Assembly: GCA_026982415.1 (NCBI GenBank)
Contig: JALSHE010000073.1
Span: 1-57,961 of the forward strand
From: Robiginitomaculum sp.
GTDB lineage: Bacteria; Pseudomonadota; Alphaproteobacteria; Caulobacterales; Maricaulaceae
Reading direction: 5' to 3'
Length of the DNA stretch: 57,961 nucleotides
Shown here: positions 1 to 57,961 of the stretch, piece by piece
Layout: the number at the start of each line of letters is the position of its first letter
Position numbering within the stretch: position 1 is the first letter of the stretch
Notes under the pieces: generated by a model
Databases searched by the model: none
Told to the model about the DNA's origin: nothing
The model's input: only the letters and a program-made list of their open reading frames with translations
Position numbers and translations under genes: made by a program

Positions 1-1306
1 CACCGAGGGGTGTGTAAATGGCGAGGTAAAATGCGGTCGGAAAACCGACAATCCAATAGCTGAACCCTGTTGCCACCATGGGCCATCTTACGTCCTTAAG
101 ACCGCGCAAAATCTGATTGGCCGCAACTTGCACCGCATCAAAAAACATAAACCCAGCGGCGATGGGCAGGAACGATGCGACCAAGGCGATGACCAATTGG
201 TTATCCGGTTTGCCCGGCTCCATATATAGGCCCGCCACGCCCTGCGGCCAAAGGGCAACCGGAACGGCGAACAGCATAATGCTGAGCACACCCATAATCA
301 TGGTCAAAATCCCCGCCCGCTTGACGGCGGCAGGATTGTCTGCGCCTTTGGCGAGGCCAACCCGCACTGCACCCGCCATGGACAGTCCCCAAGGTAGCAT
401 AAATGCCAGAGCCGAAATATTCAGGGCGATTTGGTAGGCGGCGACTTCCAGCACGCCAATAAGCCCGACGATGAGCACACAAGCATTGAACAACATACCT
501 TCGAATAATGTTGTCAAACTAATGGGCCAGCCCAGCTTGAACACTGCGCGCAGTCGGTTCCAATGGGGGCGCCAGAAATGGTGAAATATCCGAAATTCGG
601 CGGATTTCTTGTCCATTTGGATATAGACCACAAACATGAAAAATCCGATGCAATAAGCTAGCGATGAGGCGATGCCCGCCCCGACAAGACCCAGCGCCGG
701 TAAGCCGAACATACCAAAAATCAGAAGCGCATTTAGCCCTGCGTTCAATGCAACACTGGCCATGACCAATAAAAACGGCACCATAGTTTTGCCAATAGCC
801 GCCAAATAATTACGCAATATCATCGTCCCCAGCGCAAATGGCCAACCCGCCGCCAGGGCGAGAATGTAACTGCCCGCCTTTGCTGATTGCTCCGGGTCTT
901 GGCGCGCTAGCAAAGCCAGCGGCTCTGCCAAAAACGCAAATACCAACATGACGGGCGTCATGAAAGCCACGCACCACAGCGCCATGCGCACAGAAATCCG
1001 CGCATCATGGCGGTCGGCGACGTCTGCTCCCAGGGCTTGCGACACCAAAGGCGACACGGCCATAACAGGCCCCGCACCAAGCATCCACAGCATGAAATAA
1101 ATCACCGAACCAAGAGAAGCCGCCGCTACTTCGGCTGCCCCGACCCGCCCGATCATGAGAATATCAATGGTGTAAATAGAAAATTGCGCCAATTGGGTAA
1201 GCGCCATAGGAATGCCGAGCAAGAGCAAAGCCTTCAATTCACCCGGCCAAGCGGTCGGGAGTTCAGCTTTGTGGTGCTCATTCAGTTCAAGTATATCCGT
1301 CATCAT
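1..1306 (-). CDS. MATE-family multidrug/Na+ antiporter, NorM type (C-terminus beyond window)
   Basis: Read on the minus strand, an open frame runs from tandem ATGs at 1306/1303 to the left edge (435 codons, still open). It starts MTDILELNEHHKAEL and is a polytopic inner-membrane protein with hydrophobic helices throughout. Features fitting MATE exporters of the NorM group are an early PMALTQLAQ segment, an IDILMIGR segment, and two homologous halves, the second beginning near PISLTTLFEG. The family exports cationic drugs and metabolites using Na+ or H+ gradients; the substrate here cannot be told. Full members have about 450-470 residues, so only a short C-terminal piece is missing. No strong ribosome binding site precedes the start. 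A second, more distant MATE gene lies at 53799-55154. Confidence 0.88.
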   Translation of the reverse strand, partial: MMTDILELNEHHKAELPTAWPGELKALLLLGIPMALTQLAQFSIYTIDILMIGRVGAAEVAAASLGSVIYFMLWMLGAGPVMAVSPLVSQALGADVADRHDARISVRMALWCVAFMTPVMLVFAFLAEPLALLARQDPEQSAKAGSYILALAAGWPFALGTMILRNYLAAIGKTMVPFLLVMASVALNAGLNALLIFGMFGLPALGLVGAGIASSLAYCIGFFMFVVYIQMDKKSAEFRIFHHFWRPHWNRLRAVFKLGWPISLTTLFEGMLFNACVLIVGLIGVLEVAAYQIALNISALAFMLPWGLSMAGAVRVGLAKGADNPAAVKRAGILTMIMGVLSIMLFAVPVALWPQGVAGLYMEPGKPDNQLVIALVASFLPIAAGFMFFDAVQVAANQILRGLKDVRWPMVATGFSYWIVGFPTAFYLAIYTPLG

Positions 1307-1870
1307 CAATCCGTAATTTTAATTAAGTATGGGGGAAACGGAGACAATAAAAAACCTCCGAAGCAAGGTGGCCTGAAGGTGCGGTCTCTCAGCGGTTAAG
1401 CTAGAACGTCACAATCGTGGGCAAGGCAGGCTAGGTCGCGAACAGGATTCGCCAACCAAATCATATATAAAAAACAAATTGTTCATCGTCCCGCTCGCTT
1501 GCCTTGGGATGTGGGTAGAGGGAGCGTGATGGATTGTCAATGAGAATAAATCCGTGCCCCCAGTGCCTCCGTTACGCTCCGGCACTTCCCCCGTAAACGG
1601 AGGGAGAAATGTTTTGTGACTATAGCCAAGCCAGTTTGACTGATTGATTGTTCCGTTTTTCTTATCGTTTATATTGAGGCTATTAAAAAGCGCACAATTG
1701 GCCTATTTTGCGCGGCTTATGTAATGCGTGTCTGAACCTTTCATCTTTCAGCGCAAATTATAGAGTGGTGGTGACAGTGGGGCAGTCAAGCCGAATTGGC
1801 TTAGCTTTAATTATTGTGCTGTCAAAAGACTGTGGTTGATGCTTGCCTTTAAACGGGGTAACAGGCGCAC
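1307..1870. other. Non-coding region between divergent MATE and GT-C-like genes
   Basis: No convincing gene is seen in these 564 bases. On the minus strand, upstream of the MATE gene, 1350-1400 holds a GC-rich stretch with a short ACCT/AGGT hairpin followed by six T (1354-1369 and next to it), which might be a weak attenuator or terminator. On the plus strand TTGACT at 1636-1641 and T/A-rich sequence around 1659-1673 could be part of a promoter for the gene at 1871, but no -10 box is convincing. A palindromic repeat at 1566-1603 is listed separately. Confidence 0.5.
1566..1603. repeat. Small palindromic (REP-like) intergenic repeat
   Basis: CCTCCGTTACG at 1566-1576 is matched downstream by CGTAAACGGAGG at 1592-1603, an inverted repeat with one base of difference, enclosing CTCCGGCACTTCCCC. 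A second overlapping pairing, GTGCC with GGCAC, is possible. The CTCC-rich palindromic style resembles the longer repeats at 6064-6200 and 42483-42609, though the sequence is not the same. It would fold as RNA or single-stranded DNA. Its role is unknown. Confidence 0.5.
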
Positions 1871-3697
1871 ATGGGTCATAGTGGTAAACATTCTGGAGAG
1901 TATGCGCAGGGGGCGCGCCTGTATTGGTTTTTGGCTCTGTTGGTAGGGGCTGTGTTTTGGGTTTTGCCAGTAATAGTATTTCTCAATTTGGGGCGCGGTT
2001 TGGATATTGCCGATACTGGGCATTATTATAATACACTGTCGCGATTTTCGGAAATTCGCTCTATGTCGTCCCAGTATTTTGTGTTGTGGGATATGTTGCC
2101 TGTGGGCGAAGGCATCCTTGAAAACCGGCTTTGGGTGTTTGGACTGTTTTGGCTGGCGGGCGGGGTTTTTAGTTTCGGCATGATCCGGTTTTTCGAACTC
2201 GACTACCGCAAATCACCCGTAAACTTGGCCGCTTTCCTGGCCATATGGGCCAGTGTTTATCTGTATTATTTTTGGTGGCTGCCAGATCCATCCTATAATG
2301 CTGTGGCGGTGATATTGCTCTATGCTCTGACCGGGCTGGTTTTGTGGCTATGCGCCATCGGACGCAAGGGGGTTGCCAGCAAGTTTTTCTACGGGCTTGC
2401 CCTCCTCACCGGATTTTTAATGGCCGGGCTTGTGTTGAGCCGGGCGACAAGCACGGTTTTGTTTCTTGGTCTGGCGGCGGGGTTGTATCTGTCACAGGCC
2501 AAAACGGCATGGTCTGGCATGACGATGAAACTCGCGGGCTTTGGCGTGCTGGGAGGGGTGTTGTTTTTGCTACTGACCCATTTCGCTGTCGAGCCGCTTT
2601 CGGTCATATGGGACAGGCAAATCGCCGGGCTGGAAATGCGGCAAATACGCGGGCGGCACACAGATGTTTTTGGATCTATAAGCAGATTTTTGGGCGATAT
2701 AGACGAGGAAAGCCGCACCTATTTACCGTGGGTTTTCGCCAGTATTACGGGTGCGGTTTTTGCAGATTTAAAATATGTGAAAAGCAAAATAATTAAGCAA
2801 GTTCTTTATACCATGTCGGCTTTTGGGTTTCTGGGCATGGTAGTTAAATTTGGCACGCATTTTACGGGGGGACAATTGCCCCGGGATGTAGAAGTCTCTG
2901 GTTATTTATTAGTGCTGACATTAGTCTTATTTGCCACACTATCCCTGCGCCGTTTATTTTGTGACGATAAATCAGTACGCGCAAATTGGATTGCCGCCTT
3001 TTTGCTTTTGCCGACTATGCCCTATGTCTTTGCCTTTGGCACGGGTAATTTGTGGTTAAAGCAAAGCCTGTTTGCAGGTGGATTTCTGGTTGCGGTTTGT
3101 GTGTTAGCGCTTGTTCTCATGGGGCGATCATTATCCGCATATTGGCGCATGAGCGTGCTGGCGGCACTGTTATTTGTGCCCTATAGCGTCTATCAATTGG
3201 CTCAAAAAAAACCCTATAGATTACCAGCGCCTTTGTCCGCGCAAACGACACAAATCAGTATACGCGGCGGCGCGGGCGGTACATTGAAAGTGGATGCCGT
3301 TACGGCGAAATACCTCAACCAAATGGGGCAGTTTTACGATCAGCTTGGCGCAGATGGCGAGCGTGCATATTTGATTGACCTCTCCGGCATGTCGCCATTC
3401 CTGAGCTATCATCTGAACGCAAAGCTGATGAGCGTGCCGTGGTTGATCGCCACCGAAAAAAACTCCCAATCTACATTTGAATTTATTTTGGCACGCATGG
3501 ATGCACAGGCGCTCAAGTCCGCATGGATAATTGATGCGCCAGAGAACAAACGCCATTTGGACGGAGCAGCTCTGCGCGCCATTGGGGTTAATTTCCCGGA
3601 CGGATATGAATTAGTGCTTAAGGCGCGACCACCGCGCTCTAACAAAGATGTACTTTTGTACCGACCAAAACGGGGCTATAGCAAAAGCGATGAGTAA
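1871..3697 (+). CDS. Polytopic membrane protein, possible GT-C-type glycosyltransferase
   Basis: A 608-residue protein of roughly a dozen hydrophobic helices (about residues 20-430) followed by a soluble, presumably periplasmic C-terminal part of about 170 residues. I do not recognise a named family. The first extracytoplasmic loop has acidic residues near the membrane (GLDIADTGHYYN, about residues 44-55). This resembles the acidic first-loop motif of GT-C glycosyltransferases, which use polyprenyl-phosphate sugars at the outer face of the inner membrane. The stop overlaps the start of a WecE-type sugar aminotransferase by 8 bp, so the two are probably co-transcribed and may work on the same surface glycan. 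The GT-C assignment is inference from topology, motif and neighbour; an O-antigen-related membrane protein of another fold is possible. Confidence 0.6.
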   Translation: MGHSGKHSGEYAQGARLYWFLALLVGAVFWVLPVIVFLNLGRGLDIADTGHYYNTLSRFSEIRSMSSQYFVLWDMLPVGEGILENRLWVFGLFWLAGGVFSFGMIRFFELDYRKSPVNLAAFLAIWASVYLYYFWWLPDPSYNAVAVILLYALTGLVLWLCAIGRKGVASKFFYGLALLTGFLMAGLVLSRATSTVLFLGLAAGLYLSQAKTAWSGMTMKLAGFGVLGGVLFLLLTHFAVEPLSVIWDRQIAGLEMRQIRGRHTDVFGSISRFLGDIDEESRTYLPWVFASITGAVFADLKYVKSKIIKQVLYTMSAFGFLGMVVKFGTHFTGGQLPRDVEVSGYLLVLTLVLFATLSLRRLFCDDKSVRANWIAAFLLLPTMPYVFAFGTGNLWLKQSLFAGGFLVAVCVLALVLMGRSLSAYWRMSVLAALLFVPYSVYQLAQKKPYRLPAPLSAQTTQISIRGGAGGTLKVDAVTAKYLNQMGQFYDQLGADGERAYLIDLSGMSPFLSYHLNAKLMSVPWLIATEKNSQSTFEFILARMDAQALKSAWIIDAPENKRHLDGAALRAIGVNFPDGYELVLKARPPRSNKDVLLYRPKRGYSKSDE

Positions 3698-4841
3698 GAC
3701 CACTGACATACGCATACCGTTTTGCCGGCCTGATTATGGCACCGCAGAACGCGCTGCCATAGAAACCGCAATCCGTTCAGGCAAGCTTGAGGGCGGTGGC
3801 GCTATGGCGCAAAAATGCGAAAGATGGTTCGAAGATTGGGCTGGATGTGTGCGGGCTTTGATCACCCCGTCTTGTACAGCGTCCCTAGAGATGATGGCGC
3901 TGGCGCTCGACCTCGGTGCGGGCGATGAAATTATCATGCCGTCTTTCACCTTTGTCTCAACCGCAGGCGCCTTTGCCCTGCGCGGTGCGGTTCCGGTGTT
4001 TGTCGATATAGACCCCCATACATTTAATCTGGATTTGCAGTCGGCCAAAGCGGCCATAAGCCCCAAGACCAAGGCGATAATGCTGGTACATTACGGCGGG
4101 GTGGGGTGTGATATGGACGGATTTGTCGCCTTGTGCAAAGAACAGAATATCGTACTGCTCGAAGACGCCGCCCAGGCCATTGGTGCCACATGGGACGGTA
4201 AACCGCTTGGCACGTTTGGGGCCATGAGTGGTTTTAGTTTTCACCACACCAAAAACATAACCTGCGGGGAAGGTGGGGCTTTACTGGTCAATGACCCGGC
4301 ACTTGTTGACGTGTCCGAAATTATACGCGATAAAGGCACGGACCGTTCAGATTTTCTCAAGCGACAAGTGACGAAATATCAATGGCAAAAATTAGGCTCC
4401 AGTTACCAACTTAGCGAACTGGCTTCCGCCGTCCTGTCTGAGCAGCTCTTGCGTACTGACGAGATCAATGCTGTGCGCATGAAAATTTGGCAGAGATATA
4501 ACAAAGCTCTTGTCCCGCTAAATAATGTGCAAACCCCACACATCCCGGCCAAAGCCGGGCACAATGCCCATATATATTCTGTACTGTTTAAGACCAAAGA
4601 CCAGCGCAATCGGTGCGCGGCATTCCTGCGCCGTGTCGGCATTGTTGCTGCCCCCCATTATGTGCCCTTGCATTCAACTCCGGGCGGGCAGAAATACGGG
4701 CGGTCGCACGGAGACATGTCAGTGACAAACCGCGTCTCTGAAACCCAATTGCGCTTGCCATTATATGCGACTATGAACGAGGCCGAACAAGACGAAATTA
4801 TCGTGACCTTGCTCGGATTTATAGAGAATATAAATGGTTAA
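3690..4841 (+). CDS. DegT/DnrJ/EryC1 aminotransferase, WecE (RffA)-like dTDP-4-dehydro-6-deoxyglucose transaminase
   Basis: A 383-residue PLP-dependent sugar aminotransferase. ATG at 3690 (MSKTTDIRIPFCRP) is preferred over an upstream in-frame start because it gives the usual family N-terminus and an 8-bp overlap with the preceding stop. The sequence follows E. coli WecE closely: SGKLEGGG, LITPSCTASLEMMAL, PSFTFVSTAGAF, LVHYGGVGCDM, EDAAQAIGA, and SFHHTKNITCGEGG with the PLP-binding lysine. Late motifs KYQWQKLGSSY and PHYVPLHSTPGG also match. WecE converts TDP-4-keto-6-deoxy-D-glucose to TDP-4-amino-4,6-dideoxy-D-galactose for surface polysaccharide. No dTDP-sugar synthesis genes are in the window, so the exact sugar is not proven. 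It faces the minus-strand chorismate mutase gene 15 bp away. Confidence 0.88.
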   Translation: MSKTTDIRIPFCRPDYGTAERAAIETAIRSGKLEGGGAMAQKCERWFEDWAGCVRALITPSCTASLEMMALALDLGAGDEIIMPSFTFVSTAGAFALRGAVPVFVDIDPHTFNLDLQSAKAAISPKTKAIMLVHYGGVGCDMDGFVALCKEQNIVLLEDAAQAIGATWDGKPLGTFGAMSGFSFHHTKNITCGEGGALLVNDPALVDVSEIIRDKGTDRSDFLKRQVTKYQWQKLGSSYQLSELASAVLSEQLLRTDEINAVRMKIWQRYNKALVPLNNVQTPHIPAKAGHNAHIYSVLFKTKDQRNRCAAFLRRVGIVAAPHYVPLHSTPGGQKYGRSHGDMSVTNRVSETQLRLPLYATMNEAEQDEIIVTLLGFIENING

Positions 4842-4856
4842 GTTCTATGCTAAATA

Positions 4857-5174
4857 TTAACGGGACAAGCTATGAGCGCGCAGTTTATCCCAGGCTTTAA
4901 ATTCGTAGGCTATGGACTGTTTTATCATTTCGCGCCAGACGGGTTCGGCTATGTCTACCGACAGCCCTTGCTTTAGCGCTTCGGCTTTGACCTTGGCAAC
5001 GACATCTTCGATACGGACGCTATCGTAAACGGCGGCGCGGTCGGTTTTTATGCGGGCGGCGGCTTCCATATAGGCTTGGCGGTGGACGATGAGCGCTACC
5101 AATTCACGGTCGAGCGCATCGACGCCAGCGCGGACTTCGGCCATGGTATTGCAATCTTGTGCGGGTTTAATCAT
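4857..5174 (-). CDS. Chorismate mutase type II / PchB-like protein
   Basis: A 105-residue all-helical protein of the AroQ/chorismate mutase II fold. It opens DCNTMAEVRAGVDALDREL, has an arginine in the HRQAYMEAAARIK helix and ends in a helix with EFKAWDKLRA. The N-terminal pattern DC..(M)AEVR..VD.LD is close to PchB-type isochorismate-pyruvate lyases as well as to stand-alone chorismate mutases, and both reactions share this fold. With no siderophore genes nearby, chorismate mutase (chorismate to prephenate, Phe/Tyr synthesis) is the more economical role. Its ATG overlaps the stop of the M23 peptidase gene by 8 bp, so it is the last gene of the xseA operon. Confidence 0.8.
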   Translation of the reverse strand: MIKPAQDCNTMAEVRAGVDALDRELVALIVHRQAYMEAAARIKTDRAAVYDSVRIEDVVAKVKAEALKQGLSVDIAEPVWREMIKQSIAYEFKAWDKLRAHSLSR

Positions 5175-6228
5175 CAGTAGGCCATTTGGTCAAAAGTTCA
5201 GGATCGAGATTGCGGTTACGCCATTTTAAGCGCCAACACAAGTGCGGACCGGTGGAGCGACCTTTTGACCCAACTTCACCAATTTTCTCGCCGCGCTTGA
5301 CCGCCTGCCCCGGCTTTACGTCTATGGCGTTCATGTGTAGATACATAGAAATAAGCCCCTGCCCGTGGTCAATTAAAACCATAGCCCCCTCAAAATACAG
5401 ATCATCGTCCGCCAACGATATAACCCCGTCCGCAGGTGCGTAAATCGGCGTACCAACGGGGGCTGCAATATCGACCCCGTAATGAGGCTTTTTCTTGACG
5501 CCGTTCAAAATACGCTGTGCGCCAAAGGGTGAGGTCTTGATGAAGTTCTTAAGCGGATACTCAAACCCGTCTTTAAACCACAGTGTCTTCTGGCGCGAGG
5601 CAAAGCCCTTTTTCTTGCGAGCAGAAGACGCGCGGATGCGGACGAGTTGAGCCTCGGAAAATGTAGAAACTTGGCTCGGCGGCAGACCGTCTATGCGGGA
5701 GATTGTGTATTTTCGGGGGGTAATTGTAACAACCTTGCTCCCGAGTTTAACACCATCTTCTAAAATCACTGAAATAGTTGCGGTATTAGGCGCATCACGG
5801 TCAAACCCAATTAGGACTAGTCCATCTTTATCTGCTTTTGATTTGATACCATTTATTTCTATGGTAGCATTAGAAAGAGTTTTACATTTTACGGCCCCAC
5901 CTTGTTCAAAGACGCCGGTACATGAAATTTTATCTTCATAAGCTTCAAATGAACCAACACTAGTCACTTTATAAGATTTTGGAACTTCTTGTTCTTGAGC
6001 GATACTCTTGCTTTGCCCGCAAGCGGTTAAAAAAATTAAAAGCAGAGCGCCAAAAAACCATCTTACCCCCTCACCTTGTTCCTCTCCCCATGGGAGAGGA
6101 GACGGTGTTGCGACTTTCTTCATATTGGCAAGAAAGTGCAGGAAGTTTGGTAGTCTTAGCCTCTCCTTTAGGGAGAGGCGCGCGACAGCGGGTGAGGGGC
6201 TTGGATGTTGGTGTTTTCTCAAGCCCAT
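5167..6228 (-). CDS. M23/LytM-family peptidase lipoprotein with repeat-encoded N-terminus
   Basis: The C-terminal third is a LytM peptidase: HYGVDIAAPVGTP supplies the first zinc His and Asp, YLHMN and GPHLCWRL carry the later histidines, and all appear intact. The enzyme should cut peptide cross-bridges in periplasmic peptidoglycan. A lipoprotein signal core, GALLLIFLTACGQ, precedes the mature part. The start is uncertain. ATG 6228 lies 2 bp after the DUF2093 stop; ATG 6123 lies inside a palindromic repeat; a still longer frame would overlap all of DUF2093. With either likely start, residues encoded by the 6064-6200 repeat sit ahead of the hydrophobic core, giving an unusually long, mixed-charge n-region. 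The start at 6228 is chosen for spacing and coupling. The downstream chorismate mutase overlaps by 8 bp. Confidence 0.82.
   Translation of the reverse strand: MGLRKHQHPSPSPAVARLSLKERLRLPNFLHFLANMKKVATPSPLPWGEEQGEGVRWFFGALLLIFLTACGQSKSIAQEQEVPKSYKVTSVGSFEAYEDKISCTGVFEQGGAVKCKTLSNATIEINGIKSKADKDGLVLIGFDRDAPNTATISVILEDGVKLGSKVVTITPRKYTISRIDGLPPSQVSTFSEAQLVRIRASSARKKKGFASRQKTLWFKDGFEYPLKNFIKTSPFGAQRILNGVKKKPHYGVDIAAPVGTPIYAPADGVISLADDDLYFEGAMVLIDHGQGLISMYLHMNAIDVKPGQAVKRGEKIGEVGSKGRSTGPHLCWRLKWRNRNLDPELLTKWPTDD
6064..6200. repeat. Palindromic repeat copy A, inside the M23 signal-peptide region
   Basis: The element is bounded by TACCCCCTCACC (6064-6075) and GGTGAGGGGC (6191-6200), an imperfect terminal inverted repeat. 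Inside are two hairpins: CCTCTCCCCATGGGAGAGG (6081-6099) and GCCTCTCC-TTTA-GGGAGAGGC (6159-6179). The first 40 or so bases are almost identical to copy B at 42483-42609, and both internal hairpins and both ends recur there, while the middle has drifted. It encodes no transposase and looks like a MITE- or BIME-like interspersed element. In this copy the M23 reading frame passes through without a stop. Confidence 0.8.
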
Positions 6229-6230
6229 TA

Positions 6231-6440
6231 TTAAGACTGCGTCTCTTGCCAGCGTTTCAAACTTGTGGCGGCGTCCACATAGGCCTCCTGCAAATCCTCG
6301 CTCCAATATTTAAGCTCGCCTAGGGGAATGCGGGTTTCGGTTACGGCGCACAGGACATAGCTGCCGGATTCCAAGATTAGGTAATCTGAGGAACCATAGC
6401 TGATTTTGGCTTCGCGGTTGGCATTTGTATAATTTAACAT
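6231..6440 (-). CDS. DUF2093-family small protein
   Basis: A 69-residue protein (MLNYTNANREAKISYGSSDY) matching the alphaproteobacterial DUF2093 family by its REAKISY start, the GSYVLCAVTETRIPL core and the ELKYWSEDLQEAYVDAATSL helix. These proteins usually sit next to xseA, as here: xseA ends 29 bp upstream. There are no membrane segments and no catalytic motif I can name; the single Cys in CAVT is typical for the family. The function is unknown. The next gene (M23 peptidase) probably starts 2 bp after its stop. Confidence 0.85.
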   Translation of the reverse strand: MLNYTNANREAKISYGSSDYLILESGSYVLCAVTETRIPLGELKYWSEDLQEAYVDAATSLKRWQETQS

Positions 6441-6469
6441 GAGAGCTTTCTACACTAGAAATAGGGAAA

Positions 6470-7843
6470 TCAAAAGAGGTCACCCTGTATTTTTTCTTGG
6501 GGCTTTTCATCAGTCTTTTTTTGACGTGGTTTTCTTCGCGGTTTCACAAGAGTGGGCGTACCATCAATCACCGCCCCGCGCTTGCCATCGCTAAAGGTCA
6601 AATTCACGGCTTGACCAGATTTTAACGGCTTACCCTGACGCACCACTTTCCCGTCCGTATCCGTCACCAAAACATAGCCGCGTTCTAACACGCCTTGATA
6701 GGAATAAGCTTCCAATAACTTCCCCGCACCCGCCAATCGGTCGCGGGATTTTTGTAATAATCTGCCCATAGACAATACGACTTCGCGGCCAGCATTTTGC
6801 ACGCTGTCATTTTTACGGGCAATGTCCCGCACCAGCGCGTCCGGGCGCAAGCGAGCGGCGGCCAGGTCGAACCTTTGACGCGGATTCGATAACACAGAAT
6901 CAAGTTTGGGCAATTTCGCCGCCGCAAAACTTAGCTTCTTGCTCTCAACCGTTCGGCTCAATCCCCGCTTTAAACGCAAGCCGTAATCGTCTACCGTATC
7001 AATTAGTTCTGCCCGCACAGGCACGGCAATTTCCGCCGCCCCAGTTGGCGTTGGTGCCCGCTCGTCCGCCACATAATCAATCAGCGTCCAGTCGGTTTCG
7101 TGACCGACCGCAGAAATGATTGGGATGTCGGAAGCAAAGGCGGCACGCACGACATTCTCCTCGTTAAAGCACCACAAGTCCTCGATAGAGCCACCGCCCC
7201 GCGCCACGATCAAAACATCAGGGCGGGGTAAGTGTTCGGTTTCGTCGTAATGATTAAACCCGGTAATAGCCGCAGAGATTTGCGCCGCCGCATTATCGCC
7301 CTGTACCAATACCGGCCACACCAAAACCCGCACGGGGAAACGGTCTTCAACCCTGTGCAATATATCACGGATGACGGCTCCGGTCGGAGATGTAATTACC
7401 CCAATGGTTCTAGGCAAGTATGGCAGTTCTTGTTTATGCTCCGCGCCGAACAAACCCTCCGCCGCCAGCATTTTCTTGCGCTTTTCCAACATAGCCATGA
7501 GCGCACCAACGCCCGCAGGCTCCAGCCTGTCTATGACCAATTGATATTGGGAACGCCCCGGATAAGTGGTCAGCTTGCCCTCGACAATCACCTCCATACC
7601 CTCTTCGGGGCGGACGGATAGACGTGAGACCGAGCCTTTCCACATGATGGATGCAATCACGGCTTTGTCGTCTTTGACATCCACATACATATGCCCGGAC
7701 TTGGCGATAACCACCCGGCCAAGTTCGCCGCGCACCCGCACACGGCCAAAAGTTTGTTCCACCGCGCGCTTTAGAGAAAACGCCAGCTCGGAAACCGAAT
7801 ATTCATGCGCATTTGTAGGTGCGTTTGTTGGAGTCTGGTTCAT
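6470..7843 (-). CDS. xseA: Exodeoxyribonuclease VII large subunit
   Basis: 457 residues. It has an N-terminal OB-fold (about 12-110: YSVSELAFSLKRAVEQTFG, VRVRGELGRV, IVEGKLTTYPGRSQYQL) and then the catalytic core with GVITSPTGAVIRDILHRV, ARGGGSIEDLWCFNEE, SAVGHETDWTLIDYVAD and RAPTPTGAAE. These are the hallmark XseA motifs. A helical region and a Lys/Arg-rich tail (KPRRKPRQKKTDEK) follow. With the small subunit XseB, which is not in this window, it degrades single-stranded DNA. It is the first gene of a minus-strand run with DUF2093, the M23 peptidase and the chorismate mutase-like gene. It diverges from purD with 58 bp between starts, so the promoters must be close together. Confidence 0.95.
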   Translation of the reverse strand: MNQTPTNAPTNAHEYSVSELAFSLKRAVEQTFGRVRVRGELGRVVIAKSGHMYVDVKDDKAVIASIMWKGSVSRLSVRPEEGMEVIVEGKLTTYPGRSQYQLVIDRLEPAGVGALMAMLEKRKKMLAAEGLFGAEHKQELPYLPRTIGVITSPTGAVIRDILHRVEDRFPVRVLVWPVLVQGDNAAAQISAAITGFNHYDETEHLPRPDVLIVARGGGSIEDLWCFNEENVVRAAFASDIPIISAVGHETDWTLIDYVADERAPTPTGAAEIAVPVRAELIDTVDDYGLRLKRGLSRTVESKKLSFAAAKLPKLDSVLSNPRQRFDLAAARLRPDALVRDIARKNDSVQNAGREVVLSMGRLLQKSRDRLAGAGKLLEAYSYQGVLERGYVLVTDTDGKVVRQGKPLKSGQAVNLTFSDGKRGAVIDGTPTLVKPRRKPRQKKTDEKPQEKIQGDLF

Positions 7844-7901
7844 GTTTACTCTTGTGGGCTATTGGGTCATAAGTGTCAAAATTTTTGTATGGAATCAGGT
7901 G

Positions 7902-9179
7902 ATGAAAGTTCTTCTTATTGGTAGCGGCGGGCGCGAACATGCTTTGGCGTGGAAAATAAACCAAAGTCCGCTGTGCGAGCAACTTATATGCGCTCCGGGC
8001 AATGCCGGAATTTGCGAGATTGCCGATTGCGTAGACATCAAAGCCGATGATGTGGACGGGCTTGTGCAATTTGCCCTCCGCGAAGCGGTGAATTTTGTTA
8101 TCGTCGGCCCAGAGGTTCCCTTAGCGCTCGGTATTGTCGACGACCTTACCCAGCAAGGCATTGCCGTCTTTGGCCCGACCGAGGCCGCTGCTATGCTGGA
8201 AAGCTCTAAGGCTTTCACCAAAGATTTCTGCACCCGCCACGACATCCCCACCGCCAAATATGATGTGTTCACCAATGCACTAGACGCCAAAGCTTATTTG
8301 GGCGAAATGTCAGCGCCCTATGTGATAAAAGCGGACGGGTTGGCGGCGGGTAAAGGTGTGGTCATTGCCGAGACACACGACGAAGCCGAAACCGAGTTGG
8401 ACGCATTTTTCAGCGGTAAATTTGGGGAGGCGGGCGCGTGCGTCATCATAGAAGAATTTATGACCGGGCACGAAATTTCGTTCTTTGCCATTGCCGATGG
8501 CAAGTCGGTTTTACCCCTTATCGCCGCCCAAGACCACAAGCGGGCATTTGATGGCGATAAAGGCCCCAATACGGGCGGCATGGGGGCGTATTCTCCGGTG
8601 CCCGGATTTGACGATGAAAAGCGCATCATGGACGAAATTCTCATCCCGACCGTGCGCGGCATGGCGGCGGAGGGAGCGCCGTTTACGGGCGTGTTGTTCG
8701 CAGGGCTTATGATAACGGCGGACGGGCCAAAGCTGATCGAATATAATGTGCGCTTCGGCGATCCTGAGTGTCAGGTTCTCATGCGCAGGCTAAATTCGGA
8801 CTTGTTGGACATGATGCTCAAAGCAGCCAAGGGCCGCTTGGTTGATGTGGGTTTGGTGGAATGGTCGGGGGACGCCGTGGTCAATGTGGTGGTCGCAGCC
8901 AAAGGTTATCCGGGTAGCTACGCCAAAGGTGAAACCATTAAAGGCGTAGAAGCCGCCAACCAAATGGACGGGGTTCAAGTATTCCACGCAGGCACGAGGC
9001 GCGGCGAAAACGGCGCACTCTTATCGGCGGGAGGCCGCGTCCTGAACATCACTGCCCAGGGAAAAACAGTAGCACAAGCCGTAAACCGCGCCTATAAAGC
9101 CATAGATGAAACCGTAGACTGGCCGGGTGGATTCGTAAGGCGCGATATAGCCAAGCAGGCTTTGCCAAACAAGTTTTGA
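7902..9179 (+). CDS. purD: Phosphoribosylamine-glycine ligase (GARS)
   Basis: 425 residues from ATG 7902, the normal family length. A longer upstream frame runs antisense through xseA and is not used. The start MKVLLIGSGGREHALAWKI is the classic PurD N-terminus. Further motifs are PGNAGI, GPEVPLALGIVDDL, the ATP-grasp segment YVIKADGLAAGKGV, GPNTGGMGAYSP, and NVRFGDPECQVLM. It ligates glycine to 5-phosphoribosylamine in the second step of de novo purine synthesis. It is followed 11 bp later by a secreted amidohydrolase gene with its own GAAGGA ribosome binding site. Confidence 0.96.
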   Translation: MKVLLIGSGGREHALAWKINQSPLCEQLICAPGNAGICEIADCVDIKADDVDGLVQFALREAVNFVIVGPEVPLALGIVDDLTQQGIAVFGPTEAAAMLESSKAFTKDFCTRHDIPTAKYDVFTNALDAKAYLGEMSAPYVIKADGLAAGKGVVIAETHDEAETELDAFFSGKFGEAGACVIIEEFMTGHEISFFAIADGKSVLPLIAAQDHKRAFDGDKGPNTGGMGAYSPVPGFDDEKRIMDEILIPTVRGMAAEGAPFTGVLFAGLMITADGPKLIEYNVRFGDPECQVLMRRLNSDLLDMMLKAAKGRLVDVGLVEWSGDAVVNVVVAAKGYPGSYAKGETIKGVEAANQMDGVQVFHAGTRRGENGALLSAGGRVLNITAQGKTVAQAVNRAYKAIDETVDWPGGFVRRDIAKQALPNKF

Positions 9180-9190
9180 AGGAAAATAAT

Positions 9191-10489
9191 ATGAAATATT
9201 GCAAAACAATTCTGCTAGGCGGTATGGCATTAATTCTGTCTAACTCTGCTTTAGCAAATTCCGCAAAAAACAAACTTACCGTCATTCACGCGGGTCTAGT
9301 TTTGGCTGTTCCCGGCCAACAACCACTCGCAGAGCAATCCATTTATATTAGCGATAATAAAATAGAGAAAATCGTCGCAGGCTATCAACTTGAAAAAGGC
9401 GCATCTATTATTGACCTTAAAGACAGCTTCGTCCTGCCCGGATTGATTGATAGCCATGTGCATTTGTCCATGGAGTTTAACCCCAATATCCGCCTTGACC
9501 GGGTGACCAAACGCCCTGGTGATATTGCTTATGATGCGTGGAGCAATGCCAATAAAACACTGATGGCAGGCTTTACTGCCGTACAAGATGTAGGCGGCCC
9601 CGAAGAAGTTTTTGCCCTGCGCGACGCCGTCAATAAAGGCACGGTTTCCGGCCCCCGCATTCGTGCGGCTGGCCGTGCGGTTTCCCCTACGGGCGGGCAC
9701 GGTGACACCCACGGCTACCGCCAAGACGTGCTGGATTTATTCCACAGCCCGACAATATGCGACGGCCCATCTGACTGCCGCCGCGCCACCCGCGCCGCAA
9801 TTAAGGCGGGCTCGGATGTAGTGAAAATTACTGCCACAGGCGGCGTGCTGTCCAATACGGCTGCAGGCACGGAACAACAATTTTTCGACGACGAACTAGA
9901 AGCTATCGTACAAACGGCTGCCAAAATGGGGCGCAAGGTCACAGCCCACGCCCACGGAAAATCCGGGATAGATAGCGCCCTCAAGGCTGGTGTAAAATCT
10001 ATCGAACACGGTACATATCTCAATATTGGCACCACAAAATTGTTTAAAAAACATGATGCGGTTTTGGTGCCCACGGTTCTGGCGGGCATGACCGTAGTTG
10101 ATTGGGCTGAAAACAAAAATTGGTTGCCGTCCGCCTCCAAGGCCAAGGCGCTTAAGGTCGGGCCGCAGATGAAAGACATGCTGAGCATAGCCTATAAAAA
10201 CGGCGTCACTATTGCATTTGGCACAGATACTGGTGTGTCCAAGCACGGCGATAATGCCCGCGAATTTGGTTATATGGTCGAGGCAGGCATGAGCGAAATG
10301 GACGCCATCAAAGCCGCAACAATTACAGCGGCCAAACATCTGGAAATGGACAAAACCATAGGCTCAATACAGCCCGGAAAATTCGCCGACATCATAGCTG
10401 TAGACGGCAATCCCCTCACCAATATAGAAGAGCTTTACGACGTAGATTTCGTCATGAAAAACGGCGTGGTTTATAAGAGCGGGGAGTAG
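9191..10489 (+). CDS. Secreted amidohydrolase, imidazolonepropionase-like / Xaa-Pro dipeptidase-like
   Basis: 432 residues. ATG 9191 is chosen over an in-frame TTG at 9176 because AAGGA lies 7-8 bp upstream and the product then begins with a signal peptide (MKYCKTILLGG, cleavage near SALA-NS). Metal ligands of the amidohydrolase superfamily are visible: DSHVHLS, a lysine in VVKITATGGV fitting the carboxylated-Lys position, TAHAHGKSGI, EHGTYL and FGTDTGVS. The closing QPGKFADIIAVDGNPL strand is typical. Related periplasmic enzymes hydrolyse N-acyl or proline-containing dipeptides; the substrate here is not known. The coding end lies in a hairpin shared with the convergent helicase gene. Confidence 0.85.
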   Translation: MKYCKTILLGGMALILSNSALANSAKNKLTVIHAGLVLAVPGQQPLAEQSIYISDNKIEKIVAGYQLEKGASIIDLKDSFVLPGLIDSHVHLSMEFNPNIRLDRVTKRPGDIAYDAWSNANKTLMAGFTAVQDVGGPEEVFALRDAVNKGTVSGPRIRAAGRAVSPTGGHGDTHGYRQDVLDLFHSPTICDGPSDCRRATRAAIKAGSDVVKITATGGVLSNTAAGTEQQFFDDELEAIVQTAAKMGRKVTAHAHGKSGIDSALKAGVKSIEHGTYLNIGTTKLFKKHDAVLVPTVLAGMTVVDWAENKNWLPSASKAKALKVGPQMKDMLSIAYKNGVTIAFGTDTGVSKHGDNAREFGYMVEAGMSEMDAIKAATITAAKHLEMDKTIGSIQPGKFADIIAVDGNPLTNIEELYDVDFVMKNGVVYKSGE

Positions 10490-10514
10490 GGTAAACCGCT
10501 CTACTCCCCCCGCT
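10478..10514. terminator. Hairpin between convergent genes, possible bidirectional terminator
   Basis: AGCGGGGAGTAG (10478-10489) is complementary to CTACTCCCC(CC)GCT (10501-10514) around a loop of 11 bases. The stop codons of both convergent genes (TAG each) lie in the arms. There is no run of T, so termination strength is unclear. Confidence 0.45.
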
Positions 10515-12033
10515 CGGCTCTGTGGCGTTTTCTGGCGCGGGATCCGGGGCGGTTGCGGCGGTTTTTTTTGGGTTTGTTTGGTGTTGGCGCAGGCTTGTTT
10601 GTGCCGGAGCCTTTGGATTGCTGAGATGCGGAGGATTGCTCCGCGCCAGCGCCGCCCTTGTTTTTTGAACGACGTTTTTTGCGGCGTTTTTGAAAGTTCT
10701 GGTCTTTTGGTTGCGCTTTGCGTTTTTCGCCATGACCCTGATTTTGGCCTTGGTTTTGCTTTTTCCCTTGATGGCTATCGGGCACATAGTCTTCGGTTTC
10801 ACGGGGGTTTACATGGTTGAATGTGCGCTCTGCATTCGGGTTTTTATTGGGATCCCATTCCGGCTCGGCCTCAACTTTTCCGTCGCCCGAGCGTAGGGGA
10901 ATGCGTATTTTAATAATACGCTCTATATCGCGGAGTAAAGAATTTTCGTCCGGATTACAAAAGGTAATGGCCGTGCCGGATTTGCCGGCCCGACCCGTGC
11001 GGCCAATACGGTGGACATAGGCTTCGGCCACTTGCGGCAAATCGAAATTAAGCACCAATTCTACGCCCGGAATATCAATGCCCCGCGCCGCTACGTCCGT
11101 TGCGACTAGGATATCAACATCGCCGTTGCGAAAGGATTCCAGTATCCGCGTGCGTTGATTTTGCGAGCGGTTGCCGTGAATAGCCTGGGCGCTGAGACCA
11201 TTTCCGTTGAGCCGTTTAGCAATCCGGTCACAACCTCGTTTAGTGCGCGAAAACAAAATCACACGCTTGCCTTTATAGGCTTGTAGCAGGGCAATGGCGG
11301 CTTTGGTTTTATCCGGTTGAGCGATAAACATCACGCTTTGGGCGACATTATCCGCCGTTTTGGATTCTGGCGAGACCGTAATCTCGACCGGTTTCTTCAT
11401 ATACTGGTTGGAAAGCTGACGTATTTGCTTCGGCATGGTGGCAGAAAACAAAAGCGTTTGGCGGTCTTTGGGCGTCAGCGCCAAAATCCGTTTGATGGCC
11501 GGCATAAACCCGATATCGAGCATTTGGTCGGCTTCGTCGAGCACCACGGTTTCTATCCAATCCAAAGTAATGATTTTTTGGCCGAGCAAATCCTCAAGCC
11601 GCCCCGGTGTGGCCACCAATATATCCACGCCTTGTTTAAGCGGTTTTATCTGGCGCTTAAGATTAACCCCGCCGACCACACAGGTAGAGCGCGTGGTTAA
11701 ATTTTCACCGTAATTGCGCACGGCCTTGTCAATCTGTACGGCAAGCTCTCGGGTCGGGGTCAGGATGAGAACGCGGATAGCCCGCTTGATATTTTCGTGC
11801 TCGCTATCTTTCTCCAACGCCGCATCGACCCGCTGTAATATCGGCAGGGTAAAAGCGGCGGTTTTACCCGTACCCGTCTGTGCCAAACCGATGACATCTT
11901 TGCCTGCCAAAATCGGCGGAATGGCGCCCGCCTGTATGGGCGTCGGATGCTCATAGCCTTGCCGCTCCAATTTTTTCAAAATCGGGGAGGAAAGTCCGGT
12001 ATCAGCGAATGTTGTTTTAGTCTTATCGGTCAT
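10501..12033 (-). CDS. DEAD-box RNA helicase, RhlE type
   Basis: 510 residues. It starts with a Q-motif region (FADTGLSSPILKKLERQGYE, then PTPIQ), followed by AQTGTGKTAAF (motif I), PTRELAVQ (Ia), TPGRLEDL (Ib), DEAD (II), SAT (III), VATDVAARGIDIPGV (V) and HRIGRTGRAGKSG (VI). The two RecA-like domains cover about residues 10-370. The last 130 or so residues are a low-complexity basic tail rich in Lys, Arg, Gln and Asn, common in RhlE proteins and probably RNA-binding. Such helicases remodel structured RNA in ribosome assembly or RNA decay. It diverges from the ubiquinone hydroxylase gene and converges on the amidohydrolase gene. Confidence 0.92.
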   Translation of the reverse strand: MTDKTKTTFADTGLSSPILKKLERQGYEHPTPIQAGAIPPILAGKDVIGLAQTGTGKTAAFTLPILQRVDAALEKDSEHENIKRAIRVLILTPTRELAVQIDKAVRNYGENLTTRSTCVVGGVNLKRQIKPLKQGVDILVATPGRLEDLLGQKIITLDWIETVVLDEADQMLDIGFMPAIKRILALTPKDRQTLLFSATMPKQIRQLSNQYMKKPVEITVSPESKTADNVAQSVMFIAQPDKTKAAIALLQAYKGKRVILFSRTKRGCDRIAKRLNGNGLSAQAIHGNRSQNQRTRILESFRNGDVDILVATDVAARGIDIPGVELVLNFDLPQVAEAYVHRIGRTGRAGKSGTAITFCNPDENSLLRDIERIIKIRIPLRSGDGKVEAEPEWDPNKNPNAERTFNHVNPRETEDYVPDSHQGKKQNQGQNQGHGEKRKAQPKDQNFQKRRKKRRSKNKGGAGAEQSSASQQSKGSGTNKPAPTPNKPKKNRRNRPGSRARKRHRAERGE

Positions 12034-12177
12034 AAATATCTTATCTGGTTAATGTGAGGCCGCTCTATAGGGGATTGCCGTAATGGGCAAGCAATAGAAT
12101 GCAGTACAGCGGTGCGGCAATTTGGGAATTTAGAGAATTGAACTTGGTCATATAAGCTTTTGTGGTACACTACCACC

Positions 12178-13452
12178 ATGAAAACTCGAAAAACAGATTT
12201 TGATATTTTAATTGTCGGCGGCGGTTTGGTCGGCTTGACTGTTGCGCTGGCCTGTGCGCAGGCCGGATTTACGATTGGCGTTGTCGATATTGCTAAACCG
12301 TCCGAGCAATTGGCAGATAGCCACGACGGACGGGCGTCCGCTATTGCCACGGCCAGCTTTCGCATGATGCGGGCGCTTGGGGTTGCGGACGCTTTGGTGG
12401 AGGGCGACGATACTCACGCCGGGCCGATTAACCAGATTTTGGTTAGCGACGGTCAAGCGGGCGAAGCCCCGTCCCCGCTCAATTTATTTTTCGATAGCGC
12501 ACAAATATCCGAAGCCAACGCAGGCGAGCCGCTCGGCTATATGGTGGAAAACCGCCGCATGCGCCACGCTCTGCACCAGAGGACAAAAAAACAAAACGGG
12601 ATTACATGGATAGCCCCGGCGCGGGTCAGTGATATTGAGGCTAGCGACGACAAAACCACGATTACATTCGACACCTCTGATGGTGGGGGTAAGACGTTAA
12701 GCGCCGCCCTTTTAGTGGCAGCAGATGGCCGTAATTCTTTCGTCCGTAAAATGGCCAAGATCGGCGTGACAGGCTGGCCGTGCAACCAAAAAGCTATTGT
12801 CACCACGGTAGAGCATGAACTGCCCCATAACGGCATTGCCCACGAATTATTCTTACCCGCCGGGCCGTTTGCTATTTTGCCGCTTACGGGCAATCGCGCC
12901 AGCATAGTCTGGACAGAAACACCCCGCGCCGCCGACGCGGCAATGGCTCTAGACGACGACCAATTCGCGGCGGAGTTAGCGCGGCGCTTTGGCGACTTTC
13001 TCGGCTGGGTCAAACCCGTAGCACCGCGCTGGTGTTACCCGCTTAGTTTCCAACACGCCAAAACCTATGTGGGAGACAGACTGGTTCTGGTCGGAGATGC
13101 CGCTCACGCCATTCACCCCATCGCCGGACAAGGCTTTAATATGGGGCTGCGTGATGCGGCGGCTTTGGCGGAAATATTAGTGCAGGCCAGAGCCGAAGGC
13201 CGCGACCTTGGCGGTGAATTTACCTTGGCGCAATTTGAAAGCTGGCGCAAATTTGATAATACTGCTCTGACCCATGCCTGTGATGTGTTCAACAAATTAT
13301 TCTCTAACAATATCGGCCCGCTAAAACATGCCCGCCGCATTGGTCTTTCCGTGGTCGACAAACTCCCGCCCGTGCGGAAATTCTTCATGAAAGAAGCGAG
13401 CGGTCAGGTAGGTGACCTACCACCACTCTTGCGCGGAGAAAAATACACATGA
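12178..13452 (+). CDS. FAD-dependent ubiquinone biosynthesis hydroxylase, UbiH/UbiF/COQ6 family
   Basis: 424 residues from ATG 12178 (an in-frame TTG 18 bp upstream is less likely). The N-terminal dinucleotide fold is DILIVGGGLVGLTVALACA. A family arginine segment GYMVENRRMRHAL sits near residue 120. The second FAD motif is VLVGDAAHAIHPIAGQGFNM, typical of UbiH-type aromatic hydroxylases. It hydroxylates the ring of a ubiquinone precursor; which carbon (C5, C6 or C1) cannot be told from sequence. Its stop overlaps the next start by ATGA, so it is coupled to the ArsC-like gene. Confidence 0.88.
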   Translation: MKTRKTDFDILIVGGGLVGLTVALACAQAGFTIGVVDIAKPSEQLADSHDGRASAIATASFRMMRALGVADALVEGDDTHAGPINQILVSDGQAGEAPSPLNLFFDSAQISEANAGEPLGYMVENRRMRHALHQRTKKQNGITWIAPARVSDIEASDDKTTITFDTSDGGGKTLSAALLVAADGRNSFVRKMAKIGVTGWPCNQKAIVTTVEHELPHNGIAHELFLPAGPFAILPLTGNRASIVWTETPRAADAAMALDDDQFAAELARRFGDFLGWVKPVAPRWCYPLSFQHAKTYVGDRLVLVGDAAHAIHPIAGQGFNMGLRDAAALAEILVQARAEGRDLGGEFTLAQFESWRKFDNTALTHACDVFNKLFSNNIGPLKHARRIGLSVVDKLPPVRKFFMKEASGQVGDLPPLLRGEKYT

Positions 13453-13790
13453 TTTTTTACGGCCTAAAAACTTGCGATACTTGCCGCAAAGCCCAAAAGG
13501 AGCTTCGTGCTGCGGGCATAGAATTTGATGTCATAGACATGCGTGCCGACGGCGTAAGCGCCGATAAATTACGGGAATGGACAAACAAAACCGACTGGAA
13601 AAAGCTCCTCAACACCCGCTCGACCACATGGCGAAATCTGGATGCGAACGATAAAGAGGATGTAGACAAAGCCAAAGCGGTGGCGCTGATGGCAGCGCAC
13701 CCAACCTTGATAAAACGCCCGGTGATGGAAATAGGCGCGGAAGCTTTAGTTGGCTGGACGGCGGATAATAAAACTAAGTTAGGTCTTTAA
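13449..13790 (+). CDS. ArsC/Spx-family thioredoxin-fold protein (YffB-like)
   Basis: 113 residues starting MIFYGLKTCDTCRKAQKEL. The CDTC motif after the first strand, the RADGVSADKLREW segment, the LLNTRSTTWRNL segment and the LIKRPVMEIG strand match the ArsC/Spx/YffB family. These are glutathione-linked reductases or RNA-polymerase-binding regulators with a thioredoxin-like fold. The lack of ars neighbours and the YffB-like pattern argue against a dedicated arsenate reductase. The start overlaps the UbiH-family stop (ATGA) and the next gene begins 1 bp after its stop, so the three genes form one operon. Confidence 0.82.
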   Translation: MIFYGLKTCDTCRKAQKELRAAGIEFDVIDMRADGVSADKLREWTNKTDWKKLLNTRSTTWRNLDANDKEDVDKAKAVALMAAHPTLIKRPVMEIGAEALVGWTADNKTKLGL

Positions 13791-13791
13791 C

Positions 13792-14406
13792 ATGCCTACA
13801 CCAATAGAATTTTGGTTCGAATTTGCCTCTAGCTATTCCTATTTAAGCGTCATGCGCGTTGACAGCGAAGCCAAAAAGCGCGGCGTTTCGGTGACATGGC
13901 GCCCCTTCTTGCTGGGCCCGGCGTTCAAGGCCCACGGTTGGGACACATCACCGTTTCGGGTCTACCCCCTCAAAGAAAAATATATGTGGCGAGATATGGA
14001 AAGGCGTAGCGCTGCCCTCGGCATTGAATTTAACCGCCCGCCGCCGGATAAAATGGACGACTTCCCCCAATTCACCGTCACCGCCGCCCGTATTGCTATT
14101 CTCGGTCTGGAACAGAATTGGGGCAAGGGTTTTTGCCGCAGCGTCTGCCGCGCTGAATGGATAGACAACAAAAATATTGCCGACAAAACTCTCTTGGAAA
14201 AACTCGCCTTACAAGCGGGCGCACCCCCAAACATAATGGCGCAGGCAAACCAACCAGACACCAAACTAAAACTCCGCGCACAAACCGAAAGCGCCACCAA
14301 ACTCAACATTTTCGGCGCGCCAAGTTTTATCGTCGGCGAAGAATTATTCTGGGGTGATGACAGATTAGAAGATGCACTGAATTGGGCGACGAGACAATCT
14401 ACGTAA
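13792..14406 (+). CDS. DsbA-family kappa-GST-like protein, 2-hydroxychromene-2-carboxylate isomerase type
   Basis: 204 residues beginning MPTPIEFWFEFASSYSYLS. The Ser in the FASSYSY turn occupies the catalytic site used by glutathione-dependent HCCA isomerases and kappa-class GSTs in place of the DsbA CxxC. The inserted helical domain (KEKYMWRDMERRSAALG) and the C-terminal FGAPSFIVGEELFWGDDRL segment also match. In known enzymes the substrate is a naphthalene-degradation intermediate, but these proteins are widespread in alphaproteobacteria without that pathway, so the substrate is open. The 3' end overlaps the convergent TonB-like gene by 8 bp. Confidence 0.82.
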   Translation: MPTPIEFWFEFASSYSYLSVMRVDSEAKKRGVSVTWRPFLLGPAFKAHGWDTSPFRVYPLKEKYMWRDMERRSAALGIEFNRPPPDKMDDFPQFTVTAARIAILGLEQNWGKGFCRSVCRAEWIDNKNIADKTLLEKLALQAGAPPNIMAQANQPDTKLKLRAQTESATKLNIFGAPSFIVGEELFWGDDRLEDALNWATRQST

Positions 14407-15262
14407 TTTTTTTGCCGTTCTTATCAATCAATATAAATGTCACTTTCGTCTCCACACCTTTACGCATAACGGGCACACCATTTTTGAGCGCGGGAGCATA
14501 TTGCCATTTGGCGACGGACGTAATACTAGCCGGAGAAAACGTATAATGATCACACGATTTGGTACGGATATTAGTCGGAACGCCTTGCTTGGTTACATCA
14601 AATACAAGATCGCAACTCCCGCCTCTTTTTGCTGTATAAGGCATGATTGGCGTCGCCCTCACCAAGGGTTGCGCAGTTTTATCAAACACTGCTGTTTCTG
14701 TTTCGGATGTTAAATCATCAGTACTGAGGACAGATAATATAACCTGGATGGGCCGTGCGCGACTAAAGTAAACTTCTATGCCCTTTTTCTCTAACGGATG
14801 GATAGCTATCGGGAGCAGCTCTCCCTTACCCTTCGCCAACTCCCCAAAAGCAAACATAGGCCTGCGACCATCTACTTTCATCGTGCAAGGTGTCGTACAA
14901 CCGCCCAAGGGTTTGCTTGTGCGGTCAACAAATGAACCCAAACCGTAACCTTCAAACAGGGTGGCAAAGGCACCAGAAGGCAAGCTTGTGAACTTGATAT
15001 TCCGCATATAAGCCTTGTCCAAATTATTGTCAATTGCGGGCGCCTGAACATCTTCTCGCGCTACCGTTTTGGGGCAATCATATCCGCTAGGAACACGGAT
15101 AACGCGCCCCGCCCCGCCGAGCGTTATTGGAGGTTGGTATATTTGGCTATATTTTTGCTTGCAGCCATTTGGCAATGTGGCTCCACCCGAACCTGTTGTG
15201 GAACATGCAGATATAGATACACCCGCCAGAAGAAATAATGTTACACTCTTTATGGGTCTCAC
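14399..15262 (-). CDS. Lipoprotein with C-terminal TonB-like domain
   Basis: 287 residues from a GTG start directly after the Trm112 stop (no bases between). MRPIKSVTLFLLAGVSISAC is a lipoprotein signal with the Cys of the lipobox. A central beta-rich region is not recognised. The last 80 residues (GSCDLVFDVTKQG, SVAKWQYAPALKNGVPV) match the TonB C-terminal fold. Lacking an N-terminal transmembrane anchor and Pro-rich linker, it is not a classic TonB energy transducer. It is more like the stand-alone TonB-domain envelope proteins common in Caulobacterales and sphingomonads. Two Cys in the TonB-like domain (SCD, SCDHY) could form a disulfide. The role is unknown. Confidence 0.7.
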   Translation of the reverse strand: MRPIKSVTLFLLAGVSISACSTTGSGGATLPNGCKQKYSQIYQPPITLGGAGRVIRVPSGYDCPKTVAREDVQAPAIDNNLDKAYMRNIKFTSLPSGAFATLFEGYGLGSFVDRTSKPLGGCTTPCTMKVDGRRPMFAFGELAKGKGELLPIAIHPLEKKGIEVYFSRARPIQVILSVLSTDDLTSETETAVFDKTAQPLVRATPIMPYTAKRGGSCDLVFDVTKQGVPTNIRTKSCDHYTFSPASITSVAKWQYAPALKNGVPVMRKGVETKVTFILIDKNGKKIT

Positions 15263-15472
15263 TTACTCTAATTCCCGCGCTTCGTCCGCCAGCATGATCG
15301 GGACACCTTCGCGAACGGCATAGGCTAGTCCTGCTTTTTTGGAGATGAGTTCATTGGTTTTTTTGTCATAGTCCAGCGGCCCGCCAGTGACTGGGCAAAT
15401 GAGGATTTCCAGCAGGCGCGGGTCGATTGCGTTTGTATCAGGGGTGTTTTCTGCTTTGGTTTTCTTGCTCAT
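15263..15472 (-). CDS. Trm112-family protein
   Basis: 69 residues with [20 protein letters not shown], a Trm112-like core that in some members is a zinc ribbon. Here only one Cys (ICPVTG) is present, as in many bacterial YcaR-like forms that have lost the metal site. [16 protein letters not shown] is the conserved end. Trm112 proteins activate methyltransferases in eukaryotes; the bacterial role is unclear. It lies 23 bp after the LON-domain gene and abuts the TonB-like gene. Confidence 0.85.
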
Positions 15473-15495
15473 GGCTCGTTCCTGTTTTTGGGCTA

Positions 15496-16179
15496 TTATT
15501 GAAGTGTACCGCCGCCGTCTGGGGTGTCACCGTATGGCGCATCCGAGTATAAATGCATCAGGCCAATGAGCAAGCGGCGTCTGTCTTCGTGGGTTTTAGC
15601 TTCGAGCAATGACTGCTTATCCTCTGGCCTGAACGGGCTAATCATAGCCGCTTGGTCAACCAGCCTATCTAGGGGGATTTGTTTGAGATTGTCCCAATCG
15701 AGCTGCACACCCAATGTTTTGGCGTAAGATTTCATGGCCATGGTTAACGCCCCGCGCTCGCCCTTATGGGCCTTGAAAGCTTCAGGGGTTTCCATGTCCT
15801 CGTGAATATCCACGTCGCCCTCAAAACCCTTATAGCTGATATTAGCCTCGGCGTAGGGTGCCTCTGATTTGACGTGCTTACCTAGATGAAAGCGTTTTAA
15901 ACCGCGTAAGACAATCATATAACGCCCGTCTTCCATCTCGGCGAATTGAATGATGCGGCCAAGCCCGCCGACCTTGGTCAACATGCCGTCTTCCAAGGTT
16001 TGCACCATGCCGATAAGCCGCTCTGATTTGAGAGCATCATCGATCATATTCAAATAGTGCGGCTCGAATATATTCAAGGGCAAATCACAGCCCGGCAATA
16101 ACACCGTCCCCGACAAGGGAAACAAAGCCACTTGCTTGGGGTTGGTGCGCGATGCCAAAGCTTTGAGATGGGTGCCCAT
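15496..16179 (-). CDS. LON peptidase substrate-binding (N-terminal) domain protein
   Basis: 227 residues; [20 protein letters not shown] and [12 protein letters not shown] open a domain equal to the N-terminal substrate-binding domain of Lon. [20 protein letters not shown] is the second hallmark. There is no AAA+ or protease domain, so this is the stand-alone type often found between a thioredoxin/TPR gene and a Trm112 gene in alphaproteobacteria. Its biochemical role is not established. It starts 3 bp after the cnoX-like stop. Confidence 0.88.
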
Positions 16180-16182
16180 AAT

Positions 16183-17097
16183 TTATGCGAACAGTATTGA
16201 TGCGAGTTGCTTGCGACCCTCTACGGCAATATCGGATTCGACACCTTCGGCTTCGAAAATAGTCAGCAAAAACTTACGCGCCGCCTCGTCGTCGTGGGCG
16301 CGGTTTTTAGCAATAGACGCGAGCAAGTGTTCCACTGCCCCCGCATTATCCCCGCTGGCCGCCAAAGCTTTAGCCAACTCAAGGCGCATATCTAAATCAT
16401 CAGGGTTGGCTTCGACATTGGCCAATAATTCTGCGTTAGCATTATCAGCTTCGGGTGCGTCGTCCTTCGTATCATCGCCTAACAGTGATAGCGCCGCGCG
16501 CACACTGGCAATATCGGCGTGGTCTTTTATGCTGTCGGGTGCGCTGTCGAGCATGGCCTGTGCCGTATCCGCGTCGCCGCTATCCAGAGAAATACGCGCC
16601 AAGCCCGCCAATGCAACCGCATCTTCGGGGTTCATTTGCAAAGCGCCCGCAAAATCTTGCGCCGCGCCGCCAATATCGCCCGCCGCCAAGCTTTCTTGCG
16701 CTCGCTCCACTAAGATAGCCGCTTCGGCCACCACATCGGTATCACCTGTCAATTTGCCGATAAATTTCTTCAGTTCGCTCTCGGGCTGCGCACCCATAAA
16801 CCCGTCAATGGGCTGACCGTCCCTGAAAGCATATACCGTCGGTACGGACTGCACCCGGAGTTGCTGGGCGATACCTTGGTTGTCGTCAATATTGACCATG
16901 ACCAGTTTAACTTTGCCGCCCTCGGCCTTGACCACTTTCTCAAGCGCTGGGGTCAGCTGCCGACACGGGCCGCACCACGGCGCCCAGAAATCAACAATCA
17001 CCGGCATGGTCTTCGAGGCCTCAATCACCTCGTCAATAAAGCTATCTGTGTCGGCGTGAACGATATAGTCCACCTGGTCTTCTGCTGCGATATCCAT
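16183..17097 (-). CDS. Thioredoxin-TPR holdase, CnoX (YbbN)-like
   Basis: 304 residues: an N-terminal thioredoxin domain (about 12-115) with FWAPWCGPCRQL followed by an alpha-helical TPR-like region of about 180 residues with alternating Ala-rich helices. This layout is that of CnoX/YbbN, a chaperedoxin that protects proteins from oxidation and aggregation and passes them to GroEL. The intact WCGPC suggests redox activity, unlike E. coli CnoX with SxxC. The gene starts 12 bp after trxA, and the two thioredoxin domains are similar, including VDFWAPWCGPC and the PES-K-FI end. Confidence 0.88.
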   Translation of the reverse strand: MDIAAEDQVDYIVHADTDSFIDEVIEASKTMPVIVDFWAPWCGPCRQLTPALEKVVKAEGGKVKLVMVNIDDNQGIAQQLRVQSVPTVYAFRDGQPIDGFMGAQPESELKKFIGKLTGDTDVVAEAAILVERAQESLAAGDIGGAAQDFAGALQMNPEDAVALAGLARISLDSGDADTAQAMLDSAPDSIKDHADIASVRAALSLLGDDTKDDAPEADNANAELLANVEANPDDLDMRLELAKALAASGDNAGAVEHLLASIAKNRAHDDEAARKFLLTIFEAEGVESDIAVEGRKQLASILFA

Positions 17098-17109
17098 AGT
17101 AAATTTCCT

Positions 17110-17457
17110 TTACGCAAATAGCGCTTTTTGTTTCTCTATAAATTCGGTAACTTTGCTTTCGGGTAGAGCGCCTGTAAAGGCATCAACGGGCTTGCCGTCT
17201 TTGAAGGCAAACACCGCAGGAATGCCGCGCACGCGCAATTGCCCGGCAATGCCCTGATGCTCATCCGTATTGACCTTGACCAATTTCACCTTGCCGCCCT
17301 GTTCAGCCACAAGCCGTTCCAATATCGGCTTAAGCGTTTTACAAGGCCCGCACCAAGGCGCCCAAAAATCTACCAGCACTGGCACATTCGATGATGGCTC
17401 TACAACGTCGGCAATAAAGTTAGCGTCCGTGCCGTCGACTACATTTTCATTGTCCAT
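17110..17457 (-). CDS. Thioredoxin
   Basis: 115 residues forming a single thioredoxin domain with VDFWAPWCGPCKTLKPIL, the cis-Pro region RVRGIPAVFAFKDG, and a C-terminal helix ESKVTEFIEKQK. It is a cytosolic dithiol-disulfide reductase. It may not be the main trxA, which in many alphaproteobacteria lies elsewhere next to addA or folC. It is the first gene of a minus-strand run of trx, cnoX-like, LON-domain, Trm112 and TonB-like lipoprotein. Confidence 0.9.
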   Translation of the reverse strand: MDNENVVDGTDANFIADVVEPSSNVPVLVDFWAPWCGPCKTLKPILERLVAEQGGKVKLVKVNTDEHQGIAGQLRVRGIPAVFAFKDGKPVDAFTGALPESKVTEFIEKQKALFA

Positions 17458-17532
17458 AAACTTATCCTTTTTCTTCTCTATCCTTTATTCTCTGGCTTCT
17501 AATGTGGGCCGCGCGGAGAAAATTGCAAGCGT

Positions 17533-18030
17533 TCAAATAGCCCCAAAATCCAAAATAACAGGATCGTGACCTGTAGCGGTGGCGAACACTTGCAAATCAC
17601 GGGTAGCAAAGGCGGTGGTTGCGGTGTTTTCAAGCGGGTGAAAATTGACCAAATCATGGGCAAATAAAGCTTTATCCAGCACTAAGCGGACACGATTTTT
17701 TGTGTCATTCATAACCGCGAAAAATGTCACTGACCCCGGCGTTACGCCCAAAACTTCTTCCATTAAGTCCGGCTTACCAAAAGACAACCGCTTACAGCCA
17801 AGCTGTTTATGCAATTGGTTCACCGGGATTTCGGTATCCCCAAGGGCACAAACCAAAAAAAGAGTGCCGGACTTGTCCTTAAGAAACAAGTTTTTCGTAT
17901 GACCGCCCGGCAGGGACGCTTTTATGTCCGCACCTTGTTCTACGGTAAATATGGCCTCGTGTTCATAGGTGGTGAACTCTATACCCAGCTTGTCCAGCAG
18001 ATCAAATAATGGTCGGCGAATATCAGACAT
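17533..18030 (-). CDS. YbaK/ProX-type aminoacyl-tRNA editing protein
   Basis: 165 residues of the YbaK/INS domain. Visible features are YEHEAIFTVEQGADI, GGHTKNLFLKDK with the conserved Lys, SFGKPDLMEEVLGVTPGSVT and FHPLENTATTAF. The C-terminal pattern resembles ProX (PrdX), which hydrolyses Ala-tRNA(Pro) in trans for organisms whose ProRS lacks the editing insert. It is not grouped tightly with its neighbours: 75 bp separate it from the thioredoxin gene. Confidence 0.85.
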   Translation of the reverse strand: MSDIRRPLFDLLDKLGIEFTTYEHEAIFTVEQGADIKASLPGGHTKNLFLKDKSGTLFLVCALGDTEIPVNQLHKQLGCKRLSFGKPDLMEEVLGVTPGSVTFFAVMNDTKNRVRLVLDKALFAHDLVNFHPLENTATTAFATRDLQVFATATGHDPVILDFGAI

Positions 18031-18197
18031 TGTTCAGCATCCTTTTTAGTTCAAATAACTGATAGTCAAAACCAGCGGGGCGGGCAACAAAATATCATAA
18101 AAACGCAAACAAACGCTTGCGCCCTTCCTAAGTTTTTGCCATATACCCCGTCTCGACAGGCTCCGAAGTTTAAACGGGTCTGTCCACACGTCTTTGA

Positions 18198-18272
18198 GCG
18201 GGCGTAGCTCAGTGGTAGAGCACAACCTTGCCAAGGTTGGGGTCGTGAGTTCGAATCTCATCGCCCGCTCCA
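18198..18272 (+). tRNA. tRNA-Gly (GCC)
   Basis: A 75-base cloverleaf. The acceptor arm GCGGGCG/CGCCCGC is perfect, with discriminator T and encoded CCA at 18270-18272. The anticodon stem CAACC/GGTTG holds loop TTGCCAA with anticodon GCC at 18230-18232, and the T arm has the invariant TTCGAAT. A 71-codon open frame across it is fortuitous. Confidence 0.97.
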
Positions 18273-18392
18273 GACATTTTCCTTTATTATCAGTGATTTA
18301 GATGTACTTCAGTTTATGGTTGAAATCAGGTGTTCTGCCCGGGAAGCGCTAATTATGAACCGTTTGGTTCACCAAAAGTTATAATGGTTGGA

Positions 18393-18468
18393 TGGTGGAG
18401 CCTAGGGGAGTCGAACCCCTGACCTCTTCGCTGCCAGCGAAGCGCTCTACCAGCTGAGCTAAGGCCCC
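18393..18468 (-). tRNA. tRNA-Ala (GGC)
   Basis: A 76-base cloverleaf on the minus strand starting GGGGCCTTAGCTCAGCTGG with CCA encoded. The anticodon loop CTGGCAG gives GGC (plus-strand positions 18433-18435). The acceptor arm GGGGCCT/AGGCTCC contains the G3:U70 wobble pair, the identity element for alanyl-tRNA synthetase. Confidence 0.97.
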
Positions 18469-18558
18469 ATTGAACCCCCATTTCACCTTACGGTCGGAGG
18501 TTGGGTAGATGTATGGTTTGCCTGACTTAAAATCAAGCCGTAATCCTAATTTAGTATT

Positions 18559-19059
18559 CTAGTCTTCGTTTTCTTCTTCGCTATCATCGCTATCCTCGTC
18601 ATTGGAAGTTGGTGGCAGAATATCTTGATCTTCGTCGTCATCATCCGCAACACCGTCTTCATCATCGTCATTGGTCGAAAATCCGTCCATGTCCGGCGTA
18701 TCATTCCCTGGGTCATCGTCGCCGTCCTCCCCGCCGGAGCCGCCAAAACTGGCATCGCCGTCTAGTTCCAGCTCTTTGGCTGCCGCCTCGTCTTGGTCAA
18801 TGTCTTCTTCGTCAATGTCTTCTTCGTCTATATCTTCTATATCAACCTCGTCGTCTTCAACATCTCCATCGTCTTTTTTAGGGCTTTCTTTCGCAGGCTT
18901 TGTCGCAGCGACCGCAACGGCGACAATTTCTGCCGGGTCAAAGCTGGCTGCACAATAGGGGCAGACCGCAGGACGTTTGGTTAGGTCATAAAATTTCTTT
19001 TCGCACTCGGGGCAGAGTTGTTTTTCGCCCAAATCCGGTTTTGCATTCTTTTTTGCCAC
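18559..19059 (-). CDS. FYDLN-type (TIGR02300) acidic zinc-ribbon protein
   Basis: 166 residues. The N-terminus has KPDLGEKQLCPECEKKFYDL and VCPYCAASFDP, two CxxC pairs likely to bind zinc, with the FYDL(N) signature of this alphaproteobacterial family. From about residue 65 on it is almost purely acidic low-complexity sequence (Asp/Glu with Ile, Ser and Gly), including tandem EDIDEEDIDEEDID. The function is unknown; the acidic tail suggests binding to basic partners. The usual neighbours aroA-cmk-rpsA diverge from it. An inverted repeat TTCAAGT/ACTTGAA (19084-19108) lies 25-49 bp upstream of its start. Confidence 0.88.
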   Translation of the reverse strand: MAKKNAKPDLGEKQLCPECEKKFYDLTKRPAVCPYCAASFDPAEIVAVAVAATKPAKESPKKDDGDVEDDEVDIEDIDEEDIDEEDIDQDEAAAKELELDGDASFGGSGGEDGDDDPGNDTPDMDGFSTNDDDEDGVADDDDEDQDILPPTSNDEDSDDSEEENED

Positions 19060-19122
19060 GTTAACGTCCTGTATTAATATTTATTCAAGTCTATAATCGA
19101 CACTTGAACTATTACCTGACGG

Positions 19123-19150
19123 TTGTACATAGTTCACTTCGCCGTATAAG
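19123..19150 (+). promoter_or_regulatory. Candidate sigma-70-type promoter for aroA-cmk
   Basis: TTGTAC (19123-19128) and TATAAG (19145-19150) are separated by 16 bp, about 65 bp before the aroA ATG. The match is reasonable but was found by eye. Confidence 0.4.
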
Positions 19151-19215
19151 CGCTTGATTAGCGTTTGTATTTTGCAAGTCAACTGGTATTGCCCAAAATA
19201 ACTTAAAACAAACAC

Positions 19216-20535
19216 ATGAACGCATCAGCTAAATCCAAAAAACCAAACACGCCCCTAAGCGGACGGGTACAGACACCTGGCGATAAGTCAATTTCCCATA
19301 GGGCTTTGATATTGGGGGCACTCGCCGAAGGCACTACAGAAATCACCGGGCTATTAGAGGGCGACGATATTTTGCGAACGGCAGATGCTATGCGGGCATT
19401 TGGTGCGAAGGTGAAGCGGCTAGGAGACGGGCGCTGGCAAGTGACCGGACGCGGGGAGCGAGGTTGGCGCACACCAAAAACGCCTGTAGATTTTGGCAAT
19501 GCGGGTACGGGTGCAAGGCTAATTATGGGCGCAGCAGCCGGATATAATATTAAAGTTTCCTATACAGGTGATGCCAGCCTATCTTCCAGACCCATGGGGC
19601 GGGTTCTCACGCCTCTGCGCGACATGGGGGCTGAATTTGACACCAAGACTGACAAATTACCGCTTGCGCAGACAAAGGGCGGCAAGCTTGTTGCTATAAG
19701 TTACACCCCGCCCCATGCTTCTGCGCAGGTCAAATCCGCAGTCTTGCTCGCCGGGCTTAATACTGAGGGCACAACAGAACTCCACGAGCGCAGCCTGACT
19801 CGCGATCATACGGAAAATATGCTGAAAGCATTCGGAGTTAACATTGTCCGCAAGCCAAGAGAGCAAGGCCAGATCATTACCATTGATGGTCCCGTAGCGT
19901 TAAAGGCGACCAAGGTCAAAGTGCCGGGCGACCCGTCTTCGGCAGCCTTTCTTATTGCGGCGGCTCTGATGGTTCCCGGCTCGGATATAATTGTTAAAAA
20001 CGTAATGATGAATGATGCGCGCTCTGGCCTATTTGAAGTATTAAACGAAATGGGCGCATTCTTACGGGCTGATAATTACCGCCGTTCGGGTGGGGAAACC
20101 ATAGCCGATTTACACGTTAAACATTCCAAGCTTCGCGGAATTACCGTTATGTCTGATCGGGTACCGTCCATGGTCGACGAATATCCTGTGTTAGCGGTCA
20201 TTGCCGCCACAGCGCGCGGCACAACGGTGATGCGCGGTCTCGGAGAATTGCGCGTTAAGGAAAGCGACCGATTAATCGGCACCCAAAAAATGTTGCGCGC
20301 CAACGGTGTTGACGCCACAATAGACGGCGATACCCTGTCCGTCACGGGCGGCCATATACCTGGCGGCGCCAAGGTAAAAACCCACCACGATCATCGTATG
20401 GCCATGAGCGCGCTTATCCTCGGCCTCGCCAGTGAAAAACCTGTCCGCATTGATGACGCCAGCATGATCGCCACAAGCTTTCCACGGTTTTTTGACCTGA
20501 TGGCCGAAATTGGTGCCCCCTTAGACATATCATGA
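19216..20535 (+). CDS. aroA: 5-enolpyruvylshikimate-3-phosphate synthase, class II type
   Basis: 439 residues. It is close to the class II (Agrobacterium CP4-like) branch by GDKSISHRALILGALAEG, GLLEGDD, SYTGDASLSSRPMGRVL, SAQVKSAVLLAGLNTEG, VPGDPSSAAFL, ELRVKESDRL and DHRMAMSALILG. It condenses shikimate-3-phosphate with PEP in aromatic amino acid synthesis. The active-site loop reads NAGTGAR: Gly stands where CP4 has the bulkier Ala (NAATG) linked to glyphosate tolerance. The ATG lacks an obvious Shine-Dalgarno sequence. The stop overlaps the cmk start by ATGA. Confidence 0.96.
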   Translation: MNASAKSKKPNTPLSGRVQTPGDKSISHRALILGALAEGTTEITGLLEGDDILRTADAMRAFGAKVKRLGDGRWQVTGRGERGWRTPKTPVDFGNAGTGARLIMGAAAGYNIKVSYTGDASLSSRPMGRVLTPLRDMGAEFDTKTDKLPLAQTKGGKLVAISYTPPHASAQVKSAVLLAGLNTEGTTELHERSLTRDHTENMLKAFGVNIVRKPREQGQIITIDGPVALKATKVKVPGDPSSAAFLIAAALMVPGSDIIVKNVMMNDARSGLFEVLNEMGAFLRADNYRRSGGETIADLHVKHSKLRGITVMSDRVPSMVDEYPVLAVIAATARGTTVMRGLGELRVKESDRLIGTQKMLRANGVDATIDGDTLSVTGGHIPGGAKVKTHHDHRMAMSALILGLASEKPVRIDDASMIATSFPRFFDLMAEIGAPLDIS

Positions 20536-21179
20536 GTAAAGTCATTGCAATAGACGGTACATTCGCGTCAGGCAAAGGCACGCTGGCAAAGAGGCTGGCG
20601 ACATATTTTGGCTATGCCTATCTTGACACGGGAAAATTATACAGAGCCGTCGGCGCTCGCGCTTTAGAAGCTAAGGCCAATTTTGATGATACCAAAACAT
20701 TGGCTAAATTGGCGACAATAATAATACCCAAAGAGCTGGACAATCCGGTGCTTAAAAGCGGAGCCGTCGGAGCCGCAGCTTCCAAAGTTGCCGTTCACGC
20801 AGAAGTCCGCGCTGCACTCTATAATTTCCAGAGAAATTTTGCGGCGCATCCCGGCAAGGGCTTTATGGGCGCGGTACTGGACGGCCGCGATATTGGCACT
20901 ATTATCTGTCCGGATGCAGATGTAAAATTATATATAGACGCCAAGCCGGAAGTCCGGGCTGAACGTCGTTATAAGGAACTTTTGTCCTACGGGGAGAACA
21001 TTACTTTAGCGAACGTGGCTGCTGATTTGAAAGAACGCGACCACCGCGACCAAAACCGTACAGAGGCACCTCTCAAGCCTGCTGTAAATGCGCACTTGCT
21101 TGATACGACAAACTTGTCTATAGACGCGGCGTTCGAGCGAGCAAAGACATTGGCAGAGGCCATTTTGTCGCAAAAATAA
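20532..21179 (+). CDS. cmk: Cytidylate kinase
   Basis: 215 residues beginning with a P-loop, IAIDGTFASGKGTLAKRLA, then the CMP-binding YLDTGKLYRAV segment, LDGRDIGTIICPDADVKLYI, and the lid RDHRDQNRTEAPLKPA with conserved Arg and Asp. It phosphorylates CMP and dCMP. The start overlaps the aroA stop by 4 bp, the common aroA-cmk arrangement. rpsA follows after 94 bp with a hairpin in between. Confidence 0.95.
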   Translation: MSKVIAIDGTFASGKGTLAKRLATYFGYAYLDTGKLYRAVGARALEAKANFDDTKTLAKLATIIIPKELDNPVLKSGAVGAAASKVAVHAEVRAALYNFQRNFAAHPGKGFMGAVLDGRDIGTIICPDADVKLYIDAKPEVRAERRYKELLSYGENITLANVAADLKERDHRDQNRTEAPLKPAVNAHLLDTTNLSIDAAFERAKTLAEAILSQK

Positions 21180-21199
21180 GCTTTTTGAACATTTGTAAC

Positions 21200-21216
21200 G
21201 CCCAGATTGGCTGGGC
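21200..21216 (+). promoter_or_regulatory. Short hairpin in the rpsA leader
   Basis: GCCCAG-ATTGG-CTGGGC forms a 6-bp stem between cmk and rpsA, with no T run after it. The rpsA ATG at 21274 has no clear Shine-Dalgarno sequence. In E. coli, rpsA has a structured leader without a strong SD and is autoregulated by S1, so a similar role is possible but not shown. Confidence 0.35.
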
Positions 21217-21273
21217 TAGACCGTTGGTAGCGAAAAAATTCCACCGATTGGCACAAACTATATTGAGAATATT

Positions 21274-22989
21274 ATGAGCACAGCTCAAGAATCCCTAAAT
21301 CCGACAACAGATGATTTCGCAGCCATGTTAGAGGCCTCCCTAGAGACCAATAATATGAAAGAAGGCGGCGTTGTAACTGGTACAATTACCGGCGTTGAAA
21401 AAGACATTGTTATTGTCGATATTGGCCTGAAAACAGAAGGCCGCATTCCCCTACGTGAATTTTACGAACCCGGTAACGACGACGTTGTTAAAGTTGGCGA
21501 CAAAGTTGAAATCTTCCTTGAGCGCATCGAAAACGCCCTTGGCGACGCCGTACTTTCTCGCGACAAAGCGCGGCGCGAAGAGGCTTGGATCAAGCTGGTC
21601 AAAGAGTGCGAGGCTAAAAACCCTGTTAAGGGCGCTATTGTTGGCCGCGTTAAAGGCGGCTTTACGGTTGATCTCGGCGGCGTCAATGCATTCTTGCCAG
21701 GCTCTCAAGTTGATATCCGCCCTGTGCGCGACATCACGCCGCTCATGAACGAAGTTCAGCCTTTCATGATTTTGAAAATGGATCGCCCACGCAACAATAT
21801 CGTTGTTTCGCGCCGCGCCATCCTTGAAGAAAGCCGCGCCGAACAACGCGCCGAACTTATCGAGAACCTCAAAGAGGGCGAAGAGCGCGAGGGTATTGTC
21901 AAGAACATCACCGATTACGGTGCGTTTGTTGATCTCGGCGGCATAGACGGCCTGTTGCATGTCACAGACATGTCATGGAGCCGTATCAGCCACCCAAGTC
22001 AGATATTAAGTGTTGGCGATACGATCAAGGTTAAACTTATCCGTATCAATCCAGAAACCCAGCGCATAAGCCTTGGTATCAAGCAGTTGAGCGAAGACCC
22101 GTGGATGTCCGCAGTGTCGCGTTATCCTGAAGGCACAAAGCTCACGGGCAAGATCTCCAACATCGCTGATTACGGCGCATTTGTAGAGCTGGAAGACGGC
22201 GTTGAAGGCCTTGTCCATGTTTCCGAAATGAGCTGGACCAAGAAAAACATCCATCCAGGTAAAATCGTCTCAACCTCGCAGGAAGTCGAAGTGGTTGTGC
22301 TTGAAGTTGACCAGGAAAAACGCCGCATCTCTCTCGGCATGAAACAACTGCTTGGCAATCCTTGGGATAGCTTCTCTGAGCGCTACCCTGTTGGCACAGT
22401 CATCAACGGTGAAGTTCGTTCTATCACAGAGTTCGGCCTGTTTATTGGCCTGGACAACGAGATTGACGGCATGGCACATTTGTCTGATTTATCTTGGGAT
22501 CAATCCGGTGAGGATGCTTTGGCGACATACTCCAAAGGGGATATGGTCGAGGCAAAAATTCTCGAAGTTGATATTGACAAAGAACGCATCAGCCTTGGTA
22601 TCAAACAACTCACCAAAGACACAGGTACTGGCCCTGGCGGCAAATCTTCTGCATCTAAAGGCAAAACCGTTACTTGTACCGTGACCGAAGTAAACCGTGG
22701 CGGCATCGAAGTCTTGTTCGGCGAAGAAGGCGCAGAGACCAAAGCCTTTATTCGCAAGAACGATCTATCCCGCGAGCATTCTGAGCAACGCCCGGAACGC
22801 TTTGCAGTCGGTGATAAAGTCGACGCACGGGTGATCAGAACCGATAAGCGTACAGGTCAAGTTACCCTGTCGATCAAAGCTTTGGAAATTGCAACCGAGA
22901 AAGAAGCCGTTGCACAATACGGTTCTTCCGATTCTGGTGCATCACTTGGCGACATCCTTGGTGCGGCTATGAAAGATCCGAAAGACTAG
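21274..22989 (+). CDS. rpsA: 30S ribosomal protein S1
   Basis: 571 residues with six S1/OB repeats. The most typical are the third and fourth, with TDYGAFVDLGGIDGLLHVTDMS and VEGLVHVSEMSWTKK. The later repeats include TEFGLFIGLDNEIDG and a last one ending TLSIKALEI. S1 binds mRNA and promotes initiation on the 30S subunit. It comes after aroA-cmk, as in many proteobacteria, and a strong terminator follows 23 bp after its stop. The codon choice appears more biased than in the neighbours, as expected for a highly expressed gene. Confidence 0.97.
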   Translation: MSTAQESLNPTTDDFAAMLEASLETNNMKEGGVVTGTITGVEKDIVIVDIGLKTEGRIPLREFYEPGNDDVVKVGDKVEIFLERIENALGDAVLSRDKARREEAWIKLVKECEAKNPVKGAIVGRVKGGFTVDLGGVNAFLPGSQVDIRPVRDITPLMNEVQPFMILKMDRPRNNIVVSRRAILEESRAEQRAELIENLKEGEEREGIVKNITDYGAFVDLGGIDGLLHVTDMSWSRISHPSQILSVGDTIKVKLIRINPETQRISLGIKQLSEDPWMSAVSRYPEGTKLTGKISNIADYGAFVELEDGVEGLVHVSEMSWTKKNIHPGKIVSTSQEVEVVVLEVDQEKRRISLGMKQLLGNPWDSFSERYPVGTVINGEVRSITEFGLFIGLDNEIDGMAHLSDLSWDQSGEDALATYSKGDMVEAKILEVDIDKERISLGIKQLTKDTGTGPGGKSSASKGKTVTCTVTEVNRGGIEVLFGEEGAETKAFIRKNDLSREHSEQRPERFAVGDKVDARVIRTDKRTGQVTLSIKALEIATEKEAVAQYGSSDSGASLGDILGAAMKDPKD

Positions 22990-23012
22990 TTTCTTTTAGA
23001 CATTTAAAATAT

Positions 23013-23046
23013 AAAACCCGCACTTGTACCCAAGTGCGGGTTTTTT
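23013..23046 (+). terminator. Rho-independent terminator after rpsA
   Basis: AACCCGCACTTG (ends 23026), loop TACC, then CAAGTGCGGG (23031-23040) and six T (23041-23046). It is a perfect 11-bp stem plus a U-tract. The A-rich 5' arm would also allow weaker termination on the other strand. Confidence 0.93.
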
Positions 23047-23137
23047 CATATGTGGACTAGATTTTTTACCGTACCTGTTTTAGAAACAATTTCGTTATAA
23101 GTTAACAGAACTTGTTTAAGGGTAATCAAAGGACAAT

Positions 23138-24127
23138 ATGGCTGATTTTTGGAATGACATTCCGTTCTTTTGGGGCTTTGTAGTTATGGTTGGCTTGGCG
23201 GCATTAATTGGTCTGCGGGCATGGTTATTGTACAAAAACCTTGAGCGTGAAGCTGAGCAGGAATGGGATTATCAGGTTTCTGAAAACATGCAGGACTTGC
23301 GCCTGAACAAAGCCGCTTTTGTGCGCGCATACACAAAGATCAATGCGCCGCGCGGCTGGAAATTGACGGCACTGGCGCTCACGACACTTATCGCTTTATC
23401 CATACCTGCTTTCGCACTTATCCAGTTTTTGCTCTATAGGGTGTGGCGCGACAATCTCAACGAAGTGTCTAAAATGCCGCAATTTCGCGGGCGGTTGGAA
23501 GTGTTATCTGACCCGGTTCTGGTCTGGCAGTTTAGTATTTTTATGTCGGTTATTGCATTTGGCGTTATTGTGGTTGGGCTGTTCGTGCGCCAATATTACA
23601 AAGGCGCACCGGGCTTGATGCGCGACGCACTTATCTTTGAGCGCGGCGGGTTTAAGCCCGAGGCAAAATTGACAGTAGGGCCTAATCCTGCACATTTTTC
23701 CGCCCATGACTTCTCTACAAAGGATGTTCCGGGTCGCGCTGCTCTTGCTGATATTTTTGAAAATGCCCTCGGTTTAAACAAGCGAACAGAAAAAAATTGG
23801 CAGAGCAGCGGTCATGACTGCGATATTTATTCGGCAGGTACGGACATGCAAATTTATGTTCATGTTGAAAACGGCGCAGACGAGTGCGCACAAGCTTCCT
23901 TTACCGAAGTCTCCCACCCCTTTTTCTTCGCCGGAGAATTTGCTCGCCACGACGACAAGCCGTTTCTTTATACGCTCATTTTTTTAGCGCCCAATGCTTA
24001 TGATTCTTTTGAAAAAATCAAGGTGACGGGTATAGAAATGGACAAAGCTTCCGCCACAAAAACCAGCCGTCACTGTGATTTCACCAGTGGCAGTATGGAA
24101 GTTTTCATTTACGACGAACGCTGGTAA
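23138..24127 (+). CDS. Membrane protein of unknown function
   Basis: 329 residues; I do not recognise the family. It has three hydrophobic helices, at about residues 10-28 (WGFVVMVGLAALIGL), 70-98 (LTALALTTLIALSIPAFAL) and 128-152 (FSIFMSVIAFGVIVVGLFV). A hydrophilic, probably cytoplasmic or periplasmic C-terminal domain of about 175 residues follows, containing HDCDIYSAGTDMQIYVHVENG and SHPFFFAGEFARHDDKPF. No catalytic motif stands out. It has its own transcription unit after the rpsA terminator and ends 2 bp before the convergent nth gene. Confidence 0.75.
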   Translation: MADFWNDIPFFWGFVVMVGLAALIGLRAWLLYKNLEREAEQEWDYQVSENMQDLRLNKAAFVRAYTKINAPRGWKLTALALTTLIALSIPAFALIQFLLYRVWRDNLNEVSKMPQFRGRLEVLSDPVLVWQFSIFMSVIAFGVIVVGLFVRQYYKGAPGLMRDALIFERGGFKPEAKLTVGPNPAHFSAHDFSTKDVPGRAALADIFENALGLNKRTEKNWQSSGHDCDIYSAGTDMQIYVHVENGADECAQASFTEVSHPFFFAGEFARHDDKPFLYTLIFLAPNAYDSFEKIKVTGIEMDKASATKTSRHCDFTSGSMEVFIYDERW

Positions 24128-24129
24128 GC

Positions 24130-24816
24130 CTAATTTGCGGCTTTGGTTTTATCTTTAAACTTGCAAATATTCGAAACTACACAATTAAAACACATGGGCG
24201 TGCGGGCTTTGCAGGTGTAGCGCCCGTGCAAGATGAGCCAGTGATGAGCGTGGACGGCGTATTGCTCAGGAATGACCTTCAGTAAATTCAATTCAACCTC
24301 CAGCGGGTTTTTACCTGGTGCCATACCAGTGCGGTTACCGACCCTGAATATATGGGTGTCCACCGCCATGGTCGGTTGACCAAAGGCGACATTGAGCACA
24401 ACATTGGCCGTCTTGCGACCAACGCCAGGTAAGCTCTCCAAGTCTGGGCGGTTGTCCGGCACTTGGCTACCGAACACATCCACCAGTCTTTGCGAAAGCC
24501 CGATGACGTTTTTGGCTTTGGTTTTATATAGCCCGATGGTTTTGATATAATCCCGCAAGCGGTCTTCGCCAATAGCCAGCATTTGCTCCGGCGTGTCAGC
24601 CACTGCGAACAAAGCCTTGGTGGCTTTATTAACCCCAACATCAGTTGCCTGCGCCGATAAAGCCACCGCAACAACCAATGTATACGCATTGTGATAATTA
24701 AGTTCGGTTTCTGGCTCCGGATCCATTTTTTGCCACAGAGCAAACATATCGGCTATTTTAGCGCGGGTTAATTTTGGCCGTGGAAGCTTCTTTTTGGATA
24801 ATTTCTTCTTGGCCAT
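24130..24816 (-). CDS. nth: Endonuclease III
   Basis: 228 residues. It has the helix-hairpin-helix SLPGVGRKTANVVLN, the lysine in LSAQATDVGVNKATKALF, the catalytic Asp in MAVDTHIFRVGNR, and the [4Fe-4S] ligands spaced Cys-x6-Cys-x2-Cys-x5-Cys (CKARTPMCFNCVVSNIC). It is a bifunctional glycosylase/AP lyase for oxidised pyrimidines. The N-terminus carries a short Lys-rich extension (KKKLSKKKLPRPKLTR). The start overlaps the stop of the FMN reductase gene (TAATG). Confidence 0.95.
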   Translation of the reverse strand: MAKKKLSKKKLPRPKLTRAKIADMFALWQKMDPEPETELNYHNAYTLVVAVALSAQATDVGVNKATKALFAVADTPEQMLAIGEDRLRDYIKTIGLYKTKAKNVIGLSQRLVDVFGSQVPDNRPDLESLPGVGRKTANVVLNVAFGQPTMAVDTHIFRVGNRTGMAPGKNPLEVELNLLKVIPEQYAVHAHHWLILHGRYTCKARTPMCFNCVVSNICKFKDKTKAAN

Positions 24817-25373
24817 TATTTATGTCTTATAGCGGCTAACATTTGCGCCGCCAGTTTTTCTGCACGCGACAGAGCGCCCGCATCAGCCAAATACCCCGCA
24901 CCGTCAAATGCTGTGCCGTACTGCCCGACACCCAATTGTGTAGGCACGACCTGTGCACCGAGCCTGTTTAAAATAAAGTGTAATTGCCGTAGCGCCATAA
25001 TGCCCGACAACGGCCCTGGCGTGGCTGATCCAATGCCGTAAACGGGGCCTGAGAACTGGCTAAGCTCAACCCTAGTTGTCCAATCAATCGTGTTTTTCAG
25101 CAAAGGCGGCATGCAGCCATTATATTCCGGCGTTGCAATAAACACACCGTCGCACGCCGACAAATCCGCGATCAATTTGTTCGCCGTGTCTGGTACGCCG
25201 TTCTCCTCTTCGTAATCGCCATTATAAATCGGCATGTCATAATCACCTAAATCCATGACATTTACTTCAGCACCCACGTCCTTAAAAACATGAACCATGG
25301 CCACAACCAATTTGCGGTTCATAGAGGCCTTGCGGGTACTGCCTGATAAAAGGCCAATGATAGGTTTGGGCAT
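24816..25373 (-). CDS. NADPH-dependent FMN reductase-like flavoprotein
   Basis: 185 residues of flavodoxin-like fold. The FMN phosphate loop is LLSGSTRKASMNRKL and the second flavin contact is FIATPEYNGCMPPLLKNTIDW with the usual ATPEYN. GSATPGPLSGIMALRQL is also conserved. These proteins reduce FMN, quinones, azo dyes or metal oxyanions; the substrate cannot be told. It is coupled to nth by a 1-bp overlap. Confidence 0.87.
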   Translation of the reverse strand: MPKPIIGLLSGSTRKASMNRKLVVAMVHVFKDVGAEVNVMDLGDYDMPIYNGDYEEENGVPDTANKLIADLSACDGVFIATPEYNGCMPPLLKNTIDWTTRVELSQFSGPVYGIGSATPGPLSGIMALRQLHFILNRLGAQVVPTQLGVGQYGTAFDGAGYLADAGALSRAEKLAAQMLAAIRHK

Positions 25374-25431
25374 AATGCCTCCAGAAAATTTAATATATAA
25401 ACGAGAGTACCGGATTGACTAAAAAGGTATA

Positions 25432-26316
25432 CTATAAATTCAACTTCATAAATAAATTAAATGCTCCCTCTTCATAATCCGCGAAGGGCGCACAATACTC
25501 AAATCCGAATTTTTCGTAAAGAGCGCGGGCGGCGGCGTAGGGTTGGTTGTTGCCAGTCTCCAAACTGAGCCGCTTATAGCCGCGCGTTTGCGCTTGTTCA
25601 ATAATATGAGCAAGCATGGTACTGCCAACCCCGCGCCTAAGAGCGGCGGATGTTGTGCGCATGGATTTTATTTCGCCGTGAGTTTTGTCCAGCTCCTTCA
25701 AGGCCCCACACCCCAAAAGCACATCATCGTCCCAAACACTCCAAAAACTTATATCGGGCTTTTGTAAGGCCGACAAGTCCAGGGCAAACACACTGTCCGG
25801 CGGGGAATTGGCAAAAGCATCCGCAAGATGATCCCGTAACAATGCTTGTATTTCCGGCCCTGTTAAATCGTCTCGCTTGATCAGCATTTCGCTCTCGGGA
25901 AATCTGTCATAAACGGGAACACCGTCTTTGATGCGGTAATATGCGCCTTTGTTTTCGCAAAAAATATGGCGGACTAAAGCTCTACCCTTGCTATCATCAA
26001 GCGATCCTGCCGAAACATCTATCTGGTCTTTTAATGACCGATAGCCAAACCCGTGCCAGAACAAGGTGCTGCCACAGGTCTGGCAAAACCCGCGTCTGGC
26101 CTTGATGGACGATTGATACCAGCGCACATTGTTTTCGCCCTTGGTGATGAAAAATCCGGATTTTGGCCCGATTAGTGATGCCCAGTGATGGCCGCTCCAG
26201 CGGCGACACTGCTCACAGTGGCAGGCCGTGATTCCGTGAATGGTTTTGTCTGTTCCGCTTAGTTGATATTTCACAGCCCCACATAAACAACCACCTGTGT
26301 AGGTTTCCTCGCTCAT
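25432..26316 (-). CDS. Fusion of GFA (Mss4-like zinc) domain and GNAT acetyltransferase
   Basis: 294 residues from ATG 26316; an 18-residue longer frame reads back into dapB and is not used. The N-terminal half is a GFA domain with zinc cysteines in GGCLCGAVKYQ, CHCEQCRRWSG and FCQTCGSTLFW, the fold of glutathione-dependent formaldehyde-activating proteins. From about residue 155 the C-terminal half is a GNAT domain with the acetyl-CoA loop ALRRGVGSTML and LYEKFGFEYCAPF. Both domains are common separately, but I do not know this fusion as a characterised protein. Its start overlaps the dapB stop by ATGA, so it is co-translated with lysine/DAP synthesis. Substrate unknown. Confidence 0.85.
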   Translation of the reverse strand: MSEETYTGGCLCGAVKYQLSGTDKTIHGITACHCEQCRRWSGHHWASLIGPKSGFFITKGENNVRWYQSSIKARRGFCQTCGSTLFWHGFGYRSLKDQIDVSAGSLDDSKGRALVRHIFCENKGAYYRIKDGVPVYDRFPESEMLIKRDDLTGPEIQALLRDHLADAFANSPPDSVFALDLSALQKPDISFWSVWDDDVLLGCGALKELDKTHGEIKSMRTTSAALRRGVGSTMLAHIIEQAQTRGYKRLSLETGNNQPYAAARALYEKFGFEYCAPFADYEEGAFNLFMKLNL

Positions 26317-27047
26317 AACCCCAAAACATCCCGCATATCGTACAAACCATTGTCCTGTTCCGCTGCCCAAATCCCAGCGGTTAGTGCGCCTTTGGCGAAC
26401 ACGGCACGGTCTATGGCTGTGTGGGTCAGGGTGAGGGTCTCCATGTTGGAGCTTAGGAACACGGAATGCTCGCCGACCACGCCGCCGTGGCGCAGAGCAG
26501 CGATTTCGCTGGGGGTTATGCTCTGCCCACCCGCCTCCAAGGCTCGCCCTAACATCAGCGCCGTACCGGACGGGGCGTCTTTTTTCTGGTTATGGTGGAT
26601 GTCGAGAATGTCTGCGTCCCAGTCTTTAGGCAGGGCGGCGGCGGCTTTGCGCACCAAGTTTTCCAGCACACAAATGCCGATAGAGAAATTGCCGGACTTG
26701 ACCAAGGTAATAGCATTCGCGGCTTTCTCCAGCGCCGCTTCCTCGGTTGCAGAATAACCTGTCGTACCCGTGACAAGTGTCCGGCACGACGTCTCGTACA
26801 TCATCAAAGCCGCATCGATAGCGGCCTTGGGATGGGAAAAATCTATCAGTACATCACAAACCTCAAGCGCAGCCCGCACATCGGATGTAAACTTTACCCC
26901 GCCCGCATCAGCGCCTAGATGGCTAGAATCAGCCGCGACCAAGGCCGCAACCAGTTCGGCCTTTCCGGATTTGGCAATTTCCGTGCGCAAGGCGCAACCC
27001 ATGCGCCCCCCTGCGCCAAGAACTCCGATTTTAGCGCGCACACTCAA
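26313..27047 (-). CDS. dapB: 4-hydroxy-tetrahydrodipicolinate reductase
   Basis: 244 residues. The NAD(P) fold is KIGVLGAGGRMGCALRTEI. Other motifs are LIDFSHPKAA, TGTTGYSATEE, and the catalytic IHHNQKKDAPSGTALMLG. It reduces the dihydrodipicolinate precursor to tetrahydrodipicolinate on the way to DAP and lysine. The gene is close behind secB (8 bp) and its stop overlaps the GFA-GNAT gene. Confidence 0.95.
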   Translation of the reverse strand: MSVRAKIGVLGAGGRMGCALRTEIAKSGKAELVAALVAADSSHLGADAGGVKFTSDVRAALEVCDVLIDFSHPKAAIDAALMMYETSCRTLVTGTTGYSATEEAALEKAANAITLVKSGNFSIGICVLENLVRKAAAALPKDWDADILDIHHNQKKDAPSGTALMLGRALEAGGQSITPSEIAALRHGGVVGEHSVFLSSNMETLTLTHTAIDRAVFAKGALTAGIWAAEQDNGLYDMRDVLGL

Positions 27048-27055
27048 CGCAACGA

Positions 27056-27703
27056 CTAATTAAAAGTCACGCTCTCGCCAGTTTCCTGTGCGCGGCGCAT
27101 CATTTCATCACGGAACATGGCGGCAAAATCCGGCGGCTCCAACAAGATCGGCGGGTAGCCACCATTTTGGGTCATTTCAGCCATGATCTGGCGGGCGAAC
27201 GGAAATAAAAGCCGCGGGCACTCGATCAAAATCATTGGCTGGATATGCTCTTCGGCAACATTGCCAAAAGCGAATAGACCCGCATATTCTAATTCGCACA
27301 AAAAGACGGGCTTGCCGTCGCGTTCGGCTTTGGCACCGAGCATCAACACGACTTCGACAGTGTTTTCGTCAAGCATTTGACGGCCAATTTCAATATTAAT
27401 ACTGATAGCCGGCGTAGGTTGATCTTGACGCAAACTGTCGGGCGCATTTGGATTTTCAAAACTGGCGTCTTTGGTGTATTGAGCCAAAATCCGTAACATA
27501 GGTTGTTGCTCCGCCTCTGCACCATTGCCTTGTTGGGTTGGCTGTGGCGCTTCGACCGGTTTTTTTGCAGGCTTGGCAGCGGGCTTTTTTACTGCTTTTG
27601 GCGCAGGTTTTTTAGCCGCTTTCTTTACTGGCTTTTTGGCCGCTTTAGCGGTTGTCTTCTTAGCCGGCTTTTTAGCGGGCGTTGCTTTTTTCTTCGTAGC
27701 CAT
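27056..27703 (-). CDS. secB: SecB export chaperone with Lys/Ala/Pro-rich N-terminal tail
   Basis: 215 residues, about 50 longer than usual SecB. Residues from about 67 on (MLRILAQYTKDASFENPNAP, VEVVLMLGAKAERDG, CELEYAGLFAF, FPFARQIMAEMTQNGGYPP) are canonical SecB, the tetrameric chaperone that keeps preproteins unfolded and hands them to SecA. Residues 1-50 are a repetitive basic tail of Lys, Ala and Pro (KKPAKKTTAKAAKKPVKKAA) with about 20 lysines, similar to histone H1 or AlgP tails. A shorter start without the tail would need an internal codon; none with a good ribosome binding site is obvious, so the tail seems real. It is divergent from the Tim44-like gene. Confidence 0.92.
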   Translation of the reverse strand: MATKKKATPAKKPAKKTTAKAAKKPVKKAAKKPAPKAVKKPAAKPAKKPVEAPQPTQQGNGAEAEQQPMLRILAQYTKDASFENPNAPDSLRQDQPTPAISINIEIGRQMLDENTVEVVLMLGAKAERDGKPVFLCELEYAGLFAFGNVAEEHIQPMILIECPRLLFPFARQIMAEMTQNGGYPPILLEPPDFAAMFRDEMMRRAQETGESVTFN

Positions 27704-27838
27704 CTTCGTCCTTTGTCATTCAGTTTGGAAAATAAGTGTAAGTTTGATTTGAATAATTGGTTGTTGTTGTTAACATGGACTTTACTGCACGGGAATTCAA
27801 GTCCGCTCACAGATATTTCATCAAGGAATTTTACGCAT

Positions 27839-28567
27839 ATGTCAGATATTTTATTATACGCAATATTGACCATTATAATTGGTGGTTTGCTGTATTCTGT
27901 TTTGGGCAAAGATGTTGGGCAAAACCCAGAGCGGCGCCCGAAAAAGGATCCAAGCCAAGGTAAAGATGCCAATGATGTTTTGGACAATTTTTTCGGCCAC
28001 CCGGACGGAAAAAAAAGGCCGGAAAGACCTGTACAGCAAGAACCAAGCTTTATTGGCCCCGCCGCCGAAGGGCTTGGGGAAATTGCGGCAGCGGATGCCA
28101 ATTTTTCTCTCCCCCAATTTTTGGACGGCGCCAAAGGCGCTTACGGCATGATACTTGAAGCTTTCGCTGCTGGCGATAAAGACACTTTGGCGGCTCTTTT
28201 AACCGACGATGTTAAAGAGCGTTATTTCGCTGCGATTGAAGATTTGGCCGAAAAAGGCCTGACGCAGACAACCGATTTGGCACGTCTGATTGACGCAGAA
28301 GTGGTCAGCGCCGAGAAATCCGGCAAGCAAGCCACAATCCGTGTTGCGTATTTCGCCGAACTGGCGACAGCGCTAACGGATAAAGACGGGAAAGTGGTTG
28401 AGGGCGATCTGGATATGCTGTCGCGGGTTCGGGAGGTGTGGAGCTATGAGCGGAAACTGACCGACAAAAACCCCAATTGGAAATTGTCCGGGGTTGAACC
28501 GCACACAACAAATAATCCAGATACTGACAGTAAGACAGGCGGACCGGATCATTCGCCCGATACATAA
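27839..28567 (+). CDS. Tim44-like domain membrane-anchored protein
   Basis: 242 residues from ATG 27839 (AAGGAA 10 bp upstream). The longer open frame upstream is antisense to the secB tail and is rejected. One N-terminal transmembrane helix (ILLYAILTIIIGGLLYSVLG) is followed by a polar linker and a Tim44/Mba1-type domain (GAYGMILEAFAAGDKDTLAALL, REVWSYERKLTDKNPNWKLSGV). Mitochondrial Tim44 tethers the import motor; the alphaproteobacterial relatives are thought to be inner-membrane adaptors of unsettled function. The secB / Tim44-like / mltA / Smr order is typical of the group. Confidence 0.87.
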   Translation: MSDILLYAILTIIIGGLLYSVLGKDVGQNPERRPKKDPSQGKDANDVLDNFFGHPDGKKRPERPVQQEPSFIGPAAEGLGEIAAADANFSLPQFLDGAKGAYGMILEAFAAGDKDTLAALLTDDVKERYFAAIEDLAEKGLTQTTDLARLIDAEVVSAEKSGKQATIRVAYFAELATALTDKDGKVVEGDLDMLSRVREVWSYERKLTDKNPNWKLSGVEPHTTNNPDTDSKTGGPDHSPDT

Positions 28568-29840
28568 GCTCATATGTCTTGCGGCGGTGTTGGGCATTAG
28601 CGCCTGCGCCACGACGAATTCGCCTGCGCCGTCTGATATACCAGATGTGGTTCCAGCTGAAATTAAAACGGCTCCGCCAGCCGTGCCGGATCCGGACACA
28701 CCGCCGCCCCCGGATCCGATTGTTGTACCGCCCCCCCCACCTCCGGTTCAAAATCCGACTGTTCAGCCACAACCTAATCCGGGCATTCCTAATCCGACCA
28801 GCCCTATTCCGCCCAGCCCTGCCTTTACCGCTCTCAGTTATTGGCAAGAGGCAGGTCCAACCCCTGCCCTCAAAGCTTTGCAAAAAACCTGTGCGGTTTG
28901 GAAACACAGACCTGACGAGAAATATATAGACAATAATCATCCTAGATATGGGCGTTACAAAGATTGGCGCGCCCCTTGTAACGCAGCATTATCTTTGTTG
29001 GCACTATCTTCAGACGTTAGTCGCGACACTGCTATCCGGTTTTTTCAAACCCATTTTGAACCCGTCAACATAGGTGCAGATACAGGCTTGCTCACCGCCT
29101 ATTATGCGCCGGAATTACCTGTAAGGCGAAGGGCCTCACTTGAGTTCTCCGAGCCAATTTTAGCGCGGCCTAGTGACCCACAAAAACAAAGCCTCGCCCG
29201 TAAAGACATATCGGTCACGACATCAACCGTTCTGGCTTATGGGCGGGCCGTAGATGTGTTTTTCTTGCAAGTGCAAGGCTCCGGTCAGATTAGGTTCCCT
29301 GACGGCACAATTTACCGCGCCGCCTTTGATGGACATAATAATCGCCCCTATACTTCCATCGGTCGCCTGCTGATTAAACGCGGTGAACTTGACAAAGACA
29401 AGGCTGGCAAACGCGATATTGAAGCATGGATGGCCAAGGCTGGTTATTTACGCACAAAGCAATTGATGGCCGAAAATGCCCGTTATATATTTTTTAAAAC
29501 CGAGCATATCGTTGCGGGCGATGGACCAAAGGGTGCCGTGGGCATTCCCCTAACCGATATGGGTTCCTTAGCGGTTGATCCGAAGCGCTTTCCCTACGGG
29601 GCGGTAATTTGGGTTGTGGGGAAATTTCCGACCGAGGCTGGTGATTATATAGGCGTAGACACGGGGCATCTTTTGATAGCACAGGACACTGGCGGCGCCA
29701 TAAAAGGTGAGAAACGCGGCGATGTTTATTTTGGTAGTGGTGACCAGGCAGGTGCTTTGGCGGGCGTCATGAAACACAGGGCTACATGGACACTGTTTTT
29801 ACCTACGGCGCTGGCACTGAAATTTCTACCGAGTTCTTGA
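28494..29840 (+). CDS. mltA: Membrane-bound lytic murein transglycosylase A
   Basis: 448 residues if started at TTG 28494, which overlaps the Tim44-like gene by 74 bp. There is no in-frame ATG before the lipobox, so the start is a rare codon; TTG 28494 is tentative. The lipoprotein signal is KLICLAAVLGISAC, followed by a Pro-rich linker of about 60 residues containing a run of eight C (28731-28738). The MltA barrel has GLLTAYYAPELPV and FFLQVQGSGQIRFPDG. The 3D domain has GVDTGHLLIAQDTGGAIKG with the catalytic Asp. It cleaves peptidoglycan glycan strands to anhydromuropeptides in the periplasm. Confidence 0.9.
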   Translation: MNRTQQIIQILTVRQADRIIRPIHKLICLAAVLGISACATTNSPAPSDIPDVVPAEIKTAPPAVPDPDTPPPPDPIVVPPPPPPVQNPTVQPQPNPGIPNPTSPIPPSPAFTALSYWQEAGPTPALKALQKTCAVWKHRPDEKYIDNNHPRYGRYKDWRAPCNAALSLLALSSDVSRDTAIRFFQTHFEPVNIGADTGLLTAYYAPELPVRRRASLEFSEPILARPSDPQKQSLARKDISVTTSTVLAYGRAVDVFFLQVQGSGQIRFPDGTIYRAAFDGHNNRPYTSIGRLLIKRGELDKDKAGKRDIEAWMAKAGYLRTKQLMAENARYIFFKTEHIVAGDGPKGAVGIPLTDMGSLAVDPKRFPYGAVIWVVGKFPTEAGDYIGVDTGHLLIAQDTGGAIKGEKRGDVYFGSGDQAGALAGVMKHRATWTLFLPTALALKFLPSS

Positions 29841-29850
29841 TGGCCAGAGT

Positions 29851-30339
29851 ATGAAAGGAAGCCGCCAACTCACAGATGCTGACCAACAAATATGGCGGCG
29901 CATTTCGCGCACAGTCAGGCCGTTGAACGCCCCTAAAACCAGCTCCAACTCAGGTGCCAAAACCGAGACCCATATTCACCTCCCCGTCGCGCCTGCGCCC
30001 ATCTTGCACCACAACCGCCAAGACATTCAAATACGCGCTGATAAAAAAACCCGTAGGGGTCAGGTTAAAATTGACCGCACCATCGACCTCCACGATATGT
30101 CTCGCGACGCCGCATTCGCTAGCCTGAAACGTCGTTTGGTTTTAGCGCATGAATGTAAACACCGCACCGTCCTGATTATCACGGGCAAAGGCCCAAACCT
30201 GCAAGGCATCCTGCGCCAAAGCTTACAGGGCTGGCTCAACGACCCGAGCCTAAGACACATAATCGCCAGTATAGCCCAAGCCCATATAAGACACGGCGGC
30301 ACTGGCGCGTTTTATGTGTTTTTGAAAAGGCTGGGTTAA
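29851..30339 (+). CDS. Smr-domain protein
   Basis: 162 residues. A disordered, basic N-terminal half is followed by the Smr domain: IDLHDMSRDAAFASLKRRL, VLIITGKGPN, and HGGTGAFYVFLKR. The usual DLHG motif reads DLHD. Small Smr proteins are related to the MutS2 nuclease domain and nick nucleic acid; the cellular role in this genus is unknown. It starts 10 bp after mltA, completing the conserved cluster. Confidence 0.9.
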   Translation: MKGSRQLTDADQQIWRRISRTVRPLNAPKTSSNSGAKTETHIHLPVAPAPILHHNRQDIQIRADKKTRRGQVKIDRTIDLHDMSRDAAFASLKRRLVLAHECKHRTVLIITGKGPNLQGILRQSLQGWLNDPSLRHIIASIAQAHIRHGGTGAFYVFLKRLG

Positions 30340-30641
30340 GCGGGATTTCGAGCTAGGCGCGGGTATGAAAACCATATTCAACTCTCGAATACGGCGCCCT
30401 CAAGCTAAGGTAGAGGCTATCACTCCACCAACATTAAACCCAATATGAGCAATAATACACGCTAAAAGGTCGCGCTTCCAAATAAAAATAGCGCCAAAAG
30501 CTAAACCGCTAAAGGCGATGAGTATTAGAGCCGGGCTGGGCCAGAACAAGGCGTGTGGGAGCGTGAACAAAAAAGTTGAAATAAATAACGCAAACCCTTT
30601 GGATGCACCTAAGTCGATTGCTCTTGAGATCACGAATCCAC

Positions 30642-30649
30642 GAAAGATT
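30642..30649. repeat. Left target-site duplication of the IS
   Basis: GAAAGATT directly before the left inverted repeat; the same 8 bases follow the right end at 31964-31971. Extending it by one base to the left gives CGAAAGATT on both sides, the extra C being shared with the IS end. Confidence 0.9.
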
Positions 30650-31963
30650 GATAGTGTTTAAAATTCTGTGCCATTCCAGTAAGTTTATTAAAAACAGGAA
30701 TGACTATTATGACCAAATTACCAAGCAAGCCCATGGGCTTCGATTTTGACGACGCTCTTAAATCCTTACAAGCTGGCCAGCCTCTTTCTGGCAAGGGCGG
30801 GATATTAACGCCGTTGATCAAGCAGCTAACCGAGGCCGCTCTGGCGGCTGAACTGGAAGCACACATTGCGGGCGAGCAAACCACCAATCGTAAGAACGGT
30901 AGCACCAGCAAGACCATCAAGTCCACCTCTGGCAGTTTCTCGCTAGACACGCCCCGTGACCGTTCGGGCAGCTTTGAGCCGCAGCTGGTCAAGAAACACC
31001 AGACCCATATGTCTGACGAGATCGAGCGTAAAATTTTATCTCTCTATGCTCTGGGGTCGAGCTATTCGGATATCTCCGGCCACATCGAAGAGATATACGG
31101 TATCAATGTTTATACGGCGACCATCAGTGCTGTCACCGACAAGATAATCCCCAAGCTCAAGGAATGGCAGAACCGTCCACTGGAGAGCGTCTATCCGTTC
31201 GTCTGGCTCGACGCCATACACTACAAGGTACGCGAAGACGGACACTATAGATCGAAGGCCATTTACACCGTTCTCGGGCTTAAAATCGACGGTACAAAGG
31301 AGATATTGGGCTTATATACCTCTGATACCGAAGGTGCTAACTTCTGGCTCTCGGTGCTCACAGACATCAATAACCGGGGCGTAGAAGACATTTTAATCGC
31401 CTGCGTAGACGGATTGTCTGGCTTCCCCGATGCCATCAACGCCATCTTCCCGGACACCGAGGTGCAGCTCTGTATTATTCACCAAATTCGCAATTCACTG
31501 CGCTATGTTGGCTCTAAAAACCACAAGGAATTTATGGCCGACCTCAAGCTGGTCTACAAAGCCGAGACCAAAGACTTGGCAGAAATAGCCCTTGATAAGC
31601 TGGAGGAAAAATGGGGCGAGCGCTACCCAATCGTCATTCGTTCCTGGCGCAAGAAGTGGGGGCACCTGTCGGTATATTTTAAATACTCCGCACCGATCCG
31701 CAAGGTCATCTACACCACAAATGCCGTCGAAGCTGTGCATCGCCAGTTCCGAAAATTGACCAAAACCAAAGGCGCTTTCCCGAATGAAAACAGCCTGCTT
31801 AAGCTCCTATTCGTAGGCATAAAAAACATGACGAAAAAATGGACGATGCCAATTCAAAACTGGAACTTGACCTTATCCCAACTCGCCATATACTTCGACG
31901 GACGTTTAGATGAAATACTGGACATCTAAATGTGTAACCTGACACAGAATTTTGAACAGTCTC
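30650..31963 (+). mobile_element. IS256-family insertion sequence, complete
   Basis: 1314 bp with imperfect terminal inverted repeats: GATAGTGTTTAAAATTCTGT at the left and GAGACTGTTCAAAATTCTGT at the right end (read inward), 20 of 24 bases alike when extended to CCA/TCA. It is flanked by the 8-bp direct repeat GAAAGATT, the length typical for the family. One transposase gene fills it. Intact ends, duplication and transposase point to a recent insertion that may still be active. Confidence 0.95.
30709..31929 (+). CDS. IS256-family transposase (mutator type)
   Basis: 406 residues from ATG 30709. An ATG at 30700 is in frame, but AGGA at 30696-30699 sits directly against it and is correctly spaced for 30709. 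Family features are the N-terminal TEAALAAELEAHI, the DDE residues in WLDAIHYKV and ACVDGLSGFPDAI, CIIHQIRNSLRYV, and the end region IYTTNAVEAVHRQFRK with the probable catalytic Glu. No frameshift or stop is seen. It catalyses copy-out/paste-in transposition through a circular intermediate in studied relatives. Confidence 0.95.
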   Translation: MTKLPSKPMGFDFDDALKSLQAGQPLSGKGGILTPLIKQLTEAALAAELEAHIAGEQTTNRKNGSTSKTIKSTSGSFSLDTPRDRSGSFEPQLVKKHQTHMSDEIERKILSLYALGSSYSDISGHIEEIYGINVYTATISAVTDKIIPKLKEWQNRPLESVYPFVWLDAIHYKVREDGHYRSKAIYTVLGLKIDGTKEILGLYTSDTEGANFWLSVLTDINNRGVEDILIACVDGLSGFPDAINAIFPDTEVQLCIIHQIRNSLRYVGSKNHKEFMADLKLVYKAETKDLAEIALDKLEEKWGERYPIVIRSWRKKWGHLSVYFKYSAPIRKVIYTTNAVEAVHRQFRKLTKTKGAFPNENSLLKLLFVGIKNMTKKWTMPIQNWNLTLSQLAIYFDGRLDEILDI

Positions 31964-31971
31964 GAAAGATT
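31964..31971. repeat. Right target-site duplication of the IS
   Basis: GAAAGATT directly after the right inverted repeat, identical to 30642-30649. Confidence 0.9.
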
Positions 31972-32453
31972 AGCTCTTCGATAACGCCCGCACGTAGGAA
32001 GACGAAAAACAGCCACCACCACGGAGCCGTTGCAGCTTCGTTTAATCGCTCTTCGGTGCTTGTGGGGTCGAGGCCTGTGAATTGAGCAATTAAGCCAAAA
32101 GTCGCTACGCCCAAAAGAGCGAGTGTGAAGCCGATTGCTGCAGTTGAAAAGGTTGACCGCGAAATGCTTCGAATACCGACCGATGATAAGTTTTTTCTTT
32201 CAACAACCACAACATAGGCGATCAAAAACACTCCCATTAACCACCATCCAGTTTCACTCGCCAAAAACGGAAATGAAGAGAATGTCTTTTCAGAATATAG
32301 CTCATGTAGTATGAACGCCGTCACTATAGTCGCCAACACTGTAATAAACCGTACTATCGCCATGTGCTGATAATACCAGATTCTATTTCTGCTGATACTA
32401 CATTCTCTATCAGTGTGCCAATCTCTCCTTTTAACATTAGACCGCCTTCCTAC

Positions 32454-33116
32454 TTACGTCCGACCAACTCCAAATAGCATGCCCTCCAATTGCTCGATCA
32501 CTGCATCGAAATGCTCGGGCTTTCCTGTGGATTTTTTTATCAACATGGCGCCTTGTAGGGCTGAGGTGTAGAGTTTGGCGAAGCTTGTAGCTGTGCCTGG
32601 AAAATGAAAGACACCTGCATCGCGTCCGCCTTTAAACACCCGCGCAAGCCAGACTTCTTGCTCGACAAAAAAACTGGCGAGTATACCTTGTATGTTGGGG
32701 CACAGGGTTTCGTAGGTGGCACCAAGAACGCCGAACAGACAAGACACACCCTGCATGTCACGCACCGGGCGGATCGGCGCCATAAAACTTTCATAGGCCT
32801 TTTTATAGATTTCAGGGGTGTTGCTCTCGGGGTCGCCCGCATCTATGTCTTGCCACGCATTCATGGTGTTATCCCGGTAGCGGGTCAAGACGGTTGCGCC
32901 CAGCTCGGCCTTAGTCGGAAAGTGATAATGTATAGACGCGGTGCGGATACCAAGCTCTTTAGCCAAGTCGCCGTAGGACACCGCATTAAAGCCGCGCACC
33001 ATCACCAAGTTTTGGAATGTATCGGCGATTTTGCGCGCCGTATCACTTAAAGGACAACATAGAGACTTGTCACTTAATGCGGTGCTAGCCTGTTCTGATA
33101 TATGGCTGTTCGCCAT
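32454..33116 (-). CDS. TetR/AcrR-family transcriptional regulator
   Basis: 220 residues from ATG 33116, which has AGGAG upstream; a longer frame is unlikely. The N-terminal helix-turn-helix is FNAVSYGDLAKELGIRTASI followed by HYHFPTKAEL, the TetR signature. The ligand domain includes CLFGVLGATYETLCPNIQ, a pattern like TetR proteins of the YxaF/LmrA group. An 18-bp palindrome placed in a promoter lies 110-127 bp upstream of its start. The divergent double-cupin gene is the likely co-regulated target. The ligand is unknown. Confidence 0.9.
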   Translation of the reverse strand: MANSHISEQASTALSDKSLCCPLSDTARKIADTFQNLVMVRGFNAVSYGDLAKELGIRTASIHYHFPTKAELGATVLTRYRDNTMNAWQDIDAGDPESNTPEIYKKAYESFMAPIRPVRDMQGVSCLFGVLGATYETLCPNIQGILASFFVEQEVWLARVFKGGRDAGVFHFPGTATSFAKLYTSALQGAMLIKKSTGKPEHFDAVIEQLEGMLFGVGRT

Positions 33117-33221
33117 GAAGGTCTCCTGATTTTTTGTACCATAATGCGGTGAATGCAGAAGCGCCACCAATATTATTTCCCAAAAACATATGTCCCATAA
33201 GCATAAATCTCATAAATATGC

Positions 33222-33250
33222 TTGACTACCTATTAGTAGGTAGATATAGC
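33222..33250 (+). promoter_or_regulatory. Promoter with embedded TetR-type operator
   Basis: TTGACT (33222-33227) and TATAGC (33245-33250) are spaced 17 bp. Between and overlapping them lies CTACCTA-TTAG-TAGGTAG (33226-33243), a perfect inverted repeat with 7-bp arms. The divergent tetR and cupin genes share this 302-bp gap. A repressor here would block RNA polymerase. The plus-strand transcript would have a leader of about 160 bases. I see nothing else in the gap apart from an AT-rich stretch and an AGGAAACC ribosome binding site before the cupin gene. Confidence 0.72.
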
Positions 33251-33418
33251 GCTTTACGGACAATGGCAAGAGCAAGCTACATTTGATTTTACCCCGATGG
33301 TTTTCCCTGTGGTTTTACCCTGAGAGACCAAAGCGAACCAAAGCTAACACGGTGACGTTATAATTGGACAGAGTTATGAATACAGCAAAGTTAACACCGC
33401 AAACATTCTAGGAAACCG

Positions 33419-34177
33419 ATGATGAATACCAATTTACACACACTACCTCAAAACCCACAAACGCAAGCCGCCCAGAGCAAATGCCGCGAACAGGCTTTGA
33501 CCAACCTCAACACAGATTTGCGGCTGCCCGCATCTGCGGTTACAGAGGAACTGTGTTGGATGTTATCACCAGAGCCTAGTGTTACCCGAAAATTACTGGA
33601 ATGCGCCCATAAAAAAGAGAAAAGCGGTGAGCATGTATCGCGCACCACGTCGGTTGTCCGGTATGCGGCGGGGGCAGTTTTTCCCGAGCACACCCACAGC
33701 GGCGGTGAAGAGTTTTTGGTGTTGGACGGAACCCTTTCCGACGAAAGCGGCGACTATCCAAAGGGCTGGTATGTGCGCAATCCGCCTGGTGCCACCCATG
33801 CGCCGTTTTCAAAAGACGGCGCCAAGATATTCGTCAAGCTTGGCCAAATGCATATATTTGATCGCAAGGTCGTCCGCATAGACACGTCTTGTGCCAACGC
33901 CAATTGGCAGACCGTAGCGTGCGGCACCAAAACCTTAAGCCTGTTCGAAAGCCCCCATGAACATGTGGCACTCGTGCATTGGCCAGCCGGGCTGAAGCTT
34001 AAGCCTATGCGTTTTGCCGGCGGGTTAGAAATTTATGTTCTGGAGGGCAGGTTTGTCGACGAATTTGGTGACCACCGCCCCGGTGCTTGGCTACGCATTC
34101 CCGCAGGTCACGGTCACCAACCACGCGCCGTAGAGGACAGCTTGCTCTATGTTAAAACGGGGCATTTGAAAATTTAA
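33419..34177 (+). CDS. Double-cupin protein of the ChrR cupin type
   Basis: 252 residues; tandem ATGs at 33419 and 33422 after AGGAAACC. Two cupin barrels are visible. The first has VFPEHTHSGGEEFLVLDGTL and PGATHAPF, supplying a His-His-Glu-His metal site. The second (LFESPHEHVALVHWPAG, GGLEIYVLEGRFVDEFGD, AGHGHQPRA) seems to have a partial metal site. These resemble the C-terminal cupin of ChrR anti-sigma factors, but the N-terminal zinc anti-sigma domain is missing and no sigma factor gene is nearby. It may be an enzyme or a sensor. Divergent from tetR; it ends 3 bp before the convergent uppP. Confidence 0.8.
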   Translation: MMNTNLHTLPQNPQTQAAQSKCREQALTNLNTDLRLPASAVTEELCWMLSPEPSVTRKLLECAHKKEKSGEHVSRTTSVVRYAAGAVFPEHTHSGGEEFLVLDGTLSDESGDYPKGWYVRNPPGATHAPFSKDGAKIFVKLGQMHIFDRKVVRIDTSCANANWQTVACGTKTLSLFESPHEHVALVHWPAGLKLKPMRFAGGLEIYVLEGRFVDEFGDHRPGAWLRIPAGHGHQPRAVEDSLLYVKTGHLKI

Positions 34178-34180
34178 AGT

Positions 34181-35017
34181 CTATGAACCAGCGCCCTGTG
34201 ATAACCACCATAGAAGAATCGACCCTAATGCGAGGCGGTACAACATAAACGGCAAGAAGCTAATTCGCTCTATCAGCTTCATAAAAATGGTTATCGCGAA
34301 ATATGCGGCGACAAATGAAAGCCCGGCCACAATAAGCCCGTCCGTTAACTTCGCCGCACCTTCGCCTGTATTACCGTCTTTCATCAATTTTAGAAAAGCA
34401 TATGATCCGCCAGCCAAAATAATTGGAATGGCCATCAACATGGAGAACCGCGCCGATTCAGAGCGGGTAAAACCAAGTGCGCGCGCAGCTGTCATGGTTA
34501 TGCCTGAGCGCGATGTCCCCGGAATAAAAGCCAACACCTGCGCAAAGCCAATAAACATGGCCGCCTTCCAGTTCATACTTTCGATGGTTTTAACCCGCTT
34601 GCCCCATATGTCGGCCAACCATAATATGATGCCAAACCCGATCATCGCCCAGGCAATAATGACGGGCGAGCGTACCGCTTCGTCCAAGCCGACCATGCTC
34701 ATGGTAAAACCGACAATTAACGCAGGCGGCGTGGCCAGTAAAACAAACAAAGCCAATTGTGCTTGCTTGCTGGATTGGCGATCCAGATTAAAACTGACCA
34801 AATCAAACCCGCCCGCGACCATCCGCTTGACATCCGTGCGGTAATACAAAATCACCGCACCCAATGATCCTAAATGCGCCATCAAGTCAATGAGTGGCCC
34901 TTGGTCTGGCCAGTGCAAAACCTTGGCTGGCAAGATCAAATGGGCGGAACTGGAAACCGGCAAAAATTCCGTTATTCCCTGAATGAGCGCCAGCAATAAA
35001 TAATGTATCCACGTCAT
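34181..35017 (-). CDS. uppP: Undecaprenyl-diphosphatase
   Basis: 278 residues, polytopic. ITEFLPVSSSAHLILPAKVL holds the conserved Glu and Ser-rich loop, and PGTSRSGITMTAARALGFTR is the second signature with the catalytic Arg. It recycles undecaprenyl pyrophosphate to the monophosphate carrier for peptidoglycan and other glycans. It may be the last gene of the DUF4142-cupredoxin-folE run, but 62 bp separate it from folE. Confidence 0.94.
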   Translation of the reverse strand: MTWIHYLLLALIQGITEFLPVSSSAHLILPAKVLHWPDQGPLIDLMAHLGSLGAVILYYRTDVKRMVAGGFDLVSFNLDRQSSKQAQLALFVLLATPPALIVGFTMSMVGLDEAVRSPVIIAWAMIGFGIILWLADIWGKRVKTIESMNWKAAMFIGFAQVLAFIPGTSRSGITMTAARALGFTRSESARFSMLMAIPIILAGGSYAFLKLMKDGNTGEGAAKLTDGLIVAGLSFVAAYFAITIFMKLIERISFLPFMLYRLALGSILLWWLSQGAGS

Positions 35018-35079
35018 GGCGTATCTATAGTGTCTAGAGAGTTGATTGCAAGTGTAGGGTTGATTTCATCCTTGCCATA

Positions 35080-35694
35080 TTAAGGATGTGCAAAGGCCAA
35101 AAACTTGTCTCGCAAAGATATATCCGTAACAAATTTACCTGTGAATTTTGTCGTTATTGTACTTACATTTGGGTGCTGCGCCCCACGCGTTGTCATACAT
35201 TGGTGGACGGCTTCAATGATGATTGCACAGCCCCGGGATTTAAGATGAGTATCAAGGGCAGCGACGATTTGCGCCGTGAGATTTTCCTGGGTCTGTAAAC
35301 GCTTGGCATACATATCTACGAGCCGTGCAATCTTCGATATGCCGACAACGCCCCCCTTAGGTAAATAGGCTATGTGCGCCGTACCAATGAAAGGCGCCAT
35401 ATGGTGCTCGCAGTGGGACTTTACATCAATAGAGCGCAACAGCACCATATCATCATAACCGCTCACATCTGCGAATACACGGCTTAATATTTCGGCTGCG
35501 TCCTGATCATAGCCGCCAAACCATTCACCAAAGGCTTTCGTCACCCTCTTTGGTGTATCCAGCAAACCTTCGCGCGTCGGATCATCCCCCGCCCATGCCA
35601 ACAGTGTCCGCACGGCTGCTTCTGCTTCAGACCTATCAGGTTTTGCTAAGTTTAAGTTAGCTATATCCAAGGTGTGTTTCTTGAGCGCACTCAT
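35080..35694 (-). CDS. folE: GTP cyclohydrolase I
   Basis: 204 residues. Zinc ligands are in SHCEHHMAPF and the Cys of HQCMTTRGAQ. GVVGISKIARLVDMYAKRLQ is the substrate-loop signature and TQENLTAQI the next helix. It makes dihydroneopterin triphosphate for folate synthesis. Being 24 bp downstream of a cupredoxin gene is not a usual folE context. Confidence 0.95.
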   Translation of the reverse strand: MSALKKHTLDIANLNLAKPDRSEAEAAVRTLLAWAGDDPTREGLLDTPKRVTKAFGEWFGGYDQDAAEILSRVFADVSGYDDMVLLRSIDVKSHCEHHMAPFIGTAHIAYLPKGGVVGISKIARLVDMYAKRLQTQENLTAQIVAALDTHLKSRGCAIIIEAVHQCMTTRGAQHPNVSTITTKFTGKFVTDISLRDKFLAFAHP

Positions 35695-35718
35695 ATCGTT
35701 GTCCTGTTTTGGTTGAGA

Positions 35719-36102
35719 TTATTGTGTTATCCCAATAACCAGCTTTGCTTGCATCTGTCGGTGGTATATACAAAAATAATCCAGCTTGGTTTGGTTAGTA
35801 ATGGTCAGGGTGAAGCTTTCACCTTTGTTTAAGCGCCCAGAATTCCAGCTTTTGTCACTTGCTGTGGCTGTGTGCGGAACGATGTCTTTGTTAGTCCAGG
35901 TAACGGTGTCGCCTATTTTAACATTAAGCAGTTTCGTTTGAAACCTCATCTTGTGAATTTCGATAATATGGGCGCTAACTTCAACGAGCGCTTGTTGAGA
36001 GACTGGTTGTGCGGGAGGTTGTTCGGCGCCGGCTGAACCGGGCGCGCAAACCGCGACCCCGGTGACGGCCAACGTCAAGGCAAAATATATGATAATTCGC
36101 AT
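35719..36102 (-). CDS. Periplasmic cupredoxin (plastocyanin/pseudoazurin-like)
   Basis: 127 residues: a signal peptide (MRIIIYFALTLAVTGVAVCA) then a single cupredoxin domain. The type-1 copper ligands are visible as His in DIVPHTATA and Cys-x3-His-x2-Met in DYFCIYHRQMQAKL. KIGDTVTWTNKD is the typical strand. It probably carries electrons or binds copper in the periplasm. It starts 9 bp after the DUF4142 gene, so the two are probably co-expressed. Confidence 0.9.
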   Translation of the reverse strand: MRIIIYFALTLAVTGVAVCAPGSAGAEQPPAQPVSQQALVEVSAHIIEIHKMRFQTKLLNVKIGDTVTWTNKDIVPHTATASDKSWNSGRLNKGESFTLTITNQTKLDYFCIYHRQMQAKLVIGITQ

Positions 36103-36111
36103 GGGCTTTCC

Positions 36112-36702
36112 TTATTTACCTAGCTTATTGACCGTCATTTGCGCATGCTCTTGGTGACCTTTGAAAATCCCAAGCCCCACTTCGAACAATTCTTTTACTT
36201 CCGCATTTTCAATGTTGGGGATAAATGAATTTTCTACCAAATCATTGACTGCCTTATGATAAGCAAGCTCATTGCTGGCATAATAAATGTCGAACTCTTT
36301 GCCGCTCAGACTCTCCAGCTTGGCTATGATTGGCTCTGCGTTTTTATTGAGCGTTTGGCTCAGAAAGTTATCCTGTGCACTAGCCCCCAACTTATCCAAA
36401 AGCGCCAAAGCAAGTTCGTTTACAGCCTTATGATCCCGGATCATAGTTTGGGCAAAAGCATGAATGTCCGGATTGGAGGATCGCTTGAGGGCAATATTAG
36501 CATAACGAATATCAATATTATCTGCCGTGTAGGCAACATGAGCAATTTCCAGATCGTTTAAATCTGCTGGGGATTGAGCGATCTCCATATTTGCTTCTTT
36601 TTTTGCTTCCGCCTTATTTGACGCGCTTTCGCCGTAGCCCGTTTCACAAGCCGAGATACTTATTGCTGCCGTCATCAGCATTGGGATCAAGTAAGTTTTC
36701 AT
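36112..36702 (-). CDS. DUF4142 lipoprotein
   Basis: 196 residues from ATG 36702 (AAGGAAA upstream). A lipoprotein signal MKTYLIPMLMTAAISISAC is followed by a helical DUF4142 domain with HAFAQTMIRDHKAVNELALAL and the second half YHKAVNDLV..FI. DUF4142 is a ferritin-like four-helix fold; the His residues RDHKAVN and AYHKAVN are the conserved ones. The function is not established, and links to stress resistance and metal handling have been suggested for the family. First gene of the run with cupredoxin and folE, facing a palindromic operator. Confidence 0.88.
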   Translation of the reverse strand: MKTYLIPMLMTAAISISACETGYGESASNKAEAKKEANMEIAQSPADLNDLEIAHVAYTADNIDIRYANIALKRSSNPDIHAFAQTMIRDHKAVNELALALLDKLGASAQDNFLSQTLNKNAEPIIAKLESLSGKEFDIYYASNELAYHKAVNDLVENSFIPNIENAEVKELFEVGLGIFKGHQEHAQMTVNKLGK

Positions 36703-36762
36703 TGTTTTTCCTTTTTCATTTAAACTGTTGAAGTCAATTGGCATGAAAAGATTATTATGTCA

Positions 36763-36790
36763 ATTATAAACATAATAATATGTTTATAAT
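36763..36790. promoter_or_regulatory. Perfect 12-bp inverted repeat operator between divergent genes
   Basis: ATTATAAACATA (36763-36774), spacer ATAA, TATGTTTATAAT (36779-36790). Each arm contains a TATAAT hexamer reading outward, so the palindrome may cover the -10 boxes of both the DUF4142 operon (minus) and the winged-helix gene (plus). I see no good -35 at 17 bp on either side. The neighbouring regulator is the natural binder and would then control itself and the operon. Confidence 0.78.
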
Positions 36791-36844
36791 AGTATATATA
36801 CATTATAGATATTTATGCTATATAGCACTCCCTAGGAGAAACCC

Positions 36845-37489
36845 ATGTCCACAACATTGCCATTTGTCGGTCAAACCCAGACAAATTTATTGCATGCCCT
36901 GATGCGAAGTGCTGAGGCATTGTCGATCGACGAAATAGCTGTGCAAATCGGTGTAACGAAAACGGCAGCGCGGCAGCATATATTAAACTTGCAACAAGGT
37001 GGGTATGTGCAAATCGTAGAGCCTGACATCAGCCGAAAAAAGTCCAGAGGTCGCCCGACCTATAGCTACGAAATTTCCAGGGAGGGTCGCGAGCTATTTG
37101 CGCGCCATTATGCGCTTTTCTCGGAAAAAATGATCATAATGCTGAAGGACACACTTGATGAAAAGCAGTTTAAAAAACAAATGCAGGGCTTGGGAATATC
37201 ATTGGCAGAAGACCTAGCCCATAAAATGCCAAAACCGGTTCGCGGGAAAACACCTGCGGCTGACACGCTAGAAAGCCTCGCAGCTATTCTGCGCGAATTG
37301 GGTTATGACGCCCAGCGGAGCGCCCGTAATGAAATTACCGCACATAATTGCGTGTTTCATAAATTGGCAGAAAAATGTGAAATGGTTTGCGAGGTTGACT
37401 TAAGTCTTATGCAAAAACTAACGGGTAAAAAACCAGCTCACAAAGAATGCATGGTCAGGGACGGCAAGGTTTGTAAATTTTTGTTTTAA
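36845..37489 (+). CDS. Winged-helix regulator with C-terminal cysteine cluster, SufR-like
   Basis: 214 residues; CTAGGAGAAACCC precedes the ATG. Residues 8-75 form a winged helix (EIAVQIGVTKTAARQHILNL, then the wing SRGRPTYSYEIS). The C-terminal half holds cysteines in HNCVFHKLAEKCEMVC and KECMVRDGKVC, close to the pattern that ligates an iron-sulfur cluster in SufR-type repressors. No suf or isc genes are in the window. The likely targets are itself and the DUF4142-cupredoxin-folE run across the palindrome. It might sense iron, copper or oxidative damage to its cluster. Confidence 0.85.
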   Translation: MSTTLPFVGQTQTNLLHALMRSAEALSIDEIAVQIGVTKTAARQHILNLQQGGYVQIVEPDISRKKSRGRPTYSYEISREGRELFARHYALFSEKMIIMLKDTLDEKQFKKQMQGLGISLAEDLAHKMPKPVRGKTPAADTLESLAAILRELGYDAQRSARNEITAHNCVFHKLAEKCEMVCEVDLSLMQKLTGKKPAHKECMVRDGKVCKFLF

Positions 37490-37626
37490 CCAATGTTAAG
37501 AGAAGCTTCCGAGTAAGATTTTGAATTGGATTGTCTATAGCCCTTAAATTTCCCGCACTCATCCGTAAATTTCAAAGGTTTGAGAAAACTTATCCATGGT
37601 TTCATTGCTGGGTTTATGCTGAGGCT

Positions 37627-38397
37627 ATGAAACTTGATATGTGTGCAATAAATAAACTTAGCCCGCCTGGCCTGCTGAATTTGGCGTCTTTGTTTGAGTT
37701 GGTGCGGCGGCTGATAGCTGGGCTGGACGTGTACGGTATTGCCAATGACGCTTCGGTGCAAAATGCACTTCTGATGGGGCGGCTGATCCGGCAACTGGGC
37801 GAAGGGTATAATTTTAACCAAAACCTGCGCATAAGAGCATGGATTCTGGCCTGTGCGCGGCGGCGGGTCTGGGTACGTTCTGTGATTGGTGAGGCCGCAA
37901 TAAACCGCTGGCAGCACAAATATGACGTGCTGTCCGGTATTGCGCCCCGCACGGCAATTTCAGCGCCAAAATCAAAAGAAAACCCTTGGCAACAAGCCAG
38001 CAAGGCTCAGAACAAGCCTCCAAAGCCAAGAGGTCAAAAACTAGACAAGCAATTCGCCCTGCCAAACCTATCAGAATTGTTTTTTAAGCCGGCCATGGAA
38101 GTATCGAGCAAATATGTGCAAAATTCGTCCTACAAAATAGCCCCGGTGTTTTGGCCTCGCCTAGCTCGCGTCCTCACGCCCCCAGTGTTTTGGCCTCACG
38201 AACTGACCGATGATTATATACCGCCTAACCATGGGCAGCGCCATAAGAACATCCATGTAGATACCAGTAAACACAGCTCTGCGCCGCAACCCCCACCCCA
38301 TCAAAACAAGCAAATGCCACTAGAAAACAGTGCCAACTCTGATGTAAAATCTGGCAACAATAATAGCGCAAAACCAGAAAAACATAAACCGCCCTAA
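37627..38397 (+). CDS. Hypothetical protein with repeated PVFWP motif
   Basis: 256 residues from ATG 37627; the frame is open from a TTG at 37531 (288 residues), and neither start has a good ribosome binding site. I do not recognise a family. The first 100 residues are helical and Arg-rich (ELVRRLIAGLDVYGI, ARRRVWVRSVIGEAA). The remainder is polar low-complexity sequence rich in Pro, Lys, Gln and Asn. APVFWPRLARVLTP and PPVFWPHELTDD are a short internal duplication also visible in the DNA (GTGTTTTGGCCTC twice). There is no signal peptide. It may be a genus-specific gene; the place upstream of def is often held by another gene in relatives. Confidence 0.5.
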   Translation: MKLDMCAINKLSPPGLLNLASLFELVRRLIAGLDVYGIANDASVQNALLMGRLIRQLGEGYNFNQNLRIRAWILACARRRVWVRSVIGEAAINRWQHKYDVLSGIAPRTAISAPKSKENPWQQASKAQNKPPKPRGQKLDKQFALPNLSELFFKPAMEVSSKYVQNSSYKIAPVFWPRLARVLTPPVFWPHELTDDYIPPNHGQRHKNIHVDTSKHSSAPQPPPHQNKQMPLENSANSDVKSGNNNSAKPEKHKPP

Positions 38398-38584
38398 TTG
38401 TCCACAGCCCCAAATAAACGCTCCAGAAAAAGAGTCTTATTTCACTACCCCCAAGGGTAGAACCTATTGCGCTGTAATGAACAATAAATTAGTTGGTTGG
38501 TTTCGCAGAGTAAAACCTGAGGAAAGCTAGCGGAAGGCTTTAGGAAAGCTTGACGAAAGCTTGGCGGCAACCTACATCAAGTCC

Positions 38585-39145
38585 ATGACCATTCGACCTA
38601 TATTGACCGTGCCTAATCCAGTGCTGAAACAGCGCTCTAAACCCGTGACTGAGGTCACGGACGAGACGCGTAAGCTCATGGATGATATGCTGGAAACCAT
38701 GTACGACGCGCCCGGCATCGGCTTGGCGGCTGTGCAAGTTGGTGTGCCGCTCAATATTATTGTTATGGACTTGGGAAAGTCTAATGCCAAAAACGGGAAC
38801 AGTGAAGATACGGAAGACGGAGAAGGTCGGGAACCCAATCCGCAATATTTTATCAACCCAGAAATTCTCGAACTGGTCGAAGAACAAAAACCTTATGAAG
38901 AAGGTTGTCTCTCGGTGCCCGACGTATTCGACGAGGTCGAGCGTTCTATACGGGTGAAATTGCGTTATCTTGATTATAACGGCAAGGAAGTGGTTGAATG
39001 GGCCGAAGGCTTATATGCCGTGTGTATCCAGCACGAAATGGATCATCTAAACGGGGTCTTGTTCATAGATTATCTATCGCGCCTAAAACGTAAACGCGCC
39101 GTCAAGAAAGTTCAAAAGGCAGAAAAATTAAAAGAAGACGCGTAA
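38585..39145 (+). CDS. def: Peptide deformylase
   Basis: 186 residues from ATG 38585, the first start giving the usual [18 protein letters not shown]; the ribosome binding site is weak. The three active-site motifs are intact: [18 protein letters not shown] with the metal Cys, and QHEMDHLNG. It removes the formyl group from nascent proteins. A hydrophilic insertion of roughly 15-18 residues rich in Glu, Asp and Asn ([18 protein letters not shown]) lies before the [10 protein letters not shown] strand, longer than the loop in E. coli. It overlaps fmt by TAATG. Confidence 0.95.
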
Positions 39146-40074
39146 TGAGTTTGCGCATCGTCTTTATGGGTACACCGGAATTTGCCGTGCCGTCGCTTTC
39201 TGAAATTTTGGCGGCAGGTTATGATGTGGTGCGGGTTTACACCCAACCGCCGCGCCGGGCTGGTCGCGGCAAAACTCTAACCAAAAGCCCAGTTCACCAA
39301 TTCGCAGAGATTATGGGTATTCCGGTAGAGACACCCGAAAGTTTTCGTAAACCTCGTGTGATAGATGCGCTGGAAAATTTGAACGCAGATGTGGCTTGTG
39401 TGGTGGCTTACGGACAAATATTGCCGAAGCGAGCTTTGGCCGCGACCCGCTATGGCTGCCTGAATTTACACGGCTCTAAACTGCCTCGTTGGCGCGGTGC
39501 CGCCCCCGTACAGCGGGCGATTATGGCGGGCGACACGGAAACGGCGGCGCAGATTATGCAAATGGGCGCAGGGCTGGATACGGGACCGATTTTGATGTCG
39601 GAACTTATTACTATTCAAGACGATGATAACGCCGCGACACTCTCAGAACGTATGTCGCGCATAGGGGCGGGGCTTTGGCCGCAAACTTTAGCGGCCTTAG
39701 GGCGCGGCGGCTTGGTGCCCACAGAGCAACAGGGCGAAGTGATTTATGCGGCCAAAATAGATAAAGCCGAAGCGCGGTTGGATTGGAGCAAGCCTGCCCA
39801 AGACTTAGAATATCAAATACGCGGCCTATCGCCGTTTCCGGGGGCTTGGTGCGCGTTACCGGGGCGCAAAGGGAATGAACGAGTCAAGATACATTTGGCT
39901 CGGGTCGAAGATGGGAACGACGAACCGGGAGCGGTTTTGGACGGTAAATTATTGATAGCGACTGGCGCGGGCGCTCTGCGTTTATTGCGCCTGCAACCCG
40001 CCGGGAAATCCGCTATGGACGCCAGCGATTATCTGCGCGGGCGGCCTGTTGCGACAGACACAAAGTTAACATGA
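39145..40074 (+). CDS. fmt: Methionyl-tRNA formyltransferase
   Basis: 309 residues. MGTPEFAVPSL, the folate-site NLHGSKLPRWRGAAPVQRAI and the LDTGPILMS strand are the hallmarks. The C-terminal domain contains YQIRGLSPFPGAW. It formylates initiator Met-tRNA. The operon def-fmt-truA is conserved; fmt overlaps def by 1 bp and truA by 4 bp. Confidence 0.96.
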   Translation: MSLRIVFMGTPEFAVPSLSEILAAGYDVVRVYTQPPRRAGRGKTLTKSPVHQFAEIMGIPVETPESFRKPRVIDALENLNADVACVVAYGQILPKRALAATRYGCLNLHGSKLPRWRGAAPVQRAIMAGDTETAAQIMQMGAGLDTGPILMSELITIQDDDNAATLSERMSRIGAGLWPQTLAALGRGGLVPTEQQGEVIYAAKIDKAEARLDWSKPAQDLEYQIRGLSPFPGAWCALPGRKGNERVKIHLARVEDGNDEPGAVLDGKLLIATGAGALRLLRLQPAGKSAMDASDYLRGRPVATDTKLT

Positions 40075-40814
40075 CCCGCTATAAACTAACCATAGAATAT
40101 GACGGTAGCCCGTATTTTGGCTGGCAACGGCAAAAGGATCAACCGAGTGTTCAGCAAGCAATAGAAGAAGCCTGCCAAGCCCTCGACGGAAAACTCCCAA
40201 CGCTGTTCGGTGCGGGGCGTACCGATAGCGGTGTACATGCGCTGGGGCAAGTTGCCCATGTGGATTTAGTCAAAGGCATAAGAGAAGACAAAGTCCGCGA
40301 CGGGCTGAACTATCATCTCGCCGATCACCCGATTACCATATTGGATGTGCAGGCTGTTAGCGATGAATTTCATGCCCGCTTCGATGCCACATCTCGCACA
40401 TACCTTTACCGGGTCATAGACCGCCGGCCGAAACTGGCTTTGGATAAAGGCCGGGTTTGGCGCTTGCCCGTTAAACTCGATGCGGACATCATGCACCATG
40501 CGGCGGGCGGTTTGCTCGGCGAACACGATTTCACCACTTTTCGCGACAAAAGGTGCCAGTCGAAATCCCCGGTCAAAACTCTGGACGAATTGGCAGTCAT
40601 GCGCGTAGGCGCAGAAATCCATATCCACGCCAAAGCCAGATCGTTCCTGCACCGCCAAATCCGCTCAATCACCGGAACATTGGTCGAGGTCGGCATGGGC
40701 AAATTAAACGCCCAAAGCGTAATTGATGCCTTGGCCGCCCGCGACCGCACCGCGTGTAGTCCCGTCGCTCCGCCAGATGGTTTGTATTTGATGGCGGTTG
40801 GTTATGATGCGTAG
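40071..40814 (+). CDS. truA: tRNA pseudouridine(38-40) synthase
   Basis: 247 residues. IEYDGSPYFGWQRQ, the catalytic GAGRTDSGVHALGQVAH with its Asp, and HARFDATSRTYLYRV are diagnostic. FLHRQIRSITGTLVEVG is the C-terminal signature. It modifies the anticodon stem of many tRNAs. The next gene's ATG overlaps its end by 11 bp. Confidence 0.96.
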   Translation: MTRYKLTIEYDGSPYFGWQRQKDQPSVQQAIEEACQALDGKLPTLFGAGRTDSGVHALGQVAHVDLVKGIREDKVRDGLNYHLADHPITILDVQAVSDEFHARFDATSRTYLYRVIDRRPKLALDKGRVWRLPVKLDADIMHHAAGGLLGEHDFTTFRDKRCQSKSPVKTLDELAVMRVGAEIHIHAKARSFLHRQIRSITGTLVEVGMGKLNAQSVIDALAARDRTACSPVAPPDGLYLMAVGYDA

Positions 40815-41778
40815 GGTTTTAAGCGTTGTCGGCGGTATTTGCATACTGACAGCCTGCGCCACAGTTGAAACCCGCTTGCCCGTTCCGTCTACTTCCCAAC
40901 TTGATATTGAAGCAAAAAACCAAGAAACCGAAGCCTTCGCCAGATACTTAAAAATGCGCAAACGTCTCGACAACGTCAGCGCACCTATCCTTGCGGCCAA
41001 TGCCGAATTGTGCGCTAAAACTCGCGCAGATTTCGGCATCATTACCCACACTAAAAAAACCTACCCCAAGCATTTGCGAGACGCCGCCGCCCGGCGGCTA
41101 GCGGCAGGAGATACCCATACTGTACTATTTGTGCGGGGCGGCAGTGCGGCAGACACAGTAGGCATTAAGCGCGGCGATGTTTTAATCGGGGATAAGGACA
41201 AGCCGATTTCCGCCACTGATAAGAGTTTTAAAAATACGGACAGCCTACATATTCGCCGGGGCGGACAAGACATGCATATGTCCGTCAAAGCAGACCAAAT
41301 CTGTGATTACGCAGTGGTGTTGAAAATGTCCGGCGCGGTCAATGCCTATGCCAATGGCCGGGCGGTTATTGTCACCACCGCAATGATGGATTTTGCGGTC
41401 AGTGACGACGAACTGGCTTTGATAATCGGGCACGAATTGGCGCACAACACCATGCGGCATGTCCCCAAAGCCGTTTGGAACACGGTAATTTCCGGCTTGG
41501 CGACCCGCACCACAAGACCGTTTGAAAGCGAGGCTGACTATGTCGGCCTATATTATATGGCGCGGGCGGGCTATAATCTGGACGGGGTAGAAGACTTCTG
41601 GCGCAGGCTAGGGGTTCAATATCCCAAAAGCATAGTCCGCGAAAAAACCCATCCGGTAACGCCGCAAAGGTTGCTGGCAATCCGCATGACGGTCGCAGAA
41701 GTAGAGGCCAAGCGGGCGGCAGACGCAGAATTAGTGCCGAACTATTTGCCAGGGAAAACACCGCATTATGCGAAATAA
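40804..41778 (+). CDS. M48-family metalloprotease lipoprotein with PDZ-like domain
   Basis: 324 residues; ATGs at 40804 and 40807 both lie within the truA end. A lipoprotein signal with lipobox ILTAC is followed by an N-terminal domain, a PDZ-like segment (GSAADTVGIKRGDVLIGDKD, about 115-170), and the M48 peptidase with IIGHELAHNTMRH (HExxH) and SEADYVGLYYMARAGY, which gives the third ligand Glu. It probably degrades misfolded envelope proteins, like other periplasmic M48 lipoproteins (BepA group). It overlaps a shorter paralogue by 11 bp. Confidence 0.87.
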   Translation: MMRRVLSVVGGICILTACATVETRLPVPSTSQLDIEAKNQETEAFARYLKMRKRLDNVSAPILAANAELCAKTRADFGIITHTKKTYPKHLRDAAARRLAAGDTHTVLFVRGGSAADTVGIKRGDVLIGDKDKPISATDKSFKNTDSLHIRRGGQDMHMSVKADQICDYAVVLKMSGAVNAYANGRAVIVTTAMMDFAVSDDELALIIGHELAHNTMRHVPKAVWNTVISGLATRTTRPFESEADYVGLYYMARAGYNLDGVEDFWRRLGVQYPKSIVREKTHPVTPQRLLAIRMTVAEVEAKRAADAELVPNYLPGKTPHYAK

Positions 41779-42463
41779 TTTGGTGATATTCTTTGGGGCA
41801 TTGCTCTTGGCCAGTTGCGCCAGCACACCCCAATCTCTGACATTTCGTCAACAATTAGACATTTATAAAGACATGAAAATCCGACTGTATAGGGTGGCTA
41901 GTCCGATCAAAGTATCAAGTGCAGAGATATGTCCTTCAGCCACATTTTATAACGGAATTTTAGCACATAATCTATCTGACTATCCTCAGCTTATGCGGCC
42001 AGTTGCGCAATTTAATTGGGGTCTGACTTATGAAAATGCATGGTTATATTCTGTACGTTTTCAAGATGCCGCTTGCACGGGTACTTTGGAGTTGAGCTAT
42101 AATAAAGAACCAAATGCCTGGACGGATGGAGAAGGCATTTTTGTAACCCCATCATTGTTGAATAAGGTTGATGACCTTTCTCTTGCCTTAATTATAGCCC
42201 ACGAACTTGCTCATATTGCATTAAACCATGCAGACAAAGAACCATCAGAAAAATTGGAACGGGAGGCAGACCGCTTTGCCCTTTTTATGCTTGCCCGCGC
42301 AGATCTAGATTACCGCAAAGCTGCCTTGCAAGATACGGCCAGTAAACCGCCTGATAAAGGCGGGCAAAAATATTTGGATACGCGTAACCGCGAAGTTTAT
42401 TTTCGTGAAGTCATTGCAGAAATCGACAAATTGAAGAAAGAGGGTAAAGCTCTGGTGCCTTAG
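41768..42463 (+). CDS. M48-family metalloprotease lipoprotein, short paralogue
   Basis: 231 residues. Lipoprotein signal MRNNLVIFFGALLLASC, an N-terminal region resembling the previous gene (RVASPIKVSSAEICPS beside NVSAPILAANAELC), no PDZ-like part, then IIAHELAHIALNH and LEREADRFALFMLARADL, which keep all zinc ligands. It looks like a tandem duplicate that has lost or never had the PDZ insert. It overlaps its neighbour, so both are probably made together. Repeat copy B follows. Confidence 0.85.
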   Translation: MRNNLVIFFGALLLASCASTPQSLTFRQQLDIYKDMKIRLYRVASPIKVSSAEICPSATFYNGILAHNLSDYPQLMRPVAQFNWGLTYENAWLYSVRFQDAACTGTLELSYNKEPNAWTDGEGIFVTPSLLNKVDDLSLALIIAHELAHIALNHADKEPSEKLEREADRFALFMLARADLDYRKAALQDTASKPPDKGGQKYLDTRNREVYFREVIAEIDKLKKEGKALVP

Positions 42464-42482
42464 ATTTTTCCTAAGACAACTT

Positions 42483-42609
42483 ACCCCTCACCTTGTTCCT
42501 CTCCCTATGGGAGAGGAGACGCGGGCTTGAATTTCGTCATCAAAGAAAACGCAGTTTTCTCACCTCTCCTTTGGGGAGAGGTCGGCGCTTTTGCGCCGGG
42601 TGAGGGGGT
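42483..42609. repeat. Palindromic repeat copy B, between convergent genes
   Basis: TACCCCTCACC (from 42482) and GGTGAGGGGGTA (to 42610) are the ends. The internal hairpins are CCTCTCCCTATGGGAGAGG and ACCTCTCC-TTTG-GGGAGAGGT. The left 40 bases match copy A at 6064-6200 with a single substitution and a C-run length change. GGCGC-TTTT-GCGCC adds a third small hairpin. The element fills nearly all of the gap between M48 and PCuAC genes and could act as a bidirectional terminator. Confidence 0.82.
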
Positions 42610-42621
42610 AGAATGGGGAAT

Positions 42622-43137
42622 TTACCCTTCAACATCGGCCAAAACTGTGATTGTGTAAATTTCTGGCACGTTTATTTTTTTGCCCCCAGCATCTTTTCTC
42701 GCAGGCACATATACCGGAGGTCTGGCGAAGGTTAGGGTTAGGGGAATTTGTTTTGCACCTGCCTGGATATCGGCATTAAACAGCATCACATGTAAGCCGC
42801 CGCGCTCGAACTTGGTAGTTTGCTTAGGCAAAACTTTAACAGATTTAACCATGCGCATTTTCATCATGCCGTCTTCGTGCAGATGGGTGTGAAGCTCGAC
42901 CTTCTGGCTTATGGGGCTGGCGGCAGATAATAATTCGTTCGCGCCGCCGTCGTTGACAATATCGAAATAAGCGGCGGCGGTGGTTTGCCCGGGGGCAGGC
43001 GGACGAATAGTGGCGTTTTCAACCCTTATATTCGGGTGCGCAGTTTCCTTGTCCGAAAACACCAAATAGGCCGTAGCCAATGCGGTCAAGACGACGAGAA
43101 CAATTGCCGGATAGCCCAGGATTTTTCCGATAGTCAT
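42622..43137 (-). CDS. Copper chaperone PCuAC
   Basis: 171 residues with an N-terminal hydrophobic helix (AIVLVVLTALATAYLVFS) that anchors it or serves as signal. The PCuAC copper motif is present: VELHTHLHEDGMMKMRMV and then ERGGLHVMLF, matching H-x(n)-M...H-x-M. The family hands Cu(I) to the CuA site or CuB site of cytochrome c oxidase. It begins 3 bp after the trpS stop, an unusual operon partner. A cupredoxin gene lies at 35719-36102 but is not adjacent. Confidence 0.9.
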   Translation of the reverse strand: MTIGKILGYPAIVLVVLTALATAYLVFSDKETAHPNIRVENATIRPPAPGQTTAAAYFDIVNDGGANELLSAASPISQKVELHTHLHEDGMMKMRMVKSVKVLPKQTTKFERGGLHVMLFNADIQAGAKQIPLTLTFARPPVYVPARKDAGGKKINVPEIYTITVLADVEG

Positions 43138-43140
43138 ATT

Positions 43141-44172
43141 TTATGCTCCCCAAAAGCCCATCACTTTGCGGACATCGTCCATGATGGGTGCTGAAATTTC
43201 TGCGGCTTTTTCTGCACCGCGTCTCAGGACGACGTCAACTTCGTCCGGATTATCAAGATAGTTATTGAGGCGTGTGCTAATTGGTCGCAGATGCTCTACG
43301 GCCAAATCCGCCAGCGCAGGCTTGAACACGCCAAAGCCTTGACCGCCGTATTCGTCCAATACTTGTTGGTCTGACATGCCCGAAAGCGCCGCGTAAATGC
43401 CGACCAGGTTTTTGACCTCGGGACGGTCTGCAAGCTCGCCCACATTGTCTGGCACCATGCCTGCATCCGTGCGGGCTTTGCGAAATTTTTTGGCAATTGT
43501 ATCGGCGTCGTCCGTCAGGTTAATACGCGAATTATCAGACGGGTCGGACTTGGACATTTTCTTGGTGCCGTCCCGCAGCGACATAATCCGGGCGCCGGGG
43601 CCTTTTATAAGAGGCTCAGGCAAGGGGAAAAATCCGGGCACGCCGAAATCATTATTGAACTTTTGCGCGATGTCGCGGGACAATTCCAAATGCTGTTTCT
43701 GGTCTTCGCCGACCGGAACATGGGTGGCTTTGAACGCCAGAATATCTGCGGCCTGCAAGACGGGATAGGCATATAGCCCCACCGAAACTCGCTCTGAATT
43801 TTTCCCGGCTTTGTCTTTGAACTGGGTCATGCGCGACAACCAGCCGACACGAGCAACACAGTTGAAAAACCAAGCCAGCTCAGTGTGCGCCGCCACTTGG
43901 GCTTGGGGATAAATAATGGCTTTGTCCGGGTCAACACCCGCCGCTAGATAGGCGGCAGCGATTTCGCGGGTTTGGGATGCAAGTTGCTTCGGGTCTTGAA
44001 ATACCGTCACCGCATGTAAATCAACTATACAAAACACGCACTCATGCTCGTCTTGCAAATCTACGAACTTGGTGAGCGCCCCCAGATAATTCCCAAGATG
44101 CAAGGCCCCCGTTGGCTGCATGCCTGAAAACACACGGCTTGGGCCAGAATAGTTTTGATCTTTTTCCATCAT
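43141..44172 (-). CDS. trpS: Tryptophanyl-tRNA synthetase
   Basis: 343 residues from tandem ATGs at 44172/44169 preceded by GGAAAC; the 28-codon longer frame enters murJ and is rejected. The class I signatures are [18 protein letters not shown] (HIGH site) and [10 protein letters not shown] (KMSKS). The Trp pocket [10 protein letters not shown] and [17 protein letters not shown] are typical. It begins 7 bp after the murJ stop. The murJ-trpS pairing is common in alphaproteobacteria. Confidence 0.96.
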
Positions 44173-44179
44173 GTTTCCA

Positions 44180-45757
44180 TTATTTCTTAAGCGCATTACG
44201 CAGGTCTGAAATTCCGTAGGCTTTAAACACCAATGCAGAGACGGCGTAAAGCACAAACCCTAGTCCAGAGACGAGAACCAGTAGAGAATAATTTTTGATA
44301 ATGCTTCCGTCGAGCATAGGGGTGAAATAAGTTGCTAGCCACCAAGTCGCGATGCCCATGATGAAGCTGGCGAGGGCAATGCGCGGCAGGCGGCTTAATA
44401 AGCGTGTGTCCGGGACAAAGCTTTCATCGCGGAGCAAGGTGCGGGTTAAGAAAAATACATTAACCCAACCCGCAAAGGAGGTGGCCAGAGCCAGACCCCA
44501 AAACCCGACTTGTAGGAACAGGATATAGCCGAACACAAGATTGATGACGGCGGAAATCCCGGCGTAAAACATCGGCGTTTTGGTGTTCTCGCGGGCAAAA
44601 AATGCGGGCGTTAGAACTTTGATTAGCACGAATGCGGGTAGGCCAATGGCAAACATCCGCAGCGCCGTGCCAGTGGCTTTTGTGTCCGCCGCGTCAAATG
44701 CCCCGCGCTCAAACAGGCCGCTAACTAGAAACTCTGGCATGGTTGCCAAGGCGACGGCAGCGGGCAGTGTCAGGAATGCGGCGATTTCCATAGCGCGGTT
44801 CAGAGATGTTTTTGCACCTTGTTCGTCACCACTGCGCAGGCGTCTGGACAAGGCGGGCAAGAGGGCTACCCCCATAGCAATCCCGATCATGCCGAGGGGT
44901 AATTGATAAAGTCTATCTGCGTAATTGAGCCACGAAGCCCCGCTAGCTTGCATGGTGGAAATGTTGTGGCTGACCATAATGTTAATGTGGGTGATGCCTG
45001 CGGCGAGCATGCCGGGGATGCCTAATGTGAGAAGACGCTTCATGCCCGGCGTCATGCGCGGGCGCATAAGCTTAATCCGTACCCCGGCCTTGCGGCACGC
45101 CCAGACAATCATGGACAATTGTAAAATGCCCGAAAAACTCATACCAATACACAGAAAAATTACCAATTGCGCTTGGTGCCAATCAGCTTTCATCATGGCG
45201 GTAAAAATCCCGATCAGGACGACATTCAAAAGGACGGGCGCAAAGGCGGCGGCGGCGAAGCGGTGGCGTGTGTTGAGGATACCCGAAAACATCGCCGTCA
45301 AGGAAATCAATAAGAGATAAGGCATGGTCAACCGCGCACCGATAACCGCCAAGCCGTAGGTGGATATAGTGCCGCCAAAGCCCGTATCTATATTGGCTTC
45401 ACGCCCCAATCCTGCACCAAACAGGTTCAAAGTCCACGGCATGGTAAGTTCAAATATGACCACCAAAATTGCGACTATAAACAATAGCCCGGCAAAGGCT
45501 TGGCTGGCAAATTGGTCTGCTCCCGCCTCGCCGTCTTCTTCTATGCGCCTTGCATAGAGCGGTACGAAAGCGGAGTTAAAGGCACCCTCGGCGAAAATAC
45601 GGCGAAACGTATTGGGTATTTTATAGGCGGTGACCAACGCATCATTGATAGGCCCCGCGCCCAAATAACTCGCAGACAAAGTATCGCGCACCAAACCCAG
45701 CACCCGGCTCACCAAAGTCAATGCGCCAATAATGGCTGTGGATTTAATCAGTTTCAT
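44180..45757 (-). CDS. murJ: Lipid II flippase MurJ
   Basis: 525 residues, about 14 membrane helices of the MOP superfamily. [19 protein letters not shown] at the N-terminus holds the conserved Arg residues, then [13 protein letters not shown], a typical MviN/MurJ segment, and [18 protein letters not shown]. It flips lipid II across the inner membrane. The gene starts 8 bp after glnD, the conserved glnD-murJ order. Confidence 0.95.
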
Positions 45758-45765
45758 GGACGTGT

Positions 45766-48339
45766 TTACTCCTGCCCCGCGAATACAGCAAGCAGGCCCT
45801 TGCGCAAACTGTTTTCATCTGGCGGATTTCCCGGTGCGGGAGTGACGTAAAACACATCAATAGCTTTGGGGCCGATGACTTCAATATGGGCGGAGCGGAC
45901 GGACAGTTTATGGTCGGCCAAAACAAGCGCCAAAGCATGCAAAAGCCCGGAACGGTCACGACCCTCAACCTCTATAATAAATTCTTGTTTGTCCTTTTGC
46001 AAAATGGAAACACGCGGATGCACGGGGATGGCTTGGGCGCGGCTAGATATAGAGCTGGGAGCAACGGTTTTTATATCAAGATCTCCCTTAGCGGCCAACA
46101 AGGTTTTGGCTTCTAAATCTCGTAACCGCAGCTCGTTATTACGGCCAAATGCTAGCCCTTCCGCATTTTGCAAATAGAAGCGGTTGAACACGCGACCATC
46201 GTCAGCCGTGTGCAATTTCGCACCAATAATGGACGCGCCGCAAAGCGCTATGGCACCCGCTAAATCAGCGAATAAATGTGGGCGGTCTTGGGTTAGCACC
46301 CAAAGCTCTGTGATGTCTTTGGGGCGGTCTAATTTGGTGCGGATAAAATGGGTTTTCTGTTTTGCCTTTTTGGACAAGCGCGCCAGTATCACGTCCTGTT
46401 CGTTCTCTGCGCTATCCTCATTCGTGCCCATGCCCATCAAAATTTTGCGGGCACCAAAATAAAGCTGGCGCAAAAGTTCGCCCTTCCAGTCATTCCATAT
46501 ACCCGGCCCGACGGCGCGAATATCCACAACCGTAAGCACCGTTAGCATTTGCAGGCGCTTCAAGGAGCCAACCGTGCGCGCAAAGGTTTCGACCGTGTCC
46601 GCATCGGTTATATCGCGGCGCTGGGCCGTCTCGCTCATAGATAAATGATTGCGCACTAACCAAGATATAGTTTCAATATCGGCGTCCGGCAAGCCGAGCC
46701 GCAAGCCCGCTTCGGTGGTTAGCCTTGCTCCGTCTTCGCACTGGTCACCCTCGGCCTTGCCGACATCGTGAAACAGACAGGCCAGATAGACCAACAACCG
46801 TGTGCGGGTGTTCCAGTCTTTGATAAAACTACTGGCCAAAGGATGTTCACGCTCGCATTCGCCGCTCTCTATGTCGTGAAGGAATTGCACCAGAGAAATC
46901 GTATGTTCGTCCACCGTATAGGCATGGTGCATGTTGAACTGGGTGCGGCCAACAATCTCGCCAAATTCAGGCAGGTAGGCACCCAATATCCCGGCCTCGT
47001 TCATAGTGCGTAATATCGCGGCGGGAGCTTTGCTCTCTAACAGTATTTTGTAAAACACCTGAGCAATGTCCGGGTCTTGACGAAAGCTGTCGTCTATGCG
47101 GTGACGATTTGCGAGCAGGGCTTGGAAGGCGTTTGGGTGAATGTCTAGATTGCGCGCCCCCGCTATACGGAACAAATGCAGCGTCAAAATTGGCCGCGTC
47201 TTTAGCCGTGCCGCCGCTGTGAAATTAAGCCGCCCGTGTTCCAAAACAAAACCTGGCTCTTTGAGGCCGCGCCGGGATGTAGGTAAAAATCTGTCCAGAC
47301 CCTGTGGCAAAAGCAATTGGCTTTCGGCTTCCAATTTGGCGCAGGCAATGCGGGTCAAAGCGCCAACCTCGCGGGTAGTATTGAAATAAGCATGCATGAA
47401 TGTGCCGACCCGTTCTTCGGGCGTAGAGCCAAGCGCCCCCATGCGTTTGGCTAATTCAGCTTGTTTGTCAAAGCTTAATATTTCGGTAGCCCGCCCGCCG
47501 AGCATATGAAGATGTATGCGTGTCGCCCACAGGAATTCTGCAGATTCGCTGAACCGTATAGCGGCTTTTCTATTGAGCAAGCCGAGCTGCATATAAGCGG
47601 TCACGCCGTGGGGGTTAACGGGCGCCTCTTTTCTTTTGCCGCCGTAAATGAATAGGGAAATCCAGTATAATTCGTGCAAATCCCTAAGGCCGCCTTTGCC
47701 CTCTTTGACATTTGGCTCAATCACATAACGCGAATTGCCCTCGCGCTCATGACGGTTATCCCGGGCGGTAAGTTTGACGGCGATATATCTACGCTTGCGG
47801 GCGCGGTTGCGCTCCTTAGCCAGCAAGCCGACAAGCTTGGTCGCCGGCTCTTCTGCCCCCGCCAATAAGCGCAAATCCAACATGGCGGTCAATACGGTTT
47901 CGTCTTTGCGGCCAAGCTCGATACTTTGACTGGGAGAGCGTGTTGCATGGCCAACTTTAAGTCCCATATCCCACAGCATATAAAGAATATATTCTGTGGT
48001 TTTTGCACAGATTTTTTCGTCGGCCTTTGGGGATGTCAGGAACAATAAATCCAAATCAGAGAACGGCGCCATTTCCCCGCGACCATAGCCGCCGACAGCG
48101 CACAGAGATACCATCTGGCCTGCACCCGAAAACAAATTTTGGGCGGCGTGGTCGAACAGGGCAATAAGAATATCGTCGTGGGCTTTTGCTGTCGCGGCGG
48201 CGGTATCAAGAGCGCTCACTTTTCCGGCCTCAAATGCGCTTAGGATTTTTTGGGTATTGGCCGCAAGATGCTTTTTCAACACGGCGAGAATTTTTGCTTT
48301 GTCATCCCCAATTACCGCAAGTTGATCAAGCAAGGTCAT
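45766..48339 (-). CDS. glnD: Bifunctional uridylyltransferase/uridylyl-removing enzyme
   Basis: 857 residues from ATG 48339, one base after the mutS stop; the longer open frame upstream reads across the mutS end and is rejected. The nucleotidyltransferase site is GGYGRGEMAPFSDLDLLFL (about residue 95), the HD domain has LACLFHDVGKAEGD (about 515), and two ACT domains close the protein (ELWVLTQDRPHLFADLAGAI, FIIEVEGRDRSGLLHALALV). It adds UMP to PII at low glutamine and removes it at high glutamine, setting nitrogen metabolism. It is probably translated by coupling to mutS. Confidence 0.96.
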   Translation of the reverse strand: MTLLDQLAVIGDDKAKILAVLKKHLAANTQKILSAFEAGKVSALDTAAATAKAHDDILIALFDHAAQNLFSGAGQMVSLCAVGGYGRGEMAPFSDLDLLFLTSPKADEKICAKTTEYILYMLWDMGLKVGHATRSPSQSIELGRKDETVLTAMLDLRLLAGAEEPATKLVGLLAKERNRARKRRYIAVKLTARDNRHEREGNSRYVIEPNVKEGKGGLRDLHELYWISLFIYGGKRKEAPVNPHGVTAYMQLGLLNRKAAIRFSESAEFLWATRIHLHMLGGRATEILSFDKQAELAKRMGALGSTPEERVGTFMHAYFNTTREVGALTRIACAKLEAESQLLLPQGLDRFLPTSRRGLKEPGFVLEHGRLNFTAAARLKTRPILTLHLFRIAGARNLDIHPNAFQALLANRHRIDDSFRQDPDIAQVFYKILLESKAPAAILRTMNEAGILGAYLPEFGEIVGRTQFNMHHAYTVDEHTISLVQFLHDIESGECEREHPLASSFIKDWNTRTRLLVYLACLFHDVGKAEGDQCEDGARLTTEAGLRLGLPDADIETISWLVRNHLSMSETAQRRDITDADTVETFARTVGSLKRLQMLTVLTVVDIRAVGPGIWNDWKGELLRQLYFGARKILMGMGTNEDSAENEQDVILARLSKKAKQKTHFIRTKLDRPKDITELWVLTQDRPHLFADLAGAIALCGASIIGAKLHTADDGRVFNRFYLQNAEGLAFGRNNELRLRDLEAKTLLAAKGDLDIKTVAPSSISSRAQAIPVHPRVSILQKDKQEFIIEVEGRDRSGLLHALALVLADHKLSVRSAHIEVIGPKAIDVFYVTPAPGNPPDENSLRKGLLAVFAGQE

Positions 48340-48340
48340 G

Positions 48341-51058
48341 TTAATTTGCCTCGGAAATGGTTTTAAGCTCGTATAGCAAATCCAACGCTTCGCGCGGTGA
48401 TAATTCGTCCACGTCCAAACTAGATACGGCTTTATCAATGGCAGACGGTTTGGCTTTTGGGGCTGGCTTGGGGGCGGAAAATAACGGCAGGCCGCCGAGT
48501 GCGTCCGCGCTATCGGCGTCCGCTTCCAGCCGTGCCAAGACGTCTTTGGCACGCTCTACGGCGGCGGCGGGTAAGCCTGCTAATTTGGCCACTTGCACGC
48601 CGTAGGATTTATCGGCGGCACCGTCTGCTACATCGTGCAAGAACACCAGGTCAATTTCCCCGTCTTCTTTGGTCCACTCCTTGGCACGCAGACACGCATT
48701 GCCCGCATGGGGGAATTTTTCCATTAGGTCGGTTAATTCATGGTAGTGTGTTGCAAATAAGGCTCTGGACTTATTTATTTCGTAAAGATGTTCCGCCGCC
48801 GCCCATGCGATAGAAAGCCCGTCAAAGGTGGCGGTGCCGCGCCCAATCTCGTCCAAAATAACGAATGTTCGCTGGCTAGCCTGATTGAGTATGGCCGCAG
48901 TTTCGATCATCTCTAACATAAAGGTCGAGCGACCACGAGATAGATCATCGCTCGCCCCGACCCGGGAAAACAGCGCATCGGCGACCCCGATAAGCGCCTT
49001 AGTCGCGGGCACGAAACTACCCGATTGCGCCAGTACAAACATTAAGGCGTTTTGCCTGAGATAAGTCGATTTACCCGCCATATTGGGGCCAGTGATTAGG
49101 GTTAAGCGCCGCGCTTGTTTACCGCTGGCATCAAGGTGACAATCATTGGCGGTGAAGCCTTGACCGCCGTCGCGTTTCAATGCGGCTTCGACCACCGGAT
49201 GGCGTCCGTTTTCGATATGAAATTCCAAACTATCATTGATAGTTGGGCGCACGGCTTTGGCGTCCTCCGCCCACTGGGCTAATGCGCTCATCACGTCAAG
49301 ATCGGCCAGCGCCGCTGCCGCCGTGCGGATAAGTTCCGCTTGCTCGTGGATGCGGGCGCGTAAGCTTTCGAATATCTCCAATTCCAATGCCAGAGCTTTG
49401 TCTGCGGCTTGTGCGATTTGTGCGTCCAGGTCGACCAGTTCGGTGGTGGTGAAACGCACACCGCTCACCAGCGTCTGGCGGTGGATAAAATCGTCTTTGT
49501 GCGGGCCGGCTAGCATGGTATCGCCGTGCTTGGGGGTGACCTCGATGAAATAGCCCAGCACATTATTGTGTTTAATTTTGAGCGCCGTCACCCCGGTTTT
49601 CTTAGCGTAGTCCGCTTGCAAACCCGCAATGATACGGCGGCTGTCGTCGCGGAGTTTCAAAAGTTTATCCAGTTCAGGCCGCCAGCCTGCATTGACGAAA
49701 TTACCGTCTCGCGCCAGCATAGGGGCTTCGGGTTTTACGGCTTTGCCAATATCGCGGATAAGCTTGGCCAGTTCCGGTTTGTCGGCTAGGCTGAACGCGG
49801 ATAGGGCATCCATCAGATTGCGGGGTATATCCAAATCGGGCTGGAGGGCGAAATCAGCATTAATCTGCTCGCCTTGTAATAAGCCCGCCGCAACGGCCAT
49901 GAGATCTCTGGGGCCGCCGCGCCCTAGCACCAGCCTTGAGGCGGCGCGCGCCGGGTCGCCTGCGCTTTTTAATTTAGTGCGCACGGTGGTGCGGAGGGTT
50001 CTGTCCGAGACAAAAAACTCGACCGCATCCAGCCGTGCGTTAATCTCGCTCGTATCCACCAAGGGCCTTGAAAGCCTTGCCGCCAAAGCCCGTGCGCCCG
50101 GCCCGCTGACCGTGCGGTCTATGACGGAGAGGAGCGAGCCTTTACGCCCGCCCGTTTGGGTGCGTTCAATCTCTATGCTGGCGCGGGTGGCCGGGTCTAT
50201 GGCCAAAAATCCGGACGTGCGGCGCTGTTTGGGAGGGCTAAGTTCGGTTGGTCCGCCTGCTTGGGTTAGCTCCAAATAATCAAGGAGTACGCCTGCGGCC
50301 ATTAATTCCGCTTTAGAATAGGCGCCAAACCCGTCGAGCGCACCAACCCCGTAGCGATCCTTGAGCCGCCGCTCGCCTGCACGGGCATCAAATTTTGCAT
50401 TGGCTACTGGGGTCAAACTGGCGCGGCTTGTCTCCAGGGCATCTTTATAATCAGGGGATTGGTAGGCGGTTTCCGATAGCACGATTTCGCGCGGTGCCAG
50501 GGCAGACAGTTCTGCTTCTAGGCGCTCTGGGTCAATCTCGCAAACCTCGAAACTGCCGACCGATACATCCGCCCAAGCCAATGCCGTAGCGCCAGTATGG
50601 GTACTGGCGATGGACAGAATATAATTAGAACTACGGGCATCCAGCAAAGTGTCTTCGGTCAAGGTGCCGGGGGTGACCACGCGGACAATCTCCCGCCGAA
50701 CCACGGCTTTATAGCCGCGCTTTTTGGCCTCCTTGGGGTCTTCGGTTTGTTCGCAAACCGCGACTCTAAAACCTTTTTTGATCAGGCGCTGTAAATAAGT
50801 TTCAGAGGCGTGGACGGGCACCCCGCACATGGGTATGTCCTCGCCCTTGTGCTTGCCGCGCTTGGTCAGGGCAATATCGAGCGCCGCCGCCGCATTGACC
50901 GCATCGTCGAAAAACATCTCGTAAAAATCACCCATGCGGTAAAACAAAATAACATCCGCACCCGCCTCTTGCTTAATACCAAGAAACTGCACCATCATCG
51001 GTGTAGGCTTTTGGGGTGTGGGCTTTGCGTGTTCGGTTATGTTAGCGGGCTTGTTCAT
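48341..51058 (-). CDS. mutS: DNA mismatch repair protein MutS
   Basis: 905 residues from ATG 51058 (a 7-residue longer frame exists). The mismatch-reading loop FYRMGDFYEMF holds the Phe-x-Glu pair, the Walker A is TGPNMAGKSTYLRQ, then DDLSRGRSTFMLEM and Walker B ILDEIGRGTATFDGLS, and FATHYHEL. It is the ATPase that recognises mismatches. The stop and the glnD start are separated by one base. The mutS-glnD-murJ-trpS order is seen in several alphaproteobacteria. Confidence 0.97.
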   Translation of the reverse strand: MNKPANITEHAKPTPQKPTPMMVQFLGIKQEAGADVILFYRMGDFYEMFFDDAVNAAAALDIALTKRGKHKGEDIPMCGVPVHASETYLQRLIKKGFRVAVCEQTEDPKEAKKRGYKAVVRREIVRVVTPGTLTEDTLLDARSSNYILSIASTHTGATALAWADVSVGSFEVCEIDPERLEAELSALAPREIVLSETAYQSPDYKDALETSRASLTPVANAKFDARAGERRLKDRYGVGALDGFGAYSKAELMAAGVLLDYLELTQAGGPTELSPPKQRRTSGFLAIDPATRASIEIERTQTGGRKGSLLSVIDRTVSGPGARALAARLSRPLVDTSEINARLDAVEFFVSDRTLRTTVRTKLKSAGDPARAASRLVLGRGGPRDLMAVAAGLLQGEQINADFALQPDLDIPRNLMDALSAFSLADKPELAKLIRDIGKAVKPEAPMLARDGNFVNAGWRPELDKLLKLRDDSRRIIAGLQADYAKKTGVTALKIKHNNVLGYFIEVTPKHGDTMLAGPHKDDFIHRQTLVSGVRFTTTELVDLDAQIAQAADKALALELEIFESLRARIHEQAELIRTAAAALADLDVMSALAQWAEDAKAVRPTINDSLEFHIENGRHPVVEAALKRDGGQGFTANDCHLDASGKQARRLTLITGPNMAGKSTYLRQNALMFVLAQSGSFVPATKALIGVADALFSRVGASDDLSRGRSTFMLEMIETAAILNQASQRTFVILDEIGRGTATFDGLSIAWAAAEHLYEINKSRALFATHYHELTDLMEKFPHAGNACLRAKEWTKEDGEIDLVFLHDVADGAADKSYGVQVAKLAGLPAAAVERAKDVLARLEADADSADALGGLPLFSAPKPAPKAKPSAIDKAVSSLDVDELSPREALDLLYELKTISEAN

Positions 51059-51117
51059 ACACGCACTTTCGCAAGGCACGAGCCGATGCGCAAGAGAAAG
51101 TGGTTGAAAAAAGTCGC

Positions 51118-52440
51118 TTATTCGTCTTTGTGAACAAGGCCCTTAGCGGCATCTGGGGCTTTGGCCATAATAATGAAAATCAGAATTAAGGCAGGGAGAC
51201 CGTAACTGGCCGTAAGTAAAAAGAAGTTTTTGGCACCCATGACTTCATAAATGACACCGGAAAACCCAGCGATAAACTTACATACCAGCGCGTAAGCAGA
51301 ACTGAGCAAAGCGTATTGGGTGGCGGCAAATTTACGGCTAGCCAAGCTTGACATGTAAGCAATGAAAACCGTGCCAACAAATCCTGCCGCAATATTATCG
51401 GCTCCAATTGTCACCAGGAGTTTGATGCTACTTGCGTCCGTTTGTGTTGCTAGCCAGGCAAAGGCTCCATTGGTAATAATCGTCAGAACAGCTCCAGCAA
51501 TCAACGTGCGCATAAGCCCAAACCGAACACAGCTAAACCCACTAATAAAAGCACCAAGAATTAACGGCCAAGGCCCGAATGTACCCGTGATCAACCCGAC
51601 TTGGGTTTTACTATATCCAATGTCCGCATAAAACGGTTGGGTCATTACCCCCATGGTAAAGTCGCTTAGTCGGTAAAGAGCAACCAGCGCCAAAACCATG
51701 AGTGTCCACTTACCATAGCGTTCAATAAAACTTAAATATGGGTCAATGACATTGGCTTTAAACGCAGCTTTCAACCCGATGTTTTCAGGCCTTTTTTCGT
51801 GAAACGGTTCGCGAATATATAGGATTACAATTATGTTGAATGCCATTAATGTTGCCATAAAATAATATATATTATTCCAGCCTATGACGTCCGCACCCGC
51901 CATGGCAAACCCCGCCGCCATAATTGCAAACCGGTACCCAAGTTGGTAGACGGCTGCCATGTTGGCTTGTTCATCATTCGGCGCAGATTCGATACGCCAC
52001 GCATCTACGGATATATCCAGCGTGGCTCCGCTATAGGTGAGAACAAAAGCCCCAATAACCAATAAGCCCAGACCCGCCTCAATCTGCCATGATGCAATCA
52101 GCGCCAAGCCGATAATTGTACCCAAGATTGCAATCATCATCCATGATCTGCGTTGCCCCAGTTTTCGGGTTAGAAATGGAATACGTGTACGGTCAACAAC
52201 CGGTGCCCATAGGAATTTCAGGGCGTAGGCGAGGCCAATCCAGTAGAAAAACCCGATCGTGCTTTTTTCCACACCAGCATCTGTCAACCAGCGCGATAAC
52301 TTGGAGAAATACATCATGAACGGTAGCCCAGATGCAAACCCCAGCGCCAGCATAGCCAGTATTTTTGGCTTAAAATAACTGGTTACGGCACTAGACCATG
52401 ACACAGTTTTATTTGGTTCTATTTCGATTTTATTTTGCAT
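51118..52440 (-). CDS. MFS transporter, AmpG (muropeptide permease)-like
   Basis: 440 residues and about 12 membrane helices. MLALGFASGLPFMMYF in the first helix, the FLWAPVVDRTRIPFL loop, the RRSWM segment, and DISVDAWRIE between helices 4 and 5 follow AmpG. AmpG imports anhydromuropeptides released by lytic transglycosylases such as MltA (28494-29840). It lies 59 bp after mutS on the same strand and may have its own promoter. Confidence 0.82.
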   Translation of the reverse strand: MQNKIEIEPNKTVSWSSAVTSYFKPKILAMLALGFASGLPFMMYFSKLSRWLTDAGVEKSTIGFFYWIGLAYALKFLWAPVVDRTRIPFLTRKLGQRRSWMMIAILGTIIGLALIASWQIEAGLGLLVIGAFVLTYSGATLDISVDAWRIESAPNDEQANMAAVYQLGYRFAIMAAGFAMAGADVIGWNNIYYFMATLMAFNIIVILYIREPFHEKRPENIGLKAAFKANVIDPYLSFIERYGKWTLMVLALVALYRLSDFTMGVMTQPFYADIGYSKTQVGLITGTFGPWPLILGAFISGFSCVRFGLMRTLIAGAVLTIITNGAFAWLATQTDASSIKLLVTIGADNIAAGFVGTVFIAYMSSLASRKFAATQYALLSSAYALVCKFIAGFSGVIYEVMGAKNFFLLTASYGLPALILIFIIMAKAPDAAKGLVHKDE

Positions 52441-52496
52441 AATTAAGAGTAACTATGCGTTGACGATTTACGTCCGTCCAGCTTTTTTTGAAACCG

Positions 52497-53675
52497 CTAA
52501 CTAGCCCGTTTCTTCTCTTCGTCGGACTTGGTCCAATTCACCACTATTTCTGAAAGCTCTTCGGCGCTGACGGGTTTGGTCATGAAGTCGTTCATGCCGG
52601 AATCGAAGCAGGCATTTCGGTCGTCGTCAAAAGCATTAGCGGTCAGGGCAATGATCGGTATAGTTGAGCCAAGTGCCCGGATTTTACGCGTCGCTTCTAA
52701 CCCGTCCATATTTGGCATGCGCATATCCATAAAAATTAGGTCGTATTTTTTCTTGTTAACAGCCTCTAACGCCAATGCACCGTCTTCCACAGTGTCCACG
52801 GCTGCACCCTCCGCCTCTAATAAAGTGCGTGTAAGAAGAGCGTTGATCGCATTGTCTTCGGCGAGCAAGATTTGAAGGCCTTCACCGAGTTTTGATGCGC
52901 TTCCATCGACCTTATCGTCATATGCATCCTGCGCCGTTTCTTTTTCTGGGGCAGGCCCGCCGACGGCTTTTGCGATTACTTCGTCGCGCCAGTTGGTGCC
53001 CAATACTGTCGTGCTGTCTTTGATCGGTAGCGCACGACGCTCCATCATGCGCGTCTCTTCTTTAATTTCATCCGCGTGAGCAAGCGTTGGTTTAGGGGGT
53101 TGCGCAAGATCCACAGGCTCTTGAGCCGCAGCTTCCATACTGATTTGATCGGCAACAGGCGGGGCAACCACGGCGCTTGCGGGCGTAGCTTGTTCGGTTT
53201 TATTGTCATCATAGGCGAATTCGTCTGCGCGCTTGTTAAGGGTGTCTTGAAACTCTGACGAAATGTCCGGCGCCGCCAGAGCGGCGGGCGGAACAGGCGT
53301 TGACGCCACCGGTGGTTCTACTAGTGTCGCTGGGGTAGCCGGAATAACGTTTTCTGCCAGTTGCTTTGCAGGTGCCATAAAAATCGTAACATTGCGGGCA
53401 ATCGCTAAAGCATTGCCGTCCGCCATAGCGCTTTCAACCCAATCATAAATATTTTCGCCAGGTGCAACACCAATACGGGTCTCAAATCTTTGTGCGCCTG
53501 CCGCAACAGGTTCTGGCCATCCGGCAAGGGGTTTTCCGCACCAATCCTCGACACGACCGCCGTATAATTGCAAGAAAGCGGCATTAACAAACAATACCAA
53601 CCCTGACTGGTCGCGTTTAAGCAGCGGATCCGGCCACGGCCATAAATTTGATGCTAAAACTTCGTCTGCAGACAT
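52497..53675 (-). CDS. PAS-like domain, disordered linker and response-regulator receiver
   Basis: 392 residues. Residues 1-100 resemble a PAS domain (LLKRDQSGLVLFVNAAFLQL). Residues 105-260 are a Pro/Ala/Glu-rich linker without HisKA or HATPase motifs (no H box, N box or G box). Residues 267-392 are a receiver with LLAEDNAIN, the phosphoryl Asp in IFMDMRMPNMDG, IALTANA and the Lys in FMTKPV. The receiver resembles the C-terminal receivers of hybrid histidine kinases. It may be phosphorylated in trans. It is not close to a kinase gene. Either it has lost its kinase core or it is an adapter; the function is unknown. Confidence 0.82.
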   Translation of the reverse strand: MSADEVLASNLWPWPDPLLKRDQSGLVLFVNAAFLQLYGGRVEDWCGKPLAGWPEPVAAGAQRFETRIGVAPGENIYDWVESAMADGNALAIARNVTIFMAPAKQLAENVIPATPATLVEPPVASTPVPPAALAAPDISSEFQDTLNKRADEFAYDDNKTEQATPASAVVAPPVADQISMEAAAQEPVDLAQPPKPTLAHADEIKEETRMMERRALPIKDSTTVLGTNWRDEVIAKAVGGPAPEKETAQDAYDDKVDGSASKLGEGLQILLAEDNAINALLTRTLLEAEGAAVDTVEDGALALEAVNKKKYDLIFMDMRMPNMDGLEATRKIRALGSTIPIIALTANAFDDDRNACFDSGMNDFMTKPVSAEELSEIVVNWTKSDEEKKRAS

Positions 53676-53798
53676 GCTTTATTCCCTTAAGGCCCAAAAT
53701 GGGACAATATTGAGGGTAATTTAGACGAGATTTCCTAAAAATAGTCTTACTAAAATGATGTTTTTTGCAAAAAACAATATTTTTAGCCAAATGGTGGG

Positions 53799-55154
53799 CT
53801 ATTTGCTCCCAAAACTGGCTAAATCTCGCCGAATTCCCGGCCATGCGGGCAACATCGTTAACCCTCTTGCTACATAATAGATCAAAAATGCACTCCAGAC
53901 ACCTGCACCGCCAAATTTTGGCGCAAGCAAAGAATGGGCGGATAAATATATGATTACCGCAACCACGCCCGCATTGCGCATAGCGGCTGTGCGCGTTATG
54001 CCGATATAGATACCATCAAGCTGCCAAGCCATAAAACCAAGTACGGGTGCCAGGGCGCAAAATGGGAGATAGGCTCGTGCGGTGGCACGGACTTCGGCAT
54101 CTGTAGTCAATTGGTCGATAATGAACGGGCCAAAAAAGTAAGCAGCCAGACCGCACAACACGGCAAAGACAAACGAAAATTCGCTGGTAAGGCGCACCGC
54201 CCTGTCAAAGCGTTTGGTGTCGCGGGCGCCGAATGCAGAGCCAACCCGAGCTTCGGCCACATGGGCGAAGCTATCAAGCACCAGAGCAATCATGGTGATG
54301 AACTGCATGAGAACGGTGTGCGCAGCCAGAAAAGTTGTGCCCTGAGCCGTGGCGGCGCGGGCAAAAAACGTAAATCCGAGGGTAAGGGCGACTGTACGGA
54401 TGAAAATATTGCCATTGGCAGTGCCTAGTTTTTTGAGGGCGGGTATATCAAGAAGGGTAGATAACTTTGCCGCGCCTTTATCAAAACCGCCGCGGTTTTT
54501 GATTTCAAACCCCGCCAAAACAAGCCCGGCAAATAGCCCGCACCATTCGGCAATAGCCGAAGCTATCCCGACGCCGTAAAGCCCCCAGCCGAACTTGGCA
54601 ACGAATAAGAGAGATAATGGTGCGTTGATCAAATTGAGCACAATTTGCATATACAGCGCACGGGCAGGGCGAGCCAGCCCGATGAACCAACCCATGAGCG
54701 CAATAGACGACAAGGTTGCGGGCAGCCCCCAAAGCCTAGCATGGAGATAGCTACGCGCCCCTTCATCCACGGCGGCTTCGGCTGGGAAAAATTGCATGAT
54801 TCCGCCAATGAGGAAACCTTGAAATGCGAAAATCAGCAGACCAATGGCAAAGCCCATAGGCACGGCGCGAAACAGATGGGCTTGCACGGCACCCTGGTCG
54901 TCCGCTCCGTCTGCTTGTGCGGATAGTCCGCCCGTACTCATGCGTAAAAAGCCAAACCCCCAATAGAAAATACCGAAAATAACGGCTCCTAAACCAATAC
55001 TGGCAAGGGCTTCGCGACCCACGAAATTGCCGATAACCCAAGTATCTACAAAACCAACAATCGGTGCCGCTGCATTGGCTAGCATGATCGGAAGCGCGCC
55101 GTAGAGTACAGCCTTTCTAGTTAATATTTTGGAAGAGGAAGTAACAGCAGACAT
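53799..55154 (-). CDS. MATE-family efflux transporter, DinF type
   Basis: 451 residues and about 12 membrane helices. ANAAAPIVGFVDTWVIGNFVG, then ALASIGLGAVIFGIFYWGFG and LRMSTGGLSAQADG are the N-terminal MATE signatures of the DinF subgroup; the second half has VALTLGFTFFARA. It probably exports organic cations or bile-salt-like compounds by H+ or Na+ exchange. The start overlaps the preceding thioesterase stop (TAATG), suggesting a common operon with two hotdog thioesterases. Confidence 0.9.
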   Translation of the reverse strand: MSAVTSSSKILTRKAVLYGALPIMLANAAAPIVGFVDTWVIGNFVGREALASIGLGAVIFGIFYWGFGFLRMSTGGLSAQADGADDQGAVQAHLFRAVPMGFAIGLLIFAFQGFLIGGIMQFFPAEAAVDEGARSYLHARLWGLPATLSSIALMGWFIGLARPARALYMQIVLNLINAPLSLLFVAKFGWGLYGVGIASAIAEWCGLFAGLVLAGFEIKNRGGFDKGAAKLSTLLDIPALKKLGTANGNIFIRTVALTLGFTFFARAATAQGTTFLAAHTVLMQFITMIALVLDSFAHVAEARVGSAFGARDTKRFDRAVRLTSEFSFVFAVLCGLAAYFFGPFIIDQLTTDAEVRATARAYLPFCALAPVLGFMAWQLDGIYIGITRTAAMRNAGVVAVIIYLSAHSLLAPKFGGAGVWSAFLIYYVARGLTMLPAWPGIRRDLASFGSK

Positions 55155-55612
55155 TATTTTTTGTCGGGTTTTTCATCAGGCTTGTACTCTGTTTTTGGTG
55201 CCAATAAAAAATGCCCGTGCAGAATGGAAATCGGTTCGTCATACCTGTCTTGCCAAGCCCGCACCCGGACATTAGCGACCCTTGAGCCTTGCTTTGCGAC
55301 CACGGCACGGGCGAAGGTGTCTTTGGGGTTTCCGCGCCGCAGATAATCCAGATTAATGCCAATTGGTTTGGGCAGAGGTTTCGGTTCGCCCATCAGCCAT
55401 AATTGTACGATCGCCGCAGTTTCCAAAAATGCGCCCACCGCTCCACCGTGCAAAGCTCTTAGCATAGGGTTACCAATAATATGCGGGCCGTAAGGGAGGA
55501 TTAAGGTCAGCTCATCCCCCATTAAAAGCGGACGAATGGCCAATTCCTTGGCGTAAGGAATGCGGTCCAGTGCAGCGGCAATTTCGGCTTCGTTCAAGTG
55601 AAAATCACTCAT
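55154..55612 (-). CDS. Hotdog-fold thioesterase, PaaI family
   Basis: 152 residues. LHGGAVGAFLETAAIVQLWL carries the HGG active-site turn of PaaI-like acyl-CoA thioesterases, followed by the strand GINLDYLRRGNPKDTFARAVV. A longer, related thioesterase gene overlaps it by ATGA upstream. The catalytic acid is Glu in this copy (LETAA) and Asp in the other (LDQAS). Substrate unknown. Confidence 0.88.
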   Translation of the reverse strand: MSDFHLNEAEIAAALDRIPYAKELAIRPLLMGDELTLILPYGPHIIGNPMLRALHGGAVGAFLETAAIVQLWLMGEPKPLPKPIGINLDYLRRGNPKDTFARAVVAKQGSRVANVRVRAWQDRYDEPISILHGHFLLAPKTEYKPDEKPDKK

Positions 55613-56139
55613 GGTTTACCCCCTTTATCTGATGCGGGCGGCAGATCAGAGACCGCCTTGGAGCGGGCTAAAGGGCTTGTCGTGCCTTTGAAGTTTCTAG
55701 CCGTTGTCATAAAGCTGGCTTGAGACGTAGCGACCGGGTCGTCCACATCCCCGTCGTGAGCAATAGCCCTGACGAAAGCAATATGGCGTGTCGTTTTATA
55801 GGCATGAGCTTCAGCGATAATTGTTTTGCCTGGCTTACCTGCACGCATATAGTCGATGCGTAAATCCAACGTAGCAACAGGCATGGCGCTTTCAAACGAG
55901 GAAACCGCAGCAAGGCCGGACGCTTGATCCAACAGAGCCGTCAACACCCCGCCGTGAAAAATTCCGTTGTCCACATCACCGACCAATTTCTTGTCGAACG
56001 GCAAGCTCAAAGTTGCCCGGCCAATATCAATGGCAACAAATTGCATGCCGAGGAATTTGGCATGGGGCGTGCCCTCTACAAACATAGGCGCCAAGTCCCA
56101 CAATCGTTTTAGTCTTTCTGAATTTTGGTCTACACTCAT
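55609..56139 (-). CDS. Hotdog-fold thioesterase, PaaI family (second copy)
   Basis: 176 residues from ATG 56139 (GGAAG upstream); a 9-codon longer start exists at 56166. The HGG turn is in GIFHGGVLTALLDQASGLAAV and the following strand is DLRIDYMRAGKPGKTII, both PaaI-like. The C-terminus has a 30-residue polar extension not seen in the neighbour. It is the first gene of a three-gene run with the second thioesterase and the DinF-type MATE exporter. Confidence 0.87.
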   Translation of the reverse strand: MSVDQNSERLKRLWDLAPMFVEGTPHAKFLGMQFVAIDIGRATLSLPFDKKLVGDVDNGIFHGGVLTALLDQASGLAAVSSFESAMPVATLDLRIDYMRAGKPGKTIIAEAHAYKTTRHIAFVRAIAHDGDVDDPVATSQASFMTTARNFKGTTSPLARSKAVSDLPPASDKGGKP

Positions 56140-56320
56140 TTTACGCTTCCGGTTTTTGCACATCATAGGACTGGCGTAGCGAATTGCTACAGGATGTTGT
56201 AATATTTTATCGATAATTCATTGCGGCAATTGACGGAACTCTGATGGTCGCCAAAGCTCTGGTGATTGCAAGGCATTGTTATCCATATAGATAGTTATGG
56301 TGGAAATACAAAACACACAA

Positions 56321-57961
56321 TTAAGATCTCTCCACAAATCCGTCCAGCACCTTCTTGTTTCCCGCCTTCTCAAAAGCTACGTCCAGCTTGTTGCCTGTGG
56401 CACTCATAATCCGCCCATAGCCGAATTTTTGGTGGAAGATACGCTCGCCGACTGTGAAGTTTTCACCTTTGTCTCTGGTCGGCTTGCGCACGGCAGTGCC
56501 TTCTATGGTTTTGTTTTTTTGGAACCTTTGCCAGCCAGCAGAACGTGGTTTGTTAAAGCCCGCATCAAAGCTATCCACGAAGCTTTCGGATACGCTTGTA
56601 TAGCCGCCCGCCGCACTATTTTGATTGCCGAAATACCCGGTGTCGGATTTGACCTCCACGTGTTCGGGCGGCAGTTCGTCAATAAACCGCGAAGGTATGC
56701 TGGCTTGCCATTGGCCGTAAATTTGGCGGTTGGCGGTGAAATATATTTCGGCACGTTCGCGCGCACGGGTTATGCCCACATAGGCCAAGCGGCGTTCTTC
56801 TTCGAGGCCTGCCATGCCGCTTTCGTCCAAAGATTTTTGCGACGGAAACGACCCCTCTTCCCAGCCCGGTAAAAACACCAAGGGAAATTCCAGACCCTTA
56901 GCCCCGTGCAAAGTCATCAGGCTGATTTTGTCATCATCCGCCCCGCCGGTTTCCATATCCAGCACTAGGCTGACATGATCCATATAACCTTCCAGCGTAT
57001 CAAATTCGCCCATGGCCTGGATCAGTTCTTTGAGGTTATCGAGCCGCCCGTCTGCTTTGGGATCGGAATCGTTTTTCCACATGGCTGTATAGCCGCTTTC
57101 GTCAAGGATTTTTTCTGCCAATTCCGTATGGCGTAAATCGGCCATGCCCGCCCGCCAGCGGTCTATATCGAGCAAGAATGCGCGCAGTGCCGAACGGGCT
57201 TTGCCGCGAATTTCATCGGTTTTAACAATTTGCCGGGTCGCGGTTTCTAGCGACACGCCCATAGCCCGCGCCGCCAATTGTAGCTTTTGTATGGTGACCG
57301 CACCAATGCCGCGCTTGGGCGTATTGACAATGCGCTCGAACGCTAGGTCGTCCGTATCAGACCGTACCGTGCGCAAATAAGCATGGGCATCACGGATTTC
57401 CATGCGCTCGAAAAACCGTGGCCCGCCGATAACACGGTAGGGCAGGCCGAGGGCGATAAAGCGTTCTTCAAAGCTGCGCATTTGCCGCGAGGCGCGCACC
57501 AAGACGGCCACATCATTATACGGACGCCCATTGGAGAACCAGTTTTCAATCTCGCCCGAAATTACCCGTGCCTCCGCATCGCCGTCCCATACACCCGAGA
57601 CTACAACTTTTTCACCGCCTTGTTCGTCCGTCCACAATGTCTTGCCAAGCCTGTCTTTATTGGCGGTAATCAGGCCGGACGCAGCCCCTAAAATATGCTC
57701 GGTCGAGCGGTAATTGCGCTCCAGACGCACCACTTTGGCACCGGGGAAATCTTTCTCGAAGCGCAAAATATTGTCCACCTCTGCCCCGCGCCAACCATAG
57801 ATAGACTGGTCATCATCGCCGACCACACACAGGTTTTGCTGGGTCTTATCCGTGCGCTGGGCAAGAAACCGTAGCCACAGATATTGCCCGACATTGGTAT
57901 CTTGGTACTCGTCCACCAAAAGATATTTGAATTTGTTTTGGTACTTGGCCAGCACGTCGGG
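56321..57961 (-). CDS. UvrD/PcrA-family DNA helicase (N-terminus beyond window)
   Basis: The last 546 residues of a superfamily 1 helicase, in frame at the window edge. Motif II is LLVDEYQDTN, then VVGDDDQSIYGWRGA (III), RLERNYRST (IV), LMTLHGAKGLEF (V) and VGITRARE (VI). The C-terminal KVLDGFVERS is the PcrA/UvrD end, often involved in RNA polymerase contact. It acts in nucleotide excision and mismatch repair and in clearing replication forks. The upstream 180 bases down to the thioesterase gene have no recognisable gene. Confidence 0.94.
   Translation of the reverse strand, partial: PDVLAKYQNKFKYLLVDEYQDTNVGQYLWLRFLAQRTDKTQQNLCVVGDDDQSIYGWRGAEVDNILRFEKDFPGAKVVRLERNYRSTEHILGAASGLITANKDRLGKTLWTDEQGGEKVVVSGVWDGDAEARVISGEIENWFSNGRPYNDVAVLVRASRQMRSFEERFIALGLPYRVIGGPRFFERMEIRDAHAYLRTVRSDTDDLAFERIVNTPKRGIGAVTIQKLQLAARAMGVSLETATRQIVKTDEIRGKARSALRAFLLDIDRWRAGMADLRHTELAEKILDESGYTAMWKNDSDPKADGRLDNLKELIQAMGEFDTLEGYMDHVSLVLDMETGGADDDKISLMTLHGAKGLEFPLVFLPGWEEGSFPSQKSLDESGMAGLEEERRLAYVGITRARERAEIYFTANRQIYGQWQASIPSRFIDELPPEHVEVKSDTGYFGNQNSAAGGYTSVSESFVDSFDAGFNKPRSAGWQRFQKNKTIEGTAVRKPTRDKGENFTVGERIFHQKFGYGRIMSATGNKLDVAFEKAGNKKVLDGFVERS

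Follow-up and report, generated by a model that had tools for sequence, protein, structure and literature searches.

A histone-like lysine tail, one of several in its lineage, on an otherwise ordinary SecB of Robiginitomaculum

Introduction

SecB is a homotetramer that binds unfolded precursor proteins, and its acidic face docks the basic tail of SecA. In a Robiginitomaculum sp. contig (JALSHE010000073.1, assembly GCA_026982415.1), analysed over positions 1 to 57,961 and here called the window, the secB gene codes for a chaperone that begins with a long stretch of mostly lysine, alanine and proline; the locus raises the question of whether this stretch is translated, where it comes from and what it does on an acidic protein. 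Apart from its histone-like tail, which is specific to the lineage, the product is an ordinary SecB, and several other proteins of these bacteria have tails of this kind. A natural SecB of reversed overall charge, together with a graded series from 0 to 23 leader lysines within one family, provides a ready-made test of how the charge of the chaperone might influence client capture, the handover to SecA and the cellular location of SecB.

The secB Gene and Its Product

The following features were located in the window:

27056..27703, minus strand: secB with N-terminal Lys/Ala/Pro tail; open reading frame of 215 amino acids, ATG start, stop codon included
27557..27703, minus strand: polycationic tail, residues 1-49, composition K20 A14 P8 T4 V2 M1
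27500..27556, minus strand: linker, residues 50-68, with few charges; its last residue is a proline that all 13 SecBs of the genus share
27059..27499, minus strand: SecB core, residues 69-215, delimited by Pfam, alignment and predicted fold
27709..27713, minus strand: Shine-Dalgarno-like AAGGA, 5 nt upstream of the secB ATG
26313..27047, minus strand: dapB (Pfam), directly downstream of secB
27842..28567, plus strand: divergent Tim44-domain gene (Pfam), beside secB

Tail and linker together form a leader of 68 residues. The tail has a net charge of +20, contains many KK pairs and is nearly free of hydrophobic residues, while the core has a net charge of -10 and a pI of 4.5; the full-length protein reaches a net charge of +7 and a pI of 9.3. 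The preliminary description had spoken of a complete SecB domain, acidic as is usual for this chaperone, preceded by about 50 extra residues made nearly only of Lys, Ala and Pro with about 20 lysines. The composition bears this out, and the domain is indeed complete, since the SecB profile PF02556 matches residues 64-202 with an E value of 7e-47 over profile positions 2-139 of 141. When 309 genes called with a crude gene caller in 324,894 bases of the same genome (the window, included by design, plus 20 other stretches) were ranked by the lysine-richest 50-residue segment, the SecB tail came first with 20 lysines, the next gene having 17 and the third 13.

In an AlphaFold2 model built on a 49-row alignment, no secondary structure was predicted for residues 1-63; block pLDDT was 55-63 over residues 1-60 (59-63 for the tail blocks) and 93-98 for the core blocks, residues 71-200. 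The best 19 Foldseek matches in the PDB were all SecB or SecB-like chains, the top one being 1ozb, SecB bound to the SecA C-terminus, and the target TM-score of 0.90 for 1ozb chain E and 1fx3 chain A places the core in the SecB fold. By composition and prediction, the N-terminus has the disordered Lys/Ala/Pro repeats that are characteristic of histone H1-like, KPAA-tail proteins; each subunit would carry the tail as a disordered polycation, built from KKPA/KKAV-type units.

The order secB-dapB was present in all 10 named loci of the genus (L031-L040) and in none of the other 24 (L041-L064), and the Tim44-domain gene adjoins secB in 33 of these 34 loci, the remaining one ending at that point. 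An AT-rich stretch, TTCAAATCAAACTTACACTTATTT, at about 27728-27754 on the minus strand, lies 5′ of the secB start and is well conserved in some members of the genus (e.g., L001, L003, L005, L009); it is perhaps the secB promoter. Elsewhere in the region, Pfam assigned a GFA domain and a GNAT acetyltransferase domain to one reading frame at 25432-26370 (minus strand), and a Mutator-family transposase to 30700-31929 (plus strand), about 3 kb from secB and past the Tim44, MltA and Smr genes.

Start Site and Translation of the Tail

All 13 SecBs of the genus, including the one in the window, have an in-frame leader of 23-89 residues that begins with MA before the core. The AAGGA element provides a ribosome-binding-type match for the long form in the window, and such a match covers 4 or 5 bases at 10 of the 13 upstream starts of the genus and only 3 bases at the remaining three. 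According to an alternative reading, the long form is an annotation artefact, with translation beginning at an internal ATG, that of residue 69, and leaving the tail untranslated; this ATG coincides exactly with the core start, and in the window a GGAG lies 9 nt ahead of it. However, at the corresponding position the other 12 SecBs of the genus have 3-base matches or none, and position 69 itself varies, with Ile in L010, Ser in L012 and, across much of the family, Gln or another residue.

Nucleotide alignments of eight congeneric pairs, which cover 10 of the 13 SecBs of the genus and were built blind to frame, contained no out-of-frame columns in either tail or core, with all indels in frame. 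In each of the eight pairs the tail differences peak at the third codon position; the counts at codon positions 1, 2 and 3 were 11, 7 and 39 of 65 for L003-L005, 14, 16 and 37 of 67 for L001-L006, and 15, 15 and 19 of 49 for the weakest pair, L008-L011. With an ATG that is not conserved, no consistent ribosome-binding site and coding-type change in the tail, the internal start was rejected, and we regard an untranslated tail as hardly credible; the long-form start and the in-frame translation of the tail are well supported by these sequence comparisons.

Constraint and Turnover of the Tail

In the three closest SecBs, the tail has pN values of 0.113-0.141 and pS values of 0.643-0.871, the core 0.023-0.041 and 0.531-0.632, respectively. 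The tail thus evolves more rapidly than the core, as its higher pN shows, yet this value is low in comparison with its own pS, and constraint on its amino acids persists. This constraint is an upper estimate, because pN comes out lower when a low-complexity tail is aligned under guidance of the protein sequence. The nucleotide alignments of the eight pairs point in the same direction.

These values bear on the strongest rival to the electrostatic tether discussed below, a serious one that we consider possible although doubtful. It holds that the tail is a tolerated, expandable leader of low complexity, soluble and translated, which grows and shrinks by repeat slippage and point mutation, is filtered only against hydrophobic or aggregating residues and has no partner. 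Turnover of length within the genus and the occurrence of more than one expansion would be expected for such a leader, and near-exact DNA repeats occur in L002 (period 48, 84% match), L134 (period 18, 95%) and L006 (period 15, 85%); in L002 the codons of the repeat units agree at 21 of 28 sites, 13 being expected. The many other proteins of the genus with such tails fit this reading as well. On the other hand, amino-acid change is low against near-saturated synonymous change in the closest trio, and lysine density has been kept high, without replacement by other soluble residues. Furthermore, the repeat units, summed over tails, come close to a random choice of codons: of 16 tails examined, 10 had any repeated unit, and the repeated lysine-bearing 4-mers within them had identical codons at 205 of 440 sites, where the codon use of the tails predicts 196, which suggests that most units are not fresh DNA copies.

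Another reading looks to expression, with the A-rich ATG-GCN-AAA-AAA start aiding initiation and the remainder of the tail being a by-product. MAKK-type starts are recurrent in the lineage, for example in AtpD and Nth, but the effect covers the first few codons only, and not the approximately 40 further residues that are under amino-acid constraint; we consider it very improbable.

Distribution and Origin among Relatives

A SecB match was found in 13 of the 14 genomes of the genus (own included), in 125 of 137 genomes of the family and in 390 of 398 of the order. For the family, 128 SecB rows were read, with leader starts picked by rule; a weak, low-complexity match, G079:C11 (E 3e-4), lies outside these rows. 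One 97-residue leader (L175) is a wrong start pick that was kept in the counts, and having 2 lysines it does not affect the tallies below. In one clade, 53 of 56 rows have at least 3 leader lysines, a number reached by none of the 72 remaining rows, whose leaders are mostly of the MTDAP, MADTP or MSD type; the clade had an SH-aLRT value of 97 in a quick tree of 149 columns, in which 53 of 124 inner branches were open. At least 9 leader lysines were found in 15 of the 128 rows, that is, in 11 of 13 from the window's genus, 2 of 18 from g12 and 2 of 5 from g17, with a range of 9-23 in these extreme groups. The absence of the tail from all close relatives, named beforehand as the finding that would have spoken against it, is ruled out by these counts.

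On this tree the 3-lysine state needs three changes and the 9-lysine state four, these being counts without direction of gain or loss. In the simplest reading of the sequences, a short lysine leader would have arisen once and later expanded about three times; the tail is one end of a gradient and would be an expansion of the short lysine leader of a larger clade. The preliminary interpretation stands in part: the complete acidic core with a real lysine tail, which close relatives also have, was correctly recognised, while the derivation from a short leader of the clade, as well as the similar tails on other proteins, had been overlooked.

The expansion has shifted the pI of the extreme members from about 4.5 to about 9. 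Across the genus the whole-protein pI ranges from 4.4 to 9.5 and exceeds 7.5 in 7 of 13 proteins; the other 115 family rows have a median of 4.5 and a maximum of 6.3. Among 20 SecBs from other families of the order, chosen among the matches listed and mostly for a match start before residue 45, none had a comparable long tail. In 46 further named loci (L065-L110), four of which (L065-L068) appear identical to family rows, the highest leader lysine count was 8 (L080).

A separate feature was observed in the SecB leaders of g12 and g17 (e.g., L017, L130, L131, L126), where a short motif (DSLSIEGE, ENDLNISLDDG, ENSLNISVDDG, AESINIPDAEG) recurs in otherwise variable sequence; it may represent either a short motif for binding or a pseudo-client.

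The Link to SecA

In Escherichia coli SecB, according to PMC4257090, residues D20, E24, L75 and E77 are required for SecA binding, and the binding peptide of SecA is basic and docks on the acidic surface of SecB mainly by electrostatics. These residues align with D79, E83, L135 and E137 of the SecB in the window; D79, E83 and E137 are invariant among 49 aligned SecBs, and L135 is Leu in this protein. On the other side of the contact, the zinc tail of SecA, CPCxSGxKFKxCHG, is intact in all 11 SecAs of the genus read at the C-terminus, own genome included, a twelfth, with its end unread, lying outside this count. No co-change of SecA with the tail was seen, and a replacement of the SecA contact by the tail found no support in these SecAs. 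Charge compensation between tail and core was also rejected, their net charges being uncorrelated (Spearman -0.04, p 0.67, 128 rows, uncorrected for relatedness). The conserved contact residues, the intact zinc tail and a core charge that does not follow the tail charge together suggest that the normal SecB-to-SecA handover probably survives.

The same data bear on intramolecular masking, in which the basic tail would fold onto the acidic SecA-binding sheet of SecB, compete with the basic zinc tail of SecA and tune the handover. The tail is attached to strand 1 (residues 70-83), which bears D79 and E83; the SecA peptide is itself basic and uses the same acidic surface; and even the shorter leaders of the clade combine charges of both signs. 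The lack of correlation between core and tail charge and the intact SecA tails nevertheless argue against masking, which also leaves the tails on unrelated proteins unexplained, and we consider it unlikely.

Similar Tails on Other Proteins

The pattern KK[PA][AV]KK had 63 matches across the 14 genomes of the genus (own included), against 28 in all for the reversed control pattern; 26 of the 63, as tallied by hand, fall in secB. Thirty of the 63 were read as loci. Outside secB, some matches lie in lysine tails or linkers of ATP-synthase beta, ribosomal L15 and S2, topoisomerase I, RNase E, endonuclease III, MutS and a short-chain dehydrogenase, these proteins having been named by eye, without family search; the remaining loci correspond to proteins without a tail or hold no such frame. 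On sequence grounds, the SecB tail thus belongs to a wider set of tails in the genus. A search of the window's genome with the tail alone had matched secB only, a weak negative given the handling of low-complexity sequence, and the DNA pattern later found the other tails. The presence of Lys-Ala-Pro tails on several unrelated proteins makes a SecB-specific purpose less likely than a generic one, and it leads to the wider question of why bacteria add histone-like tails to proteins.

In other genomes of the genus, Lys/Ala/Pro tails or linkers were observed on an SDR-type dehydrogenase, MutS, endonuclease III, RNase E, topoisomerase I and ribosomal S2 (loci L226, L247, L228, L243, L244, L246, L225). 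A ribosomal L15-like gene (L238, L237) continues into a long C-terminal Lys/Ala/Pro linker and then an extra domain with a VIFYYLLAQNE stretch. The endonuclease III of the window itself (24130-24816, minus strand) has the lysine-rich start MAKKKLSKKK.

The AtpD of the window's genome (L287:192-1703, minus strand, corresponding to G000:C35:19491-21002) begins with a Lys/Ala/Pro tail of 35 residues, 13 of which are lysine. Further AtpD loci were read (L308-L321, L337). The AtpD tail has 11-16 lysines in all 10 genes of the genus read at the N-terminus, 11-13 in the single genes that represent g3, g5, g7, g12 and g18, and only 1 in the representatives of g4, g11 and g13. Of 12 AtpDs from other families, ten have 0-4 lysines; in the other two (L323, L324) the open frame continues upstream through a lysine-bearing stretch, and such tails may therefore extend beyond this family. 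Joint growth of the SecB and AtpD tails was rejected, as G006 has 12 lysines in AtpD and 4 in SecB, and G122 has 11 and 0, respectively. A recent DNA copy from another lysine-tail gene was likewise rejected, with weak local matches only; that to AtpD has 74% identity over 99 bases (E 7e-9, a value that refers to a small local set), as is expected for low-complexity sequence.

Comparison with Known Systems

The canonical proteobacterial SecBs (E. coli and Haemophilus influenzae; PDB 1qyn, 1fx3, 1ozb) share with the present protein the fold, the Pfam family, the SecA-contact residues and, within the genus, a SecA with its zinc tail; they differ in their short leader, which here has 68 residues with the +20 block. 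The SecB-like chaperones of toxin-antitoxin-chaperone systems (Rv1957, PDB 5mtw) also have the SecB fold; however, no toxin-antitoxin pair was found beside secB, where the neighbours are dapB and the Tim44-domain gene, and by structure the protein is nearest to SecBs of the SecA type.

The nearest studied parallel that was found is represented by the KPAA-repeat, histone H1-like tails of Pseudomonas AlgP and PhaF, which are likewise disordered Lys/Ala/Pro repeats appended to an unrelated domain. According to PMC9239181, KPAA-repeat peptides bind DNA in vitro, and a role in tethering granules to the nucleoid is proposed for the PhaF tail. The tail of this parallel is C-terminal and has 154 residues, whereas the present one is N-terminal, has 49 residues and sits on an export chaperone; no folded domain shared with AlgP or PhaF was found, SecB being the only Pfam domain in the protein. 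Chlamydial Hc2 (HctB), whose size varies between strains through the number of lysine-rich repeats (PMC2848022), has comparable repeats of variable number, but it is a DNA-binding histone-like protein, unlike the tail on SecB. Among the matches listed in the open-licence literature (titles and abstract starts), no report was found of a SecB with a lysine-rich, extended, disordered or basic tail, of SecB in Robiginitomaculum, or of a comparable AtpD tail.

A Possible Role for the Tail

The reading that we tentatively favour, while holding it short of probable, is a generic electrostatic tether, in which a canonical SecB would be held near nascent chains or the translocon by disordered polycationic tails that bind polyanions, with the handover untouched. 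The tail would have grown from the short lysine leader. A disordered block of +20 with many KK pairs, a low-charge linker and four copies per tetramer suggest multivalent electrostatic binding of polyanions, which would be weak and non-specific; the partner would most likely be ribosomes, polysomes or nucleic acid, and possibly anionic membrane lipid, although the near absence of hydrophobic residues is a mild argument against a role at the membrane only. SecB tethered in this way may be kept near nascent chains or the translocon with its transfer to SecA undisturbed.

The tether is consistent with the coding-type constraint, the near-random codon use of the repeat units, the clade distribution, the predicted disorder and the intact SecA side; the tails of the genus are often found on proteins of the ribosome or of nucleic-acid metabolism (L15, S2, TopA, RNase E, MutS, Nth, as named by eye), and the DNA binding of KPAA-repeat peptides offers an analogy. 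Against it stand the free variation of the tails within the genus (23-89 residues, 4-23 lysines), the net charge of -1 of two of the 13 leaders and the faster evolution of the tail relative to the core. In addition, tails on ATP-synthase beta and on a dehydrogenase fit a ribosome or DNA tether poorly.

A broader and rather unlikely proposal is that the Lys-Ala-Pro tail is a common module of this lineage, which abundant machines of the cytoplasm (SecB, F1-ATPase beta, ribosomal L15, RNase E, topoisomerase I) have acquired and which brings them together on a single polyanionic scaffold, for instance the polysome-nucleoid or polyphosphate. If this were true, a freely diffusing acidic SecB would have become a ribosome- or nucleoid-anchored chaperone that acts co-translationally.
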